From: Nitratireductor luteus
Lineage (GTDB): Bacteria > Pseudomonadota > Alphaproteobacteria > Rhizobiales > Rhizobiaceae
Assembly (NCBI RefSeq): GCF_026162365.1
Contig: NZ_JAOANW010000004.1
Location: 1 to 64,000 of the forward strand
Length of the DNA: 64,000 bases
Direction: 5' to 3'
Shown here piece by piece: positions 1 through 64,000 of the stretch; the first letter of the stretch is position 1, and each line of letters starts with the position of its first letter. The translations under genes and the position numbers were made by a program. The notes beneath the pieces are model-generated. The model did not search any database. It was not told the DNA's origin and saw only the letters and a program-made list of their open reading frames with translations.

Positions 1-44
1 TCTTCCCTGCAGCCCCTTTTTCCCGTTGGGTGTGGGGGCGGGCG

Positions 45-63
45 CCCCCCCCCCCCCCCCCCC
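45..63. repeat. 19-base C homopolymer at the window edge
   Basis: An uninterrupted run of 19 C follows a G/C-rich stretch right after the start of the window. Such runs are unusual in coding-dense alphaproteobacterial DNA and often mark a contig end or a sequencing error. The dispersed repeat begins just after it. Confidence 0.8.
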
Positions 64-76
64 ACCGCTCCATCCG

Positions 77-140
77 CTTGTTTCCGCATTTATGCGGACG
101 CCGGGTGACTCCACCTGACGGCAAAATGCTATAGCGCTTC
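77..140. repeat. Dispersed intergenic palindrome, copy 1 (partial)
   Basis: This stretch matches the repeat at 24.7 kb: both contain a CTTGTT..CCGCA.TTA.GCGG block, then a GGTG..TCCACCTGAC palindrome, then GCAAAATG and TAGCGC. Its left part is missing where the poly-C run begins. It overlaps the 3' end of the aminotransferase gene by a few codons. Similar palindromic units lie between genes in rhizobia; a role as transcript end or mRNA stabiliser is inference. Confidence 0.6.
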
Positions 141-1607
141 CGCAAGGACGGGAGGGCAAACCGCGTCCGCCCTGTGCCTGAACCGGGCCGTTGTCGGATC
201 GAAGTCGTAAGTCTCGACGAGGTTTTCCGCTTCGTGCGAAAGCGTGTCGACCGCTTCGATGATCTGGTCAGCGCGCTTGTCGCTCATCAGGTAGCTGAAA
301 TTGAGGCGCACCCAGCCGGGTTTTTCCATCTCACGGCCTGCGCGGATCTCTGCAAGAAGGGCGTGCGAGCGCCTCTCGTCGATGCCCAGCAGCGCATGGG
401 CGTAAGGGCCGGCGCAGGCACAGCCGCCGCGCGCCTGCACCCCATATTTGTCGCTCAGCATGCGCGTGAAGAGCTGCTGGTGGATATGGGTGCCGCCGGC
501 GGCGCGGACCCGGAAGGAAAAGATCGGCAGGGCCTTTGCCTGCCCGTTACCAAGAAGCTCGATATGCGGGTTTTGCGACCAGCGCGCCAATGCGCGCTCG
601 CGAAGGGCCTGGTCCCGTGCGTCGATGAAGTCCTGCCCGACCGCGTTCTTGACGATCAGCGCGAGCGCGGCGCGGACATCGCCGACCACATTGGGCGTGC
701 CGGCCTCTTCCCGTGCGGCGATGGAGGCGGAATAATCGTGCCCCCAGGGAGAAACGAAGGTGACCGACCCGCCGCCCGGCGCGGTCGGACGGTTGGTGCG
801 CACTATGTCGTCGCGCAGGACCAGGACGCCGGTGGCGCCGGGGCCGCCGGGAAATTTGTGCGGCGAAAAGACGATGGCGTCCTTTGCCTCGGCGGCTCCG
901 GACTTCATGTCCATGGCGAGATATGGCGCACCGCCGGCATAGTCCCAGATGGCCAGCGCGCCGGCCGACTTCAGCACCTGCGTCACCGCATCGGTGTCGG
1001 TCAGGATCCCGGTGACATTCGAGGCGGCGGAGAATGCGCCCACCTTGAGCGCTGCATCGCGATTGGCTTCCAGAGCCGTAGCGAGCGCTTCAAGGTCGGG
1101 CCCGCCGCGAGCCGCCTCGGGAATGGCGACGATCTCTGCCCCGCTTTCCCGCCATGGCAGGATGTTGGAATGGTGCTCGTATGGGCCGATGAAGACGACC
1201 GCCCGCTGGCCGCCCGCGACCATCTGCGGAATCTGCAGCAGGCGGACCAGCTTGTTTATGCCCGCAGTCGCGCCCGAACCGCAGAAGACGACGCTTGTCC
1301 GCTCGCCTGCCTTCACGCTTTCCGTCACGATCCGCCGCGCTTCCTCGCGCAGCCGGGTTGAATAGGAGCCGCAGAAGGAGGCTTCGGTGTGGCTGTTTGC
1401 ATAGTAGGGAAGCACGCGCTCACGCACGAAATCCTCGACCTGTGCCAGCGCCCGTCCAGACGCCACGTAATCGGCATAGATCAGCGGCTTTTGCCCGAAC
1501 GGGCCGTCGATCATCGCGCTCTCGCCGATCAGCCCCGCGTGAAGTCGCTCGGGCAGGTTCTCGCCTGCAAGACCGTTTGCAAAATCGTCGAGCACACCGC
1601 TAGCCAT
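129..1607 (-). CDS. Class V (cysteine desulfurase-like) PLP aminotransferase
   Basis: Encodes about 492 residues of a fold-type I PLP enzyme. A GSGATAGINK cofactor-phosphate segment lies near residues 110-119, the PLP-pairing aspartate is D222 in IWDYAGG, and the Schiff-base lysine is K251 in SPHKFPGG. A Cys-rich GGCACAGPYAH segment near the C-terminus resembles the catalytic-cysteine loop of SufS/Csd proteins, but the protein is longer than typical desulfurases and no Fe-S assembly genes are near. The ATG at 1607 has GGAGG upstream; the frame stays open to 1652. The gene is divergent from an Lrp-type regulator, which may control it. The substrate (selenocysteine or cysteine lyase, kynureninase-like or other) cannot be told. 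Confidence 0.85.
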   Translation of the reverse strand: MASGVLDDFANGLAGENLPERLHAGLIGESAMIDGPFGQKPLIYADYVASGRALAQVEDFVRERVLPYYANSHTEASFCGSYSTRLREEARRIVTESVKAGERTSVVFCGSGATAGINKLVRLLQIPQMVAGGQRAVVFIGPYEHHSNILPWRESGAEIVAIPEAARGGPDLEALATALEANRDAALKVGAFSAASNVTGILTDTDAVTQVLKSAGALAIWDYAGGAPYLAMDMKSGAAEAKDAIVFSPHKFPGGPGATGVLVLRDDIVRTNRPTAPGGGSVTFVSPWGHDYSASIAAREEAGTPNVVGDVRAALALIVKNAVGQDFIDARDQALRERALARWSQNPHIELLGNGQAKALPIFSFRVRAAGGTHIHQQLFTRMLSDKYGVQARGGCACAGPYAHALLGIDERRSHALLAEIRAGREMEKPGWVRLNFSYLMSDKRADQIIEAVDTLSHEAENLVETYDFDPTTARFRHRADAVCPPVLAEAL

Positions 1608-1715
1608 CGATCTTTCGCCTCCATCCAACACGAGAAGGAAAGGATCGCACATGGATCGGCAATCAAAAGCAGAATAAAACTTGAGGTATGTCGAAATATC
1701 AGATCAAATGACAAC

Positions 1716-2180
1716 ATGAAGGCAGAAAAACTAGATCAATTTGACCTGAAGATATTGCGCACGCTTCAACGCGACGCCTCGCTGTCGCAGCGTGACCTCG
1801 CAGACCGGGTGGGGCTGTCGCAAAATGCCTGCTGGCGCCGCCTCCGCGCGCTGGAGGAGAAGGGAGTCATCGTCGGACGCACCTTGCGGCTCGACCGCGA
1901 CAGGCTGGGCCTGGGCCTCGTCGTCTTCGTGATGGTCAAGACCCGGCACCACTCCGCGTCCTGGCTTCAGACTTTCCGCCAGCACGTCTCCAGCATCCCC
2001 GAGATTGTGGACTTCTTCCGCATCGGCGGCGACTACGATTACATGCTGCGTATCGTGACGACGGACATGGCGAGCTACGATACCGTCTATCAGCGGCTCA
2101 TCCAGAAAGTGGAGCTCGATACGGTGACTTCCTATTTCGCCATGGAGGCAATTGAGGAGCGCCGGCCCCTGCCGATATGA
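1716..2180 (+). CDS. Lrp/AsnC-family transcriptional regulator
   Basis: A 154-residue protein with an N-terminal winged helix-turn-helix (FDLKILRTLQRDASLSQRDL, then the recognition helix in LSQNACWRRLRALE) and a C-terminal RAM/AsnC ligand-binding domain (GGDYDYMLRIVTTDM). The frame is open far upstream, but the ATG at 1716 matches the family start. The divergent aminotransferase gene starts 108 bp away, so these proteins may form an amino-acid-responsive pair, as is common for Lrp paralogues. The effector is unknown. Confidence 0.9.
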   Translation: MKAEKLDQFDLKILRTLQRDASLSQRDLADRVGLSQNACWRRLRALEEKGVIVGRTLRLDRDRLGLGLVVFVMVKTRHHSASWLQTFRQHVSSIPEIVDFFRIGGDYDYMLRIVTTDMASYDTVYQRLIQKVELDTVTSYFAMEAIEERRPLPI

Positions 2181-2315
2181 GCGTTCCTTTGGCCTTTGCG
2201 GTCGGCGGACCGGTCTAGAGAAATTTCAGGAAAAGTGGGAGCTGGTTTTCCATCCGGAATTGCGTGAAAATCAAACAGTCGGATCATTTGACCGTTTCCG
2301 TGTAGGGCAGCCGCC

Positions 2316-3599
2316 TCAGACGATCCCGCCGCCGCTGCCCTCTACTGCGGGACGGCTGTCGGTGATCCTTTTGCGGTAGGAACTGGCCCGGTAGGTGGCG
2401 ACCGGGTCGACCGCGCCGCCGGCCTTCAGCCGAGCGCTGGCAAGAATGGGCTCGACATCGGTGCGGAAGGCTTTCTTGAGCGTCTCGCTCGCCATCAAGG
2501 CATCATTCGCCTCCTGCGCTCTGATGAGCGCCTGTCGGTCGACCAGCAGCGCCTGCGCATAGGCGCGCCGCACCTCGCTGGCTGAAACCATCAGGCTTTC
2601 GATCGGGTCCGTCACGTTGTGGCTCTGGTCGAGCATATGGGCCGGCTGGAAACCCGGCGCGTCGCGCCGTTCCGCCTCGACCAGCTCGTTGAAGACCAGG
2701 AACAGCCGGTAGGGATCGATCGAGCCGGCGTCGAGATCGTCGTCGCCATATTTGGAATCGTTGAAGTGAAAGCCGCCCAGCTTGCCGAACTGGATCAACC
2801 GCGAGACGATCATTTCGATATTCACGTTCGGTGCGTGATGGCCGAGATCGACGAGGCAGTAGGCTTTCGGCCCAAGCTCCTTGGCGATGAGGTAATTCGT
2901 GCCCCAGTCCTGCACGACCGTCGAATAGAAGGCCGGTTCGTAGATCTTGTGCTCGGTGAAGACGCGCCAGTCCTCGGGCAGGGCGGCATAGACGGTCTTC
3001 ATCGAGCTCAGGTAGCGCTCGAATGCCCGGGCCAAATCGCTCTGACCGGGGAAATTCGAACCGTCGCCGATCCACACCGTCAAGGCCTTGGAGCCGATCG
3101 CCTCGCCGATCTCGATACATTCGAGATTGTGCTCGATGGCCTGCTGACGCGTCGCGGCGTCCGTGTGCGACAGCGAGCCGAATTTGTAGGAATGACGCTG
3201 GCCCGGCTGATCCTGAAACGTGTTGGAGTTGATGGCGTCGAAGCCCAGGCCGAAACGGGACGCTGCTTCCTTCAGGGACTGCGGGTCGGCCCTGTCCCAG
3301 GGGATGTGCAGCGAAATCGTCGGCGTGGCGCGCGTCAGTTGATGGATGACGGCGCAGTCCTCGATCTTGTCGAATATGTTGCGCGGCTCGCCGGGACCGG
3401 GAAAGCGCGCGAAGCGCGTGCCCCCAGTGCCTACGCCCCAGGAGGGAATGGCGATGCCGAAGGCGGCGGCCTTGTCACGGATCTCATCGATCGACACGCC
3501 GTGTCGGTCGAGCTTCTCACCGAGCGCGGCGTAATCGCGATCGAGGCCGGTCAGTCGGGCGGCGTTCTCGCGCTCACTGCTGTCGATGATGTCCTGCAT
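2316..3599 (-). CDS. rhaI: L-rhamnose isomerase, RhaI type (L-rhamnose catabolism isomerase)
   Basis: About 427 residues. It converts L-rhamnose to L-rhamnulose in the cytoplasm, the first catabolic step after uptake. The (beta/alpha)8 metal-binding signature segments are visible: WGVGTGGTRFARFPG, HIPWDRAD, FTEHKIYEPAF, LVDLGHHAPN and GFHFNDSKYGDDDLDAGS. It is the Pseudomonas/rhizobial type, not E. coli RhaA. The ATG at 3599 sits 7 bp after the rhaD stop, so the two are co-transcribed; a longer in-frame start at 3644 would overlap rhaD. Confidence 0.95.
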   Translation of the reverse strand: MQDIIDSSERENAARLTGLDRDYAALGEKLDRHGVSIDEIRDKAAAFGIAIPSWGVGTGGTRFARFPGPGEPRNIFDKIEDCAVIHQLTRATPTISLHIPWDRADPQSLKEAASRFGLGFDAINSNTFQDQPGQRHSYKFGSLSHTDAATRQQAIEHNLECIEIGEAIGSKALTVWIGDGSNFPGQSDLARAFERYLSSMKTVYAALPEDWRVFTEHKIYEPAFYSTVVQDWGTNYLIAKELGPKAYCLVDLGHHAPNVNIEMIVSRLIQFGKLGGFHFNDSKYGDDDLDAGSIDPYRLFLVFNELVEAERRDAPGFQPAHMLDQSHNVTDPIESLMVSASEVRRAYAQALLVDRQALIRAQEANDALMASETLKKAFRTDVEPILASARLKAGGAVDPVATYRASSYRKRITDSRPAVEGSGGGIV

Positions 3600-3606
3600 G
3601 GTTCCC

Positions 3607-5709
3607 TCAGCGCGTGAAAGATTGTGCATTGCCGGCATCGACATTCACGATGTTGCCGGTCGATTTCGCCGCCATGTCGGAAACGAAGAAATAGATGGCC
3701 TCGGCGATGTCTTCAGGAAGGACGCTGCGCTTGAGCAGCGAGCGCTTGCGGTAGTGCTCCTCCAGCTCGTCCGGGCTCATATTATAGGCCGCCGCACGCT
3801 GTTCGCGCCACTCGCTCGACCAGATTTTCGAGCCGCGCAGCACTGCGTCCGGATTGACCGTGTTGACGCGAATGCCGAATTCGGCGCCCTCCAGAGCAAG
3901 GCAACGGGCGAGGTGGATTTCGGCAGCCTTGGCCGTGCAATAGGCGGCGGCGTTGGGCGAGGCTGCAAGCCCGTTCTTTGAGGCGACAAAGACGATCGAG
4001 CCGCCATTGGCCTGCGCTTTCATGAGACGGAATCCCTCGCGCGCGACGAGGAAATAGCCCGTCGACAGGATATCCATGTTGCGGTTCCACATGGCAAGAT
4101 CAGTCTCGTCGATGGGAGCCGACGAGGAAATTCCGGCATTGGAGACGAGAATGTCGAGCCCGCCATATTCGCGCGCCATCGCCGTGAACGCGTCGGCCGT
4201 TTCGCTCTCCGATGTGACATCAAGCCTGACGGTGCGCACCACATCCGCCGAATGCCGGCCGGAAAGCTCGGCCTCGGCGGCTTCGAGGGCGGTCTCGTCG
4301 ATATCGGCCAGCATCACGCAGGCGCCGTCCGCCAGAAGCCGCTCGGCCGTCGCCTTGCCGATGCCGCCGGCGCCGCCGGTGATCAGCGCCACCCTGCCGG
4401 CCAGCGGGCGGGGCTTCGGCATGCGCTGCAGCTTGGCCTCCTCCAGCACCCAGTATTCGATGTCGAAGGCTTCCTTCTCCGGCAGTCCCATATAGGATGA
4501 GACGCTGGAGGCGCCGCGCATGACATTGATGGCGTTGACGTAGAACTCAGCGGAAATTCGCGCAGTCGCCTTGTCCTTGGCGAAAGTCAGCATGCCGACG
4601 CCGGGTACCAGATAGACCACCGCATTGGGGTCGCGCATCGGCGGGCTGTCGGGTTCCTTGCAGCGTTCATAATAGGCGGCGTGGCCTTGGCGATAGGCCT
4701 CCAGCGCCGCGTCGAGCCTGGCGACGGTCTTGTCGATATCCGGCTTTTCCGGATCGAAATCGATGACGAGCGGGCTGATCTTGGTGCGCAGGAAATGATC
4801 CGGGCAACTGGTGCCGAGCGCCGCCAGCTTCTCCATGTCGCGCGCGGCGATGAATTCCAGCACCGCAGGCTGATCGTCGAAATGTCCCACCTTGAACTGT
4901 GACGACGAAATCTTGCCGCGGATGATCGGCATCAGCCGCGCCGCTATGGCCTGGCGCTCGGCCTCAGCCAGCGTTTTTCGCACGGGTCCGCCAAAGGCGG
5001 GCTTGCCTTCGCTCTCGGCCGCGAACCATTCGATGGCGCGGTTGATGATTTCTACGGTCGTCTCATAGCATTCGCGCGCCGTGTCGCCCCAGGTGAAGAG
5101 CCCGTGGCTTTCCAGCACGACGCCCCTGGCATCGGGGTTATCCTGGCAGAATTTCTCCAGCCACAGGCCGAGCTCGAAGCCGGGCCGTTTCCATGGCAGC
5201 CACCCGATCTCACTGCCGTAGATTTTTCGGGTCAGTTCCCTGCTGTCCTTCGCCGCGGCGATGGCGATGACGGCGTCGGGATGCATGTGGTCGACATGCT
5301 TCTTCGGCACGAAGGCGTGCAGCGGCGTGTCGATGGAGGCGGCGCGGGGATTGAGGTTGAAGGTGCAGTGCGGCAGGTAGCCGACCATCTCGTCTTCGTG
5401 CTCGACCCCGCGGTAGAGCCCTTTCAGCGCCTGCAGCTTGTCCATATAGAGCGTGGCGAAACCGTCCATGCCAATGGTGCCGACATCGCCGCCGGATCCC
5501 TTCACCCACAGCACTTCGACCTCGTCTCCGATGAGCGGGTCCCTCTCCATCGCCTTTGCCGAGGTGTTGCCGCCGCCGTAATTGGTGATGCGCTTGTCGG
5601 AGCCGAGCAGGTTGGAGCGGTACAGAAGACGCTCCGGCTCGCTCATGGACTGCGCCTTCGCCTCGTCCCAAAGGTTGGCAAGCCGCGTGCCGTCGCGCGT
5701 ATCGAGCAT
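3607..5709 (-). CDS. rhaD: Bifunctional rhamnulose-1-phosphate aldolase / short-chain dehydrogenase
   Basis: About 700 residues in two parts. The N-terminal class II aldolase domain (roughly 1-400) has a His-rich metal site near residues 138-143 (KKHVDHMH) and a GGGNTS phosphate-binding segment near 45-50. The C-terminal SDR domain starts near 430 with TGGAGGIGKA and has a YCTAK catalytic Tyr/Lys pair. The first half splits L-rhamnulose-1-phosphate to DHAP and L-lactaldehyde; the second half probably oxidises lactaldehyde. This fusion is the known rhizobial RhaD form. The ATG at 5709 has a GAGGAATTC-type site upstream. It heads the minus-strand rhaDI operon and is divergent from rhaR. Confidence 0.95.
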   Translation of the reverse strand: MLDTRDGTRLANLWDEAKAQSMSEPERLLYRSNLLGSDKRITNYGGGNTSAKAMERDPLIGDEVEVLWVKGSGGDVGTIGMDGFATLYMDKLQALKGLYRGVEHEDEMVGYLPHCTFNLNPRAASIDTPLHAFVPKKHVDHMHPDAVIAIAAAKDSRELTRKIYGSEIGWLPWKRPGFELGLWLEKFCQDNPDARGVVLESHGLFTWGDTARECYETTVEIINRAIEWFAAESEGKPAFGGPVRKTLAEAERQAIAARLMPIIRGKISSSQFKVGHFDDQPAVLEFIAARDMEKLAALGTSCPDHFLRTKISPLVIDFDPEKPDIDKTVARLDAALEAYRQGHAAYYERCKEPDSPPMRDPNAVVYLVPGVGMLTFAKDKATARISAEFYVNAINVMRGASSVSSYMGLPEKEAFDIEYWVLEEAKLQRMPKPRPLAGRVALITGGAGGIGKATAERLLADGACVMLADIDETALEAAEAELSGRHSADVVRTVRLDVTSESETADAFTAMAREYGGLDILVSNAGISSSAPIDETDLAMWNRNMDILSTGYFLVAREGFRLMKAQANGGSIVFVASKNGLAASPNAAAYCTAKAAEIHLARCLALEGAEFGIRVNTVNPDAVLRGSKIWSSEWREQRAAAYNMSPDELEEHYRKRSLLKRSVLPEDIAEAIYFFVSDMAAKSTGNIVNVDAGNAQSFTR

Positions 5710-5780
5710 GAATTCCTCCCTTGCAGCACCCGTTGAAGGCGCACATCCTTTCCCGCAAGGTCTCAAACGGGGCCTGCAAT

Positions 5781-5799
5781 GTCAATCAGAAACGATCAA
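5781..5799 (+). promoter_or_regulatory. Putative RhaR operator, site 1
   Basis: GTCAATCAGAAACGATCAA lies in the rhaD-rhaR intergenic region. Its inverted near-copy is 52 bp away, centre to centre, at 5833-5851. DeoR-family repressors bind paired sites of this kind; assignment to RhaR is inference from position. Confidence 0.5.
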
Positions 5800-5832
5800 C
5801 TACGATCATTGTGCGTTGCAATATGCGCTAAA

Positions 5833-5851
5833 TTGATCAGAAATGATTGAC
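5833..5851 (-). promoter_or_regulatory. Putative RhaR operator, site 2 (inverted)
   Basis: TTGATCAGAAATGATTGAC is the reverse complement of site 1 apart from the central four bases and one arm base, keeping GTCAATCA-N4-YGATCAA. It ends 43 bp before the rhaR ATG, so occupation would block rhaR and the downstream transport operon. Confidence 0.5.
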
Positions 5852-5894
5852 AATGCGCGTTTCCAATGCGCTAATCGGCACACAGGGAGGAAGC

Positions 5895-6704
5895 ATGCAC
5901 GAGAAAGAGCGCCATCGGATCATCTTGTCCGCGGTCCAGGAAAAGCCGGTCGTGACCGTGCAGGAGATCGTGGAGATGACGAGCTCGTCGGAAGCCACGG
6001 TCCGCCGCGACATCGCCGCCTTGCATGTGCAGCAGCGGCTGAGGCGCGTGCGCGGCGGGGCGGAGGCGCTGACGCCGCCGCAGGTGATCGGTCTTGCCGG
6101 GCGGCCCTTCCGCGTCAACGAGACGATGCACGCCGGCATGAAGCGCGCCATCGCGCAGAAGGCGGTCGAACTGTGCACCGATGGCGAGCCGATCATCATC
6201 AATGGCGGCACGACGACCTTTCAGATGGTGCACTATTTGGCGGCGCGGCGCATGCCCATTCTCACCAACTCATTCGCCATCGCCGATCATCTTCTCAAAC
6301 ATTCGAAGAACACGGTGGTGCTGCCCGGCGGCACGATCTACCGCGAACAGAACATTGTCCTTTCGCCCTTCGACAACGACGTGACGCGCAATTTCTATGC
6401 AAAGCGCATGTTCATGGGCGCGCAAGGGCTGGGGCCGCTCGGCCTCATGGAAGGCGATCCGCTTCTGATCCAGGCCGAGCAGAAACTGATCGACCAGGCC
6501 GACGAACTGATCGTTCTGGTCGATTCCACGAAATTCCGTCAGCGCTCGAGCCTCATCCTGTGCGGGCTGGAGCGCATTTCGACCGTCATCACCGATGACG
6601 GCGTGGAGGAGCGCGAGGCGAGAATGCTCGAAGAAGCGGGCGTCCGGCTGATCGTCGCTCCGATACCGGAAAAGGACAGGGAGGTATCTTCGCTGCCGGC
6701 GTGA
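5895..6704 (+). CDS. rhaR: DeoR-family regulator of rhamnose catabolism
   Basis: A 269-residue DeoR-type regulator. The N-terminal helix-turn-helix is seen in HRIILSAVQEKPVVTVQEIVE and SSSEATVRRDIAAL, followed by a sugar-phosphate-isomerase-like sensor domain (NGGTTTFQMV, GGTIYREQN). It is divergent from rhaDI and leads the rhaSTPQK genes, the arrangement of the Rhizobium leguminosarum rha locus, where the DeoR protein represses until rhamnose is metabolised. The ATG at 5895 has GGGAGGAAGC upstream and fits the family start better than the in-frame ATG at 5847. Confidence 0.9.
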   Translation: MHEKERHRIILSAVQEKPVVTVQEIVEMTSSSEATVRRDIAALHVQQRLRRVRGGAEALTPPQVIGLAGRPFRVNETMHAGMKRAIAQKAVELCTDGEPIIINGGTTTFQMVHYLAARRMPILTNSFAIADHLLKHSKNTVVLPGGTIYREQNIVLSPFDNDVTRNFYAKRMFMGAQGLGPLGLMEGDPLLIQAEQKLIDQADELIVLVDSTKFRQRSSLILCGLERISTVITDDGVEEREARMLEEAGVRLIVAPIPEKDREVSSLPA

Positions 6705-6762
6705 GGGGAGGTCTCACCCGCGGCGCTGATGGAACACAACCAACGTTTGAGGGAGGACTTTG

Positions 6763-7761
6763 ATGAGACTTTTCGGGAAACTAATGGCGGCGGCTGCCAT
6801 GTCCGTCGCATTCACGCTCAATCCGGCGCAGGCGCAGGATGACGTCAAGATCGCGCTGGTGGTCAAGGCGCTCGGCATCGGCTTCTTCGAAGCGGCCAAT
6901 GAAGGCGCCAAGGAGGCCGCCGAGGAACTGGGCGGCGTCGAAATCATCTATACCGGCCCCACCGACACCACGGCGGAGGGCCAGATCGAGGTCATCAACT
7001 CGCTGATCGCCCAGAATGTCGACGCCATCGCTGTCTCGGCCAACGACCGGGACGCACTGGTGCCGACGCTCAAGAAGGCGATGCAGCGCGGCATCACGGT
7101 GATCTCCTGGGATTCGGGCGTGGCGCCGGAAGGCCGGCAGATGCACCTCAACCCTTCGTCCAACGCGCTGATCGGTGAAATGTGCGTCAAGATGGCCGCC
7201 GAGCACCTGCCGGAAGGCGGTGGCGACGTTGCCATCCTGTCGGCTTCCGCGACGGCCACCAACCAGAACATCTGGATCGAGGAGATGAAGAAGGTCCTGC
7301 CGAACTATCCGGGCGTCAATATCGTCGCCACGGTCTATGGCGACGATCTGGCCGACAAATCCTATCGCGAGGCGCAGGGCCTCATCCAGTCCTATCCGGA
7401 CCTGAAGGCGATCATCGCCCCCACCTCGGTCGGCATCGTCGCGGCCGCGCAGGCCGTCACCGATGCCGGCAAGGCGGGCGAGATCAACGTCACCGGACTC
7501 GGCCTGCCGTCGGAAATGGCCGGCCACGTAAAGTCCGGCGCGTCGAAAAGCTTCGCCATCTGGAATCCCATCGACCTTGGATATTCGGCCACCATGATCG
7601 CCTACAATCTGGCGACCGAAAAGGCCACGGCCGAACCGGGCGCCGAAATCCCTATGGGCCGCATAGGTTCGGTGAAGCTCGACGACAACAATGAGGGCGC
7701 AATGGCCGAACCCTTCGTCTACGACGCGTCGAACATCGACGACTTCAAGGACATATTCTGA
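6763..7761 (+). CDS. rhaS: Rhamnose ABC transporter, periplasmic substrate-binding protein
   Basis: About 332 residues with a signal peptide (MAAAAMSVAFTLNPAQAQ, cut after AQA) and a periplasmic-binding type I fold: TGPTDTTAEGQIEVINSL, ISWDSGVAPEG and QNIWIEEM are typical of rhamnose/autoinducer-2 family sugar binders. It delivers L-rhamnose to the RhaPQT complex. The ATG at 6763 has GGGAGGA upstream; a TTG one codon earlier is also in frame. A strong hairpin follows the stop, which would favour excess production of the binding protein over the membrane parts. Confidence 0.93.
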   Translation: MRLFGKLMAAAAMSVAFTLNPAQAQDDVKIALVVKALGIGFFEAANEGAKEAAEELGGVEIIYTGPTDTTAEGQIEVINSLIAQNVDAIAVSANDRDALVPTLKKAMQRGITVISWDSGVAPEGRQMHLNPSSNALIGEMCVKMAAEHLPEGGGDVAILSASATATNQNIWIEEMKKVLPNYPGVNIVATVYGDDLADKSYREAQGLIQSYPDLKAIIAPTSVGIVAAAQAVTDAGKAGEINVTGLGLPSEMAGHVKSGASKSFAIWNPIDLGYSATMIAYNLATEKATAEPGAEIPMGRIGSVKLDDNNEGAMAEPFVYDASNIDDFKDIF

Positions 7762-7774
7762 TCGGACAAGCATT

Positions 7775-7806
7775 CCCCGACCGCCTGCTACGGCAGGCGG
7801 TCGGGG
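7775..7806 (+). terminator. Perfect 14-bp stem hairpin between rhaS and rhaT
   Basis: CCCCGACCGCCTGC, a TACG loop and the exact reverse complement form a very stable stem-loop 14 bases after the rhaS stop. No T tract follows, so it is more likely a 3' stabiliser or attenuating structure than a full stop. Confidence 0.75.
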
Positions 7807-7852
7807 CAGCTTCACAACGGATTTCAGGCAGATCTGGAGCGCCCGCCGCATC

Positions 7853-9403
7853 ATGTTGAATTCGGCAAGCCCGGCAATCGCGCAGCATGCGTCCCCATCG
7901 GCGACCCAGCCGCTTCTGACGCTGGACGGCGTCAGTAAATCCTTTCCCGGCGTTCGCGCGCTGTCCGAGGTCGCGCTCGACCTTTACCCCGGAACCGTCA
8001 CCGCGCTTGTCGGAGAAAACGGCGCGGGAAAATCCACGCTGGTGAAGATCCTGACCGGCATCTATCAGCCCGACGAGGGCACGATCACGCTTGCCGGCGA
8101 ACCGGTGTCGTTCTCCACCGCCTATGATGCGGCCCGTGCCGGCATCACGGCGATCCACCAGGAGACGGTGCTGTTCGACGAGCTTTCCGTGGCCGAGAAC
8201 ATCTATCTCGGCCATGCGCCGCGCGGCCCCTTCGGCCTGATCGACTGGAAGCGCATGAACAAGGACGCGGCGGCGCTTTTGCGGCGCGTCGGCGCCGATA
8301 TCGATCCCGAAGCCAGGCTGCGGGGCCTGGGCATCGCCAGCAAGCACCTGGTCGCGATTGCCCGCGCTCTTTCCGTCGAGGCGCGCATCGTCATCATGGA
8401 CGAACCGACGGCGGCGCTGTCGCACAAGGAGATCAACGAACTCTATGAACTGGTGGAGCGGCTCAAGGCCGAGGGCAAGGCGATCCTGTTCATCTCGCAC
8501 AAGTTCGACGAGATTTTCCGCATCGCCGACCGCTATACGGTTTTCCGCGACGGCGAATGCGTCGGTGCCGGGCTGATCGCCGATACGAGCCATGACGAGC
8601 TGGTGCACCTGATGGTCGGCCGCTCGGTCGACAAGATATTTCCCAAGACCGAAGCCGAGATCGGCGAGAAGGTGTTCACCGTTTCCGGTTACAGCCACCC
8701 TACCGAGTTCGCCGATATCGGCTTTGAACTGCGTCGCGGCGAAATCCTCGGCTTCTACGGGTTGGTTGGCGCCGGGCGCAGTGAGCTGATGCAGGCGCTG
8801 TTCGGCATCACCCGACCCTCCAGGGGGGCGGTCAGGATAGACGGCGAAGTCGCCGTCATCCGGAGCCCGGCCGAGGCCATCCGGCGCGGCATCGTCTACG
8901 TGCCGGAAGAGCGTGGCAGCCAGGGCGCCATCGCCGGCCTGCCGATTTTCCAGAACGTCACGCTGCCCTCGCTCGGCAAGACGACCCGCGCCGGCTTCCT
9001 GAAACTTGCCGAGGAATTCAGGCTGGCGCGCGAATATACGAGCCGCCTCGAACTGCGCGCCGCCGCCCTCGATCGCGATATCGCCACCCTTTCGGGCGGC
9101 AACCAGCAGAAGGTGGTGATCGCAAAATGGCTGGCGACAAAGCCCAAAGTCATCATCCTCGACGAGCCGACCAAGGGCATCGATATCGGCTCCAAGGCCG
9201 CGGTGCATGAATTCATGAGCGAGCTGGCGTCGGAAGGCCTGAGCATCATCATGGTGTCTTCCGAGATACCGGAAGTGCTCGGCATGGCCGACCGGGTGAT
9301 CGTCATGCGCGAAGGGCGCATTGTGGGAGAGTTTGCGCGCGAGGGGCTGGATGCGGAAACGCTGGTAAGAGCCGCGGCCGGCATAGACAAGGTACAGTCA
9401 TGA
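7853..9403 (+). CDS. rhaT: Rhamnose ABC transporter, ATP-binding protein (double ATPase)
   Basis: About 516 residues with two tandem ABC domains, as in RbsA/MglA sugar importers. The first has Walker A GENGAGKST and Walker B VIMDEPTAAL; the second has GFYGLVGAGRSE in place of Walker A, signature LSGGNQQK and Walker B IILDEPTKG. It powers rhamnose import with RhaP and RhaQ. The ATG at 7853 lies after the hairpin; the longer open frame upstream overlaps rhaS and is not used. The stop overlaps the rhaP start by ATGA. Confidence 0.93.
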   Translation: MLNSASPAIAQHASPSATQPLLTLDGVSKSFPGVRALSEVALDLYPGTVTALVGENGAGKSTLVKILTGIYQPDEGTITLAGEPVSFSTAYDAARAGITAIHQETVLFDELSVAENIYLGHAPRGPFGLIDWKRMNKDAAALLRRVGADIDPEARLRGLGIASKHLVAIARALSVEARIVIMDEPTAALSHKEINELYELVERLKAEGKAILFISHKFDEIFRIADRYTVFRDGECVGAGLIADTSHDELVHLMVGRSVDKIFPKTEAEIGEKVFTVSGYSHPTEFADIGFELRRGEILGFYGLVGAGRSELMQALFGITRPSRGAVRIDGEVAVIRSPAEAIRRGIVYVPEERGSQGAIAGLPIFQNVTLPSLGKTTRAGFLKLAEEFRLAREYTSRLELRAAALDRDIATLSGGNQQKVVIAKWLATKPKVIILDEPTKGIDIGSKAAVHEFMSELASEGLSIIMVSSEIPEVLGMADRVIVMREGRIVGEFAREGLDAETLVRAAAGIDKVQS

Positions 9404-10383
9404 TCTCCCGGTTTCTCAAATCGCGCGAGGCACTTTTGGCCGGCGCCATCGTTCTTCTGACGGTCCTGATCGCGATCCGCTTCCCGGCTTTCGTCAGCGC
9501 TGCCAATCTTGTCCGCGTCTTCAACGACACGTCCATCCTCATCATTCTGGCGCTGGGCCAGATGATGGTGATCCTGACACGCTGCATCGACCTTTCCATG
9601 GCCGCCAATCTAGCGCTGAGCGGCATGGTGGTTGCCATGCTCAACGCGGCGATACCCGGCATTCCCGTACCGGCGCTGATCGCGCTGGCGATAGCCGTGG
9701 GCGCTATTCTCGGCGCCTTCAACGGCATCTTCGTGTGGAAGCTCGACATTCCGCCCATCGTCGTCACGCTCGGCACGCTGACGATCTTCCGCGGTCTGGT
9801 CTTCGTCCTGTCCGGCGGAGCGTGGGTCAACGCGCACCAGATGAGCGACGCCTTCAAGGCATTTCCGCGTGCCGTGTTCTTCGGCCTGCCGGTCCTCTCC
9901 TGGGTCGCCATTTTCATCGTCGTGCTGATGACGGTTCTTATTGGCCGTACGGCGCTCGGCCGCGCCTTCTATGCGGTGGGCGGCAATCCGACGGCCGCCG
10001 TCTACACTGGCATAGACGTCGGGCGCACCCGCTTCGTCGCGTTCACCCTCGCCGGGGCCTTGGCCGGCCTGTCCGGCTATCTATGGATTTCCCGTTACGC
10101 CGTCGCCTATGTCGACATCGCCGGCGGCTTCGAGCTCGACATAATCGCCGCCTGCGTGATCGGCGGTATTTCCATCGCCGGCGGCATCGGTTCGGTCGGT
10201 GGCGCGGTGCTGGGCGCGCTCTTCTTCGGCGTCATCAAGAACGCCCTGCCGGTCGTCAACATCTCGCCTTTCTGGCAGCTCGCCATATCCGGCGCCGCCA
10301 TCATCGTGGCTGTTGCCTTCAACGCCCGCGCCGAGCGCCGGCGTGGTCGCATCATCCTGCGTCAATCGGAGGCCGCCTCATGA
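9400..10383 (+). CDS. rhaP: Rhamnose ABC transporter permease
   Basis: A 327-residue inner-membrane permease of the ribose/AraH type with about 8-10 hydrophobic segments. The conserved GQMMVILTRCIDLSMAANLA and GGNPTAAVYTGIDV regions are present, the latter in the cytoplasmic loop that couples to the ATPase. The start overlaps the rhaT stop (ATGA) and the stop overlaps the rhaQ start, so translation is coupled through rhaT-P-Q. Confidence 0.93.
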   Translation: MISRFLKSREALLAGAIVLLTVLIAIRFPAFVSAANLVRVFNDTSILIILALGQMMVILTRCIDLSMAANLALSGMVVAMLNAAIPGIPVPALIALAIAVGAILGAFNGIFVWKLDIPPIVVTLGTLTIFRGLVFVLSGGAWVNAHQMSDAFKAFPRAVFFGLPVLSWVAIFIVVLMTVLIGRTALGRAFYAVGGNPTAAVYTGIDVGRTRFVAFTLAGALAGLSGYLWISRYAVAYVDIAGGFELDIIAACVIGGISIAGGIGSVGGAVLGALFFGVIKNALPVVNISPFWQLAISGAAIIVAVAFNARAERRRGRIILRQSEAAS

Positions 10384-11378
10384 GCGACACCACCGCCCGC
10401 GCCATTCCCGACCGACTTGAAAGCCGCTGGACGACCTGGCTCAAGAGCTGGGAGATGCTGCTTGTCGGCGTGGTCGTCTTCGTCTTCGCGGTGAACGCAT
10501 ACGCCTCGCCCTACTTTCTGAACGCATGGAACCTTTCCGACGCCACGTTCAATTTCACCGAAAAGGCGATGATCGCCATGGCCATGGCGCTTCTGATCAT
10601 CGCCGGCGAGATCGACCTGTCGGTGGCCGCCATCATCGCCCTTGCCTCGACCCTGATGGGGCTGGCGCTGCAATATGGCGCCGGCACGCCGGAGCTGGTC
10701 ATGATCGGACTTGGCGTCGGGCTTCTGTGCGGCGCGTTCAACGGGCTTCTGGTCACCGGACTCGGCCTGCCTTCCATCGTCGTCACCATCGGCACGATGA
10801 GCCTGTTTCGCGGCATCGCCTATATCATCCTCGGCGACAAGGCCTTCACCGGTTATCCGGTCGATTTCGCCTTCTTCGGCCAGGGTTATGTGTGGTGGGT
10901 GATCTCCTTCGAGCTGGTGCTGTTCCTGTTCATCGCGCTGATCTTCGGTGTCCTGCTGCATGCCACCTATTTCGGCCGCATGGTCTACGCCATCGGCAAC
11001 AACGCCACGGGAGCGCTGTTTTCGGGCATCCGCGTGGCGCGGGTGAAATTCATCCTGTTCCTGCTCACCGGCCTGATGTCGGGCGTGGCCGCCGTCTGCC
11101 TCACCTCGCGCCTCGGCTCGACGCGGCCATCCATCGCCTTTGCCTGGGAACTGGAGGTGGTCACCATGGTGGTGCTCGGCGGCGTCAGCATATTGGGCGG
11201 TTCAGGCAGCATTCCCGGCGTCGTGCTCGCGGCCCTCATCATGGGGCTCGTCACCTTCGGATTCGGGCTCGCGAATGTGCCTGGCATCGTCATGTCGATT
11301 TTCATCGGCATGCTTCTCATAGGCGTCATCGCAGCGCCGATCGTCTGGCGCCGCCTGCGCGGGGAAAGCGCCAATTGA
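10380..11378 (+). CDS. rhaQ: Rhamnose ABC transporter permease
   Basis: A 332-residue second permease of the importer, with the same architecture as RhaP: IIAGEIDLSVAAIIALAS near the front and the coupling segment AIGNNATGALFSGIRV. The ATG at 10380 overlaps the rhaP stop; the frame is open upstream inside rhaP but those residues do not match the family. rhaK follows after 22 bp. Confidence 0.93.
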   Translation: MSDTTARAIPDRLESRWTTWLKSWEMLLVGVVVFVFAVNAYASPYFLNAWNLSDATFNFTEKAMIAMAMALLIIAGEIDLSVAAIIALASTLMGLALQYGAGTPELVMIGLGVGLLCGAFNGLLVTGLGLPSIVVTIGTMSLFRGIAYIILGDKAFTGYPVDFAFFGQGYVWWVISFELVLFLFIALIFGVLLHATYFGRMVYAIGNNATGALFSGIRVARVKFILFLLTGLMSGVAAVCLTSRLGSTRPSIAFAWELEVVTMVVLGGVSILGGSGSIPGVVLAALIMGLVTFGFGLANVPGIVMSIFIGMLLIGVIAAPIVWRRLRGESAN

Positions 11379-11400
11379 TGAAGTTCGAACCCAGCAAGCC

Positions 11401-12792
11401 ATGACCGGCCAGCCGCGCCATATCGCCGTCATCGACATCGGCAAGACCAATGCCAAGCTGGCGCTTGTCGATCTGGCGTCTCCCCGGGAAATCGACCACA
11501 GGCGCATGCTCAACGCCGTGCTGGCGGACGGCCCATATCCGCATCACGATGTCGACCGCCTGTGGCGCTTCATCCTCGACGGGCTGGCTGAACTGCGGCA
11601 GCAGCATCCCATCGACGCGCTTACCGTCACTACCCACGGCGCGACCGCCGCTCTTCTCGACAGCAAGGGTGGCTTGGCCCTCCCGGTGCTAGACTACGAG
11701 CATGGCGGCCCCGACGCTCTCGCCTCCGACTATGACGCGGTACGGCCCGATTTCTCCGAAAGCGGCTCGCCGCGCCTTCCCGCCGGGCTCAATCTCGGCG
11801 CGCAGCTTTTCTGGCAATCGCGCGCCTTTCCTTCCGCCTTTGCCAATGTCGCGGCAATCCTCGCCTATCCGCAATATTGGGCATGGCGGCTGACGGGGAT
11901 TGCGGCCAACGAAGTAACCTCCCTCGGCTGCCATACCGATCTATGGGATCCCGCCGCGGGCGATTTCTCGTCGCTGGTCGACCACCTGGGTTGGCGGGCA
12001 CTGATGGCGCCGGTGAGGCCGGCGGGCGATGCGCTCGGGCCGGTGCTGCCCGATATCGCCGAATACACCGGCCTCGAACCGACGACACCAGTGCTATGCG
12101 GCATCCACGATTCCAACGCATCGCTCCTCCCGCATCTCCTGTCGCGCCGCCCGCCCTTTTCTGTCGTTTCGACCGGTACCTGGGTAGTGGCGATGGCGGT
12201 GGGCGGCAAGCCGGCAGCCCTCGATCCGGAACGCGACACGCTCATCAATGTCAGCGCTTCCGGCAGCCCGGTGCCCTCGGCGCGGTTCATGGGCGGCCGT
12301 GAATATGCCCTGCTGACAGAGGGGCTCGAAGAAGGCTGGACGGAAGACGATGTCGCAGCCGTCCTGTCGAGGGGCATCTTACTTCTGCCCTCGGTGCAGC
12401 AGGGAAGCGGCCCTTTCCCCAAAAGCCGGACCGCATGGGTCGCCGATGGCGAGATCAGTTCCGGGGAGCGGCAGGTGGCGGCCTCGTTCTATCTGGCGAT
12501 GATGACAGCTGTCTGCCTGGATCTGATAGGAGCCGACGGCGTGACTGTCACCGAAGGGCCATTCGCCGCCAACGGTCTGTTCCTGCGCATGCTGTCGGCA
12601 GCCACCGGCCGCGGCGTCGTCGCCGACCCTGGCAGCGCCACTGGCACGAGTATAGGCGCGGCGCTGCTTGCAATGGGTTCCATGGTCAAGTCAGGCAAGG
12701 AAGATGAGATCGTCGAGGGCCCCGGTCGTCTCTGGAGCAGCTATGGGCGCCGCTGGGCCGCCGAAATCGAACGTCGCAAGCCTCCAGCATAG
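11401..12792 (+). CDS. rhaK: Rhamnulokinase (FGGY-family carbohydrate kinase)
   Basis: A 463-residue FGGY kinase. VIDIGKTNAKLALVD is the N-terminal phosphate-1 motif and STGTWVVAMA lies in the ATP-binding region; the C-terminal half continues the actin-like fold. It phosphorylates L-rhamnulose, feeding RhaD. In R. leguminosarum the kinase is also needed for ABC uptake of rhamnose. The 22-bp gap from rhaQ holds only an 8-codon reading frame where rhaU usually sits. No clear terminator follows. Confidence 0.93.
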   Translation: MTGQPRHIAVIDIGKTNAKLALVDLASPREIDHRRMLNAVLADGPYPHHDVDRLWRFILDGLAELRQQHPIDALTVTTHGATAALLDSKGGLALPVLDYEHGGPDALASDYDAVRPDFSESGSPRLPAGLNLGAQLFWQSRAFPSAFANVAAILAYPQYWAWRLTGIAANEVTSLGCHTDLWDPAAGDFSSLVDHLGWRALMAPVRPAGDALGPVLPDIAEYTGLEPTTPVLCGIHDSNASLLPHLLSRRPPFSVVSTGTWVVAMAVGGKPAALDPERDTLINVSASGSPVPSARFMGGREYALLTEGLEEGWTEDDVAAVLSRGILLLPSVQQGSGPFPKSRTAWVADGEISSGERQVAASFYLAMMTAVCLDLIGADGVTVTEGPFAANGLFLRMLSAATGRGVVADPGSATGTSIGAALLAMGSMVKSGKEDEIVEGPGRLWSSYGRRWAAEIERRKPPA

Positions 12793-12845
12793 TCGGAGCA
12801 CGGCGCAAAATGAAACAGTGACTACATCCGATCCCGATAAGCGCT

Positions 12846-13538
12846 TCAGAGCATTCGCATGATCGTCGGCAGGAAGCCCGTGTGCTGCAGGTGCTCGATC
12901 CCTTCCAGTGCCGGAAAGGCTGCCACGAAGAACAGCCCGTCGAGGAAAGTCCGCTTGAGCGCGGTCGGTGAGAAAACGGCCTCGGGGAGTTCGCGATACT
13001 GCGAGAGCTTGGGCCAGAACATCGGCGTGCTCGCCGCATAGGAGGCGTATTCCGCCCCGAAGAGCGTGCGGAGATGTTCGCTTTCCTTGGCGGCGGTGAT
13101 CGTGAAAACGGTGAAGGCAAGAAGCCCCAGCAAGAGCGCCGCGATGACCGATCCATAGATCAATCCGACGCCCGCGGCACCGATCGTGGAAAAGAGATAA
13201 AGGGGGTTCCTCGTCATGGAGTACGGGCCGGCGGTGACCAACTGCCGGTTCTTCCTGGATCCCACATAGAGGATGCTCCACATCCTGCCGCCCACGCAGA
13301 CAAGGATCAGCCCGAGCCCCGTCATTTCCAGGAATTCATGCACATCCCCACTCCAAAGGGGGCGCACGAACAGAAGGGCGCATGCGAGCGCCAATCCTCC
13401 GAACCGAACGATGCGAATGCGCGTCCTTTGATTGACAGGCTGTTGCCTCGCGGTTGAACCATCCACTGAAGAGCACCTTTCCCTTTGATATTGCGGCGGT
13501 TGGCGGAGCGCCGTGAGCAGTTTCAGTTCATGTTCCAA
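12846..13538 (-). CDS. Isoprenylcysteine carboxyl methyltransferase-like membrane protein
   Basis: 230 residues with about four or five hydrophobic segments and the ICMT/PEMT-type motif [20 protein letters not shown], followed by [20 protein letters not shown] (the E-x-x-L-...-Y-x-x-Y pattern of these S-adenosylmethionine membrane methyltransferases). In bacteria the substrate of this family is mostly unknown. The 5' end overlaps the bdhA 3' end by 16 bp, so it may be the last gene of a patatin-bdhA-methyltransferase unit. Confidence 0.75.
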
Positions 13539-14299
13539 CCATGGCTGACGACCATCGATTGTCCGGTCAGCGCATTTGTCTGGAAGGCGGCGAAGAGCAG
13601 CGCGACTTCGGCGACATCTTCTATCGTCGTGAAGGTTTTGTCGACCGTCTCGCCCAGCATGATCTTCTCGACGACTTCCTGTTCGGAGATGCCCAGAGCC
13701 TGTGCCTGCTCCGGGATCTGCTTTTCCACGAGCGGCGTCTTAACGAAGCCTGGGCAGATGACGTTCGCGCGCACGCCATGCGCGGCACCTTCCTTGGCGA
13801 CCACGCGCGCCAGGCCGAGAAGGCCGTGCTTAGCCGTGACATAGGCGGATTTGAGCGGTGAAGCCTCCTTGGAATGGACCGATCCCATATAGAGGATGGC
13901 GCCGGAGTTTTTCGCATACATGTGTGGGAGTACGGCCTTCGTGGTGAGGAAGGCACCGTCGAGATGGATTGCCAGCAGTCGTCTCCACCCGGCGAACGGA
14001 AACTCCTCCAGCGGATGTACGAGCTGGATGCCGGCGTTGGAGACGAGGATGTCGATGTCGCCGAAGCTCTCCATGACCACGGAGATGCCGGCATTCACCT
14101 CCAACTCATTCGTGACGTCCATCCGCAGCCCGATGGCGATGTCTTCGCCTCCGAGCCGGCCAGCTGCCTCGCGTGCCGCGCCCGCGTTGATGTCGGCAAT
14201 CGCAACGCGCCCGCCGGCCGCCACGAAGCGTTCGGCGATGCCATAGCCTATTCCGCTCGCTGCGCCCGTGATGACGGCCACTTTTCCGTTGAGCTGCAT
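13523..14299 (-). CDS. bdhA: D-3-hydroxybutyrate dehydrogenase
   Basis: A 258-residue classical SDR. The NAD site is [10 protein letters not shown] at residues 11-20, NAG lies in VSNAGIQ, the catalytic residues are S in GSVHSK and Y/K in SAYVTAKHG, and the C-terminal [13 protein letters not shown] is typical of BdhA. It oxidises D-3-hydroxybutyrate to acetoacetate during polyhydroxybutyrate use. It lies just downstream of a patatin gene, a neighbour pair common in rhizobia. Confidence 0.92.
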
Positions 14300-14356
14300 A
14301 CTGGTCTCCTTTGTTTCTCGCGGGCGCCGGCAGAGCGACGCCCGGCTTGAGCAACG

Positions 14357-15538
14357 TCAGTTAAGGTCGGTCTGCCCGATGTCGCAGACACGCACACCGG
14401 CCAGATCGCTGGGCGGTTCCAGCCAGAGAGGATGACGCAAAGTGCGCTGCGCATCTTCGTGGCCGGCGCGCCAGTGCTCCTCCATCGAGGCTTTCGAGAA
14501 TTCGTAATCGAGCGCCTGCCCCTCATAATTTCGACGGCGATAGATCAGATGCACGATCGAGACCTTGTGGTCTGCCCCGAGGTCTCTCAGCCGCTGCATC
14601 TCCTCGCTCTGCTTCGCTTCCGGGGGCAACTGATCGAAAAGCTGTGCTATGGCGCGCCTTAGCGCGTGCCTTTCGCGGAACTGATCCGTGTTGAGGCGGG
14701 TGCGGCTGGAATAGACGATCTGCTTGCGCCGCATTTCCAGTTCAAGCAGGTCGCGCGGCAATTCCCCCCGCGCACTGAACAGGTCCACCTGGAAAACGAG
14801 CGTATCCTGGGCGGGGCCCGCGTCGAGAACCTGGCTGAGCGGTGTGTTGGACACCAGCCCGCCATCCCAATAGTGCTCGCCGTTGATGCAAATCGGCGGA
14901 AAACCCGGCGGGAGCGCGCCGCTCGCCATGACATGGTCGGCGGTGATCCGCGTTTCGCTACTGTCGAAATAGGCAAAATTGCCGAGCCGGATATTGACGG
15001 CACCGAGCGAGAGCCGCGTTCTGCCCGAATTGATGCGGTCGAAATCGACAAGCTGCTCCAGCGTTTTGCGAAGCGGCGCGGTGTCGTAGGCACTGAGCGC
15101 GCCGGGAGCACGATTCACCCAGGAAAACATCGAAGGCAGCCGCGGACTGAAGAACCCTGGCTGTCCGCCGGCCATCGATGCGCCAGCGCTCATGGCGTTG
15201 AACATGCGGCGCGCGTCGCCACCGGAGATCGGAGCCGGCCAAGGGAAGGCCGATGTCACCAGCTCCCAGAATTCTGTAAGCCGGGACAGCCTGTCCACCG
15301 GCTCGTTGCCGGCGATGATCGCGGCGTTGATGGCGCCGATGGAAATGCCGGAAAGCCAGTCGGGTTCGTAGCCGGCTTCAGAGAGGCCCTGGTAGACACC
15401 GGCCTGGTAGGCCCCAAGTGCTCCCCCGCCCTGAAGCACGAGCGCGGTCTGCGCATAGCCGTTAGGGCGAGTGACATGGGTCCTTGAAGTAGTCGGGGTC
15501 GGCATGGTTGGCACCGTCTGTTTGGGTGTAGACAGCAC
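14357..15538 (-). CDS. Patatin-like phospholipase (DUF3734 type)
   Basis: Up to 393 residues. The oxyanion segment GGGALGAYQAG and the nucleophile elbow GISIGA (Ser in G-x-S-x-G) lie near residues 37-70, and the dyad aspartate is in YWDGGLVSNTP. The C-terminal portion (after about 280) matches the DUF3734 extension found in proteins beside BdhA. It is a predicted serine acyl hydrolase; a link to hydroxybutyrate or PHB turnover is inferred only from its neighbour. The GTG at 15538 gives the longest form; the ATG at 15505 is an equally good start and neither has a strong ribosome site. Confidence 0.85.
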   Translation of the reverse strand: MLSTPKQTVPTMPTPTTSRTHVTRPNGYAQTALVLQGGGALGAYQAGVYQGLSEAGYEPDWLSGISIGAINAAIIAGNEPVDRLSRLTEFWELVTSAFPWPAPISGGDARRMFNAMSAGASMAGGQPGFFSPRLPSMFSWVNRAPGALSAYDTAPLRKTLEQLVDFDRINSGRTRLSLGAVNIRLGNFAYFDSSETRITADHVMASGALPPGFPPICINGEHYWDGGLVSNTPLSQVLDAGPAQDTLVFQVDLFSARGELPRDLLELEMRRKQIVYSSRTRLNTDQFRERHALRRAIAQLFDQLPPEAKQSEEMQRLRDLGADHKVSIVHLIYRRRNYEGQALDYEFSKASMEEHWRAGHEDAQRTLRHPLWLEPPSDLAGVRVCDIGQTDLN

Positions 15539-15657
15539 CGCAAGAACCGTGCCATGTCGCCATGTCCTTGTTTTTCAGGCACTTCGGCGAAAGGCCGCAG
15601 TCCCGTACGCGACCCAGGTGGTGGATTTCAGCCGTCCCCCTGGCGGCAGACGACCGC

Positions 15658-16704
15658 TCAAGGCTCCAAGGAGAAGTCCAGTATGACGCGCGTACCGCGG
15701 TGTTCCGCGCCCTGGACCACCGAGGCTGCGAGCTTGTCGGCCATGGCATCGATGATGAGACGCCCGATCCCCGGCGAGCTGGGCGCCGGCTGCGGGGAAC
15801 CGACGCCGTCATCTTCCACGCAGAGGCGGACGATACCTTCGGATATTTTCCGAAGAGACACGCGGATCGGGCCACCGCCGCCGGGATAGGCGTATTTCAA
15901 TGCGTTGATGATGAGCTCGGTCACGATCACCCCGACGGCGACGGCACGATCCGGATCGAGCGTAACGGGATCGGTGGCCAGTGACAGGTGCCGGCATGCG
16001 CCATCGCCGGAGGAAGCGGAGATGTCCGTGACAAGTGCCTCCAGATATTGATCGAGGGACACCGAGCGCACGTCATCGGACGTGTAGAGCCGCTTGTGGA
16101 TCTGCGCCACCGCCAGCACACGGCCGTGAGCGGCGGTCAGGGCCGCTTGCGCATCGATATTGGAAGAGAGCTGCATATGGAGGAACGAGCAGACGAGCTG
16201 CAGACTGTTTCCGACACGGTGGTTGACTTCCCGCAGCAGCATGGCCCTCTCGGCGGCGAGCGCTTCGAAACGATCGCGTGCCGCGCGCACTTCGGCCTCA
16301 GCCGCTTCCTTTTCGCGGCGCAGCCGTGCCCCTGCGAGGGCGCCCTCTATCGCAGCCTGCAGGAGGGGAAGAAACTCGTAGCCGATATCCTTGATCACGT
16401 AATCGGCCGCACCTGCCTTGAGAGCCGCGATGGCGATACGGCCTTCCTCGCTTCCCGTCACATAGACCACCGGTGGCGGCGCAGGCTCGGCCTGAATGGC
16501 GGCCAGCGTCTCCAGGCCGCCGCAGCCCGGCATGTAGTGGTCCAGTGCCACGACGTCGAAGGCGGCGGTCCGCAAAAAGGCGAGCCCTTCCTCTCCGCTT
16601 GCCGCGATCTCGACGAGATAACCCGCCCGCTCGAACCGCTTCCGTACGAGCCTCGCAAGTGCCGGATCGTCGTCGATATAGAGAAGGCGAGCCTGCGCCA
16701 TCAT
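15658..16704 (-). CDS. Receiver domain-HWE/HisKA_2 histidine kinase hybrid
   Basis: 348 residues. An N-terminal receiver (LLYIDDDP, phosphoacceptor D in VVALDHYMPG, K in YVIKD) is followed by a coiled segment and a HisKA_2 kinase (LLREVNHRVGNSLQLV, with His as phosphosite; HATPase N-box ELIINALKYAYPGGGG and DDGVGS). Receiver-first kinases receive a phosphate and then signal onward. Its start overlaps the stop of the upstream receiver gene by 4 bp, so all three signalling genes form one translationally coupled operon. Confidence 0.9.
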   Translation of the reverse strand: MMAQARLLYIDDDPALARLVRKRFERAGYLVEIAASGEEGLAFLRTAAFDVVALDHYMPGCGGLETLAAIQAEPAPPPVVYVTGSEEGRIAIAALKAGAADYVIKDIGYEFLPLLQAAIEGALAGARLRREKEAAEAEVRAARDRFEALAAERAMLLREVNHRVGNSLQLVCSFLHMQLSSNIDAQAALTAAHGRVLAVAQIHKRLYTSDDVRSVSLDQYLEALVTDISASSGDGACRHLSLATDPVTLDPDRAVAVGVIVTELIINALKYAYPGGGGPIRVSLRKISEGIVRLCVEDDGVGSPQPAPSSPGIGRLIIDAMADKLAASVVQGAEHRGTRVILDFSLEP

Positions 16705-17138
16705 GAGGTCTCGGGTATCTGGATCACGGAAAAGAAAAGGCCGAGTTGGCGGATCGAGTTCGCGAAGCTCTCATAGTCCACCGGCTTGGTGATGTAGACA
16801 TTGCAGCCGAGATCGTAACAGCGCTGGATTTCGTGCTGGTCGTCCGTCGTCGTCAGCACCACCACCGGCGATCGCTTCAGGTACTCGTTCGCTTTCAGGC
16901 GTTTGAGGATGTCTATGCCGGACATGTCCGGCAGATTGAGGTCGAGCAGGATGAGGAGAGCGTGGCCCCGGTGTTCGCTGCCCGACCCGTCCTCCCCGAA
17001 GAGATGGCGTATCGCGCTCGTGCCGTCGGATAGCGAGACGATTTCGTTGCGAACGCCGGCCCGCCTTATGTTCTTCTCGATGAGCCGTGCGTGACCCTCA
17101 TCATCTTCGATCATGATGATCGTAACGTGTTCCGTCAT
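16701..17138 (-). CDS. Single-domain response regulator (CheY/Rcp1-like)
   Basis: 145 residues, a receiver domain only: acidic pair in IMIEDDEGHA, phosphoacceptor D in LILLDLNLPDMSG, T/S and K in VLTTTDD and YITKPVDYESF. It resembles the Rcp1-type receivers paired with bacteriophytochrome-like or CHASE3 kinases. It has no output domain, so it likely shuttles phosphate between the two kinases on either side. Confidence 0.92.
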   Translation of the reverse strand: MTEHVTIIMIEDDEGHARLIEKNIRRAGVRNEIVSLSDGTSAIRHLFGEDGSGSEHRGHALLILLDLNLPDMSGIDILKRLKANEYLKRSPVVVLTTTDDQHEIQRCYDLGCNVYITKPVDYESFANSIRQLGLFFSVIQIPETS

Positions 17139-18592
17139 TGAGTTGTCTCCAACATTGTGGCCGGCGGCCGTGTGGGGAAGGTGACCGTGAAGGTGCTCCC
17201 CCGACCGGGTTCGGAGCGGACATCGATGGCGCCACCAAGGCGGCGGACAAGGGTTCGTACATGGGTGAGCCCGATTCCTTCTCCCGGCCGGTCCTGCGGG
17301 CCGGAGCGGCGGAAGATGTCGAATACCCTGCCCATGTCCTTCGCTTCTATCCCGCGCCCATTATCCTGCACTTCGTAGACATTTCCTGTGGGAACGACAT
17401 GCCCTGTGACGCGGATCTGCCCCGGCGTATCGTCGCGCAGATACTTCAACGCATTCTCCAGGAGGTTGCCGAAAATCTGCTCCAGCGCCAGGCGGTCGCC
17501 ATGAAACGGGGGCAGGGGCTCCACTGTTATGGAAGCGCGGTTTACTTGTGCCTGGTATCCCAACCCGTCTGCGATGGAGCCGACCAGCTCCGTCATGTCG
17601 ATCGGCTCCAGACGGAACTCCCTGCGCCCTTCGCGAGTCAGCTTCAGGATCGCCTTGATAAGGCGATCCATGCGCGCGATGGAGCTTTTGATGAAGGAGA
17701 GGGCCTCATCGAAATCTCCCCTCAACGCAGCTTCGGGCCCGGCTCCCCGCCGGTTGAACAGGTCTTTGCGCATGACTTCCAGTTCGCTCGTGAAACCCAT
17801 GATGTTGACCAGCGGTGCACGTAAATCGTGACTCACGACATAGGCGAAGTTCTGGATCTCCTCATTGGCCTGGCGCAGCTCCGCCGTGCGTCTGGCGACG
17901 GTTTCTTCGAGGGATTCGTTGGCCTCCTTCAACGCCTTCTGTGCAGCCATCATGCGCCGGATTGAGTGACGGACGATGATGATCGAGGCGGCCGCAAGGA
18001 GAAAGATCAGAAGGATGCCGCACAGGCTTGCCGCCAGAAATTGTCGCGCTCTCCGGCTGGATGCTGCAAGTTCACCGGCGAGCAGACGTTGTTCCTGCTG
18101 GACGAGTTGCCCGACCATCGAACGGATTTCCTCCGCTTTCGATCTCTCCAGCAGTTCGGGAATAACCGCAAGCGGACCCTCCTGTTCACGCCGTCCGGCA
18201 GCCTGTTCCAGCATGGAAAGTTCATCGGCGATCGCCGCTCGAAGCTCCGCGAAGAGCACCGACTGCGTGGTCCCGTTCGTCTGCTTCAGAGCGTCATCGA
18301 GTTGCGCCAGTGCCGCATCTATGGCCTCGGCATCGGCCTGGACGTCCTCCCGATAGCGCGGATCGCCCGCCAGGAGGTAGCTGCGCTGGTTGCTTTCCGC
18401 GCGCCAGACGAGCCCCTGGAGCCGCGCGAGCTTTTCTTTGACTTCGAGCGTTTGCAGGGCGCGGGCGGAATCGGCATCCGTCTGTGCAACCAGCCATACG
18501 GACGTCCCGCCGATCAGCAGCAGGAGGGCGAAGCCGAGCGCCAGGAGCACCGGCTGGAGGGTGGGTGAAAGGGCAGGTGCTCTGGCGGTCAC
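17135..18592 (-). CDS. CHASE3-type membrane sensor histidine kinase
   Basis: 485 residues. TM1 is near 15-35; the extracellular part (about 40-185) has the CHASE3 pattern, including RLQGLVWRAESNQRSYLLAGDPRY; TM2 is near 190-212; then a coiled coil, HisKA with H in YVVSHDLRAPLVNIMGF, and HATPase (N-box FGNLLENALKYL, GQIRVTG, DNGRGIEAKDMGRVF, GEGIGLTHV). It begins with GTG at 18592 and is the first gene of the three-gene operon. The signal sensed is unknown. Confidence 0.92.
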   Translation of the reverse strand: MTARAPALSPTLQPVLLALGFALLLLIGGTSVWLVAQTDADSARALQTLEVKEKLARLQGLVWRAESNQRSYLLAGDPRYREDVQADAEAIDAALAQLDDALKQTNGTTQSVLFAELRAAIADELSMLEQAAGRREQEGPLAVIPELLERSKAEEIRSMVGQLVQQEQRLLAGELAASSRRARQFLAASLCGILLIFLLAAASIIIVRHSIRRMMAAQKALKEANESLEETVARRTAELRQANEEIQNFAYVVSHDLRAPLVNIMGFTSELEVMRKDLFNRRGAGPEAALRGDFDEALSFIKSSIARMDRLIKAILKLTREGRREFRLEPIDMTELVGSIADGLGYQAQVNRASITVEPLPPFHGDRLALEQIFGNLLENALKYLRDDTPGQIRVTGHVVPTGNVYEVQDNGRGIEAKDMGRVFDIFRRSGPQDRPGEGIGLTHVRTLVRRLGGAIDVRSEPGRGSTFTVTFPTRPPATMLETTQ

Positions 18593-18725
18593 AACCGGAA
18601 CTTTTTTGTTTCAAGACGGGCGCTCATCGATGGGGTCGCTTCCGTGGAGGATGATACACGACAAAGCATTTTCAGAGGCCGGTCTCCGGTATCCGATCGG
18701 TGGAAGAGTTCAAGCATGCGGCCTC

Positions 18726-20612
18726 CTAAACGACAAGGCTTCGGCCGACGATGATGGTGCGGCCTTGCGGAAGGGCGAAGCGATCGGCGTCGCGTTCGGA
18801 ATTCCGGGCGAGGAAGGCCGCGATATGTGTGAGCACGTCTTGAAAGTTGCGAACCGGGCCCAGGGTGACCATTCGTTCGATCCCGACAATGTAGATGACA
18901 TTCTCCGCTTCGATGTTGGAATCCCGCAGGACGGGCGCCAGCATCGCTGGCAGCCGGACATCCTGCATGTATCCCACGCTGAGAGCTACCTGCATGATGC
19001 CCTTGCCAATTCGCGAGCAGGTGGTCCGTTGGGTAGAGGGCACCCGCGGCCGCTCGGAAACCTCCACCGTCACGACGATCACGGAGCTGAACATCACGCC
19101 CAGCAGATCGTGAAGGAGAATGAGCGCCAGGGGCGTCATGCCCTCCGAGCGGGTCAGGAATACCGCCGTCTTGTCCCCGATACGCCTGGTAGCGGGATCG
19201 GCGGCAAAGTCGGGTAGCGGCATGGCGTAACGTCGCTGCTTCGCTATAAGATGGTCGAGCCCGCGCCGCCAGCTCAGCATCACCAGGAGGATGAAGGCGC
19301 CAATGGCAAGCGGCAGCCATCCGCCATCAGCAATTTTGGAGAGATTCGCCGCCAGTAGCCCGAGATCGATGGCCAAAAGCAGCGCCGCCACACCGGCGAG
19401 CCAACTGGGGGCCCAGTCGCGGAAACGATTTGTTCCGGCAACAAAGTGTATGGTTGTTACCACCATGGTTATCGAAACCGCGATGCCATAGGCCGATGCA
19501 AGGCTTGCGGAGGAGCCAAAGGTGATGACGATCGCCATCGTGCAGACGGCCAGAATGGCGTTGATCCGGCCTATGTAGATATCGCTTTCGTTGAGCGGCG
19601 AGGTGTGCAGCGTGCGCATTGGCGGAAGGTAGCCAAGCTGGACCGCCTGCTTGGCAAGGCTGAAGGCGCCGGTGATGATGGCCTGGGACGCAATGATGGT
19701 GGCCAGCGTCGCCAAGACCAGCATGGGCATGCGCAGGGCTGAGGGGACGAGCACGAAGAACGGGTTTTCGAGCGCTGTCGGATCCGTCAGCAGCAGCGCG
19801 CCTTGGCCGAAATAATTGAGCAACAAGGCGGGCAGCACCAGGGAGAACCAGGCGCGCTGGATCACCGGTCTTCTGAACTGCCCGAGATCGGCATAAAGGG
19901 CCTCCGCGCCGGTAACCGCAAGGAAGACAGCTCCCAGGATGGCCATTGCCGACCATGGTTGTGCCAGGAGAAGCCAGAAGCCGTGACGCGGATCGATGGC
20001 AGCAAGAACCGCCGGCTCATGCGCGATGCCGATAGCGCCCAGCGAGCCGATGGCAACGAACCAGATCAGCATCATGGGTCCAAGGAACCGGGAGATCGAT
20101 TCGGTGCCGAAGCGCTGCACGAGAAAGACGCCAGCAAGGATGACGACCGCAATCGGCACCATGAGCGGGTCCAGAGCCGGCATGACCACTTCAAGGCCCT
20201 CGACGGCCGACAGGACCGAGATCGCCGGCGTCAGGACGCCGTCACCAAGGAGGGTGGCTGCGCCGAGCAGGCCGAAAAGGAGGAGCAATCTTCCCGTGCG
20301 CCTGTCCCGACGCGGTTTCAAAAGGGTGAGAAGCGCCAGTATGCCGCCTTCCCCGTCGTGATCCGTCCGCAGGAGAATCAGGACATATTTCAGCGTCACC
20401 ACGATGTTGATGCTCCAGAAGAGCAAGGAAAGGACACCGAGCACCTGGGTCTGATCGAAGCCGGTCGGGTCCTGCGCGGCGACCACACCTTGACGCAGCG
20501 CATAAAGGGGGCTCGTGCCGATATCGCCGAAGACGATGCCGAGCGCCGCCAGTTCGGCGCCGCCGCGGGCTCGGGGCGCTGCAACGGAAATATCTGCCAT
20601 CGTTTTATTCAT
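18726..20612 (-). CDS. kup: Kup-family low-affinity potassium uptake protein
   Basis: 628 residues with about 12 membrane segments and a cytoplasmic C-terminal domain. The family signature ALGIVFGDIGTSPLYALR is at the front, and GDGVLTPAISVLSAVEGLEV is the conserved TM3-4 region. It is a K+/H+ symporter. The ATG at 20612 or that at 20600 could be the start; no strong ribosome site decides. Confidence 0.95.
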   Translation of the reverse strand: MNKTMADISVAAPRARGGAELAALGIVFGDIGTSPLYALRQGVVAAQDPTGFDQTQVLGVLSLLFWSINIVVTLKYVLILLRTDHDGEGGILALLTLLKPRRDRRTGRLLLLFGLLGAATLLGDGVLTPAISVLSAVEGLEVVMPALDPLMVPIAVVILAGVFLVQRFGTESISRFLGPMMLIWFVAIGSLGAIGIAHEPAVLAAIDPRHGFWLLLAQPWSAMAILGAVFLAVTGAEALYADLGQFRRPVIQRAWFSLVLPALLLNYFGQGALLLTDPTALENPFFVLVPSALRMPMLVLATLATIIASQAIITGAFSLAKQAVQLGYLPPMRTLHTSPLNESDIYIGRINAILAVCTMAIVITFGSSASLASAYGIAVSITMVVTTIHFVAGTNRFRDWAPSWLAGVAALLLAIDLGLLAANLSKIADGGWLPLAIGAFILLVMLSWRRGLDHLIAKQRRYAMPLPDFAADPATRRIGDKTAVFLTRSEGMTPLALILLHDLLGVMFSSVIVVTVEVSERPRVPSTQRTTCSRIGKGIMQVALSVGYMQDVRLPAMLAPVLRDSNIEAENVIYIVGIERMVTLGPVRNFQDVLTHIAAFLARNSERDADRFALPQGRTIIVGRSLVV

Positions 20613-20656
20613 CCAGAGTGCGACCGCTGGGCCGGAGGTCGGATTGCATCGTCGGG

Positions 20657-21946
20657 TTATGGAGTGCTTGGACGCTCTCGGGCCGGTCCGGTCGGCGGCA
20701 CGATGCTCGGACGAGGCCTCGGCCTGCTCGCTTTGCCGAATGCGATCCCCTTCGCTTCGGCGCCGAATCCGGCCAACAGCGCGACAACGACGGCGATCAC
20801 GCCGACCACAGCCGCCAGTGCAAAGGCGTAGTCGTTGCCATAATGCTCAGCGACACCGGCCTGCATGGTGGCGTTGGCAGCCGCGATGAGATTGCCAAGC
20901 TGGTAGGTCAGGCCGGGGAAGGTGCCGCGCAGCTCATCGGGCGAGAGCTCGTTCAAATGAGCGGGGATGATGCCCCAGGCGCCTTGCACCGCGAATTGCA
21001 TCAGGAACGCGCCCGTTGCCAGGAGCGCGGGCCCGGACGAATAGACCCAGAGCGGGATGGCAGGCAGCGCGAGCAGCGCGGCGATCACGATCCCCCGCCG
21101 CCGCCCGATCCTTTCGGACAGCATGCCGAAGGTGATGCCGCCAAGGATTGCGCCGATATTGTAGATGACGGCGATCGTCCCGACCGTAGTGGTGGAGAGT
21201 TTGCGCTGTACCTCGAGGAATGTCGGGTAGAGATCCTGCGTGCCATGGCTGAAGAAGTTGAAGGCCGTCATCAGGAGGACTGCATAGACGAAGAGCCTTG
21301 CGTGTTGCCTCAGCACAGCCCATGGCCTGGCGCGTTCCTTCCTGTGTTGGCGCTCGAGGAACACCGGCGATTCATCCACTTTGGTGCGGATGTAGAGCAC
21401 GATGAGCGCCGGCAGCGCGCCGAGCATGAACATGCCGCGCCAGCCGACCAGCGGGAAAAGCAGGAAGAAGACCAGCGAAGCGACGAGATATCCCGTCGGA
21501 TAGCCCGCCTGCAGCAGCCCGGAGACAAGCCCCCGCATCTTCGGCGGAATGGTCTCCATGGTCAGCGAAGCCCCTACACCCCATTCGCCGCCCATGGCGA
21601 TGCCGTAGAGCGCACGCAGGATGATCAGCGTCGTCAGGGTGGGCGCGAAGCCGGAGGCAAATTCCAGAGCCGAATAAAGCAGAATGTCGAACATCAGGAT
21701 CGGCCGCCGCCCGAACCTGTCCGCCATGAAGCCGAAGATGAGAGCTCCCAGCGGCCGCATTGCCAGTGTGAGTGTGATTGCGATTGTGACGCTCGCGATG
21801 TCTGTGCCGAATTCGCTGGCCACGTATTTCATCACGAAAACCAGAATGAAGAAGTCGAAGGCGTCCAACGTCCAGCCCAGAAAGCTGGCGATCACCGCAT
21901 TGCGCTGCTGCGATGTGAGCGATCTGAGGTCCGATAGTGCTGACAT
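20657..21946 (-). CDS. MFS metabolite:H+ symporter (SHS/AAHS-like carboxylate carrier)
   Basis: About 429 residues with 12 membrane segments. MFS motifs are GFMADRFGRRPIL after TM2 and GMLSERIGRRRGI after TM8, and the N-terminus FLGWTLDAFDFFILVF is typical of the sialate/lactate and aromatic-acid carrier families. The ATG at 21946 has GAGGAG upstream; the open frame up to 22030 would run into the predicted sigma-54 promoter. It is divergent from an NtrC-type activator. The substrate is probably a monocarboxylate but is not proven. Confidence 0.85.
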   Translation of the reverse strand: MSALSDLRSLTSQQRNAVIASFLGWTLDAFDFFILVFVMKYVASEFGTDIASVTIAITLTLAMRPLGALIFGFMADRFGRRPILMFDILLYSALEFASGFAPTLTTLIILRALYGIAMGGEWGVGASLTMETIPPKMRGLVSGLLQAGYPTGYLVASLVFFLLFPLVGWRGMFMLGALPALIVLYIRTKVDESPVFLERQHRKERARPWAVLRQHARLFVYAVLLMTAFNFFSHGTQDLYPTFLEVQRKLSTTTVGTIAVIYNIGAILGGITFGMLSERIGRRRGIVIAALLALPAIPLWVYSSGPALLATGAFLMQFAVQGAWGIIPAHLNELSPDELRGTFPGLTYQLGNLIAAANATMQAGVAEHYGNDYAFALAAVVGVIAVVVALLAGFGAEAKGIAFGKASRPRPRPSIVPPTGPARERPSTP

Positions 21947-22029
21947 GGTTTCTCTCCTCGTTGCCGAGTGACGGCTTTCATGGAGGACGGATGAGCGGAC
22001 GGATACCTCCCGGGCGCCGCAGCCCTCCA

Positions 22030-22045
22030 AGCAACTGCAAGGCCA
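22030..22045 (-). promoter_or_regulatory. Predicted sigma-54 (-24/-12) promoter of the MFS gene
   Basis: On the minus strand TGGCCTTGCAGTTGCT keeps the GG/GC spacing and the TGGC...TTGCT core of the sigma-54 consensus. The GC is 85 bases from the ATG at 21946, a normal leader length, and an NtrC-family activator is divergent. Confidence 0.55.
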
Positions 22046-22180
22046 CCAATCAAGAAACGGGCCAGAAGGAATATGTTGCCGGCTCCGTTGCGTCCGACGG
22101 GAAACCTGTCGCGGCTAAGCGGTTGTTTTCGATGCGAATTGCGGGAGCATGCGGCGGCGGCTGATGCAGGGGATGCGATT

Positions 22181-22199
22181 GTGCGTCGCGGCGTCGCAC
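22181..22199. promoter_or_regulatory. Dyad, candidate upstream activator site
   Basis: GTGCGTCGCGGCGTCGCAC has arms matching at 7 of 8 positions. It is about 140 bp upstream of the predicted -24 element of the MFS gene and about 100 bp before the activator gene, the usual place for an NtrC-type enhancer. Function is inference. Confidence 0.3.
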
Positions 22200-22297
22200 G
22201 TTCAAGGTGGTGGACTTCAACCACCGCTCGGTGGATATAGCTTCAACCCATAACAATGCCGCCGGCGCGGTCCATATGCATAGGAGGTGTCGCTCGA

Positions 22298-23689
22298 ATG
22301 GGCGAGGAGCTGCTGATCATCGAGGACGACGCCATGCTCGGCATCGACCTCAAGCGCCACTTCGAGCGCGGTGGGCGCAGGATAAGGCTTGTCCGCAGCC
22401 TGGGCGAGGCAGAGCCGTTCGTCCACGGCCCCGGCTACGAGGGGCTCGTCGTGTTATCCGATCTGCACCTGCCGGATGGCAACGCCCTCGACCTTTTGGA
22501 GCGTGCGCGCGAACAGGGCGACACGCGCGAATGGATATTCCTTACCGGTTTTGGCGAGGCGCCCGATGCGAAAAGGGCCAAGCAGCTGGGCGCGTTCGAC
22601 TTCCTCACGAAACCGATGGACCGCGACCGGCTCGACCGCATTCTCGACGCGGCCTATCGTGGGGCCCGCGCCCAGCGGCGGCTTGCTGACGAGACAACAC
22701 AGCAGCGCGGCCGCTACAGCCCCGCCGCCTTCATCGGTCGCAGCGAGGAAGCCGCGCGTGTGCGCGACACGCTCACACGGCTCATCCAAGTGCCGCTGAG
22801 CGGCATCGTCATCATAGGCGAGACGGGTACGGGCAAGGGCCTTGCCGCCCGCATTCTGCATCACAGCGGCAAGCGCGCCGGCGGGCCGCTCGTCGAGGTG
22901 AACTGCGCCGCGCTGCCGCGCGAGCTTCTGGAATCGGAACTCTTCGGCCATGAAGCCGGCGCCTTCACGGGGGCCAAGGCTGCCCATCGCGGGCTGATGG
23001 AGCAGGCAAGCGGCGGCACGCTCTTCCTCGACGAGATCGGCGAACTGCATCTCGATCTGCAGGCGAAGCTTCTCAAGGCACTGGAGGACAAGGCGATCCG
23101 GCGTCTCGGCGGCGAGCGGACGATCCCTGTTGATGTGCAGATCATCGCCGCGACCAACCGCAATCTGCGCGAACTGGTTGCAGAGAAGGCTTTCCGCGAA
23201 GACCTCTATCACCGGCTCGGCGTCTTCCAGCTCGAGCTGCCGCCCCTGCGCGCCCGCAAGACGGATTTGGATGGTCTGGTGGAGGAGTTGATCCGCGAAT
23301 TCAATGCCGCTTCCGGCAAGCGTGTGCGGCGCGTGCCCGAAGCCGCGCGCAAGCTCCTCGCCTCCTATGATTGGCCGGGCAACGTGCGTGAGTTGCGCAA
23401 CGTGATGGAGCGCTCGGTGCTCTTGTCGGCGGGCGAGGAACTGCCGGTCGAATGGCTGCAGATCAGGCCGGAGAGCCCCGTCGCGTCGGCTGAATCTGGT
23501 GATGTCCTCCGCCTGCCCCTGGATGGTTCGATCAGCTTCGATGCGATGGAGAAGCTGATCATGGAGGCGGCGCTCAAGCGCGAAGATTACAATGTGATGG
23601 CAACGGCCCGACGCCTCGGCATGACACGCGAGACGCTGCGCTACCGCATGGAGCGGCATGGGCTGCGACGGGGGAAGACGCCGGCATAG
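22298..23689 (+). CDS. NtrC-family sigma-54-dependent response regulator
   Basis: 463 residues in three domains: receiver (1-120; D55 acceptor in LSDLHLP, K105), AAA+ (about 150-390; Walker A GETGTGKG, sigma-54 contact loop GAFTGA, Walker B GGTLFLDEIGE, arginine region FREDLYHRL) and a Fis-type helix-turn-helix (YNVMATARRLGMTRETLRYRM). Walker A ends KG where GESGTGKE is usual. The ATG at 22298 has TAGGAGG upstream. No kinase gene is adjacent; the closest are 4 kb away. The flanking MFS and carbonic anhydrase genes both have sigma-54 promoter matches and are probable targets. Confidence 0.93.
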   Translation: MGEELLIIEDDAMLGIDLKRHFERGGRRIRLVRSLGEAEPFVHGPGYEGLVVLSDLHLPDGNALDLLERAREQGDTREWIFLTGFGEAPDAKRAKQLGAFDFLTKPMDRDRLDRILDAAYRGARAQRRLADETTQQRGRYSPAAFIGRSEEAARVRDTLTRLIQVPLSGIVIIGETGTGKGLAARILHHSGKRAGGPLVEVNCAALPRELLESELFGHEAGAFTGAKAAHRGLMEQASGGTLFLDEIGELHLDLQAKLLKALEDKAIRRLGGERTIPVDVQIIAATNRNLRELVAEKAFREDLYHRLGVFQLELPPLRARKTDLDGLVEELIREFNAASGKRVRRVPEAARKLLASYDWPGNVRELRNVMERSVLLSAGEELPVEWLQIRPESPVASAESGDVLRLPLDGSISFDAMEKLIMEAALKREDYNVMATARRLGMTRETLRYRMERHGLRRGKTPA

Positions 23690-23698
23690 CCGTGTGCA

Positions 23699-23726
23699 GG
23701 GGAATGAGCATGTGGCTCAATTCCCC
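23699..23726. promoter_or_regulatory. Inverted repeat between activator and carbonic anhydrase genes
   Basis: GGGGAATGAGC and GCTCAATTCCCC are complementary except for one extra base and face each other over 5 bases. It starts 10 bases after the activator stop and lies 89-116 bp upstream of the -24 element. It may be an enhancer site, a terminator of the activator gene, or both. Confidence 0.4.
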
Positions 23727-23814
23727 CACCCGGATGTGGTTCATATCCGCCATTCTCTCTGACCGGATCCGCCGTTGGCGGGAATAATGGTTATTCTCCA
23801 GAGCATTAGCCGAC

Positions 23815-23830
23815 TGGCCCACACTTTGCT
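23815..23830 (+). promoter_or_regulatory. Predicted sigma-54 (-24/-12) promoter of the carbonic anhydrase gene
   Basis: TGGCCCACACTTTGCT matches the sigma-54 consensus TGGCAC-N6-TTGCW at all core positions except one C for A. It ends 102 bases before the ATG at 23933, directly downstream of a sigma-54 activator gene. Confidence 0.65.
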
Positions 23831-23932
23831 TGTCTGCAGTTGAGCTGCATCGACACGCCGTCGGTACAGCCAGAGCGGAAACCGTTGGCGGTCCGAACAC
23901 ACCGCAAAACCACTCAGAGGAGAAAAACTGAA

Positions 23933-24685
23933 ATGCATCGGCGTAATCTGATTAAGGGGTTCATCGCACTGGGCGCATGCCCGATCTGCGCGCAAGCGGC
24001 CCGCGCGGCGGATACCCATTGGGGCTATGACGGCCAGGAGGGGCCGGAGCATTGGGCCGATCTTGGTTCGAGCAATTTCGTCTGTTCCGGTGGCACCCAG
24101 CAATCGCCGATCGACATCGCCGATGCGGTCAGGGCGGACATTCCCGATATCGCCATCGGCTGGCACGAGGGCGGCGGCACGATGGTGAACAACGGGCATA
24201 CGATCCAGATCAACATGCCCGAAGGCAGCACGCTGCGGCGTGGTGACCATGTCTATGAGTTGCTGCAGTTCCATTTCCACGCACCGAGCGAGCACCATGT
24301 GGACGGCAGCGCGTTCCCGATGGAGGCGCATTTCGTGCACAAGGACACGAGAAGCGGTGCGCTCGGTGTGCTCGGCGTCTTCCTTAAGCCTGGTAGGGCC
24401 AACGAGAGCTTCGCCGACCTTGCCGCCGCTTTCCCCGCGCAAAAAGGCGAGAAAGTTGAAATCGCCGACATCGATCCCAATGGGCTCCTGCCCGCCTCGC
24501 TCGCCTACTGGACCTATGAGGGCTCGTTGACGACTCCACCCTGCACCGAAAACGTCGACTGGATGCTGGCCATGGAGCCGGTGGAGGTGGATGAAGCCGA
24601 CATCAAGCGCTTCACCGCGCTGTACCCGATGAACGCCCGTCCGGTTCGCGCGCCCAACCGGCGCTTCATCCTTAGTCTGGGCTAA
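23933..24685 (+). CDS. Periplasmic alpha-type carbonic anhydrase
   Basis: 250 residues. The N-terminus MHRRNLIKGFIALGACPICAQAARA is a Tat-like or Sec signal. The alpha-CA core is clear: QQSPIDI near 56-62, zinc ligands H114 and H116 in FHFHAPSEH and H133 in EAHFVH, and TTPPCTE with the conserved Thr and Cys. It interconverts CO2 and bicarbonate outside the inner membrane. The ATG at 23933 follows AGAGGAGAA; the longer frame to 23840 would begin near the predicted transcript start. Confidence 0.95.
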   Translation: MHRRNLIKGFIALGACPICAQAARAADTHWGYDGQEGPEHWADLGSSNFVCSGGTQQSPIDIADAVRADIPDIAIGWHEGGGTMVNNGHTIQINMPEGSTLRRGDHVYELLQFHFHAPSEHHVDGSAFPMEAHFVHKDTRSGALGVLGVFLKPGRANESFADLAAAFPAQKGEKVEIADIDPNGLLPASLAYWTYEGSLTTPPCTENVDWMLAMEPVEVDEADIKRFTALYPMNARPVRAPNRRFILSLG

Positions 24686-24687
24686 AG

Positions 24688-24782
24688 CGCGCGCGTCCAT
24701 TCGGACGCATGTTCTACCCCTTGTTCTTTCCGCACTTACGCGGTCGTCAGGTGATTCCACCTGACTGCAAAATGGCCTAGCG
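24688..24782. repeat. Dispersed intergenic palindrome, copy 2
   Basis: This follows the carbonic anhydrase stop. It contains a GCGCGTCC.TTCGGACGC palindrome, then TCAGGTG-ATTC-CACCTGA at 24747-24764, then GCAAAATGGCCTAGCGC. The right half matches copy 1 at 77-140. The rest of the gap to 25022 shows no gene; promoter signals there are weak. Confidence 0.65.
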
Positions 24783-25022
24783 CATCGACCGGGAAGCCTG
24801 GACCCGGTGTTCGGAAGGCACGAGAGCCCGTCAGACATGCGGTCTGGCGGGCGATGCCGCGTCCCACAACCGCATACCTGAGCGTCGGACCCCACGCTGC
24901 ATGTGCTAGCTGACATTTCGCGCCTGATCGCGATTGGCTTGCCGACAGCATTGTCATTTGCCGATTTTCGACCGACAGTATTACGTTGCACTATCGCAAT
25001 CAGAAAGCTTTGGGAGGAAGCG

Positions 25023-26276
25023 ATGATGGCAAAGTTCGCAGCAACGCTCTCGGTCCTGATAGCATCGACCGCGATGTCATTTGGGCAGCAGCAAACCACG
25101 CCCCTCGATCGGCTTAGTTCTTTCAAGACGACCGGAACGACTGAATTCACCGTTATCGAACAGGGAGGAACGAAGGCCGAGGCCCTCAACCGCACGCTTG
25201 AGAAGATCAAGCTGCCCGACGGCTTCAAGATCAGTCTTTATGCAATCGTGCCCGATGCCCGGCATATCGCCGTCGGCCCCCAGGGTGTCGTTACCTTCGT
25301 CGGCACCCGCAAGACCAAGGTGTGGGCCGTGACCGATCGTGACAAGGATCGCGTTGCCGACGAGGTCAAGGATTTCGCGCCGCCGCTTGCCATGACGATT
25401 CCCAATGGGCCGTGTTTCTCGCCGGACGGGGTACTCTACATCGTCGAGCAGAATCGTGTGATCTCCTATCCGGCCGCGGAGTTTTTCTACGAAAGCCCGG
25501 ACGTGGCCGCCTTCGAGGTGGTCAAACAGGGCGAACTGATCCCGCCGGAAGAGGAAAGCTACAACCATACGGCCCGCGTATGCCGCGTTGGGCCCGATGG
25601 GAAGCTCTACATTTCCCTCGGTCAGCCCTTCAACGTCCCGCCGCCGGAAAAACTGGACCTGTACAACAGGCACGGTATCGGCGGCATTATCCGGATCAAC
25701 CAGGATGGAAGCGGTCGTGAGGTCTATACCTATGGCGTCCGCAACTCGGTCGGCCACGATTTCAACCCGGCCAATGGCGAACTCTGGTTCACCGATAATC
25801 AGGTCGACGGCATGGGCGACGACATTCCGCCGGGCGAGATCAACCGCCAGACGGAAGCAGGCCAGCATTTCGGCTTCCCTTGGTATGGCGGCGGTTCGGT
25901 GCGGACCGTCGAGTACAAGGACGAGGAAGTGCCGGTCGACGTGGTCATGCCCGAGGTCGAAACGGTCGCGCATGCCGCCGATCTCGGTATGGTCTTCTAC
26001 ACAGGCAGGCAGTTCCCCGCAAAATACCGTGGCGGCATCTTCTCCGCGCAGCACGGCTCATGGAACCGCACCACGCCAATCGGCGCGCGGGTGATGTTTA
26101 CCGCTATCGATGAAGAAGGTGGCGCCGGTCAAACGGAAGTGTTTGCGGAAGGCTGGCTGGACGAGAACGGCGAGTATCTCGGCCGACCCGTGGATGTCGC
26201 ACAACTGCGGGATGGATCCATTATCGTCTCCGACGATCTGGCTGGCGCCCTTTACCGCATTTCGTACGGCGAGTAA
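25023..26276 (+). CDS. PQQ-dependent sugar (sorbosone-type) dehydrogenase
   Basis: About 417 residues with a signal peptide (KFAATLSVLIASTAMSFGQ) and a six-bladed beta-propeller of the glucose/sorbosone dehydrogenase family: PDARHIAVGPQGVV, IPNGPCFSPDGVLYI, RNSVGHDFNPANGELWFTDNQVD and SAQHGSWNR. It would oxidise a sugar or aldehyde in the periplasm with PQQ. The ATG at 25023 (or 25026) has GGGAGGAAGCG upstream. A cytochrome c gene follows after 40 bp and is the likely electron acceptor. Confidence 0.88.
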   Translation: MMAKFAATLSVLIASTAMSFGQQQTTPLDRLSSFKTTGTTEFTVIEQGGTKAEALNRTLEKIKLPDGFKISLYAIVPDARHIAVGPQGVVTFVGTRKTKVWAVTDRDKDRVADEVKDFAPPLAMTIPNGPCFSPDGVLYIVEQNRVISYPAAEFFYESPDVAAFEVVKQGELIPPEEESYNHTARVCRVGPDGKLYISLGQPFNVPPPEKLDLYNRHGIGGIIRINQDGSGREVYTYGVRNSVGHDFNPANGELWFTDNQVDGMGDDIPPGEINRQTEAGQHFGFPWYGGGSVRTVEYKDEEVPVDVVMPEVETVAHAADLGMVFYTGRQFPAKYRGGIFSAQHGSWNRTTPIGARVMFTAIDEEGGAGQTEVFAEGWLDENGEYLGRPVDVAQLRDGSIIVSDDLAGALYRISYGE

Positions 26277-26316
26277 GGCCGAAGCGGGGCAGGAGCAGAC
26301 TGGAGGGAGAAAGTGA

Positions 26317-26649
26317 ATGACATCGACATTCAAAGCTGTCTCTTGCGTCCTCCTCCTGGCATTCTGGCCGGTCGCGGCCAGCGCAGGCGACATGGGCACC
26401 GGACGTCGTCTTGCGGAAGCGCAATGCCGTACTTGCCACGGGCTCGACGGGATCGCTAAGATTCCCGTCGCGCCCCATCTGGCAGGCGAAAGCGAAATAT
26501 ACCTGCAGGCGCAGCTGAAGGCCTTTCGCTCCGGCAAGCGTGAAAGCGAGATGATGAACGTTGTGGCGAAGAATCTTTCAGACGACGATATCGCTGATCT
26601 CGCTGCCTGGTATTCCGCGATCAAGATCGAGGTCGAGATGCCGGAATAG
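26317..26649 (+). CDS. Small periplasmic class I cytochrome c
   Basis: 110 residues: signal peptide to about residue 23 (SAVCVLL-type hydrophobic core, cut after ASA), one heme motif CRTCH near 37-41, and an axial Met probably in the SEMMNVVAKNL region. It is about the size of the cytochrome c553/c4-half family. It lies 40 bp after the PQQ-type dehydrogenase and probably takes its electrons. Confidence 0.9.
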   Translation: MTSTFKAVSCVLLLAFWPVAASAGDMGTGRRLAEAQCRTCHGLDGIAKIPVAPHLAGESEIYLQAQLKAFRSGKRESEMMNVVAKNLSDDDIADLAAWYSAIKIEVEMPE

Positions 26650-26999
26650 ACCTTCCGCATTTCATGGTGCGGCACGGTGGGATCCCGGCGCTCTACAGTG
26701 GCCTCGACATGGTCGCAGGCCGACGACAGGCCTGCCGGTTATGAGTGCCCATACTCCTGCCGGTTCGACGCGTCGCTGTCGTTCGTGTCGAGCTGATCGA
26801 GATGGCCCTCTTGCATCAGCAGGGCGCCTCTTCCTCGCTTTACAGTTCGTTCACGCATAAACCTGAACTCGATCTCCCCACTTGCTTTCGCTGGCTCAGG
26901 CACGGACCGTCAGATATCGTTCAAGTACTATTCGGTATTTATCAATCGAGCGGAGCCCGCTTTAATCGGACTTGCATCCGATGACGAGGGGGTAGGACG
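26650..26999. other. Intergenic, 350 bp
   Basis: No gene is supported here. The last 80 bases become more AT-rich and probably hold the promoter of the receptor-like gene, but no clear -35/-10 pair can be named. Confidence 0.5.
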
Positions 27000-28112
27000 A
27001 TGCGTGGTTCCATGTTCGATGGCTGGCGGAAGGCCTTTCTTGCTGTGTTCGTGCCTATGGGGCTGGCCGGCTTGCCCGCGGCTGCCGGTGCCCAGGAGGC
27101 AGCCGACCCGCCGCCGCAGGCGCTAAAGGTCGGGCTCTATGTCAGCCCGCCATTCGTCGTGGAAGAGGACGGCCGCTTTACAGGCATGGCCGTGGAGCTT
27201 TGGGAAACGATCGCCGCCGAGCTCGGGCTTCGCTCCGATTACCGGAGCGTGCCGACCCTCGGCGAACTCGTCCAGGCGACGGTTGACGGCGAGTTCGACA
27301 TCGCCCTGACCAACCTCACGATCACGGAGAACCGCGCCCAGCGCATGGATTTCACCCATCCCTGGTATGACGCCGGACTGCGGATCATGGTCAACGAGGA
27401 CCAGGGCACCAGCTTCTCGGCCCTGGTCGCGGGCTTGCGGGAATCGGGGCATCTCAAGGCCTATTCCTGGCTTGTCTTCGTCATTCTGACGGCGACGGTC
27501 CTCCTCACGCTTTTCGATCGGCAGTTCGACAGGGAGTTCCCGCGCCGCTGGCGCGACGGGCTTGCCGAAAGCTTCTATTCGGTGATGTCGATCGCCACGT
27601 CCGGCAGGTCGCCGGGGCGCAAGAACCTTTTCGGCTGGATCGGGCGTATCTGGCAGGGCCTGTGGCTGGTCTGCGGGATCGCGGTGCTTGCCTATCTGAC
27701 CTCCTCGGTCACCAGCGTCATGACCACGTTGTCGCTCACGAACCAGATCAACAGCGTCGCCGATCTTCCCGGCAAGGCGGTCGGGGTCTTCACCGGCAGC
27801 GTAACGGAAGAATATGCCCGGGAAAGCGGCCTTGCCTCACGCCCCTACCGCAACTTGGATGAGGCCGTCGAAGCTTTGATCGACGGAGGGATCGCAGCGA
27901 TAATCGCCGACGCGCCCGTTTTGGAATACTACGCTCTTCGCAATCCGGATCAGCCCGTCGCGGTGGTCGGCCCAATCTTCGAGCCGGACAAATACGGCTT
28001 CGGCCTGCAGCACAGCAGCGACCTCACCAGACCGCTGACAGTGGAGATCATCGGCGCCCACGAAAGTGGCATCCTCGAAGAGTTGCGGGTGAAATATTTC
28101 GGCGAACGGTAA
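27000..28112 (+). CDS. Bacterial ionotropic glutamate receptor-like channel
   Basis: 370 residues arranged like prokaryotic GluR0-type proteins: signal peptide (1-31), S1 ligand lobe (41-135; GLYVSPPFVV, TITENRAQRMDFTHPWY with the ligand Arg probably R112), TM1 about 155-171, re-entrant pore loop about 188-204, TM2 about 216-238, then the S2 lobe (250-368; VGVFTGSV, AIIADAPVLEYY with D304). Plain ABC binding proteins lack the inserted membrane part. The pore loop reads FYSVMSIATSGR rather than the potassium filter TVGYG, so ion choice is unclear. The ATG at 27000 follows GAGGGGGTAGGACG. Confidence 0.8.
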   Translation: MRGSMFDGWRKAFLAVFVPMGLAGLPAAAGAQEAADPPPQALKVGLYVSPPFVVEEDGRFTGMAVELWETIAAELGLRSDYRSVPTLGELVQATVDGEFDIALTNLTITENRAQRMDFTHPWYDAGLRIMVNEDQGTSFSALVAGLRESGHLKAYSWLVFVILTATVLLTLFDRQFDREFPRRWRDGLAESFYSVMSIATSGRSPGRKNLFGWIGRIWQGLWLVCGIAVLAYLTSSVTSVMTTLSLTNQINSVADLPGKAVGVFTGSVTEEYARESGLASRPYRNLDEAVEALIDGGIAAIIADAPVLEYYALRNPDQPVAVVGPIFEPDKYGFGLQHSSDLTRPLTVEIIGAHESGILEELRVKYFGER

Positions 28113-28188
28113 CGATGGGCCTGTGCATCCGCATCGCTAATGCCACCGTTCCCGCACGGTCAATCGTCACCTCCCTTGCGCCGTGCGC

Positions 28189-28671
28189 CTATGGCCCCGG
28201 CTTCGGAATCGCCAGCGTAATGTCGTCCTTTACGGTCTCCATAACGACATAAGTGTGGGTCTGGAGAACGCCGGGCAATTTTGAAATCACCGCGCCCAGT
28301 ATCTGCCGATAGGCTGCAATATCCTTGGTCCTGACCTTCAGCAGATAGTCGTAGCCCCCCGCGATCATGAGGCATGACTGAATCTCGGGAACTCTCGCAA
28401 CGGCCGCATTGAAGGCCTCGAGGTCATCCGAAGTCGTGCCTTTCATCTGGACCTGCACCATGGCCAGATGGGCGACATCCATCGCGGCAGGATTCAGTCT
28501 GGCGAAATAGCCCGAGATAACGCCGGAATTCTCAAGTCGCCTCAAGCGCTCCGCACACGGTGTTTTCGTGAGATGCACGCGGCGCGACAGCTCTGTGACC
28601 GTCATCCGCCCGTCATTCTGCAACTCCTGAAGAATGCGCAGATCCGTCGTGTCGAGCCGAATTGCTGTCAT
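28189..28671 (-). CDS. Lrp/AsnC-family transcriptional regulator
   Basis: 160 residues: helix-turn-helix in TDLRILQELQNDGRMTVTELS and HLTKTPCAERLRRLE, and a RAM ligand domain with GGYDYLLKVRTKDI. It is divergent from nhaC across an AT-rich 142-bp gap (28672-28813) that can hold both promoters, so nhaC and its own gene are likely targets. It is distinct from the Lrp protein at 1716. Confidence 0.92.
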   Translation of the reverse strand: MTAIRLDTTDLRILQELQNDGRMTVTELSRRVHLTKTPCAERLRRLENSGVISGYFARLNPAAMDVAHLAMVQVQMKGTTSDDLEAFNAAVARVPEIQSCLMIAGGYDYLLKVRTKDIAAYRQILGAVISKLPGVLQTHTYVVMETVKDDITLAIPKPGP

Positions 28672-28813
28672 GACAAATTCCTACTATAAGCTAGAATGGC
28701 AGACGTTTTGGCTATTTATAGCGCAAATATGGAGCATAAATCTACAATATAACTGTTATTATCCAGTTTAAAGGGAAAACATAAATCCGAAGAGATAAAG
28801 AAGGGAACATGCC

Positions 28814-30334
28814 ATGACTGCACCGGAAAGGGCTTTACCCAGCCTGCCCCTGGCTCTCACACCCGTCTTGCTGACGTTGATCGTTCTGGGCGTACAGCTT
28901 TTCTATTTCGACGACTTCACCCCTCATGTCCCACTCGCCATCGGCTTGGCGATCACAGGGCTGGTCGGAATCAAGCTCGGCTTCAACTGGCAGGACATCG
29001 AGAAGGGCGTTTTCCACGTCATCCACGTCTCGCTGCCATCCGTCTCGGTTCTCATCACCGTCGGTATGATCATTGGCGTGTGGATCGCCAGCGGCACGGT
29101 GCCTACGCTCATCTATTACGGGTTGACCATCCTCTCGCCGCAGATCTTTCTCGCCGCCGCGATGATCCTGTGTTCAGTCGTCTCACTTTCGCTCGGCACA
29201 TCGTGGGGAACGGTGGGCACTGTGGGTCTCGCCCTGATGGGCATCGGCGCGGGCTTTGGCATTCCCATGTATTGGACGGCCGGAGCGGTGGTTTCGGGGG
29301 CGTTCTTCGGCGACAAGGTCTCACCGCTTTCGGACACGACGAACCTTGCACCCGCTGTTACCGGCGTCGACGTGTTCTCTCATATCAAGAACATGATGCC
29401 GACGACTGTACCGTCGATGCTGATAGCTCTCGGCATTTATCTCTTCGCGGGATTTGGGCTGATTGACGCCGATGGCGCTTCCTTCGAACGCATCAATGTC
29501 ATCACCACCGCCCTTCAGGACAATTTCCATATCTCGATATGGCTGCTGCTGCCGGCGCTTCTGGTGATCGTTCTGGCGGTCAGGCGCATGCCGCCTATCC
29601 CGTCGCTCTTTGCCGGCGTTCTCGCCGGCGCGGCGACCGCCATGATCGCACAGGGTGTAAGCCTGCATGACACCTTCACCTACGCCAATAGCGGCTATTC
29701 CATAGAGACGGGCATCAGCGAAATCGACAGCCTGCTCAATCGCGGCGGCATCCAATCGATGATGTGGACCATCTCGCTGGTGCTCATCGCGCTTGGCTTC
29801 GGCGGCGCGCTGGAGAAAACCGGCTGTCTTGAAACCATCATCCAGGCGATCATGACGAAGATCCGCAGCTTTGCCGGTATTCAGTCGGCGGCGATCGGTA
29901 CCTCGATGGCCACCAACCTGGTCGCCGGCGATCCCTACCTGTCGATCGCCTTGCCCGGTCGCATGTATGCGCCCGTCTATCGGGGCATGGGCTATTCGAC
30001 GCTGAATCTGTCGCGTGCGGTTGAAGAAGGCGGGACGCTGATCTCCCCTCTGATTCCGTGGAATGCTGGCGGCGCCTTCGTCATCAGCGCCTTGGCGCTG
30101 GGCGTCTCTAGCGGGCATATGGAGAACCTGCTCTACATCCCCCTCGCGTTTGCGTGCTGGCTGTCGCCGCTCTTCGGTCTCATCTATGCGCATACCGGCC
30201 TCTTCTCTCCACGCGCCAGCGAGGATGAGAAGCGTGGCTGGGCCGAATCCGGTGAAGCCGTGGCAGACCTCAGCGCCCAGGGATGGGTCGACGAGGAGGA
30301 AAGTGCCAAGGCCCAGCCGGCAACCGCAGGCTGA
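28814..30334 (+). CDS. nhaC: NhaC-family Na+/H+ antiporter
   Basis: 506 residues with about 11-12 membrane segments. Family segments are VGMIIGVWIASGTVPTLIYYG, SLGTSWGTVGTVG and SGAFFGDKVSPLSDTTNLA, with a repeat-like second half (ATNLVAGDPYLSIALPGRMY, LISPLIPWNAGGAF). It exchanges cytoplasmic Na+ (or another cation or carboxylate) for H+. The start has GAAGGG upstream. A strong terminator follows. Confidence 0.93.
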   Translation: MTAPERALPSLPLALTPVLLTLIVLGVQLFYFDDFTPHVPLAIGLAITGLVGIKLGFNWQDIEKGVFHVIHVSLPSVSVLITVGMIIGVWIASGTVPTLIYYGLTILSPQIFLAAAMILCSVVSLSLGTSWGTVGTVGLALMGIGAGFGIPMYWTAGAVVSGAFFGDKVSPLSDTTNLAPAVTGVDVFSHIKNMMPTTVPSMLIALGIYLFAGFGLIDADGASFERINVITTALQDNFHISIWLLLPALLVIVLAVRRMPPIPSLFAGVLAGAATAMIAQGVSLHDTFTYANSGYSIETGISEIDSLLNRGGIQSMMWTISLVLIALGFGGALEKTGCLETIIQAIMTKIRSFAGIQSAAIGTSMATNLVAGDPYLSIALPGRMYAPVYRGMGYSTLNLSRAVEEGGTLISPLIPWNAGGAFVISALALGVSSGHMENLLYIPLAFACWLSPLFGLIYAHTGLFSPRASEDEKRGWAESGEAVADLSAQGWVDEEESAKAQPATAG

Positions 30335-30352
30335 GTTCCGGTCATCGTTAAG

Positions 30353-30395
30353 GCGCCGTGCGCCCAAAGGGACGCACGGCGCTCGATGCTTTTTT
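30353..30395 (+). terminator. Rho-independent terminator after nhaC
   Basis: GCGCCGTGCG, a 10-base loop and CGCACGGCGC form a perfect 10-bp stem, followed within a few bases by a run of six T. It separates nhaC from the metal-resistance block. Confidence 0.85.
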
Positions 30396-30512
30396 ATCCG
30401 CATGTATCCAGATGTCAGGTGGCAGGCGGGCCGCCTTCAGATCGAATGCCCGAAGATTGTCTGCGACGACGCGGTCATGGACAGCCCGCCCGATCAGCGT
30501 TAGTTTCCTTCC

Positions 30513-30836
30513 ATGAAACGGCTGCTGCGTGTCTTTGCCTTCTTGTTGCTTGCGGTTTTCGCTGCGGGCACGGTCGCGCACGCAGCCGCAACGACTGAGA
30601 TGACGCTTCGCATGGCGTTCGGCGCTGCGGCCGCCGTCGACATGGATGATTGCGATGGCTGTGACAAAACGAGCGACACTGCGACCACCTGCGATCAGAG
30701 TTGCACCCAGTCCTTCGCGGCCGTCCTGGCTTCCGAGCCGGCGGAAATAGCCATGCCGACCGTTTCGCTCAGACAATCGGTTCCGCACGATCTTGTCGGC
30801 CGAGTGGGCTCGCCCGAACGGCATCCTCCACGATAA
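30513..30836 (+). CDS. Small secreted Cys-rich protein, CopL-like
   Basis: 107 residues: a signal peptide (RLLRVFAFLLLAVFAAGTVAHA) followed by a short mature part with MDDCDGCDKTSDTATTCDQSC and a C-terminal RHPPR. The clustered Cys and Asp suggest metal binding, and small proteins of this build are found in front of multicopper oxidase genes, as here. No catalytic domain is visible. The ATG at 30513 fits the signal peptide. Confidence 0.7.
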   Translation: MKRLLRVFAFLLLAVFAAGTVAHAAATTEMTLRMAFGAAAAVDMDDCDGCDKTSDTATTCDQSCTQSFAAVLASEPAEIAMPTVSLRQSVPHDLVGRVGSPERHPPR

Positions 30837-30968
30837 CCGTCTCGATTTGACGCCGGTGGGACTCGATCCATCGCCGGGCGTCGCTTGATCGCACGGCCGT
30901 ACGGCCTGCGATGCGAATCGCAACCGCTCCGCGGCTGCGTTATCGGAACCATATTCGGGATGACATAG

Positions 30969-32444
30969 ATGCCTCATCTTCGCGCATCGACGCTTACGCG
31001 TCGGACCTTTCTGTCATCGGCCGCGGCAGGCGTTGCCGCCTCGGTGCTTCCGCTGCATGCGGTTGCTGCCGAAATCCCGCTTCCCCGGGACTACAGGCTT
31101 CGCCCGGGACCGGGCACCGTTCGGCTGGTGCCAGCGCCGTGGAACGAGACGGATGCCTGGACTTACAGCGGTACGGTTCCGGGACCTGAAATCCGGGTCA
31201 GGCAGGGCGATCGCCTGCGCATTGTGGTCGAGAACGGCCTTGCCGAGGAAACGACCGTCCACTGGCACGGTATCCGCACGCCCAACGCCATGGATGGCGT
31301 GCCGCATCTGACGCAGAAGCCGATCGCGGCGGGCGACACCTTCGTCTACGAGTTCGACGCCGTTGATGCCGGCACCTTCTGGTATCACCCGCATCAGCGC
31401 AGCGCTGAGCAGGTCGGCCGTGGGCTCTACGGCCCATTGATCGTGGAGGAGGCCGAGCCGATCCGTGTGGACCGCGACGTCACCTGGATGCTCGACGACT
31501 GGCGGTTGACCAGGACGGCTGCAATCAGCGACGATTTCGGCGGCCGTCATGACATGATGCACAACGGCCGGGTCGGCAACACGGTGACCATCAACGGCCG
31601 GGTGCCGGAAAGCTTCTCCGTCCGCAAGGGCGAACGGATCAGGCTGCGCCTGATCAACGCCGCCAACGCCCGCATCTTCGCGCTGGACTTTGCCGGCCAC
31701 GAGCCGGCGGTCGTTGCATTGGACGGCCAGCCGGTGACGCCTCATGCGCCGGATGGCGGTCTCGTCGTGCTGGGTCCGGCCATGCGTGTCGATCTGGTCC
31801 TCGACTTGACGGGGGTAGCGGGCGGCCGCGCCTCTGTCGTCGACCGCTTCTACGAGGGGCTGGAATATCGTCTCGTCGATCTTGCCTACGGCAGCGAACC
31901 GCTGCGGCAACGCGCACCGGATTGGTCCCTCGCTCTGCCGGCAAATCCGCTTGCCGAACCGGATGCCGCGAATGCGGTCCGGCACGAGGTGGCCTTCAAT
32001 GGCGGGATGATGGGACAGATGGTGATGCAGGAGATGGGCGGCAGCATGGGAGGCGACGACACCAGCGGAGGCATGATGGGCAATATGGCCCCGATGAGGG
32101 GCATGATGCATGGCGACGGCATCTGGTTCGTCAACGGCGTGGCGGCGGAAGGCCATATCCTCGAACCGATGCTGACGCTTGAGCGCGGCAAGAGCTACGT
32201 GCTGGCAATGACCAACGCGACGGCCTGGCATCACCCCATCCACCTCCACGGACATTCCTTCCGCGTGATCGCCCGCAACGGCCGGCCTACACGCTACCGG
32301 GAGTGGCAGGATACGGTGCTGATGGCGCCGCGCGAGAAGGTCGAGATTGCCTTCGTCGCCGACAATCCTGGCGACTGGATGTTCCACTGCCACATTCTCG
32401 AACACCAGGCCTCAGGCATGATGGGCGTCATTCGCATCGCCTGA
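30969..32444 (+). CDS. Multicopper oxidase (CueO/CopA-like), Tat-exported
   Basis: 491 residues. The Tat signal is TRRTFLSSAAAG. The three cupredoxin domains carry all copper-ligand motifs: TVHWHG, FWYHPHQ, HHPIHLHGHSF and FHCHILEHQASGMM (type 1 Cys and axial Met). A Met-rich insert near 340-385 (GGMMGQ, GGSMGG, GGMMGNMAPMRGMMHG) resembles the CueO Cu(I) site. It probably oxidises Cu(I) in the periplasm. First of a closely packed Cu set with the DUF411, TlpA and SCO genes. Confidence 0.93.
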   Translation: MPHLRASTLTRRTFLSSAAAGVAASVLPLHAVAAEIPLPRDYRLRPGPGTVRLVPAPWNETDAWTYSGTVPGPEIRVRQGDRLRIVVENGLAEETTVHWHGIRTPNAMDGVPHLTQKPIAAGDTFVYEFDAVDAGTFWYHPHQRSAEQVGRGLYGPLIVEEAEPIRVDRDVTWMLDDWRLTRTAAISDDFGGRHDMMHNGRVGNTVTINGRVPESFSVRKGERIRLRLINAANARIFALDFAGHEPAVVALDGQPVTPHAPDGGLVVLGPAMRVDLVLDLTGVAGGRASVVDRFYEGLEYRLVDLAYGSEPLRQRAPDWSLALPANPLAEPDAANAVRHEVAFNGGMMGQMVMQEMGGSMGGDDTSGGMMGNMAPMRGMMHGDGIWFVNGVAAEGHILEPMLTLERGKSYVLAMTNATAWHHPIHLHGHSFRVIARNGRPTRYREWQDTVLMAPREKVEIAFVADNPGDWMFHCHILEHQASGMMGVIRIA

Positions 32445-32478
32445 TGCCGAACCGAAAAGAAACGAAAGGAAGAAGACC

Positions 32479-32937
32479 ATGCGCAGATCGATCCTCACCT
32501 TGGCAGCCGCCGCAACGGTCACCGGCGCTGTGGTAGCCTCTGTGCTCTCGCTCCGGCCGGCCGAGGCCCAGGAGGTCATGCTCTACAAGAACCCCCAATG
32601 CGGCTGCTGCGAAGGCTATGCCGACTATATGCGGGAAAACGGCTTTACGGTTACCGTGAAGCCAACCCACGAGCTTGTCGCCATGAGCCGCGAGGCTGGC
32701 ATTCCCGACGATTTCCAGGGCTGCCATCTATCGATGATCGAAGGTTATGCGGTGAGCGGCCACGTCCCGGTGGCCACCGTCAGGAAGCTGCTTTCAGAGC
32801 GCCCCGATATCAAGGGCGTGACGCTGCCCGGCATGCCGCTCGGCTCCCCCGGCATGGGCGGCGAAAAGCAGGAGCCGTTCGAGACCCTCGAAGTCTCCAA
32901 ATCCGGCGAGATAACCGGCGTTTATACGCGGGAATAG
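32479..32937 (+). CDS. DUF411 copper-associated periplasmic protein
   Basis: 152 residues: a signal peptide cut after AEA, then the DUF411 signature YKNPQCGCCEGYADYM with three Cys and later FQGCHLSMIEGYAVSGHVP. DUF411 proteins are found in copper and heavy-metal clusters and are thought to bind metal. It lies 34 bp after the multicopper oxidase. Confidence 0.9.
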   Translation: MRRSILTLAAAATVTGAVVASVLSLRPAEAQEVMLYKNPQCGCCEGYADYMRENGFTVTVKPTHELVAMSREAGIPDDFQGCHLSMIEGYAVSGHVPVATVRKLLSERPDIKGVTLPGMPLGSPGMGGEKQEPFETLEVSKSGEITGVYTRE

Positions 32938-33007
32938 GGGAATGTCCGAAGATGGTCGCTCACCGCGGCGCCAGTGGCCAGTCACGGAGGAATGAAAGGA
33001 ACGCGCC

Positions 33008-33151
33008 ATGATGGGTCAGGGCAGCATGATGGAAGGTATGGACGGTCTCGCGATGTGGGGCATGAGCTTCCTTTGGCTTCTCGTCGTCGCCGTTCTCGTG
33101 CTCGGCGCGGCGGCATTGGTGAAGTATCTCTTCTTCGGAGGCCGCAAATGA
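33008..33151 (+). CDS. 47-residue Met-rich single-span membrane peptide
   Basis: A small gene inside the copper operon with a GGAGG-type site (ACGGAGGAATG) before it. The N-terminus is Met-rich (MMGQGSMMEGMDGLAMWGM), followed by one hydrophobic span (SFLWLLVVAVLVLGAAALVKYLFF) and GGRK. Its stop overlaps the start of the TlpA-like gene by ATGA, strong evidence that it is translated. The Met cluster suggests Cu(I) binding at the membrane. No function is known to me. Confidence 0.75.
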   Translation: MMGQGSMMEGMDGLAMWGMSFLWLLVVAVLVLGAAALVKYLFFGGRK

Positions 33152-33699
33152 GCCCGCTTTCGACCATGCTTCGCGCGCTGGTGCTGCTTGTCGTCCTCGC
33201 CGGTGGCGCTGCAGCGGAAGGATTATCCACCGTACCCCTGCACTCTGAGCCACAGCCGTTGCCCGAAGTTTCCTTCACGGACGCGGCGGGCGAGCCGGTC
33301 ACCCTGCAAAACTGGCGCGGCAAGGTCGTGCTTCTCAACATCTGGGCCACGTGGTGCGCGCCGTGCCGAGAGGAAATGCCGACCCTTGACCGCCTGCAGA
33401 GACGGCTCGGCGGAGATCGGTTCGAGGTGGTCGCCCTGTCCGTCGATCGGGCGGGCGTAGACGTCGTGCGCAAGTTCTTCGATGAGATCGGGATAAAACA
33501 CCTCGCCATCTTCATTGATCAGGACATGAGTCTGCTTCGCGAGCTGGCAATCTACGGCCTGCCCGCCACGCTCCTCATCGATCCGGACGGACATGAGATC
33601 GGCCGCCTCGCAGGTCCGGCCGAATGGGACGCACCGGAAATGATCTCCTCTTTCCAGGACATCTTGAACGAGTATCGAAAGGATGACGAGAAGCCATGA
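33148..33699 (+). CDS. TlpA-family thiol-disulfide/thioredoxin-like protein
   Basis: 183 residues: signal peptide (MLRALVLLVVLAGGAAAEG), then a thioredoxin fold with WATWCAPCREEMPTLDRL (catalytic WCAPC) and the cis-proline loop YGLPATLLID. In copper operons such proteins keep cysteines of metallochaperones reduced. It starts by ATGA overlap with the Met-rich peptide gene and its stop overlaps the SCO1 start the same way. Confidence 0.92.
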   Translation: MSPLSTMLRALVLLVVLAGGAAAEGLSTVPLHSEPQPLPEVSFTDAAGEPVTLQNWRGKVVLLNIWATWCAPCREEMPTLDRLQRRLGGDRFEVVALSVDRAGVDVVRKFFDEIGIKHLAIFIDQDMSLLRELAIYGLPATLLIDPDGHEIGRLAGPAEWDAPEMISSFQDILNEYRKDDEKP

Positions 33700-34439
33700 A
33701 GACTGGAGAATTGGTGAATGCAAAGGCAGCAACTCGGACGAGCATGCTGCATAAAGCTGTGTTCTTCGTCTGGTTCCTGGCTGCTCTGACAGTGGCGACG
33801 TCGGCCCATGCCCACCACCCCGGAGCCGACCTCGATGAAGTGATGGGCAGCAAGGAGAAGTACTTTCAGGCCGTTGATGAGCCGAATGCGCCCGCTTTCG
33901 AGCTGGCGGACGCCGACGGCAATCCTGTCCGGCTTGGCGACTTCGCCGACAAGATTGTCGTTCTCAACTTCATCTTCGCAAGCTGCACCGATGTTTGTCC
34001 GCTTCATTCGGAAATGATCTCGCAGGTGCAGGAGATGGTGAACGATACGCCCATGAAGAGCATGGTGCAGTTCATCAGCGTCACGACCGACCCCTCCGTC
34101 GACACGCCCGACGTGATGAAGGCCTATGGATCCGCCCACGGGCTCGATCCCGTCAACTGGGTGTTCCTCACCATCAGACAAGGCCAGACGGAAGACGCGA
34201 CACGGAAGCTCGCCGAGGAGTACAACTTGCGTTTCGAGCCGCTCGACGAGGGCCAGCAGATGCATGGGGTTGTCACCCACATCATCGACCGCAATGGTCG
34301 TTTTGCGGCGAAATTCCACGGCCTGCGCTTCGACCCCGTCAATATGGTCCAATATATCAACGGGTTGACGAACAACATCGAGCGGCCGGGAGATGAGCCG
34401 CAGAAAAATCTCTGGGACCGTTTGAAGGAATGGTTCTGA
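33696..34439 (+). CDS. SCO1/SenC-family copper metallochaperone
   Basis: 247 residues with an N-terminal membrane anchor (about 17-38) and a thioredoxin-like domain: FIFASCTDVCPLHSEM holds the Cu-binding C-x-x-x-C and the third ligand is His in MHGVVTHIID. SCO proteins deliver copper to the CuA site of cytochrome oxidase or protect against copper and peroxide stress; the neighbours favour copper handling. It starts by ATGA overlap with the TlpA-like gene and ends the operon. Confidence 0.92.
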   Translation: MKTGELVNAKAATRTSMLHKAVFFVWFLAALTVATSAHAHHPGADLDEVMGSKEKYFQAVDEPNAPAFELADADGNPVRLGDFADKIVVLNFIFASCTDVCPLHSEMISQVQEMVNDTPMKSMVQFISVTTDPSVDTPDVMKAYGSAHGLDPVNWVFLTIRQGQTEDATRKLAEEYNLRFEPLDEGQQMHGVVTHIIDRNGRFAAKFHGLRFDPVNMVQYINGLTNNIERPGDEPQKNLWDRLKEWF

Positions 34440-34818
34440 CCTCCAGCCCCATGTGGCTACGGCAAGAACCGCCGGTTCAAACGACAAAGTCCCATCTGTG
34501 AACGTCCCTCAGGCGCGAGGGGAATTTTGGGAGAGCGCAAGCACGGGGTCGGATGCTTCCTCCTCGGTCGCCCACCTGTCGTTCAATTCCAAGAAATACA
34601 GCGCATCTGATTACGGACTCGATTACGACCGCCACGGTGCAAGCCGTGGCGGAGCGCGCGTGTCGGCAAGGCCGCATCCGTTCAGATAATTGCCTTCCGC
34701 ACTCTCGACGACGACTTGGCCGCGGTCCACGGTGGAGGAGACGTCGTTCAGCGCTCTATCTCCTGTCATATAACGCTTTTCCAGCCCGTCTATGCGTCCC
34801 CCTGGGCGGCAGTACTCA
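34440..34818. other. Intergenic between copper and arsenic genes
   Basis: No gene is supported. Short frames show no family features. The operator and promoter of the arsenic genes follow. Confidence 0.5.
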
Positions 34819-34838
34819 ATTTCGACATTTGTCGAAAT
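34819..34838. promoter_or_regulatory. ArsR-type operator, upstream copy
   Basis: ATTTCGACATTTGTCGAAAT is a near-perfect palindrome with 9-bp arms, just before a TTGACT -35 match. ArsR/SmtB repressors bind AT-rich dyads of this kind, and an arsR gene lies downstream. Confidence 0.55.
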
Positions 34839-34842
34839 AGGG

Positions 34843-34871
34843 TTGACTGCGCAATCTGGCATCATTACTCA
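34843..34871 (+). promoter_or_regulatory. Predicted sigma-70 promoter of the ars genes
   Basis: TTGACT and TACTCA are 17 bp apart, between two ArsR-type dyads. The -35 is strong and the -10 weak, as expected of a controlled promoter. Confidence 0.5.
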
Positions 34872-34894
34872 TATTTCGACTTTCTTAGAAATAT
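34871..34894. promoter_or_regulatory. ArsR-type operator, downstream copy
   Basis: ATATTTC and GAAATAT face each other over 10 bases; the left arm extends to ATATTTCGAC, sharing ATTTCGAC with the upstream dyad. It covers the expected transcript start of arsH. Confidence 0.45.
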
Positions 34895-34933
34895 AAGTAA
34901 TGCGCCACCGAATGCGCGCCCAGCAGGATAGAC

Positions 34934-35665
34934 ATGACTGAATCCACTCTTCCCATGGATACGTTCCCCAACATCATCGACAAGCAGTTCCGACAAATCG
35001 ATCCAGCAGCATTGTTCGAAACCTCGCGTTCGACCCACGCCCCCCGCATTCTCATGCTCTACGGCTCATTGCGTGAGCGCTCCTATTCCCGGTTGGCGAC
35101 GGAAGAAGCGGCGCGGATCCTTCGACGCCTCGGGGCGGAGGTGCGCATCTTCAATCCCGCCGGTTTGCCGCTGCCGGACTCGACCTCGGCCGATCATCCG
35201 AAGGTGAAGGAATTGCGTGGGCTATCGCTGTGGTCGGAGGGGCAGGTCTGGTGCTCGCCGGAGCGCCACGGATCGATGACCGGCATTATCAAGGCGCAGA
35301 TCGACTGGCTGCCGCTCTCCATGGGCGGCGTCCGGCCAACCCAGGGGCGCACGCTCGCTGTCATGCAGGTCTGCGGCGGCTCGCAGAGTTTCAACGCCGT
35401 CAACCAGCTTCGCGTCCTCGGCCGCTGGATGCGCATGTTCACCGTTCCCAACCAGTCTTCGGTCGCCAAGGCTTTCGCGGAGTTCGATGAGGCAGGGCGG
35501 ATGAAACCGTCGCCCTATCACAGCCGCATCGTCGATGTGATGGAGGAGTTGATGAAGTTCACGATGCTCCTGCGCGACTGCACCAGCTATCTGACGGACC
35601 GCTACTCTGAGCGCGTGGAGAGCGCCGAGGAAGTTTCAAGGCGGGTAAGCCAGCGCTCGCAGTGA
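34934..35665 (+). CDS. arsH: ArsH organoarsenical oxidase / NADPH-FMN reductase
   Basis: 243 residues, flavodoxin-like. The family signature [26 protein letters not shown] and the conserved [12 protein letters not shown]-type loop (here [23 protein letters not shown]) are present. ArsH oxidises trivalent organoarsenicals such as methylarsenite with FMN and NADPH. It is the first gene after two ArsR-type dyads and is followed by arsR after 28 bp. Confidence 0.95.
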
Positions 35666-35693
35666 CGACAATGGGTCCAGTAGGACAATTCCC

Positions 35694-36014
35694 ATGAAAC
35701 ACGAAAAAGCCGCCGCACAACTCGAAGCTCTGGGCAATCCGACCCGGCTCAAGATTTACCGCATCCTGGTGCGGGCCGGAGAGGAAGGGATGTCCGTGGG
35801 GCAGGTTCAGGGCAAGCTCGGCGTCCCTGCCTCGACATTGTCGCACCATTGCAAGCGCCTGTGCGAGACCGGGCTGGTGAGCCAGGAGCGGCAGGCGACG
35901 ACGCTTATCTGCCGGGCGAACTACCCTGCGATGCAGGCACTGTTGGGCTATCTCGCTGATGAGTGCTGTGCGGATGGGACCTGTCCGCCCGTTATGCGCA
36001 CACGAGCGCCCTGA
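35694..36014 (+). CDS. arsR: ArsR-family repressor with C-terminal cysteine site
   Basis: 106 residues, winged helix (LGNPTRLKIYRILV, STLSHHCKRLCETGLV). The usual alpha-3 C-V-C-D-L-C metalloid site is absent; instead Cys91, Cys92 and Cys97 lie in DECCADGTC at the C-terminus, the arrangement described for Acidithiobacillus-type ArsR. It would leave the two upstream dyads on binding As(III). Cys53 and Cys57 in the HTH are of uncertain role. Confidence 0.92.
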   Translation: MKHEKAAAQLEALGNPTRLKIYRILVRAGEEGMSVGQVQGKLGVPASTLSHHCKRLCETGLVSQERQATTLICRANYPAMQALLGYLADECCADGTCPPVMRTRAP

Positions 36015-36063
36015 AGCCTGCTTTTTATCCTGTTGATTCGAAGATACTAGAAGGATCGTATCA

Positions 36064-37515
36064 ATGAACAGCATCGCCCACCTGGATCTTCCAGTCGCCG
36101 TCATCGGCGCAGGGCCGGTCGGCCTTGCCGCTGCTGCCCATTTCGTGCAGCGTGGTTTGCGCCCCCTTGTATTCGAACGTGGAGCTTCCGCCGGGGCCTC
36201 GGTGCAGGACTGGGGCCATGTCCGCGTCTTCTCTCCCTGGCGGTACAACATCGACACGAGCGCCCGCGCGCTTTTGGAGCGGTCGGGGTGGCAGCCCGCG
36301 GCCCCCGACCATTTGCCGACCGGCGCCGAGTTCGTGCGCGATTATCTCGCCCCGCTTGCCGCCCTGCCGGAGATCGCACCGAACATGAAACTCGACACGG
36401 CGGTAACGGCTATCACCCGGCTGGGGCATGACAAGATGTCGAATACGGGCCGCGAGGATGCGCCGTTCGTCGTGCACTACCGGGATGCGGCGGGGGAGCA
36501 TCGTGTGCTGACACGGGCAGTCATCGATGCTTCCGGCACATGGTCGCGGCCAAATCCGATAGGTGTGGACGGCCTTGCCGTTCCCGGCGAGGCCGCGGCG
36601 GCGGACCGCATCGCATACGGCATTCCCGATGTCGCAGGGCTTGCGCGCGGCGACTATGCCGGCAAGCGGGTTCTCGTCATCGGCGGCGGACATTCGGCGA
36701 TCAACGTCGCGCTGGCGCTTCTGGTGCTTCAGGAGGACGCGCTGGCGACGGAGATATTCTGGGCGCTGCGCCGCGACCGCATCGACAAGCTTCTCGGTGG
36801 TGGTCTGAACGACCAGTTACCGGAACGCGGTGCTCTGGGATTGGCGGCACAGGCGGCGATAGGCGAGGGGCGGGTGAACATGCTGGCGCCCTTCGCCGTC
36901 GAGCGCATCGAAGGGAGGGGCGCCGGCCTCTTGGTCGAAGCCAGGCTCGACGACCGCCCCTTCAGCCTCGACGTGGATCGCATCGTCGCCGCCGCCGGAT
37001 TTCGGCCGGATCTTTCCATCCTTGGCGAATTGCGCGTCGCGCTCGATCCGGCCGTCGAAGCGCCACCGGCCCTTGCGCCGCTGATCGATCCGAATTTTCA
37101 CTCCTGCGGAACGGTGCCGCCGCACGGCATTAACGAACTTTCGCACCCCGAACCCGGATTCTTCATCGTCGGCTCGAAGTCCTACGGCCGTGCGCCGACC
37201 TTCCTGATGGCGACGGGCTACGAGCAGGTCCGCTCGGTTGTTGCCGAACTGGCGGGCGATCATGTGGCGGCGCGCCAGGTGCAACTCGTGCTGCCGGAGA
37301 CGGGGGTGTGCTTCGCTCCGCCGGTGGTGGGAGCCGGCGAGGCTGCTGCAAGCGAATGCTGCGGCGGGGCGGCTCCCGCCGGCACCGATGCCTGCTGTGC
37401 CAAGGATGCCGACGCCAAGGCCCGTGGCGAAGAGGGATGCGGCTGTGCAAAAAATGCTGCTCCGGCTGAGAGAGCCTCCGCGCCTCGGGCTGCCTGTTGC
37501 CGGAGCGCCGCGTGA
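36064..37515 (+). CDS. ars-operon FAD/NAD(P)-binding flavoprotein with Cys-rich tail
   Basis: 483 residues. FAD site VIGAGPVGLAAAAHF at 12-26; an NAD(P) site VLVIGGGHSAINVA near 205-218; monooxygenase-like middle part (VRVFSPWRYN, DASGTWSRPNP). The last 55 residues hold ECCGG, DACCAKD, GCGCAK and ACCRS, a cysteine-pair tail that could bind As(III) or another soft metal. Such flavoproteins recur in ars operons (ArsO-like), with uncertain chemistry. The MFS gene start overlaps its stop. Confidence 0.85.
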   Translation: MNSIAHLDLPVAVIGAGPVGLAAAAHFVQRGLRPLVFERGASAGASVQDWGHVRVFSPWRYNIDTSARALLERSGWQPAAPDHLPTGAEFVRDYLAPLAALPEIAPNMKLDTAVTAITRLGHDKMSNTGREDAPFVVHYRDAAGEHRVLTRAVIDASGTWSRPNPIGVDGLAVPGEAAAADRIAYGIPDVAGLARGDYAGKRVLVIGGGHSAINVALALLVLQEDALATEIFWALRRDRIDKLLGGGLNDQLPERGALGLAAQAAIGEGRVNMLAPFAVERIEGRGAGLLVEARLDDRPFSLDVDRIVAAAGFRPDLSILGELRVALDPAVEAPPALAPLIDPNFHSCGTVPPHGINELSHPEPGFFIVGSKSYGRAPTFLMATGYEQVRSVVAELAGDHVAARQVQLVLPETGVCFAPPVVGAGEAAASECCGGAAPAGTDACCAKDADAKARGEEGCGCAKNAAPAERASAPRAACCRSAA

Positions 37516-38807
37516 CGACAAGCGCCATCGAAGACCTGTCCCGAAGACGCGGTGCCGGGGCCGGCTGGCTTATCACCGCGCTCGGTGTCGCCCAGATATG
37601 CTCCTGGGGTTCGCTCTATTACAGCTTCCCGCTGCTGGCCGAAGCCATGCGTCTCGACCTTGGCTGGTCCAAGCCGCAGATCTATGGCGCGGCGACCCTG
37701 GGCATGGCGCTGGCGGGGCTTGCCGCCTACCCGGTCGGCGCGGCGATCGATCGCGGCCGGGGGCGCTACGTGATGGGCGGGGCGGCGGTTGCGGCCGGGC
37801 TCCTGCTCGTCGCCTGGTCTCAGGTGTCGAACGTTGCCCTGTTCTATGTCGTGCTCGCGGGGATCGGCTGCCTCCAGGCCGCTAATCTTTACGAGCCGGC
37901 TTTCGCCGTGATCACGCGGCGCGTGGGCGCGGGCGGGGCGCGGCGCGGCATCACCGCCTTGACGCTCTGGGGCGGCTTCGCCTCCACCGTCTTCATCCCG
38001 CTCATCCAGTTGCTGATCGACCTGTTCGGATGGCGTGGCGCGCTGATGGTGCTGGGCGCCATCAACATCGTCGTCTGCGGTGGTCTCTACTTCTTCGCCA
38101 TCGATCCGAAGAAGGACCATCCGGTTCCCGTCCGCGAGCCGCACGAGCCATTGCCGCTGACCGGGCGCAAGGCTGTCGCGTGGGCGGTCCGCCGTCCGGT
38201 CTTCTGGGCGCTGATGGTGGCTTTTATCGCCTACGCCGCAGCTTTCTCCACCCTGACTTTCCACCTCTACCCGTTGCTTCTGGAGCGCGGGCTCACCGCC
38301 GCCGGCGTCGTTGCCGTAATGGCGGTGATCGGTCCCGCCCAGGTCGCGGGCCGCATCCTGATCTGGGTCTTCGCCCCGCACGCACCCGTGCGCTCGATCG
38401 GTTCCATTATCGTGATCATTTTTCCGCTCGCTGTCATCGGTTTCGCCTGGGCGCCGGCGGAAGTGATCGTCATCGCGGCCATCGCCGCCTGCTATGGGGC
38501 GGCGAACGGCATGATCACCATCGTGCGCGGGCTGGCGGTGCCGGAAATGGTGAGCCGCGAAGCCTATGGCTCGATCAACGGGATCCTGGTCGCGCCGATG
38601 AACCTCATGCAGGCTGCCTCGCCGCTGGCGGCTGCCTGGCTGTGGTCGATCACAGGGGGATATGACGCGGTTCTGATTGCGGTGGGTGCGGGCGCGCTCG
38701 TCTTGTGCATCGGCTTCTGGACAGCGGCAGCTTTGGCGCGCTGCGTTGATCGACGGAGCGGCGAATATGCTGGCGCCTCCCAAAAAAAGTCATCGCCGCC
38801 GATCTGA
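37512..38807 (+). CDS. MFS exporter of the ars operon (ArsK-like)
   Basis: About 431 residues with 12 membrane segments. ALGVAQICSWGSLYYSFPLLA is at the front, the MFS loop YPVGAAIDRGRGRYVM follows TM2, and ITLTLWGGFA-type packing lies in TM5. The GTG at 37512 overlaps the flavoprotein stop (GTGA); a TTG at 37497 is the alternative. ArsK of Agrobacterium is an MFS As(III)/Sb(III) exporter, and position fits the same role here, but identity by family is only inferred. Confidence 0.8.
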   Translation: MTTSAIEDLSRRRGAGAGWLITALGVAQICSWGSLYYSFPLLAEAMRLDLGWSKPQIYGAATLGMALAGLAAYPVGAAIDRGRGRYVMGGAAVAAGLLLVAWSQVSNVALFYVVLAGIGCLQAANLYEPAFAVITRRVGAGGARRGITALTLWGGFASTVFIPLIQLLIDLFGWRGALMVLGAINIVVCGGLYFFAIDPKKDHPVPVREPHEPLPLTGRKAVAWAVRRPVFWALMVAFIAYAAAFSTLTFHLYPLLLERGLTAAGVVAVMAVIGPAQVAGRILIWVFAPHAPVRSIGSIIVIIFPLAVIGFAWAPAEVIVIAAIAACYGAANGMITIVRGLAVPEMVSREAYGSINGILVAPMNLMQAASPLAAAWLWSITGGYDAVLIAVGAGALVLCIGFWTAAALARCVDRRSGEYAGASQKKSSPPI

Positions 38808-38965
38808 AACGCCTCGAGGGCCAGAACGACATAGCCTGCCAAGACGCTGCGAAAGCTCTCCTGTTTCTGTCAGGAAAAACCTTACCGAGCCTCCGAACTC
38901 AACCTTTGTTTCAAACCTTCATGTTGTGAACACTGAGCCTCAAGAATCAGAGTGAGGAGGAAGCC

Positions 38966-39265
38966 ATGACCAAACTTCTGCAAGTTCTTGCCCTTTCCAC
39001 GGCGTTTGCGCTGCTCGGATCATTCGCCACCCCCTTCGCGGTCGATGTTGCGGCCGATTCCCACGATAGTGGTGAAGGCGGTGAAGGCGGTGAAGGCGGT
39101 GAAGGTGGTGAAGGTGGTGAAGGCGGCGACGGCGGCGACGGCGGTGAGGGTGAGGAGCCTGACAACGGGACCGGCGGACAAGGCCCGCAAGGGAACAACG
39201 GCCGAGGCAACGGCGGCGGCGATGGCGTCCCCGGCAAATCCGGCTTCAGCGACGACCAACGCTAA
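38966..39265 (+). CDS. Small secreted protein with (Gly-Glu-Gly)n repeat
   Basis: 99 residues. A signal peptide (LLQVLALSTAFALLGSFATPFAVDVAA) leads to an acidic low-complexity part built of GEG and GDG triplets, then GTGGQGPQGNNGRGNGGGDGVPGKSG. The ribosome site GTGAGGAGGAAGCC before the ATG is strong, so the gene looks real. No family known to me; acidic repeats of this type can bind cations. A 19-base-loop hairpin (39270-39302) follows the stop. Confidence 0.7.
   Translation: MTKLLQVLALSTAFALLGSFATPFAVDVAADSHDSGEGGEGGEGGEGGEGGEGGDGGDGGEGEEPDNGTGGQGPQGNNGRGNGGGDGVPGKSGFSDDQR
39071..39151 (+). repeat. Nine 9-bp tandem units within the Gly-Glu gene
   Basis: Units follow GGTGAAGGC, later GGTGAAGGT and GGCGACGGC, each encoding Gly-Glu/Asp-Gly. 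A 9-bp unit keeps the frame if copies are gained or lost. Confidence 0.85.
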
Positions 39266-39565
39266 GGAACTGGGGGCGCATCTGGAAAGTGCGGTCCCCC
39301 AGATATCCCTCGTGCCGAATTCATGAACGCTCGAGGTGACAACCACGTCCTCGACACGGCAGTTGAACCTCGCGGCCGGTGCCGGTGAGCAGCGCGAGAG
39401 GGTTGTCGACGATGTGGCTGAAGCCGGCACCGTTCGTCGTGAGGCAAACAGCATAGAGCGAGGTGGCGGCGCAGGGCGTGGGCCCGCTCCGCTTCGCCCC
39501 TCCGAAGGCATAAGGTGCCGACGACGGACCGCGGACGGCTGGCGCCCGCGGCCGCGTCGCATTCT
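39266..39565. other. Intergenic, 300 bp
   Basis: No gene is supported. A weak hairpin with 7-bp arms (CTGGGGG/CCCCCAG) sits just after the preceding stop. Confidence 0.5.
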
Positions 39566-39814
39566 TCATCTACAACGGGCAGTGTATATGCGCCCCTGCC
39601 GATCACGGTATTCGCAGAAGCCGTTGCGGAGGTTGCGGACCAGCAGACCCCCGAGGGCTCCGGCTCCGGCGCCTATCAGGGCTCCTCGTCCGCCGCCCGC
39701 GATACCACCGACAACGGCGCCTGCAGCAGTGCCGATTCCGACGTCCTTTTCGGTCGTCGTACAACCACCCAGAGCTACAACAGCAGCCACCACGATAATC
39801 AGCTTCCGTATCAT
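39566..39814 (-). CDS. Glycine-zipper lipoprotein (YMGG/2TM-like)
   Basis: 82 residues: lipoprotein signal with lipobox LGGC at residues 15-18, then a glycine-zipper segment GIGTAAGAVVGGIAGGGRGALIGAGAGALGGLL and a short C-terminus CEYRDRQGRIYTARC with two Cys. Such proteins sit in the outer membrane or envelope of rhizobia; exact function unknown. Confidence 0.8.
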   Translation of the reverse strand: MIRKLIIVVAAVVALGGCTTTEKDVGIGTAAGAVVGGIAGGGRGALIGAGAGALGGLLVRNLRNGFCEYRDRQGRIYTARCR

Positions 39815-40163
39815 CTCGATTCGTCTCGATTGGCTGAACTAGCCGTCCCGCTAGGAGAACTTTGCCCAGGTGCGCACGAAGGGCAAGAGCATCGATGAGA
39901 ACGGCTCTGGAACAGCACAACGCGCCAAAAGGCGACAAGGCACTTCCTTGGGATGAATCCTCAACAAGCTCATGCCTAATTTATAGGCAATGCCGGCTAA
40001 TTATACAGGCTGGCGTTGGCGGCTGACCACATCCAGCCTGTGCGATCTCCTCCTCCTATCGGCGAAGAGCATACTTTTCACTGCGGCGCGGGCAGCTGGC
40101 ACGCCAGTTGCAAAGGCAGGCGACAGGTGCAGCAGGACGATAGAGCAAGCAACAGGAGAGATT
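39815..40163. other. Intergenic, 349 bp, promoter region of amino acid ABC operon
   Basis: No gene is supported. It is AT-richer near 39960-40020 and contains a TGCCTA/TAGGCA dyad (39973-39989). Confidence 0.5.
39973..39989. promoter_or_regulatory. TGCCTA-N5-TAGGCA dyad
   Basis: A 6-bp inverted repeat with an ATTTA spacer, about 175 bases before the binding-protein ATG. Its position and AT-rich core suggest an operator for the amino acid importer; the regulator is not in the window. Confidence 0.35.
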
Positions 40164-40958
40164 ATGATTAACCGTCGGATGTTATTGGGGATCGCCGGTG
40201 CGGCGATCATGGCGGCCAGCGTCGCCGCGCCCGTGCCCGCCAGGGCAGATGCGCTTGAAGACGTCATGTCGCGCGGCGTTCTGCGTGTCGCCGTGCCGCA
40301 GGATTTCCCGCCTTTTGGCAGCGTCGGCACCGATATGGCACCCATTGGTTATGACATAGACATGGCCATTCTCATCGCCGAGAAGCTCGGCGTGGAAGCC
40401 GAGCTCGTGCCGGTGACGAGTGCCAACCGCATCCCCTACCTGCAGACGGGCAAAGTCGACCTTGTCATCTCCAGTCTCGGCAAGAATGCCGAGCGCGAGG
40501 CCGTGATAGACTTCACCGACGCCTATGCCCCCTTCTTCAACGGCGTCTTCGCTCCCGACGATGTCACTGTGTCGAACGCGGAAGACCTCTCAGGCAAGGT
40601 TATTGGCGTCACCCGCGGCGCTATCGAAGACTTGGAACTGACCAAGATCGCCCCGTCCGACGCCGTCATAAAGCGTTACGAGGACAATAACGGCACCATC
40701 TCCGCCTTCCTGTCGGGGCAGGTGGACGTCGTGGCGACGGGCAATGTGGTCGCCGCCGCCATTCTCGAAAGGAACCCGCCAAAACGCCCGGAGATGAAAT
40801 TCCTGATCAAGAACTCTCCCTGTTACATCGGCCTTAACAAGAATGAGCCGGTGCTCGTGGAGAAGGTAAACGCCATCATCGCCGAGGCGAAAGCCGACGG
40901 GAGCCTGAACGCCATCTCGGAGAAATGGCTGGGGGCGGGGCTGCCGGAAGAGCTGTAG
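40164..40958 (+). CDS. Polar amino acid ABC transporter, substrate-binding protein
   Basis: 264 residues: signal peptide MLLGIAGAAIMAASVAAPVPARA, then a type II binding protein (family 3) with RGVLRVAVPQDFPPFGSV, GYDIDMAILIAEKLG, and DFTDAYAPFF. It captures a polar amino acid or related compound. The ATG at 40164 has ACAGGAGAG upstream. First of a four-gene importer with two permeases and an ATPase. Confidence 0.92.
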   Translation: MINRRMLLGIAGAAIMAASVAAPVPARADALEDVMSRGVLRVAVPQDFPPFGSVGTDMAPIGYDIDMAILIAEKLGVEAELVPVTSANRIPYLQTGKVDLVISSLGKNAEREAVIDFTDAYAPFFNGVFAPDDVTVSNAEDLSGKVIGVTRGAIEDLELTKIAPSDAVIKRYEDNNGTISAFLSGQVDVVATGNVVAAAILERNPPKRPEMKFLIKNSPCYIGLNKNEPVLVEKVNAIIAEAKADGSLNAISEKWLGAGLPEEL

Positions 40959-41035
40959 TTCAGACGATGCAGAGGTCGGTGCAAACGGCGCCGGCCTCTC
41001 CGAAAATCCGATTCCATGCCAAAAGGCCGCCTCCT

Positions 41036-41707
41036 GTGAACTACGTTTTCAGCTTCTCATGGTTGGCCGAATATTACCCGGTCCTCCTCAAGGGCATCCT
41101 CATCACCATCGAGCTCACCGTCGTGGGCGGGCTGCTGGGCGTTGCGCTCGGCACAACCTGCGCCTGGGCGCGCGCGCTGGGGCCGGCCTGGATCAAGCCG
41201 CCGGTCTCCGCCTATGTCGAGCTCATCCGCAACACGCCCTTCCTCATCCAGCTCTTCTTCATCTTCTTCGGGCTGCCGTCCCTCGGCGTCAGGCTGACGG
41301 AGCTGCAGGCTGCCAACCTCGCCATGATCGTCAATCTCGGCGCCTATAGCTGCGAGATCATCCGCGCCGGCATCCAGGCCACGCCGCGCGGCCAGTTCGA
41401 AGCCGGCGCCAGCCTCGCCATGACGCCGATCCAGACCTTCCGCTACGTCGTGCTGGTTCCGGCACTCCAGCGCATCTGGCCGGCGCTGTCCTCGCAGGTC
41501 GTCATCGTCATGCTGGGCTCAGCGGTCGTCTCGCAGATCGCGGCCGAAGATCTCACCTTCGCCGCCAATTTCATCCAGTCGCGGTCCTTCCGCGCCTTCG
41601 AGGCCTATTTCGTCTCTACAGTCATTTATCTGGTGCTCGCCATCGTGCTGCGGCAGATCATGGCCGGCGTCGGCGGAATGCTTTTCGCGCGGAGGAGCGT
41701 CCGATGA
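41036..41707 (+). CDS. Polar amino acid ABC transporter, permease
   Basis: 223 residues, His/Glu/Gln/Arg permease family with about 5 membrane segments: LLKGILITIELTVVGGLLGVALG and the ATPase-contact motif GGASLAMTP-type stretch (here EAGASLAMTPIQTFRYVVLVPALQRIWPAL). The GTG at 41036 gives the family length; an ATG further upstream at 40967 is possible. The stop overlaps the next permease start. Confidence 0.88.
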   Translation: MNYVFSFSWLAEYYPVLLKGILITIELTVVGGLLGVALGTTCAWARALGPAWIKPPVSAYVELIRNTPFLIQLFFIFFGLPSLGVRLTELQAANLAMIVNLGAYSCEIIRAGIQATPRGQFEAGASLAMTPIQTFRYVVLVPALQRIWPALSSQVVIVMLGSAVVSQIAAEDLTFAANFIQSRSFRAFEAYFVSTVIYLVLAIVLRQIMAGVGGMLFARRSVR

Positions 41708-42363
41708 TCGAGTTCACCCTATGGGACATCCTGCGCAACCTGCTGCTTGCCGCACGCTGGACCATCGTGCTCTCGCTGGTCTCCTTCATCGGCGGCGGTG
41801 TTGTTGGTGCCATCCTGCTGTTCATGCGGATCGGCGGCAGCTCGCTGCTCAGGGCCTTCACCAGATACTATGTCGAGCTGTTCCAGGGCACGCCGCTGCT
41901 GATGCAGCTCTTCCTCGCCTTTTTCGGTCTCGGCCTTTTCGGGATCGACGTGCCGGCCTGGTTCGCCGCCGGCCTCGCGCTCATCCTGTGGACTGCCGCC
42001 TTCCTGACGGAAATCTGGCGCGGCTGCGTCGAATCCATCACCAGGGGGCAGTGGGAAGCGTCGGCTAGCCTCGGCATGGGCTATGTGCAACAGATGCGCT
42101 ACGTCATCCTGCCGCAGGCGCTAAGGGTCGCCATCCCGCCCACGGTGGGCTTCTCTGTCCAGGTGGTGAAAGGCACCGCGCTCACCTCCATCATCGGTTT
42201 CGTTGAATTGTCGAAGGCCGGCACCGTCGTCACCAACGCCACCTTCCAGCCCTTCATTGTCTACGGCCTCGTCGCCCTCATCTATTTCGCGCTGTGCTGG
42301 CCGCTGTCCAAGAGCAGCCAGATCCTCGAGAGGAAGCTCAATGTCGCTCATCGAAATCACTGA
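41704..42363 (+). CDS. Polar amino acid ABC transporter, permease
   Basis: 219 residues with about 5 membrane segments and the contact loop EASASLGMGYVQQMRYVILPQALRVAIPP. The ATG overlaps the stop of the first permease (ATGA), and the last 23 bp overlap the ATPase gene. The two permeases form the pore. Confidence 0.92.
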   Translation: MIEFTLWDILRNLLLAARWTIVLSLVSFIGGGVVGAILLFMRIGGSSLLRAFTRYYVELFQGTPLLMQLFLAFFGLGLFGIDVPAWFAAGLALILWTAAFLTEIWRGCVESITRGQWEASASLGMGYVQQMRYVILPQALRVAIPPTVGFSVQVVKGTALTSIIGFVELSKAGTVVTNATFQPFIVYGLVALIYFALCWPLSKSSQILERKLNVAHRNH

Positions 42364-43066
42364 GGTCCGCAAGAGTTTCGGGCCGAACGAGGTCCTCAAG
42401 GGCATCAATATCGATGTTGCGCCGGGCGAGGTGATCGCCGTCATCGGCAAGAGCGGATCGGGCAAGTCGACGCTGCTGCGCTGTATCAATGGTCTCGAGA
42501 CCATCGACAGCGGCTCGATCTCGGTCGCGGGCGCGCAGCTCCTGCCAGACGAGGCGCATCTGAAGGCTCTGCGGCTCAAGGTCGGAATGATCTTCCAGCA
42601 GTTCAACCTCTTCCCGCACCTGACGGCTGGCGGCAATGTCATGCTGTCGCAGATGGTGGTCAAGAAGACGCCCAAGCCCGAAGCCGAAGCCGTGGCGCGC
42701 AGGATGCTGGAGCGCGTCGGTCTCGCCCAGAAATTCGATGCCTATCCGGACGAGCTCTCCGGCGGGCAGCAGCAGCGTGTTGCCATTGCCCGTGCACTTG
42801 CCATGCAGCCCACCGCGCTTCTGTGCGACGAGGTCACCTCCGCCCTCGACCCGGAGCTGGTGGCCGAAGTCCTGGCCGTCGTCCGCGAGCTCGCCGCCGA
42901 AGGCATGACTCTCCTCATGGTCACCCATGAGATGAAGTTCGCCCGCGATGTGTGCAGCCGCGTCGTCTTCATGCATGAGGGTCGCGTCCACGAGATCGGC
43001 CCGCCCGAAGACGTCTTCGCCAAGCCGGGGACGCCGGAGCTGAAGCAGTTCCTCGGCATGCAGTGA
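42341..43066 (+). CDS. Polar amino acid ABC transporter, ATP-binding protein (GlnQ-like)
   Basis: 241 residues, single ABC domain: Walker A GKSGSGKST, Q-loop FQQFNLFPHLT, signature LSGGQQQR, Walker B ALLCDEVTSALDPE, switch His in MVTHEMKFARDV. The ATG at 42341 overlaps the upstream permease, giving coupled translation. Walker B has CDEVTS where LDEPTS is usual, a variant seen in this subfamily. Confidence 0.93.
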   Translation: MSLIEITEVRKSFGPNEVLKGINIDVAPGEVIAVIGKSGSGKSTLLRCINGLETIDSGSISVAGAQLLPDEAHLKALRLKVGMIFQQFNLFPHLTAGGNVMLSQMVVKKTPKPEAEAVARRMLERVGLAQKFDAYPDELSGGQQQRVAIARALAMQPTALLCDEVTSALDPELVAEVLAVVRELAAEGMTLLMVTHEMKFARDVCSRVVFMHEGRVHEIGPPEDVFAKPGTPELKQFLGMQ

Positions 43067-43334
43067 GTAAACCCACCAACGCTGGCGTCGCAACCTGGGA
43101 CGACGACACCGTTGCCGCCCCGGCAGTGCTTTTGCCCACGGGGTCAACGTCGCGAGTAAGCGGGAAGCGGGTAGTAGTGTGCCTAACCGCTGATGAACCG
43201 GTCGCCGCCTGACTGCATTCACCCGCCGGCGCTCCATCGTCGCTCACCGGAACGGCGCTTGTGATAGGTAGTCGAAGATCGCCTTTTCGCGCGCCTTCGG
43301 AACGCAACGTCCGTCCGCGGCGTTCCGGACAACT

Positions 43335-44207
43335 ATGCAAAAGGCAGGAAACCGCCCCGCCGGGCAGGAAATAGAAAAGCGAGTTCGACAGTCGCCGCGC
43401 CGCAAACTGCTCATCGGGCTCGGCCGGGGCTTCGGCGGCGCCTTGATCTTCGGCCTGCCGTTGCTGATGACGATGGAGATGTGGTCGCTCGGCTTCTATA
43501 TGGACCGTTTTCGCCTTGCGCTCCTCTTGTTTCTCAACATGCCGCTCCTGACGCTCCTATCCTACCATGCGGGTTTCGAGGAGACGACGTGCTGGCACGA
43601 TGACCTGCGAGACATGGTAGTCGCCTACGCCATCGGTATCGTTGCCAGCGTCATTGTGCTTGCCGTCTTCGGCGTCGTAACCTTGGCCATGTCGGCAGAC
43701 GAGATCATCGGCAAGGTAGCTCTGCAGTCGGTGCCAGCCAGCATCGGCGCGCTTCTCGGGCGCAGCCAGCTTGGCGGGAGCAAGGCCGAGGCGTCCCAGG
43801 GGTCGGAACGGGTGAACTACGCCAGCGAGATGTTCCTGATGGCGGTCGGCGCCCTCTTTCTCGGCCTCAACGTGGCGCCGACCGAGGAAATGGTGCTGAT
43901 TTCCCACAAGATGACGGGATGGCACGCGGTGGCGTTGATCGCACTGTCCATCTTCCTGATGCACGCCTTTGTCTATGCTGTGGAATTCGCTGGCTCAGAC
44001 CCGTCCCTGCCGCCTGGGACACCATGGTGGAGCGCGTTCCTGCGTTTTACCATCACCGGCTACTCAATCGCTCTGCTGATCAGCCTCTATGCGCTTTGGA
44101 CTTTTGGGCGGACCGACGACGTCGGTCTGATGCCGGTGCTCATATCCATGGTCGTGCTGGGCTTTCCCGCTGCCATCGGTGCGGCTGCGGCCCGGCTGAT
44201 CCTCTGA
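43335..44207 (+). CDS. TIGR02587-family integral membrane protein
   Basis: 290 residues with about seven membrane segments. Features are GRGFGGALIFGLPLLMTMEMWSLGFYMDR, LLSYHAGFEET and NVAPTEEMVLIS. TIGR02587 proteins are of unknown function and are paired with a TIGR02588 gene, as here. It is preceded by a 268-bp gap with no visible gene. Confidence 0.88.
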   Translation: MQKAGNRPAGQEIEKRVRQSPRRKLLIGLGRGFGGALIFGLPLLMTMEMWSLGFYMDRFRLALLLFLNMPLLTLLSYHAGFEETTCWHDDLRDMVVAYAIGIVASVIVLAVFGVVTLAMSADEIIGKVALQSVPASIGALLGRSQLGGSKAEASQGSERVNYASEMFLMAVGALFLGLNVAPTEEMVLISHKMTGWHAVALIALSIFLMHAFVYAVEFAGSDPSLPPGTPWWSAFLRFTITGYSIALLISLYALWTFGRTDDVGLMPVLISMVVLGFPAAIGAAAARLIL

Positions 44208-44221
44208 ACAGAAGGTGCCAG

Positions 44222-44671
44222 ATGAAACAGAGGCGGCAGCGGTCGATGAAGAACCGGGCGGCGCGGCAAACACCGAAACGCCATGGAGGTGGAAACGAAA
44301 AACCGCATACGCTCGAATGGGTGGCGGGAGGGCTCTCGGCCGTCGTCGTCCTGGCGTTGGTCGGCTTCATCCTCTATCAAGCGATAAATGCGACGGCGAC
44401 AAAGCCGAATCTGCGCGTTCTCGTCGAACAGGTCGAGGTGACGGACAACGGCTATCGCGTCAACTTCCGCGCCGTCAACCGGGGTGGTGCCACTGCCGCG
44501 GGTGTGGAGATCGAAGGGCGGATCGAGCACGATGGCGAGACGATCGAGACGAGCCGGGTCACGCTCGATTACATCCCCCCGCATTCCGGGCAGCAGGGAG
44601 GGCTCCTTTTCAGCCAGGATCCGAAGCGCTACCGGCTGAGGCTTGCCGCGAAGGGTTATACGGATCCGTAA
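44222..44671 (+). CDS. TIGR02588-family membrane-anchored protein
   Basis: 149 residues: a basic N-terminus, one membrane segment (LEWVAGGLSAVVVLALVGFILYQAI, about 31-55), and an extracytoplasmic beta-rich domain (VEQVEVTDNGYRVNFRAVNRGGATAAGVEIEGRI). It is the known partner of TIGR02587. The ATG at 44222 follows GAAGGTG. Function unknown. Confidence 0.88.
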   Translation: MKQRRQRSMKNRAARQTPKRHGGGNEKPHTLEWVAGGLSAVVVLALVGFILYQAINATATKPNLRVLVEQVEVTDNGYRVNFRAVNRGGATAAGVEIEGRIEHDGETIETSRVTLDYIPPHSGQQGGLLFSQDPKRYRLRLAAKGYTDP

Positions 44672-45038
44672 GTGCAGCCGAGCGGACCATTCTTCCGAGC
44701 GTACATGCCGGCAGCCCGAAGGGCCGGCCTCCCGCTGCCTCTGTTCCATATTAGGGCCGATTACAACGGAACAAGCCGGCCTGCCGATGTTGCCAGAGAT
44801 GCAGGCCGGCTTGCTTTGGGTGCGGCAACTCAGGGGAGGGCCAGTTGCCACGTGCGCCCAACGTCGTGCAGGTGAGTTTGTTCCGAATGCAGCGATTGAA
44901 CGATGCTCCAGTGCTGTGTTGGCAGTTCGAACTTTTCTGCGGATCACTCGACTATATGAACGATTTCCCGCGTCTTCGTTGCCGGTCGCCAATCCCCGAC
45001 CGCACATGGCCCCCAGCCGATCGTCTTGAACGGCATCG
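44672..45038. other. Intergenic, 367 bp
   Basis: No gene is supported. It contains the 12-bp inverted repeat at 44773-44812. Confidence 0.5.
44773..44812. repeat. 12-bp inverted repeat AAGCCGGCCTGC (shared with 53.8 kb)
   Basis: AAGCCGGCCTGC and its exact reverse complement flank a 16-base loop after the TIGR02588 gene. The right arm with flanks, ATGCAGGCCGGCTTG, is found again at 53867-53881. It may end transcription, though no T run follows. Confidence 0.6.
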
Positions 45039-45878
45039 TCACTGTCCCTGAACGGATCCCGGGTGGGCACGGGGCAAATATGCCGTGATCAGCTCTTCCA
45101 TATGAGCGTCTCGCACCTTCGCACTCTCCCCGCCCATCACGACGGCGATGATCCTCCGCCCGTCGCGGGCAGCGGAAGTGGCGACGTTGAAGCCCGAGGC
45201 GCGGATATAGCCGGTTTTAAGGCCATCGACGCCGCGCACGCTGCCAAGAAGATTGTTGTGCCCGCGGATCATTTTGCCCTTATAGGAGAAGCTGCGGTTG
45301 GCAAAGAAATGGTAGTGATGCGGGAAGTGCTTACGCAACGCCATTGCCAGGAGGCCCATGTCATGCGCCGTCGTGATCTGGTTGGGATCATTGAGACCGG
45401 ATGCGTTGCGGAATGTGGTCGAACGCATGCCGAGTTCGCGCGCCTTTGCAGTCATCATTGTAGCGAAATGCTCCTCGGAACCGCCTAACCGCTCGGCCAC
45501 CGCCGTGGCGACGTCATTCGCGGATTTCACGCACAATGCCAGGATCGCTGTGCGGACATCGATGCTTTGGCCTGGCTTGAAGCCGATCTTGGATGGCGGG
45601 CGCGAAGCAGCGAAGGCGGAGATGGGTATTTCACTGGATGAAGTGAGCTGGCCGGAATCCAGCGCCTCGAAGAGGAGATAAAGTGTCATCATCTTTGTCA
45701 GGGACGCGGGATAGCGGCGTTCGTTCGACGCACTTTCGTAGATGATCTTTCCCGAATGGGCATCGATGACAATCGCCGCATATTTCTCCGAATTCAGCGG
45801 CACCACCGCAGACGTAAGAACTGTGCTGGTCGTGCATCCGGCAACTGCGAGCATTACCGCAATCCAAGCCCATTTCAT
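45039..45878 (-). CDS. D-alanyl-D-alanine carboxypeptidase (PBP5/6-like), lipoprotein signal
   Basis: 279 residues. A lipobox VAGC (Cys15) suggests an anchored form. The penicillin-binding motifs are S59-L-T-K62 in PASLTK, SAND and KTGYIR. It trims the terminal D-Ala of peptidoglycan stem peptides. The C-terminal anchor domain of PBP5 is absent, so the lipobox could replace it. It appears to be a single-gene unit. Confidence 0.92.
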   Translation of the reverse strand: MKWAWIAVMLAVAGCTTSTVLTSAVVPLNSEKYAAIVIDAHSGKIIYESASNERRYPASLTKMMTLYLLFEALDSGQLTSSSEIPISAFAASRPPSKIGFKPGQSIDVRTAILALCVKSANDVATAVAERLGGSEEHFATMMTAKARELGMRSTTFRNASGLNDPNQITTAHDMGLLAMALRKHFPHHYHFFANRSFSYKGKMIRGHNNLLGSVRGVDGLKTGYIRASGFNVATSAARDGRRIIAVVMGGESAKVRDAHMEELITAYLPRAHPGSVQGQ

Positions 45879-46146
45879 CCCCGCATCCCCATTCTACTGC
45901 AATATGCCCGCACACGCGGCCATCGAAGCAGAAACGGTGGGGAGAGTCGATCTCCGGCTTGACGCTTGTTTTTCAACTTGATGATGGTTGTCTGGGTTGG
46001 AAACCAACAGGAAATACCAACAAAATATTTCTGTGGTTCGGTTCCCGCATCGGCTTCAACCTGCTTTGGGCCGATTTGACCTGTTTCTGTAGATCCCACT
46101 TGGGTGGGATCATGCCCCTATCACTTGCTCGGAAGGTCTCTTTTCA

Positions 46147-46899
46147 ATGGCTATCGGAACGCGCTCCGCACGCCTTGCTGTGCTAATCGACGCCGACAAC
46201 GCCTCGGCCAAAATCGTCGACGGTCTTTTCGACGAGATCGCCAAGATTGGCGAGGCCAGCGTTCGTCGGATCTATGGCGACTTCTCCAGTGCAAGATCGA
46301 AAGCGTGGATCGATGTCCTGGCACAGCATGCAATCATTCCGCAGCAGCAGTTCGCCTATACGACCGGTAAAAATGCCTCAGACATCACGCTCGTCATCGA
46401 TGCAATGGACCTTTTGCACAGTGGCCGTTTCGACGGTTTCTGTCTGGTTTCGTCCGACAGCGACTTCACGCGGCTTGCCGCTCGGATTCGCGAGCAGGGT
46501 GTCGATGTCTTTGGATTCGGAGAGCAAAAGACGCCCGAGAGCTTCCGGCAGGCTTGCCGACGCTTTACCTACACCGAGAATTTACTCCCGGATGCGCCTG
46601 CCAATGCAGAGGCTGCAGACAGTAAAGCCAAGCCGCTTCAGTCGCCGAGCGCGGCCACGCCGATCATCCGGCGCGTTCTCGATCAGATGGAGACAGAAGA
46701 CGGTTGGGCACCGCTTGGCGCAGTGGGAACACAGCTTGCTAACCTTTCGTCTGATTTCGATCCGCGCAATTTCGGCTTCCGCAAGCTCAGCGATCTGGTC
46801 CGCAAGACCAACGCTTTCGAGATTGACCAGTCAGAAGGGCGAGCCGTGCGCATCCGCAAAAAGCCAGGACCGGCGAAAGGCTCAAGGAGACGGAAATAG
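46147..46899 (+). CDS. NYN-domain (LabA/DUF88-like) RNase with C-terminal OST-HTH
   Basis: 250 residues. The N-terminal NYN/PIN-like domain has LAVLIDADNASAKIV, DITLVIDAMDLLHSGRFDGFCLVSSDSDFTRL and GFGEQKTPESFR; the acidic residues form the nuclease site. The C-terminal part (about 170-235; IIRRVLDQMETEDGWAPLGAVGTQLA) is an OST-HTH/LOTUS RNA-binding module, and the tail is strongly basic. Probably an RNA-processing or regulatory enzyme; targets unknown. Confidence 0.88.
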   Translation: MAIGTRSARLAVLIDADNASAKIVDGLFDEIAKIGEASVRRIYGDFSSARSKAWIDVLAQHAIIPQQQFAYTTGKNASDITLVIDAMDLLHSGRFDGFCLVSSDSDFTRLAARIREQGVDVFGFGEQKTPESFRQACRRFTYTENLLPDAPANAEAADSKAKPLQSPSAATPIIRRVLDQMETEDGWAPLGAVGTQLANLSSDFDPRNFGFRKLSDLVRKTNAFEIDQSEGRAVRIRKKPGPAKGSRRRK

Positions 46900-47000
46900 G
46901 TGACCGCGCCATTGAACAATCCACCCGGAACTCTGGCTCTGCCATTGCCTTGAACAATGGTTTCCGAAGATCTGCCGTATCCGTCATACAAATCGCCGGT

Positions 47001-47588
47001 TCAGCGATCATGCAAACCTTTTCCGCCGAGAATTTTCGGCGTGGATTTTTCAATCCTCGACACCCGGGTTCTGGACTGCTTGGGCTGGGAAAAATAAAGG
47101 ATGTATCCCCTTCGCCGCCCTGGGGTCAGACCTTCGAAAGCCGTCTTTAGGTCCGGATCCTCGTCCAGCTTGCTCATGAGTTCCGCGGGAAGTTCGAGAT
47201 CGTCCTTCGGGAACTTCACCTTCAGGCCAGCTTTCTCCACGTTGATGGCTTCATGGATATAATCTTTCAGGGTGGCTTCCATCCCGACTATTTCCGCGAC
47301 GCTTGAGAATCTTATCTTTCGCATCGACCGTGAGTTTTCCCCGGGTGCGACGAGGAGGCCCTCGGCATCTTTCAACAAGGCACCTTTGAAGAAGGCAAGT
47401 GCGCAGTATTCCTTGAGCCCCCAGAGGGCGGCCACATTACCGTTCTGAAACGTGTAGCAGGGAGAGCGCCATTTGAAATCTTCCGTCACAGGGCAGTCGA
47501 GAAGGATTGCTCTCAATGCCTGCAGTTCACCCCGCCACTTTTTTGCTCTGGTGAAGAATGCTTCGATCTCGGGATTCACCTCATTCAT
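47001..47588 (-). CDS. YdeI/OmpD-associated family protein (DUF1801)
   Basis: 195 residues. The N-terminal DUF1801 fold is seen in WRGELQALRAILLDCPVTEDFKWRSPCYTF and CALAFFKGALLKD; the C-terminus LTPGRRRGYILYFSQPKQSRTRVSRIEK is the YdeI-type helical end. It is linked to peptide resistance in other bacteria, with no firm mechanism. The ATG at 47588 has GGAG before it; the longer frame to 47705 lacks support. Confidence 0.85.
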   Translation of the reverse strand: MNEVNPEIEAFFTRAKKWRGELQALRAILLDCPVTEDFKWRSPCYTFQNGNVAALWGLKEYCALAFFKGALLKDAEGLLVAPGENSRSMRKIRFSSVAEIVGMEATLKDYIHEAINVEKAGLKVKFPKDDLELPAELMSKLDEDPDLKTAFEGLTPGRRRGYILYFSQPKQSRTRVSRIEKSTPKILGGKGLHDR

Positions 47589-47970
47589 CTCCGGCTCCCA
47601 TGACGTTGTCCGTTTCGATTGTTCGTCATCGCCCTTCTCGAAATGCTTTAGTGTTTTAAATGTAAAGGCGGTTCCGCAAAATGCCACATGACAAGCCCAC
47701 AGCATTCCACCCGGAAGTGGCCGTCTGAAAACGCTTGTCTGCCCGGCTGCGGGATAATGGCAGCAACCTTTCCGGACCGATTGCGGTAATCTTTTCTACG
47801 GCGCTCTCCCTCATGCGGCCTTTGACAGCCACGCTTTGACACTGCGATAGCGAGAGCGAAGGCCCTCCACCACATCACGTCAGAATGAGCGAAGTGGCTT
47901 TCCCCCATTTGGTCAGGTACCTCCAATTCCCAATTCCGCGTATTCTGCTTTTTCGCCGCGGGAGGTAAGT
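47589..47970. other. Intergenic, 382 bp
   Basis: Divergent upstream region of the YdeI-type and LuxR-type genes. No further gene is supported, and no clear repeat was recognised. Confidence 0.5.
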
Positions 47971-49080
47971 GTGACATCGCTCGATGGAGACGAAAGCAGC
48001 CTGCTGCGTCTTTATGATGCGGCCGTCTCACCGGACCTGTGGCCGCAGGTCTTGCAGGAGCTTGCCAACCAAGCGGATGCCGTCGGTTGCTGCATTGCCA
48101 TCGACAATTTGAAGGAAACGCTCATCGCGCCCCCGATGTCTCCGGAGCTCGTCGAGCCGCTTTCGGATTTCGTCCAGAGCGGCTGGTACCGGCGCGATCT
48201 CCGCGGCCGCAGAGGATGGCCGCTTATCAAGGCCGGGCGCCGCGTTCTCATCGAGCACGACGTTTCCACCGAAGAGGAAAGGCGGTGCGGAAGCTACCAC
48301 AATGAGTGGCTGCGGCCCTGGGATCTGCCGTGGTGGTCGGCCATCGGCTTCCCGTGCGGGGGAGGCCTGTTCGCGCTCGCGCTGTTGAGAAACTCGCAAC
48401 AAGAAGCGTTCACGCGCGCCGAAGCCGCAAAACTTTCAAGATGGCGCCCGCATCTCAAGCGTGCCATCTCGCTGGCGCAGCTTTGGTCGCGACGCCAGGC
48501 TGATTCGGTGCTGGCAACCTTGCAACGTCTCGATCGTGCCGCCTTCCTTCTCAACGCTCAGGGCCGCGTCAGCCAATTGAATGCGCCTGCCGAAGTGCTG
48601 CTGGGCCGCTCCCTCGAGCTTCGCCTTGGCAGGCTGAGGGCGGTCCACCGAAAGGACGATGCAGCCTTGCAAGGCTTCCTTGCGGCCGCGCTCGCCCCGC
48701 CCTTTCCCCGCGGTACAGCCGACGAGGAGCCAATTCTGATTGGGAGCGAGGGCCGCAGACGTCTCATCGTCGAGGCAATGCCGACCGTCGGTCTGCTCCA
48801 GGACGTATTCGCCGGGACGCGGGCATTGCTTCTCGTGACAGACCTTGATCGCCGCGCGGTGCTGCCGGAGGAGAGACTGCGCAAGCTCTTCAACCTGACA
48901 GCATCCGAAGCCGCCGTAGCGGCGAGAATTGCCGCGGGGAGCGACCTGCGGAGAATTGCGGAGTCGTTGGAAATCGCAACGGGGACGGCGCGGAACCACC
49001 TCAAGGCAATCTTTTCGAAGACCGGCACGCACCGGCAGAGTGAGCTGGTGGCGCTTGTTCAGCGGATCCCGCTCGGCTGA
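47971..49080 (+). CDS. LuxR-type helix-turn-helix regulator
   Basis: 369 residues. The first about 300 contain PAS/GAF-like sensor sequence without metal or heme motifs (SQLNAPAEVLLGRSL is PAS-like). The C-terminal GerE domain is LFNLTASEAAVAARIAAGSDLRRIAESLEIATGTARNHLKAIFSKTGTHRQSELV. The GTG at 47971 has GGGAGGTAAGT upstream. The element at 49137, 57 bases after its stop, is repeated in front of another gene and could be its target; this is speculation. Confidence 0.88.
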   Translation: MTSLDGDESSLLRLYDAAVSPDLWPQVLQELANQADAVGCCIAIDNLKETLIAPPMSPELVEPLSDFVQSGWYRRDLRGRRGWPLIKAGRRVLIEHDVSTEEERRCGSYHNEWLRPWDLPWWSAIGFPCGGGLFALALLRNSQQEAFTRAEAAKLSRWRPHLKRAISLAQLWSRRQADSVLATLQRLDRAAFLLNAQGRVSQLNAPAEVLLGRSLELRLGRLRAVHRKDDAALQGFLAAALAPPFPRGTADEEPILIGSEGRRRLIVEAMPTVGLLQDVFAGTRALLLVTDLDRRAVLPEERLRKLFNLTASEAAVAARIAAGSDLRRIAESLEIATGTARNHLKAIFSKTGTHRQSELVALVQRIPLG

Positions 49081-49136
49081 GCCTGTAGCTGAAGCGATCG
49101 ACAACCATTCGAAACCGCAAAATCCCGCGAAGAGTG

Positions 49137-49187
49137 TAGCCCATTTGGGACAGGCGGCTGACGCGCTGGGGCGCGATACTCGGATGC
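49137..49187 (+). repeat. 51-bp element, copy A (upstream of PG-binding gene)
   Basis: 45 of 51 positions match the reverse complement of 51376-51426. It begins TAGCCCATTTGGGACA, which holds a CCCA-TT-TGGG dyad, and ends CTCGGATGC. It sits 75 bp before the ATG at 49263, and copy B sits 59 bp before the ATG at 51316, in the same direction relative to each gene. It could be a shared promoter/operator or an inverted repeat framing a mobile module. Confidence 0.75.
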
Positions 49188-49262
49188 AGCCGGCAATGCA
49201 GTACGCGGTCAACGCCCGACTGCATTTAGGCCGATCGAACGACAACGCAGGAGGACAAGGAT

Positions 49263-49676
49263 ATGCGCAGGCTGATCTTCCTCGTGGCGGCAATTGTGGT
49301 CGCAGACACGCTACCCGTCGGTGCGCAATCCGATGATGGCATGAAGCTTCAGCGCTGCGTTTGGGCGTGCCTCGCCCGCTCGTCAGGTAACGAAGACCCG
49401 GCCTATCACACTTGCGTGGAGAACGTTTGCGTCGCCAGGACGCCTCCGGCTTCTCCGCGTGGTCAATCAGCTGTTCCGCGCGCTGAACAGCCCGATCGGG
49501 CCACCGTCAGTTTCGTGCAGCGACGCCTTGCTGATCTTGGATTTGATCCCGGACCAATTGACGGGATCTATGGCCGAAAAACTCGGGCGGCGGTGGAGGC
49601 GTTCCGCGCTTCTCGGCGTCTTGGCGAGGCCAGCGGCATTGACGAGGATCTTCTGGCGGTCCTCCGATCCGAATGA
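49263..49676 (+). CDS. Secreted peptidoglycan-binding domain protein
   Basis: 137 residues: signal peptide (cut after VGA), a Cys-bearing middle (RCVWACLARSS, CVENVCVA; possible two disulfides) and a C-terminal PG_binding_1 domain (VSFVQRRLADLGFDPGPIDGIYGRKTRAAVEAFRASRRLG). It likely docks on the cell wall. The stop overlaps the start of the next gene (ATGA), so the two are coupled. GGAGGACAAGGAT precedes the ATG. Confidence 0.85.
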   Translation: MRRLIFLVAAIVVADTLPVGAQSDDGMKLQRCVWACLARSSGNEDPAYHTCVENVCVARTPPASPRGQSAVPRAEQPDRATVSFVQRRLADLGFDPGPIDGIYGRKTRAAVEAFRASRRLGEASGIDEDLLAVLRSE

Positions 49677-50704
49677 AGAACGACGCTGACCGGCATACGC
49701 ACCGGAGGGAGGCAAGTGGACCAATGGAAAGTTCTGCAGAACGACACGGTTCTTCAGCTGGCGCGGAGAGTTGGGTTCGGCGGATTGGAAGCGTACTCGT
49801 TACGATTGCTTTTCTCGCGGCTCCGGCAGCCGCGCAGGATCTTGACGCCGGTCTCGCGGATTTTGCGAACAAGCGGTACAGCAGGGCTTTTAAGACGCTC
49901 GAACCGCTGTCGGCGACCGGCGTGCAGGAGGCGCAGCTGGCCGTGGGCAAGATGCTGCTGTTAGGCAAAGGCACGGAGCAGGATTCAGCACGCGGCATCG
50001 AGATGCTCGACTCCTTGGCCACAGAGAGTCCTGAGGCGGCCTTCATTCTCGGGGAATACTATTTCGAAAAGCGGCAGGGTCTTCGCGCGATGCCCTATCT
50101 CGAACGGGCCGCAGCAGCGGGTGACGGCGCAGCCATGGAGATGATCGGGGAACTCTATCGCGGCGGCCGCGACATAGACTATTCCGAGGCAGACATGGCT
50201 CGGTGGTTTGCCAAGGCCATTGAATCAGGCTCGGTGAGCCCCTGGACCGCGATGTTGAGCGGTCTCACTGCTCTCAAGCGGAAGAACTACGAACTCGCCG
50301 TCGAGCATTTCGGTATTGCCGCCGATAAAGGAAATCTGCGCGCCGTGGCTGAACTCGGGCGACTTTACTATGAGGGTCTCGGCACCTCTCGCGACCTGTC
50401 CGAGGCTCACCGACGCCTGCTGCCCGCAGCCGCCGCTCACTACGCACTCGGCGAACTCTATCTCGGGGACGTGTTTGTGGCGATGGGCCAGCCGATCCGG
50501 GGACTGGAGTGCTACGGTGCTGCGCTGATTGATGGCAAGCGCGAAGAGAATCCGGAAGTCATGAAAATCGCTTGGCAGAAGCTTCTCCCATTTGGAATTC
50601 TCGGAAATGCGGGAGTCAGGGTAGAGAAGCCGGACGGGCCCTGCGATTTCGAGCCGAGCGAGCTGATGTTGATGCTTGTGGAATCCTACTTCTCGGGCAA
50701 GTAG
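49673..50704 (+). CDS. Secreted Sel1/TPR-like repeat protein
   Basis: Up to 343 residues. A basic leader and signal peptide (VLVTIAFLAAPAAAQ) precede several Sel1-like units such as AQLAVGKMLLLGKGTEQDSARGIEML, AAMEMIGELYRGGRDIDYSEADMARWF and AVAELGRLYYEGLGTSRDLSEAHRRL. The ATG at 49673 overlaps the previous stop; the ATG at 49724, after GGAGG, gives a more normal signal peptide. Probably a periplasmic scaffold for envelope complexes. It converges on the next gene with a 3-bp gap. Confidence 0.82.
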   Translation: MKNDADRHTHRREASGPMESSAERHGSSAGAESWVRRIGSVLVTIAFLAAPAAAQDLDAGLADFANKRYSRAFKTLEPLSATGVQEAQLAVGKMLLLGKGTEQDSARGIEMLDSLATESPEAAFILGEYYFEKRQGLRAMPYLERAAAAGDGAAMEMIGELYRGGRDIDYSEADMARWFAKAIESGSVSPWTAMLSGLTALKRKNYELAVEHFGIAADKGNLRAVAELGRLYYEGLGTSRDLSEAHRRLLPAAAAHYALGELYLGDVFVAMGQPIRGLECYGAALIDGKREENPEVMKIAWQKLLPFGILGNAGVRVEKPDGPCDFEPSELMLMLVESYFSGK

Positions 50705-50707
50705 CGT

Positions 50708-51316
50708 TTACCGCCGCACATTGTTGATATAGTCGAAGGCCTTGTCGATGAGCGCACTTGCCTCTTCGGATTCGTCGCAATTGGACAGCCCGTCGATGAT
50801 GATCGAGGCTAGGAAAACGTGTTCGAAGAATTTGTCCCGCTGCTCATCGTAAAGTGCAAGGAAGGCGGCCGGGGGCTCGACCGCGCTGCCATCCCCGCCG
50901 AAACTGAGCTGGCCATGCGACCGAAGAAGTTCCTCGCAGCCGGAGCGCCTACCGAGCCGCGTATCGAGGCAGTAGACCCAAAACTCCTCGTGAGTCGGGA
51001 CGAAGCCAACGCGCTCCTTGTAAAGACGGCCATGGTGGACCCGGGCCAGCCAGTCAGCGTCAGCGAACTTCATCTGATAGGCTGGATCGTGACCTTCAGC
51101 TTCATAGTACGCCCACATCCGGTCATACTCGTCCTGCAGGTCCTTCTCGCTGGGATTGGGTATCGACCAGTAGGCGGACCGGGAGGATTCCAAGCGATCC
51201 GCCAAGCTTGAATACTCCTGCTTGTCCCAGTAGTCGCAGCCCGCCAACGTGGCAGCGTCGGCGTTCCAGGTAACGAGCAATACAATGGCGAGCCCATGAG
51301 CAGTCGTCCGAAGCAT
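50708..51316 (-). CDS. Secreted protein of unknown function
   Basis: 202 residues: signal peptide TAHGLAIVLLVTWNADAATL, then an acidic, Trp/Tyr-rich helical domain (YDRMWAYYEAEGHDPAYQMKF, HEEFWVYCLDTRLGR) with four Cys outside the signal. No family recognised. A 51-bp element upstream is shared in inverted orientation with the PG-binding gene at 49263, suggesting common control. Confidence 0.65.
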   Translation of the reverse strand: MLRTTAHGLAIVLLVTWNADAATLAGCDYWDKQEYSSLADRLESSRSAYWSIPNPSEKDLQDEYDRMWAYYEAEGHDPAYQMKFADADWLARVHHGRLYKERVGFVPTHEEFWVYCLDTRLGRRSGCEELLRSHGQLSFGGDGSAVEPPAAFLALYDEQRDKFFEHVFLASIIIDGLSNCDESEEASALIDKAFDYINNVRR

Positions 51317-51375
51317 GGAACCCTCCTTCAGTCACGTATCAATGCTGCATAATATTGGTGCCTATGGCCACGATC

Positions 51376-51426
51376 GCATCCGAGCATCGCACGCCAGCTT
51401 GTCAGCCGCATGTCCCAAATGGGCTA
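51376..51426 (-). repeat. 51-bp element, copy B (upstream of secreted-protein gene)
   Basis: Reverse complement of copy A with six differences. With copy A it encloses three envelope-protein genes (49263-51316) in a 2.3-kb module. No transposase lies inside, so a simple insertion sequence is not supported. Confidence 0.75.
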
Positions 51427-51654
51427 GGGCGCTGCAACATCGTATTTCGTTGACGGTTTGACGAGGGACGGGGCATGTCCGAGGCTCCCGCTCGCTGCAA
51501 GAACTACCGCTTTCCGACCGTTTTTGTGATTGGAATTGCATTCAACGAGAGGCTTCGAGCACGACAAAACGCGTCGCGCTAAATCCCAAAAAACCGCAAG
51601 TATAAACTGGAGTTAGACGAACAACAGATACGGTCCCGCTGCGGCGCGGTTAAG

Positions 51655-51716
51655 TACGTCGTCAGGTGGCGACCGATCAAGCCGCGACCTCCAATGATCA
51701 AGACGCTGTTGACCGC
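51655..51716 (-). pseudogene. Remnant of an SDR/epimerase N-terminus
   Basis: On the minus strand this reads AVNSVLIIGGRGLIGRHLTTY, a clear GGxGxxG nucleotide-binding start of an extended short-chain dehydrogenase. It is followed by unrelated residues and a stop near 51583. No start codon or ribosome site is clear. It is probably a leftover of a deleted gene; the rest of 51317-51782 shows no other gene. Confidence 0.55.
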
Positions 51717-51782
51717 ACAACTAAGGGGGGCGGGAGGATTCCGCCGCAGATGCTGCGGATGCAGACCAGGTTTCTGGTGGTG

Positions 51783-52703
51783 TCATTGCCGCTCGAAGGA
51801 ACAAGCATAGATGCCGCGATAGCCTATGGCTGGTCCTGGTGTGAGGGTGAGGACGAGATCGGCATTCCAGCGTCTCATTGCGCCATCGATTGTCGGCTCA
51901 TCGTCAGCTACGTGCCGGACGGATACCCTGGCTCCTTCCGTCGTTGTTGTCAGGCCGTCAGCCAGATCTTCAATGTCGACGGACGCCGCAAAGCGGAAGG
52001 GTATGAGCGTACCGTTGAGTTTCGTCACACCCTGGGCGATGCCTTCCTCGCCTTCTGGCGCCCGTGCAACGAAGACGGGGTTACTCGCGCCCGTATAGGA
52101 GAACTCGCAGCCTGAGCCCGGGCCGAGAACGTCATCGATCTCGGCCTGGCTCATCGGGGACGGATCAAGCTCTGCGAGCATTGTCTGGTTCATTGCTTCG
52201 GAAACGGAACCGGTCTTCGGAGGCCCGTCCTCGTAGATGTCGCTCGTTTCGCCGCCGCGCGCCAGATCGGCGATGAGGTAGCGCATCTCCGAAATCTCGC
52301 GCCGCTGTGCCTCTATGATTTCGTGGGCGAGCTTGCGAACGCGTGGGTCGGCGATCTGCGCGCGCTCGCTCGTCATGATTGCGATAGAATGGTGCGGGAT
52401 CATTGCACGCATGTAGCTTGTTTGGCTGACGGTGGCCTGGCTGCGTACCAGCCAGAGCGAACCGGCGATCACAAGTGCGCTGCCGGCAAAGATGGTGACG
52501 TTCGTGATCATGCTGGGATACATACTCATCATGTACCCGAGCATGATGATCGCCATGCAGCCGCCCATGAGCAGCGCCATGTAGACACGTGTTTCGCTGA
52601 AGAAGGCGTGCTCCCAGGCATACGTATTGAGATACATGAGGCCGAACATCACCACGGTGGACGTAGCGATCATCGCCGCGAAGCGCAGATAGGACATAGG
52701 CAT
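51783..52703 (-). CDS. DUF305-domain membrane protein
   Basis: 306 residues. Two to four hydrophobic N-terminal segments (FAAMIATSTVVMFGLMYLNTY, VYMALLMGGCMAIIMLGYMMS, MITNVTIFAGSALVIAGSLWL) are followed by the DUF305 part with SYMRAMIPHHSIAIMTSERAQIADPRVRKLAHEIIEAQRREISEM; its His and Met residues suggest metal binding. A C-terminal domain of about 120 residues is unassigned. The ATG at 52703 has GGGAG upstream; the frame is open to 53039. DUF305 proteins are common in copper clusters, but none is next to it. Confidence 0.85.
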   Translation of the reverse strand: MPMSYLRFAAMIATSTVVMFGLMYLNTYAWEHAFFSETRVYMALLMGGCMAIIMLGYMMSMYPSMITNVTIFAGSALVIAGSLWLVRSQATVSQTSYMRAMIPHHSIAIMTSERAQIADPRVRKLAHEIIEAQRREISEMRYLIADLARGGETSDIYEDGPPKTGSVSEAMNQTMLAELDPSPMSQAEIDDVLGPGSGCEFSYTGASNPVFVARAPEGEEGIAQGVTKLNGTLIPFRFAASVDIEDLADGLTTTTEGARVSVRHVADDEPTIDGAMRRWNADLVLTLTPGPAIGYRGIYACSFERQ

Positions 52704-53004
52704 GATCTCCCTTTGGTCGCCGGCGGAGAGGCTGTTGCACAACGACCAGATACCCATGCTGTTCCAGCAGGCGGGTGTTCCGGCCGGCCCCTGGCGGCTG
52801 AAAAGGACAAGTTCAATGATAGCTACTATGAATAGGGTCGAGACGCCGCCGCCGCTCCATTCCAGAAGACGTGGCTGACGCGTCGTCTTGTTCTTTAAGC
52901 TTATCTTGCTGCCGGGAGGGGATGCCAACGGCCTGCGCCGGGTAGTTACTGAACAATGGGTCGCTTTGGCTGTTTGGAGGATAATTGCATATAGGGACCG
53001 CCGC

Positions 53005-53652
53005 ATGTGGGAATTCATCAAGGACAACCATGGCGCCATAAGCGCGGTTACCGCTGTGCTGACGATGATGATCTGGGTGCTCTACTTCCAACTGCTGCTG
53101 AACAGCTATCGCCACCGCATCCGCCCGAAGATCAACATCAACAGGGGCGGCGGGCGGTCAAGCAACTCCAGATGCGTAATAACCAATATGAGCGCCGAGG
53201 CGGTTTACGTGGATGCCGTCATACTGACGTTCAAGGGTGGTGAAAAGCAGCGCATCTGCTCTCTGAGCGATCTGGATGTTTCGCCATCGGCGGACAAAGA
53301 TCTTCGTCAACAGCTGCTGCAAGGCCCGCTGGCAAGCGGCGAATTCATCGACATCGGTTCGTTTGACGAACTGATCGAGCACGCCGGAGAGGGAGATACA
53401 ATCGCCAGCGACACCAAAAGCATCGAGGTGATGGTAGTGGGCACGTACACTGCCGACGACGGTTTAATAGCAGCAGAGCGCCGATACGAACTTTCTCGTA
53501 GAGATGGACAACGCCTTCTGCAGCCGGTGGCGTTTTCCACCCGTCAGGTACGGTCTCGCTGGGAACGGCGAAAAATCGAACAACTCATGCTCGAGTGGTA
53601 TGGGAATGAAGCGAGCGCCCACTTTCCCCTACCGCAACGGAAGCAAATATGA
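53005..53652 (+). CDS. Single-span membrane protein of unknown function
   Basis: 215 residues with one membrane segment near 12-30 (AISAVTAVLTMMIWVLYFQLLL) and a beta-rich soluble part with NMSAEAVYVDAVILTFKGG. No family recognised. The ATG at 53005 is chosen because the frame upstream is unlike a protein start. The 301-bp gap from the DUF305 gene (52704-53004) otherwise shows no gene. Confidence 0.6.
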   Translation: MWEFIKDNHGAISAVTAVLTMMIWVLYFQLLLNSYRHRIRPKININRGGGRSSNSRCVITNMSAEAVYVDAVILTFKGGEKQRICSLSDLDVSPSADKDLRQQLLQGPLASGEFIDIGSFDELIEHAGEGDTIASDTKSIEVMVVGTYTADDGLIAAERRYELSRRDGQRLLQPVAFSTRQVRSRWERRKIEQLMLEWYGNEASAHFPLPQRKQI

Positions 53653-54013
53653 TCGGCCGTCTATGGAGTCCTCTACCTCTCCTCGAGGCATCGACGCCAT
53701 TTGGCTATATTCCAAACGCTCCTGTGGCGAGGCGGGTTTCCACGGGCAACCTCATGTTGCCATCTGGTGGAACAAAACTTTCGGCCTGCGGTTTGGCGTA
53801 TGTGACAATGGCCCGATGTCACACCTAAAAGCGAGCCGGCCTGTCTCCTCTCGTGGTGAGCTCTCATGCAGGCCGGCTTGTTCCTTCACAACCGACAGCG
53901 CGCCACACCGGTTTCCAGACAGGCGGCCGCACTTGCGGGCGGGAGCCTGACATTGGCAACGACTTCCTCCGATACCTGCGGAGCCGATTTGCCGAAGGCA
54001 TTGCGAACAAGGG
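53653..54013. other. Intergenic, 361 bp
   Basis: No gene is supported. It holds the inverted repeat at 53834-53878. Confidence 0.5.
53834..53878. repeat. 10-bp inverted repeat AGCCGGCCTG (shared with 44.8 kb)
   Basis: AGCCGGCCTG and its reverse complement flank 25 bases; the right arm with flanks equals that at 44799-44813. No poly-T. Confidence 0.55.
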
Positions 54014-54775
54014 TCAGAAAAGCGGGTTGGAGAAGCCGAACAAGGACCGGCAGAAGCGTTCGGTTCTAGTGTCGAAAAGCTCCCAAAAAGAGGGATCGTC
54101 CACGCAGCTTCGCCATCGGTCGAAAACGGCCATCGCATTGGCACGCCCGTCGAAGGTCGTGCCGTCGAACGAGCTTCCCCCGGCGCATGATGGAACGGAC
54201 TGCGCAGCCGCGTCACGGAATTCGAGGTTCAGCGCTACCGCCACTTCCTTGCGGTACTCTGCGCTGCTGACCCAGCGGTTGTAATTGATAGGCACACGTC
54301 CCCGGCGCGGGACAGGAAACCGCTCCAAAGCAGCCGCGTGCTGCTTCCATATCCGCATCGCCGTATGCTCGGATATCCGGGTACTGCCCAGGCGTCGGCG
54401 GCTCGCGATCAGGTTATACGGATCGCGCAGGATGAGGATCTCGTACAGTCTCTCCGGCTGGCCGAATGCGCGCCGGTGATGTCTCAAGGTCTCCGGCCCG
54501 AACGCAGGGCCAAGGAACGCATCTTCCTGACTAAGCACAACGTGATCGGTGGACTGACTCCCTCCCGGATGTTTCGTGCCCCGGCCCCAACCCGCGATGT
54601 TCGTCCGAATACATTGGTCGTCATCCATCGGCCGCGCAGACTGAAAGGGATCAGCCTTGGCTTCTACGCAATTAAGGAAGCACCAGGATCCACGCAGCTG
54701 AGACAAGATCCAGTCTATAATGGCGTGGTTGCCACTCCTTGATAGTCCGACGATGTTGTATATTGAAAACGACAT
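54014..54775 (-). CDS. Sulfotransferase-like protein
   Basis: 253 residues. IYNIVGLSRSGNHAIIDWIL at 5-24 is a PAPS 5'-phosphosulfate loop, and EILILRDPYNLIASRRR near 110-126 resembles the 3'-phosphate site of sulfotransferases. The middle and C-terminal parts fit the small stand-alone family in alphaproteobacteria. Acceptor unknown; a surface polysaccharide is possible because such genes start 1.7 kb away. The following gap of 30 bp is AT-rich. Confidence 0.75.
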   Translation of the reverse strand: MSFSIYNIVGLSRSGNHAIIDWILSQLRGSWCFLNCVEAKADPFQSARPMDDDQCIRTNIAGWGRGTKHPGGSQSTDHVVLSQEDAFLGPAFGPETLRHHRRAFGQPERLYEILILRDPYNLIASRRRLGSTRISEHTAMRIWKQHAAALERFPVPRRGRVPINYNRWVSSAEYRKEVAVALNLEFRDAAAQSVPSCAGGSSFDGTTFDGRANAMAVFDRWRSCVDDPSFWELFDTRTERFCRSLFGFSNPLF

Positions 54776-54805
54776 GCGTTCATCTTCATCATATCTTGGT
54801 TATAT

Positions 54806-56182
54806 GTGCTGGTATTTACAAAAAAACTTTGCACTTCTCAAGTGTTGAGCTCGGGCAAATATCGGGGCCGGTCGTTTGAACCCTTGGGCTTCCTCCACAT
54901 TGTTTCTCTCCGTCTGAGATGGTCCGTTTTGCAGGGCTGCCAACCAGCCCCTGCGCCTGATTTTTCGAACGAGCCGATACCGGAACAGTTGGCACTGTGC
55001 CCGTGCACCTTCCCTCTTTTGACAGCCGGCGAGGGAACAACGACGCGGCATAGCGATTGTGACGCGGCGACCATCAACCACTGCCGCCGGAGAACCACCA
55101 CGCTAAAGCTTTGCGAAAATCAGAGGCCAGACACCGGCGTACCTTTGGGCCCTGCCGCCGCCATACGCGCCAACCTCTCTTATGTCAGCGATGCTGACCC
55201 AGGGATTCGCCGGCACAAGGCCGGACGCGGCTTTGCCTATTCCTGGCCCGACGGTAAGCACGTCGCGGACAAGGGGACGCTTGCGCGTATCCGGTCGCTG
55301 GCCATACCGCCCGCCTGGACGGATGTGTGGATATCGCTTGACCCGTCGGGCCATATTCAGGCTACCGGCCGTGACACGAGCGGACGCAAACAATACCGAT
55401 ACCACCCCGACTGGCTCGCCCGCCGTGACGAAGTGAAGTTCTCGAGCCTGGTCGCGTTCGCCGAAGCGCTGCCGAGGCTGCGGGCTCGGACGGATGCCGA
55501 TCTGCGCCGAAATGACATGTCCCGCGAACGCGTCGTCGCGGCGGTGATCTGGCTGCTCGACCACACCATGATGCGCATCGGCAACGACATCTACGCACGC
55601 CAGAACAACAGCTTCGGCCTGACGACCCTGCAGTCCCGGCATCTTCGCATCGAGGGACCGCAATTGCGTTTCAGCTTCATCGGAAAATCAGGACGCGAGT
55701 GGAAGGTGAAGCTGGTCGATCGCCGGATCGCCCGCATCGTGCGTACGATACAGGACCTGCCGGGCCAGCACCTGTTCCAGTATCTCGATGCCGATGAGGC
55801 CCGACGGCAAATCCATTCGCACGACGTGAACGATTATATCCACCAGGCGATCGGTTCGGAATTTACCTCGAAGCATTTCCGCACGTGGGGCGGCACGACA
55901 GCCGCCGTCATCCTCCTTGCGCAAGAACCGATGCCTGAGAGCAAGCGAAAGGCCACGATGATGCTGAACACGGTCATTGATGCAGTCGCACGCAAGCTGC
56001 GCAACACGCGCACGGTCTGCCGCCAAGGCTACATTCATCCTGCCGTTCTCGAAAGCTGGTGGGAGGGAAACCTCGCCGACAACCTCAAGGCCCTGCGGCG
56101 TCGCTATGCCAAGCCGCTCAAGGGACTGTCATTGGAGGAATCGCTGGTCCTGCGCTGGCTGCGGGACGTCGAGACGGGCTGA
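54806..56182 (+). CDS. DNA topoisomerase IB (poxvirus-like)
   Basis: The catalytic part is clear from about residue 125 on: YVSDADPGIRRHKAGRGFAYSWPDG, MMRIGNDIYARQNNSFGLTTL, KSGREWKVKL (Lys), KHFRTWGGTTAAV (Arg) and CRQGYIHPAVLESW with the DNA-attaching Tyr. It relaxes DNA supercoils. The first about 120 codons have no family likeness, and the only starts in frame are GTG at 54806 and TTG codons such as one near 55137, so the true start is uncertain. Confidence 0.88.
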   Translation: MLVFTKKLCTSQVLSSGKYRGRSFEPLGFLHIVSLRLRWSVLQGCQPAPAPDFSNEPIPEQLALCPCTFPLLTAGEGTTTRHSDCDAATINHCRRRTTTLKLCENQRPDTGVPLGPAAAIRANLSYVSDADPGIRRHKAGRGFAYSWPDGKHVADKGTLARIRSLAIPPAWTDVWISLDPSGHIQATGRDTSGRKQYRYHPDWLARRDEVKFSSLVAFAEALPRLRARTDADLRRNDMSRERVVAAVIWLLDHTMMRIGNDIYARQNNSFGLTTLQSRHLRIEGPQLRFSFIGKSGREWKVKLVDRRIARIVRTIQDLPGQHLFQYLDADEARRQIHSHDVNDYIHQAIGSEFTSKHFRTWGGTTAAVILLAQEPMPESKRKATMMLNTVIDAVARKLRNTRTVCRQGYIHPAVLESWWEGNLADNLKALRRRYAKPLKGLSLEESLVLRWLRDVETG

Positions 56183-56471
56183 CCGTCTCGTGTGTCGACG
56201 CGTTGCGGCATTAGGAACATCCGTTCGCGCTGTCGACCGCCGGCCTCATGCCGGGCTGATTCCAGGCCGTCTACAAGGCAACCGAGGCCTTCGAACCGGG
56301 CTTCCACATCGTCAATCCGACCTCGGCTACCGGCGCGTTCGTCTTCGCGGCTGGCGGCCGATCGTACCGGGCGAGGGAGCCTCCCAGCTTCTTCATCATC
56401 TTTATCTGCAGGAACATCCGCCGTCTGACGCAGTTTAGGAGCTCCAGTCCACGCATACCAGGAGACCAGCC
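56183..56471. other. Intergenic, 289 bp
   Basis: No gene is recognised between topoisomerase IB and ugd. Short open frames on both strands lack family features. Confidence 0.45.
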
Positions 56472-57857
56472 ATGCGGATTGCGATGATTGGAGCGGGATA
56501 TGTCGGCCTTGCCACGGGCGCCTGCTTCGCCGAACTGGGCCACGACGTCCGTTGCCACGACATCGATCAGGATCGAATCGGGCTGCTCGCGAGAGGTGAG
56601 ACGCCCATCTACGAGCCTGGTCTCCATGCGGTGATGGAAAACGCGCGGGCGCACGGGCGACTTCGCTTTCTCGAGCATGTGGAAGACTGCGTCGGCTCGG
56701 CGGACGTCATTTTCATTGCCGTCGGCACCCCAAGTGCGCCCGACGGACGAATTGACCTCTCCCAGATCGAGGCCGCGGCACGACTGGTGGCGGGACACCT
56801 GAAGCCGGGAGCGGTGGTCACGGTCAAGTCCACCGTGGTCGCGGGAACATGCCGCAGGATCCGCGAAATCATTGCCGAGGAGCACAAGTCGCTAGACTTC
56901 AGCGTCGCGGCGAATCCGGAGTTCCTGCGCGAGGGATCGGCGCTGGACGACTTCATGCACCCCGACCGGATAGTGATCGGCTGCGACGATCGTCGTGCGA
57001 GCGCCTTGCTCGCCGAGCTCTATCGGCCGCTGACGGAACGTGGAACGCCGCTGGTGTCCACGACAACCGTCAACGCGGAATTGATTAAATACGCCGCCAA
57101 TGCCTTCCTCGCCTTGAAGATCGGCTTCATCAACGAGGTTGCGGATCTCTGCGAGCAGGTCGGCGGGAATGTAACCTCGGTGGCCAACGGCATCGGCCTT
57201 GACCGCCGCATCGGTCCGGCGTTCCTGAAGCCAGGTCCAGGGTTCGGCGGTTCGTGCTTCCCGAAGGATACGCGCGCCTTCGCAGCGACGGGCCGCAAAT
57301 ATGGCGCGCGCCAACATCTCGTCGAAACGCTGATCGACAGGAATGAGGCGCGAAAGGTCTGGCTGGCCAGACGGGTTCTGACGGAGCCGGCGCTGCCGAA
57401 ACATGCAACCGTCTGCATCCTCGGGCTAGCATTCAAGGCGAAAACCGACGACATCCGAGAAGCTGCAGCGCTAACGATCATCTCCCAGCTTCAGCGCGCG
57501 GGATTGCGGGTTCGTGTACATGACCCCGAAGCGATGGCGAACGGCAAACAACGGATCAAGAACGTAGAATGGGCCGACAGCCCGTATGAGGCAGCACGCG
57601 GGGCGGACGCTGTCGTTGTCCTGACGGAGTGGGAAGACTATCGGCACCTCGACCTGCGACGCCTCAGGGCGGAAATGAGCGGAAGGCTGGTCTTCGATTA
57701 CCGAAACCTGCTGTCGCCCACCGATGTCGTGTCTCAGGGCTTCAAATACATCAGCCTCGGACGGTCCTCCCCGAAGTCGCCGTCGCGGAAGGCGAGCATG
57801 GGTATTCCCGCGCTTTCCGGCATCGATCAACGGGTCGCGGCCCCGCACTCCGACTGA
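56472..57857 (+). CDS. ugd: UDP-glucose 6-dehydrogenase
   Basis: 461 residues. NAD site MIGAGYVGLATGACFAELG at 5-23, the hinge helix NAELIKYAANAFLALKIGFINEVADLCE, and the catalytic cysteine in GPGFGGSCFPKDTRAF. It oxidises UDP-glucose to UDP-glucuronate, the precursor of acidic surface sugars. It leads the polysaccharide cluster. The ATG at 56472 follows GGAGACCAGCC. The last 30 residues are basic and low-complexity. Confidence 0.95.
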   Translation: MRIAMIGAGYVGLATGACFAELGHDVRCHDIDQDRIGLLARGETPIYEPGLHAVMENARAHGRLRFLEHVEDCVGSADVIFIAVGTPSAPDGRIDLSQIEAAARLVAGHLKPGAVVTVKSTVVAGTCRRIREIIAEEHKSLDFSVAANPEFLREGSALDDFMHPDRIVIGCDDRRASALLAELYRPLTERGTPLVSTTTVNAELIKYAANAFLALKIGFINEVADLCEQVGGNVTSVANGIGLDRRIGPAFLKPGPGFGGSCFPKDTRAFAATGRKYGARQHLVETLIDRNEARKVWLARRVLTEPALPKHATVCILGLAFKAKTDDIREAAALTIISQLQRAGLRVRVHDPEAMANGKQRIKNVEWADSPYEAARGADAVVVLTEWEDYRHLDLRRLRAEMSGRLVFDYRNLLSPTDVVSQGFKYISLGRSSPKSPSRKASMGIPALSGIDQRVAAPHSD

Positions 57858-57885
57858 TCGGCCATCCGCAATACTGGAGACAGTC

Positions 57886-58131
57886 ATGGCAAAGGTGACG
57901 TACGAAGTAGTCGAACATGACGAAGGCTGGGCCTACAAGGTTGGCGACGTCTACTCCGAAACTTACAAGACACGAGAGGAGGCGCGTCGGGCGGCCGAAC
58001 ACGCGGCGGCCGAGCAGGAACAGCCCGGCAGCGACGAAGACATTGAATACCAGGATTCAAAGGGTACGTGGCGGCAGGAACATGCCGAAGGCGACGACCG
58101 CCCTCAAACCGATGTAGAAGATCCGGAATAG
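57886..58131 (+). CDS. Small acidic DUF2188-like protein
   Basis: 81 residues: YEVVEHDEGWAYKVGDVYSETYKTREEARRAAEHAAAEQE is the DUF2188 pattern, with a strongly acidic C-terminus (Asp/Glu-rich). Common in rhizobia, function unknown. The ATG at 57886 follows ACTGGAGACAGTC. It could be co-transcribed with ugd, 28 bp upstream. Confidence 0.75.
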   Translation: MAKVTYEVVEHDEGWAYKVGDVYSETYKTREEARRAAEHAAAEQEQPGSDEDIEYQDSKGTWRQEHAEGDDRPQTDVEDPE

Positions 58132-58149
58132 GCGCTCAAGCCGGCAGCT

Positions 58150-58173
58150 CCCCGGTATTGGCTTCCACCGGGG
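58150..58173. terminator. Hairpin between convergent genes
   Basis: CCCCGGT, a 10-base loop and ACCGGGG form a perfect 7-bp stem between the DUF2188 gene and the convergent small gene. It may serve both strands; no T run. Confidence 0.45.
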
Positions 58174-58206
58174 CGCGGCGAACGCCCGGCTCACCGCGCC
58201 TGATGA

Positions 58207-58470
58207 TTACTTCCGCTCGACGAACTTGTTGAAACGGCTCACACTGCCGTCGTCCGTGCGTTCCTGGTAGAGGAAGCGAAGATCATTCTCTTCGAATATG
58301 CGGAAGAACTCGTCCCACGCGATACCTACCAGGTTCTCTTCTGGCTCGCCGAAGTCGATGCGCAGGATGCCGCCGGGACTCGTCGACTCAACCCTTGCAG
58401 GACGGCCGCCACGCTCCTCCGCCCAAGCTCTGATCTCCTCGTGGCTCGTCGTGGTCTGAGCTTCGCTCAT
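58207..58470 (-). CDS. Small conserved-looking acidic protein
   Basis: 87 residues, acidic, no signal or membrane segment: HEEIRAWAEERGGRPARVES and IAWDEFFRIFEENDLRFLYQE. The pattern resembles small stress-linked proteins found beside DUF2188 genes; no function is known. The ATG has GGAGAAAGACC before it. It is oriented against the polysaccharide cluster. Confidence 0.7.
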   Translation of the reverse strand: MSEAQTTTSHEEIRAWAEERGGRPARVESTSPGGILRIDFGEPEENLVGIAWDEFFRIFEENDLRFLYQERTDDGSVSRFNKFVERK

Positions 58471-58658
58471 GGTCTTTCTCCTTGACTTGCAACTGCCCCC
58501 TCAAACTCCACGGTTGCCGCCGCTGTTCCCGAATTTCCGTGCTCGGGGCTCTTGCTTGCCGAAGGTCGATGGGGCTGCAGCTGTAGGCGCGACGGAACAA
58601 AACTCAGGGGCGGTTGTTCGGCGCGTTCAGGGGGTCTTCAACTGCAACAGGAGCAACC

Positions 58659-59768
58659 GTGACAAACACAGTTCTTATAACCGGTGGCTGCGGCTTCATC
58701 GGCCGCCACGTCGCCCGGGAGTTACTGCACGAGAACTACGAGGTTCGCATCCTCGACAATCTCGTGGATCAGGTTCACGGGGACGTGCCGGCGGAGCCCC
58801 CAGCCGGTGTAGAATTCATGCGTGCGGACATCCGGGACCCTGAGGCGGTGCGACAGGCATTGAAGGGCGTCGACCTCGTGATCCATCTCGCCGCCGAAGT
58901 CGGCGTAGGCCAGTCGATGTACGAAATCGCACGTTACACAGGTGCAAACGATCTCGGCACGGCAGTTCTGCTACAGGAAATGGTCGGCAGTTCGGTCAAA
59001 CGCATCGTCGTGGCCTCGTCGATGAGTGTGTACGGCGAAGGCCTGTACCTTTCGACATCGGGCGAGCGGTGCGGCAATGTCAGGCGAGCCCGCGCGCGCA
59101 CCCAGGCTGCACTGTGGGACCCTGTAGGAGCTGACGACGAGCCGCTGACGCCCGTACCGACAGACGAGGACAAGCCAGTCGACCTCGCCTCCATTTACGC
59201 ACTCACCAAATTCACGCAGGAGCGGGCCGTACTGATCTTCGCCGATGCTTACGGCATCGAAGGCGTCGCGCTTCGCCTGTTCAATGTCTTCGGTGCCGGT
59301 CAGGCACTTTCGAATCCCTATACGGGGGTCCTGGCGAATTTCGCTTCGCGTCTGATCAACGGCCAAAGTCCGACGATATTTGAGGACGGTCGCCAGCAGC
59401 GCGACTTTGTTCATGTGAAGGATGTCGCACGCGCCTTCCGCCTCGCATTGCAGGAGCAGAAGGCGCGCGGCCGGGTGATCAATATAGGCAGCGGACGCGC
59501 CTATACTATCACGGAGGTGGCGCGGCTGATGGCGGAGGCGATGGATATGCCGGACATCAAGCCGGACATCCTGAACAAATCGCGTGCGGGAGATATCCGG
59601 CACTGCTTCGCCGACATCTCGGTGGCCCGCTCGTTGCTGGACTTCGAGCCGCGGTTCCTTCTGGAGACGTCGCTCGGCGAAATGGCCGAATGGGTGCGGA
59701 AGTCCGGAGCTCGGGACCGCAATTCAGAGATGCGGCGCCAGCTTGAAGAAAGGGGTCTGGTAGCATGA
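58659..59768 (+). CDS. NAD-dependent nucleotide-sugar epimerase/dehydratase
   Basis: 369 residues. NAD site VLITGGCGFIGRH at 5-17 and catalytic Y180-x-x-x-K184 in SIYALTKFTQE. It is an extended SDR acting on a UDP- or dTDP-sugar. The GTG at 58659 has AGGAGCAACC upstream. A Cys pair and Arg-rich insert near 135-150 are unusual. Its stop overlaps the fusion gene start (ATGA), showing tight coupling of the cluster. Confidence 0.9.
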   Translation: MTNTVLITGGCGFIGRHVARELLHENYEVRILDNLVDQVHGDVPAEPPAGVEFMRADIRDPEAVRQALKGVDLVIHLAAEVGVGQSMYEIARYTGANDLGTAVLLQEMVGSSVKRIVVASSMSVYGEGLYLSTSGERCGNVRRARARTQAALWDPVGADDEPLTPVPTDEDKPVDLASIYALTKFTQERAVLIFADAYGIEGVALRLFNVFGAGQALSNPYTGVLANFASRLINGQSPTIFEDGRQQRDFVHVKDVARAFRLALQEQKARGRVINIGSGRAYTITEVARLMAEAMDMPDIKPDILNKSRAGDIRHCFADISVARSLLDFEPRFLLETSLGEMAEWVRKSGARDRNSEMRRQLEERGLVA

Positions 59769-61798
59769 GCCCGATCCCACCGAACTTCAATGCCGAAGCT
59801 AAATTCGGCTTCGTCGAATGGTTCCGGCCCGGAGAGTACGAGCGAACGGAAGTGGTTCTTCCGGAAATCGTCGCATCAGGAGCGAGTTACCTGCGCACCC
59901 ACCTGTCGTGGGCGGAGTTCCTTGCGCCGGGCGGACCGGAATGGTTCGACTGGCTGCTCCCCAAGCTCGCGTCGGATTTGGACGTGCTCCCGTGTATCCA
60001 CTACACGCCACCGTCCCTGTCGAGGACAGGCAAGACCTCCGGTGCTCCGCATCGCTTGCGGGACTACGCGGATTTCGTGGACCATGTGCTGGTCCGCTAC
60101 GGGCGATACTTTCGCCACATAGAACTGTGGAACGAGCCGAATAACCTTCTCGATTGGGATTGGCGCGAAGACACCGATTTCCGACTCTTCTGCGAGATGA
60201 TCGGCGCCGCGGCCCACTGGGCCAAGCATCGCGGCTGGCGTCCCGTCCTCGGCGGACCCTCGCCGTTCGATCCATACTGGCTCGACCTGATGGGCGAGCG
60301 TGGCATTCTCGGCTGCGTACACGCCGTCGGTTTGCATGGATTCCCAGGCACATGGGACAGCGAGGAAGGTTCCTGGGGCGGCTGGGATCTGCACGCCGGC
60401 GAGATGCGTGAGATCCTTGACCGCCACAATCCCGACGCGGAAATCTGGGTGACCGAAACCGGCTATTCGACTTGGCGCAACGACGAGGTCGAGCAGGCGC
60501 GCCGTTTTATGAGCGCACTCAACGTTCCGGCCGAGCGTGTCTACTGGTACAGCTGGCGCGACGTGCCGCACGACATCGCGGTCCAGGAAGGACTGTGGTT
60601 CGACGCCCGCCACTACCACCTCGGCGCAGTGGACAACGTGGGGCAGCCGAAGCTTCTCGCGCGCCTCCTGACGGAGGGAGGTGTCGCTAAGGTGCGGGAC
60701 GTTGCAGAACTTGCGGCACCCTCGATTAGCTACGGGACAGAACCGGTGCTGATCACCGGCGGCAGCGGCTTCATCGGGGCCAATCTCGCTGACAGCCTGT
60801 TGGCCGACGGCGAGGAAGTGATCATTCTCGACAATCTGAGCCGGCCGGGTGTCGACTGCAATCTGGCCTGGCTGAAAGAAAGGCACGGCGAGCGCGCGCA
60901 CTCGTTCCTTGCCGATATCCGCGACTATCTCGCAATCTATCCGGCCGTCGCCGAGGCCAAAGCGGTTTTTCACCTAGCTGCTCAGACCGCCGTTACCACG
61001 AGCCTGGCACGGCCCTTCGATGATTTCGAGGTCAATGGCCGCGGCACATTGAACGTGCTCGAGGCAATCCACCAGTCCGGCAAGAAGACGCCGCTCGTCT
61101 TTGCCAGCACGAACAAGGTCTATGGCGCCCTGGAATATCTCGAGATGATCGAGCTTGAGGACCGCTACATCCCGGCGGAGCGGCAGGTGCGCCAGTTTGG
61201 CATCGACGAGAATCGACACCTGGAGTTCTGCACGCCGTACGGATGTTCGAAGGGTGTCGCCGATCAGTATGTCATCGACTACGCAAAGTCCTACGGTGTA
61301 CCGACGGCGGTTCTGCGCATGAGCTGTATCTACGGTCCGCGTCAGTTCGGCACAGAGGATCAGGGATGGGTGGCGCACTTCCTGATCCGCGCGCTTGAAG
61401 ATCGGCCGATCACTGTGTTCGGCGACGGAAAGCAGGTCCGCGATGTGCTGCACGTCGCTGACGCGGTCGCGGCCTACAAGGCGGTTCTGAGTAACATAGC
61501 GGCAGTGAACGGCCAAGTCTTCAACCTCGGTGGCGGACCGGCCAACGCGGTCAGCCTCAAGGTCGTACTGCAGAAAATGGCAGCGCTCACCGGTCGCAAG
61601 CTTGCCATTGAACGCGAAGATTGGCGCGCCGGAGATCAACTCTACTTTGTCGCCGACACGAGACGGTTGAAGAAACACTTGGGCTGGGAACCGAAGATTC
61701 CCTGGCATCACGGCATCGAAGATCTTGCGGCCTGGCTCACAGAGTCGCGGGAGCGCCGGCCGCTCAAACCCGCTGCCCGTCGGAGGGTTGAGGCATGA
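59765..61798 (+). CDS. Glycoside hydrolase-epimerase fusion protein
   Basis: 677 residues. Residues 1-315 are a (beta/alpha)8 hydrolase of clan A/beta-xylosidase-like type: acid/base E124 in ELWNEPNN and nucleophile E231 in VTETGYST, with WYSWRD later. Residues 326-665 are an extended SDR: TGGSGFIGAN at 331-340 and Y492-x-x-x-K496 in PYGCSK. One polypeptide thus pairs sugar-nucleotide modification with a glycosidase. No signal peptide, so both parts are cytoplasmic. The substrate is unknown. Confidence 0.88.
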   Translation: MSPIPPNFNAEAKFGFVEWFRPGEYERTEVVLPEIVASGASYLRTHLSWAEFLAPGGPEWFDWLLPKLASDLDVLPCIHYTPPSLSRTGKTSGAPHRLRDYADFVDHVLVRYGRYFRHIELWNEPNNLLDWDWREDTDFRLFCEMIGAAAHWAKHRGWRPVLGGPSPFDPYWLDLMGERGILGCVHAVGLHGFPGTWDSEEGSWGGWDLHAGEMREILDRHNPDAEIWVTETGYSTWRNDEVEQARRFMSALNVPAERVYWYSWRDVPHDIAVQEGLWFDARHYHLGAVDNVGQPKLLARLLTEGGVAKVRDVAELAAPSISYGTEPVLITGGSGFIGANLADSLLADGEEVIILDNLSRPGVDCNLAWLKERHGERAHSFLADIRDYLAIYPAVAEAKAVFHLAAQTAVTTSLARPFDDFEVNGRGTLNVLEAIHQSGKKTPLVFASTNKVYGALEYLEMIELEDRYIPAERQVRQFGIDENRHLEFCTPYGCSKGVADQYVIDYAKSYGVPTAVLRMSCIYGPRQFGTEDQGWVAHFLIRALEDRPITVFGDGKQVRDVLHVADAVAAYKAVLSNIAAVNGQVFNLGGGPANAVSLKVVLQKMAALTGRKLAIEREDWRAGDQLYFVADTRRLKKHLGWEPKIPWHHGIEDLAAWLTESRERRPLKPAARRRVEA

Positions 61799-62970
61799 CG
61801 GGGTGCATCACTCATAGGTCGGATCTGGTCGGCGTCCTCGATCCAACTGCCGGGTCCGATGCCGCGGGTGACCACGGAACGATGCGCGTCCTGATGACCG
61901 TCGACGCTGTCGGCGGCGTCTGGCGCTACGCCATGGAACTCGCCCGGGCCATGAAGCCTCTGGGAGTGGATACGGTGTTCGCAGGTCTCGGTCCCCGCCC
62001 TGCACCCGCGCAGGGCGCGGAGGCCGAGGCCATCGGGGAAGTCGCATGGCTCGACGCCCCCCTGGATTGGATGGTCGCCGACGAGCACGAGCTGGGCGTC
62101 GTGCGCGACTGTCTCACGCGCGCGGCGGAAACCTATGATGTGGATCTGCTGCATCTTAACGCGCCTTCGCAGGCTTGCGGACTGGAGATCGACATACCCC
62201 TGCTGGTGGTTTCACATTCCTGCGTCGTGACCTGGTGGGAGGCGATGCGCGGAGGCGCTCTTCCCGACGAATGGCAATGGCAGAGGGAGCGCAACAAGGC
62301 GGGTTTCCAACGTGCCGATGTCGTTGTCTCGCCAAGCAGAAGCCACGCCGATCTCATCGAGCGCTGCTATGGCGCGCTGCCGAACCTCAACGTGGTGCAC
62401 AACGCCGTTGAGGCGCCACCCCCAGGCAAGAACAAGGAAGAGTTCGTCTTCGCGGCCGGCCGCTGGTGGGACGATGGCAAGAACGGCCGCATCCTTGATC
62501 TCACGTCGCGCCGATCCGTCTGGCCGATTTACATGGCCGGATCCGTCTCCGGTCCCGGCGGCCAGAAGATGGCGATCGAGCACGCGCGGGCGCTGGGTCA
62601 GATCTCGAACGAGACGGTCCTTTCCTACATGCAGCGCGCGGGCATCGTCGCATCGCCATCACTGTACGAACCATTCGGGCTTGTGGCGCTCGAGGCCGCC
62701 CATGCAGGCTGCGCGCTGATCCTCTCCGATATCCCGACCTATCGGGAGCTCTGGTCGGAGGCAGCCCTCTTCTTCGATCCGCAAAATGCGGTAAGTCTGG
62801 CCGAAGCGATCGACCGATTAGCCTGCGACACCGCATTGCGGATGGAGATGGCCCGGTGTGCGGCTACGCGGGCGAAGCTACTCTCGCCGCAGACGCAAGG
62901 TGTCTTGATGATGACGCTCTACGGCGCCATCGCAGGTGTCGAAGACGTCCGTTCGGCGCCGGAGGCATGA
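61795..62970 (+). CDS. Family 4 glycosyltransferase
   Basis: 391 residues in the GT-B fold. The N-lobe VDAVGGVWRYAMELARAMKPLG resembles GT4 proteins, and the C-lobe SPSLYEPFGLVALEAAHAGCALILSDIPTYRELW carries the nucleotide-sugar E-x7-E. It is coupled to the fusion gene by overlap (ATGA). The N-terminal 25 residues are a poor match, so the ATG inside (MRVLMTVDAVGG, about 61881) is a possible start. Confidence 0.88.
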   Translation: MTGCITHRSDLVGVLDPTAGSDAAGDHGTMRVLMTVDAVGGVWRYAMELARAMKPLGVDTVFAGLGPRPAPAQGAEAEAIGEVAWLDAPLDWMVADEHELGVVRDCLTRAAETYDVDLLHLNAPSQACGLEIDIPLLVVSHSCVVTWWEAMRGGALPDEWQWQRERNKAGFQRADVVVSPSRSHADLIERCYGALPNLNVVHNAVEAPPPGKNKEEFVFAAGRWWDDGKNGRILDLTSRRSVWPIYMAGSVSGPGGQKMAIEHARALGQISNETVLSYMQRAGIVASPSLYEPFGLVALEAAHAGCALILSDIPTYRELWSEAALFFDPQNAVSLAEAIDRLACDTALRMEMARCAATRAKLLSPQTQGVLMMTLYGAIAGVEDVRSAPEA

Positions 62971-63314
62971 CGATGCGCTTCGTCTTCTACACTCACTCGC
63001 TGGTGTCCGATTGGAATCACGGTAACGCTCACTTCCTGCGTGGCGTCATGCGTGAACTCCTGGCGCTGGGGCACACAGCACTCGCGCTCGAACCCGAAGA
63101 TGGCTGGAGTCGCACGAACATGGAAGCCGACCAGGGGATGGGAGCGCTCCAGCGTTTTGCGCACGACTTCCCGATGCTGCAATCGATGACCTATGGGCGA
63201 GAATTCCGACACGAAGAAATTCTTTTCGACGCAGATGTCGTAGTCGTGCACGAATGGACCGATCCGGCTCTTGTCGCCGCGCTGGTAAGCCCAGGTCCAG
63301 GTCGCGGGAGATGA
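62967..63314 (+). pseudogene. Truncated CgeB-like glycosyltransferase
   Basis: About 105 residues of native sequence remain: RFVFYTHSLVSDWNHGNAHFLRGVMRELLALGHTALALEPEDGWSR and VVVVHEWTDPALVAAL, the N-terminal lobe of CgeB/spore-coat-type glycosyltransferases that are normally about 350 residues. Near 63283 the frame enters an IS3-like fragment and stops at 63312-63314. The ATG at 62967 overlaps the GT4 stop; the ATG at 62973 is better spaced from GGAGG. The protein is not expected to be active. Confidence 0.8.
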
Positions 63315-63425
63315 ACTCCGAGCCCTGATCAACACGGATCATCTTCGGATACGCGAAGGGACACTGCGCCACCATCGTCTGACAAGCCAGAGAGGCGACC
63401 ACCTCCGATACCGAATACGTGGTGC
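63283..63425 (-). mobile_element. IS3-family transposase fragment
   Basis: The minus strand reads YPKMIRVDQGSEFISRDLDL, the rve/DDE core (D in VDQGSEF) of IS3-group OrfB, then AYQRG in a shifted frame: two bases are missing in the middle of DLDL-WAYQRG. Both ends are cut, by the CgeB-like gene at one side and the integrase at the other. It is a decayed remnant and cannot transpose. End points are approximate. Confidence 0.75.
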
Positions 63426-64000
63426 TGGCTGTGCACGCGCTATATAGGCTCGACGAGTTCCAGGCGCTTGAGAGATCGACCAAACGGGCGCGTCGCGGCA
63501 TCCTGGAGTCGACGTGGGATGAACCGATCGTGCCCAACTCAAATGTCCTTTTCGGTGACGTGCCACTTTCCAAGATGACGGCACAAGCCATCCGGGTAAT
63601 TCGCGATCGCAAGAGCTCTCTTCCGGAAGCGGCGAACGGCCGCGTAAAGGCCGCGCGCCAAGTCTTTGCATGGGGACTGGAGAACGAAACGACGGCGGTC
63701 CTCGCCAATCCTGCGCGCGACGTGAAGTACCTTAAGGGGAACCCCGATGGCTTCCATACCTGGACCATTGAGGAGGTCCGCAGATTCGAAGACCGGCATC
63801 CGGTCGGGACCAAGGCGCGGCTGGCGCTAACTCTGCTCCTCTTCACTGGTGTACGCCGCTCGGACGTTGTGAGACTCGGCCGACAAATGGTGAGCAGCGG
63901 ATGGCTACGCTTCACAGAGGTGAAAGGGGCAAAGAGCAATCCGAAACAGCGTGAACTCCCAATACTTCCCACCCTGCAGGCTGCGATCGACGCGACGCCA
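63383..64000 (+). CDS. Tyrosine recombinase/integrase, partial
   Basis: A frame open from 63383 to the window end. From about 63434 it reads as integrase: EFQALERSTKRARRGIL, AIRVIRDRKSS, AARQVFAWGLEN (core-binding domain), HTWTIEEVRRFEDRHPVGTKARLALTLLLFTGVRRSDVV, where the catalytic Arg I is R in TGVRRSD. The remaining catalytic residues lie beyond the window. No start codon or N-terminal domain is visible before the core, so the 5' end is probably lost at the IS junction. Confidence 0.8.

Follow-up and report, generated by a model that had tools for sequence, protein, structure and literature searches.

This locus raises the question of why two inverted copies of a 51-bp element enclose three genes for secreted or repeat proteins, next to the gene for a LuxR-type regulator. 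An earlier note on this DNA had offered two answers: the element could be the binding region of one regulator in front of two units, or the copies could be the ends of a non-autonomous mobile module. The window analysed here is a stretch of 64,000 nucleotides from the genome of Nitratireductor luteus (contig NZ_JAOANW010000004.1, positions 1 to 64,000), in which the following features are of interest.

47971-49080, + strand: gene for a LuxR-type regulator of 369 aa with a GAF/autoinducer-domain-like N-terminus, a weak PAS match and a C-terminal GerE domain; the proposed binder
49137-49187, + strand: copy A of the 51-bp element, 45/51 identical to copy B; would comprise the operator, spacer, -10 hexamer and approximate +1 of the proposed promoter
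49137-49152, + strand: operator A, TAGCCCATTTGGGACA, inverted heptamers in 7-2-7 arrangement; an invariant island in comparison with C. intermedius, one of two exact matches in the genome
49175-49180, + strand: proposed -10 hexamer GATACT of copy A, operator positions 39-44; would put the operator centre at -42.5
49263-49676, + strand: gene for a secreted peptidoglycan (PG)-binding protein (PF01471, E=2e-10), putative first target of operator A; C. intermedius has a 69% identical homolog after the same operator
49673-50704, + strand: gene for a Sel1-repeat protein (PF08238, E=1e-9), its start overlapping the preceding stop (ATGA)
50708-51316, - strand: gene for a 202-aa secreted protein of no known family, converging on the Sel1 gene; putative target of operator B
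51376-51426, - strand: copy B of the 51-bp element, 45/51 identical to copy A
51383-51388, - strand: proposed -10 hexamer GATGCT of copy B, at the same place as in copy A
51411-51426, - strand: operator B, TAGCCCATTTGGGACA, an exact copy of operator A

The repeat itself is as had been described: copy A and the reverse complement of copy B share 45 of 51 bases without gaps, and beyond the element the similarity ends abruptly on both sides. The second-best 51-bp match in the window reaches 29/51 for copy A and 26/51 for copy B. Given the base composition, the probability of at least 45 matches in 51 is 2.7e-20, or about 1e-10 after multiplication by all position pairs. Both copies point inward to a gene; the distance from the element to the ATG is 75 bp for copy A (PG-binding gene, 49263) and 59 bp for copy B (202-aa gene, 51316, minus strand), which agrees with the reported range of 59-75 bp. 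The LuxR gene lies upstream of copy A, as claimed, its end being 56 bp away instead of 57.

The two units converge, the PG-binding and Sel1 genes being read rightward and the 202-aa gene leftward. The protein identities proposed earlier held, as PG_binding_1, Sel1 and GerE domains were found in the respective proteins; the 202-aa protein matched nothing in Pfam up to E=1, and no family in NCBIfam or PHROGs. The third-position GC of the 202-aa gene (0.73) is similar to that of its neighbours, and the structural model of its product is poor (mean pLDDT 49.5). Judged by eye, the five target genes, including the PG-binding and 202-aa genes, have starts resembling signal peptides; in the Sel1 protein such a start would need a long leader or a later start. 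The PG-binding proteins of the window and of C. intermedius (L021, 4392-7070) share a cysteine-bearing N-terminal segment, LQRCVWACLARSSGNEDPAYHxCVENVC; the frame of the latter runs on into a long repeat region, and PG_binding_1 is its only Pfam match.

The 51-bp element had been treated as a unit, and this is true of the A/B repeat and not of the relatives, in which the whole 51 bp is not conserved. Relatives keep the first 16-18 bp of the element (TAGCCCATTTGGGACA, two inverted heptamers with a 2-base gap) and, 22 bp beyond the operator, a -10-like GCnAnnnT. At A and B the operator reads TAGCCCA-TT-TGGGACA, the two heptamers being imperfect at the outer bases. Copies A and B share 17/18 bases in the operator part and 28/33 in the remainder; C. 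intermedius agrees with copy B at 18/18 positions of the operator part and then at 12/33, including the -10-like columns. As only 12/33 non-operator bases agree with C. intermedius, the 51-bp A/B similarity probably reflects a more recent duplication of the whole promoter in the N. luteus lineage. An 81-bp query of 61 genomes, including the own genome and that of C. intermedius, gave a match in the own genome only; C. intermedius was missed because conservation is limited to 16-18 bp plus a few columns.

Similar sites are found beside LuxR orthologs in two relatives. In C. intermedius (same genus, genome G009) the ortholog is 73% identical and is followed by 64 bp, the site TAGCCCATTTGGGACATG and the homologous PG-binding gene; in the alignment, GTAGCCCATTTGGGACA forms an invariant island within an otherwise diverged spacer. 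In Ensifer sp. LCM 4579 (locus L031, a part of contig C7 of genome G084) the ortholog is 59% identical, and three site variants occur within 3.5 kb, all matching TANYCYAAATGRGAC when read toward their genes. Two of them, lacking the full CCAWWTGG core, form a tandem pair, 23 bp apart, between the LuxR ortholog and a divergent secreted-type gene, while the third lies 3.5 kb from the LuxR start, ahead of a gene for an 809-aa repeat protein that is similar to the target protein of C. intermedius in the C-terminal part of the latter (E 3e-40). A transposase-like gene, named by eye, is situated between the tandem operators and the third site (L031, 2743-4176). An origin of the Ensifer repeats as IS ends was considered and rejected, since a secreted-type gene follows every site and the sites flank the transposase-like gene. 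Finally, in genome G034, which belongs to another genus, a 21-bp sequence GTAGCCCATTTGGGACATGTG identical to that of C. intermedius (L085, position 8978; G034:C5:38977-38992) lies between a gene for a GerE-alpha/beta-hydrolase fusion, a different LuxR type, and a gene that by eye is transporter-like and not one for a secreted protein. The sites share an orientation toward their gene, the nearest ones being 94-160 bp upstream of the likely start.

LuxR orthologs are rare. A search of genome contigs yielded five loci (the own genome possibly left out), and at E<=1e-45 the query matched in 13/394 family genomes and 7/397 order genomes, most matches being 29-40% identical. Around the remote orthologs from two Bosea and Azorhizobium (45-50% identical) a clear site was not detected at distances up to 6 kb; the best candidate, in Bosea L032, scores 13.8, the seven matrix sites 23.5-29.1, and unrelated places in the window at most 13.2. 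The earlier note had named a lack of further copies, of conservation in relatives and of a binding protein as what would speak against its reading; the first was indeed observed, as the whole genome (4.9 Mb, 45 contigs), when searched, yielded no third copy of the 51-bp element besides the two at this locus, and the second was not, the site being conserved.

These comparisons bear on the second of the two answers, by which a non-autonomous mobile module, with the three genes as its cargo, would have the copies as its inverted ends. Such a module would account for the inverted orientation and the sharp similarity edges, and also for the 202-aa gene, which of 16 genus genomes was found in the own one alone. 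However, a target-site repeat beyond 1 bp is absent at the outer ends, only two copies were found in the genome, the sites are single and unpaired in C. intermedius and G034 and number three on the same strand in Ensifer, and what is conserved consists of a palindrome and a -10-like hexamer ahead of genes. Pfam revealed no transposase among eight neighbouring proteins, two of which had no family. A mobile module thus seems highly improbable. The right neighbour, a DUF305 gene, has homologs in 10 of the 16 genus genomes, including the own one, the others being at most 72% identical over a part. In the plasmid collection no match was found to the 202-aa protein (E<=1e-3) or to the LuxR-type protein (E<=1e-30). 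A small local two-promoter control circuit, of a kind already known, is well supported by the comparative data.

The sites are confined to few places. Whole-genome scans with the pattern TANYCYAWWTGRGACM, which was fitted to the very sites it finds, so that the result consists in the absence of other matches, gave two matches in the own genome (G000), one in C. intermedius, three in Ensifer and one in G034; all fall at the known operator loci, and the reversed control gave none in any of the four genomes. The exact 16-mer was found in 2/297 family genomes (own and G034) and in 1/397 order genomes (own); these two samples overlap, the C. intermedius genome is outside the family sample, and variants of the Ensifer type are missed by the exact 16-mer. 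With up to two mismatches, the own genome contains 74 matches (two with none and five with one) vs. 115 in the reversed control; as the matches are fewer than in the control, a wider regulon cannot be claimed. A literature search with CCCATTTGGG and CCCAAATGGG gave, among the matches listed, no title about such an operator. At 47905-47912, some 60 bp upstream of the LuxR gene, CCATTTGG occurs inside CCCCCATTTGGTCAG and may be a weak autoregulatory site.

As linkage alone is no proof of binding, the sites could also be real operators of another, unlinked regulator, the LuxR gene being merely a neighbour or itself a target; the identical G034 site adjoining the unlike LuxR-hydrolase gene would fit this explanation. 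It is opposed by the position of the TANYCYAWWTGRGACM matches, which lie at most 3.5 kb from a LuxR-type gene in all four genomes, by the absence of the exact 16-mer from all but two of the 297 family genomes and all but one of the 397 order genomes (with the same blindness to Ensifer-type variants), and by the joint variation of operator flanks and recognition helix described below. We regard an unlinked regulator as quite unlikely.

The bases beyond the operator suggest a promoter layout. Five operators are nearest to a secreted-protein gene: A, B, that of C. intermedius, the third Ensifer site and the proximal Ensifer tandem site. At operator positions 39-44 they contain GATACT, GATGCT, CATTCT, TAGAGT and CATGCT, respectively; among columns 17-75 only G32, G37, C38, A40 and T44 are invariant, with or without B, and A40 and T44 are the second and the last base of a -10 hexamer. 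The chance of A...T in all four independent random sequences is 2e-5 near this place and 1e-4 anywhere in 59 columns, these columns, like the TANYCYAWWTGRGACM pattern and the palindrome criterion used below, having been picked after the sites were seen. At the corresponding place the hexamer is absent from the distal Ensifer tandem site and from G034, the latter lacking A40. With the hexamer placed at -12 to -7, the operator centre would be at -42.5 and the 51-bp element would end at about +1.

This arrangement is reminiscent of NarL of E. coli. According to PMC4549865, a NarL dimer binds two inverted heptamers separated by two bases, its 7-2-7 sites spanning -40 to -49 at napF and -38 to -47 at yeaR; the placement proposed here resembles that at these two promoters, and the operator core resembles an engineered NarL site, TACCCCTAAAGGGGTA, from the same source. 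We propose an activator because both the geometry and the place of the operator match the NarL sites in the two promoters. Alternatively, the LuxR protein could bind and repress both units, or use another promoter layout. NarL itself, according to the same source, represses at the 7-2-7 site of frdA (PMC4549865), and a simple sigma-70 consensus scan found no promoter at A or B. The spacing between operator and GCnAnnnT, in turn, is fixed in 5/5 gene-proximal operators, as in promoters activated from about -42.5, and no Rfam family was found within 47000-53500. The -10 columns in the gene-proximal operators lead us to weigh repression or another layout lower, as possible rather than probable.

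At the C-terminus of the regulator, the GerE match (PF00196, E=3.3e-7) scores 30.3 bits vs. a cutoff of 23.5. The PAS match in the middle part (E=0.015) is below the cutoff, and up to E=1 Pfam gave only GerE, PAS and Sigma70_r4_2, with no autoinducer-binding domain (PF03472). In the structural model (mean pLDDT 73.7, much of residues 71-121 being of low confidence), residues 305-367 superpose on the DNA-bound NarL chain 1je8 (Z 11.5, rmsd 1.6, 63 aligned). Residues from about 1 to 175 match GAF domains and the ligand domain of LasR (2uv0; Z 11.6, rmsd 3.6, 150 aligned); phytochrome GAF domains fit equally well, so that LasR and GAF tie at Z 11-12 over a region that includes the weakly modelled residues 71-121. 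In comparison with NarL, the regulator thus shares the inverted heptamers with a two-base spacer and, by its model, the GerE fold on DNA; however, it has no detected receiver domain but a GAF-like domain and a weak PAS match instead, and its sites were found only at its own locus. With LasR, RhlR and LuxR solos it has in common a sensor domain combined with GerE and, in the model, the likeness to the LasR ligand domain; it differs from these in having no Pfam autoinducer-domain match, an extra PAS-like domain and an N-terminus that phytochrome GAF domains fit equally.

Paralogs of the regulator give a further view of the operator. We examined 22 wide loci with LuxR homologs (leaving out L011, L015, L016, L018, L019 and L098-L101), and six of them (L023 of the own genome, L024, L026, L074, L083, L084) contain genes for a TbpB/fHbp-like lipoprotein and Slam beside the LuxR gene, as identified by Pfam on the L024 proteins and by tblastn in the remaining loci. 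In all six a CCAWWTGG palindrome, symmetric at no fewer than seven of ten pairs, precedes the lipoprotein gene; a palindrome of such symmetry is present in 1/16 other LuxR loci (L073; Fisher p 9e-5), the six loci amounting to about three independent cases, as L024, L026 and L074, and likewise L023 and L084, are near relatives. The TA-CCCA operators, symmetric at only 5-6 of ten pairs, are below this criterion (at least 7) and were not counted there. The 22 loci contain seven palindromes vs. a mean of 1.61 and a maximum of 6 in Markov-generated sequences, and 41 other loci (162,516 bases) contain one; the argument rests on the position before the gene and not on the count.

Some further observations concern these loci. 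In the own genome (L023, G000:C41:374000-386000) the second LuxR gene, about 34-35% identical, belongs to a lipoprotein-Slam-LuxR operon (genes at 2660-6339), with the palindrome CACCTACCAAATGGGAGCTG at about 2681-2700, before the lipoprotein gene. L073 has a partial second LuxR match. In L076, CGTAACCCATTTGGGTGTTT (7379-7398) comes right after the gene of another LuxR paralog and could be a further operator type. In the short LuxR-homolog loci, CCCANNTGGG occurs twice in L011, once in L018 and not at all in L015, L016 and L019.

The operators differ together with the recognition helix. The window, C. intermedius and Ensifer share the helix RNHLK, and RN is also found in the otherwise unlike G034 protein. 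All eight LuxR proteins encoded at the six Slam loci have RQRLK instead, which does not occur in any of the 16 remaining proteins listed. In the three remote orthologs that have no clear site, the letter at this place is D, G or H. That helix and operator differ jointly is, experiments aside, the strongest indication that the LuxR protein acts as the binder.

Taken together, the C. intermedius and Ensifer sites, the restriction of the pattern and the operators of the paralogs give good support to the first answer of the earlier note, one regulator's binding region before two units. Each 51-bp element is probably a duplicated promoter, extending from the operator to about +1 and bound by a dimer of the adjacent LuxR-type protein, which most likely activates the two convergent secreted-protein units. 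The GAF-like and PAS-like domains would sense a signal; the operator, an inverted 7-2-7 pair in the manner of NarL sites, would be occupied by two dimerised GerE domains, its centre being at -42.5 relative to the proposed start; and the bound protein would most likely activate the PG-binding and Sel1 unit as well as the 202-aa unit.

The Slam surface-lipoprotein operons are similar to the window locus in that paralogous LuxR genes end or adjoin them and a related palindrome is present, and different in their markers, Slam and lipoprotein, which have no match at the window locus. A literature search, judged by titles, found no publication on LuxR control of Slam operons. These alphaproteobacteria may have a clade of GAF-like/PAS/GerE regulators that specialise in neighbouring genes whose products are secreted or lie at the surface (PG-binding proteins, repeat proteins, Slam-exported lipoproteins), via 7-2-7 CCAWWTGG operators, the outer bases of which follow the recognition helix (RN: T-A-x-CCCA; RQR: CTmCCA). 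The targets would then be exchanged, with regulator, operator and promoter spacing left unchanged; we consider such a clade about as likely as not.

The analysis offers an uncharacterised type of LuxR regulator a proposed operator, promoter layout and two target units. It would also tie related regulators, including those of the Slam lipoprotein operons, to the control of displayed or secreted proteins, and the correlation with the recognition helix may make their operators predictable. The interest of the locus lies chiefly in the wider regulator family that it indicates.
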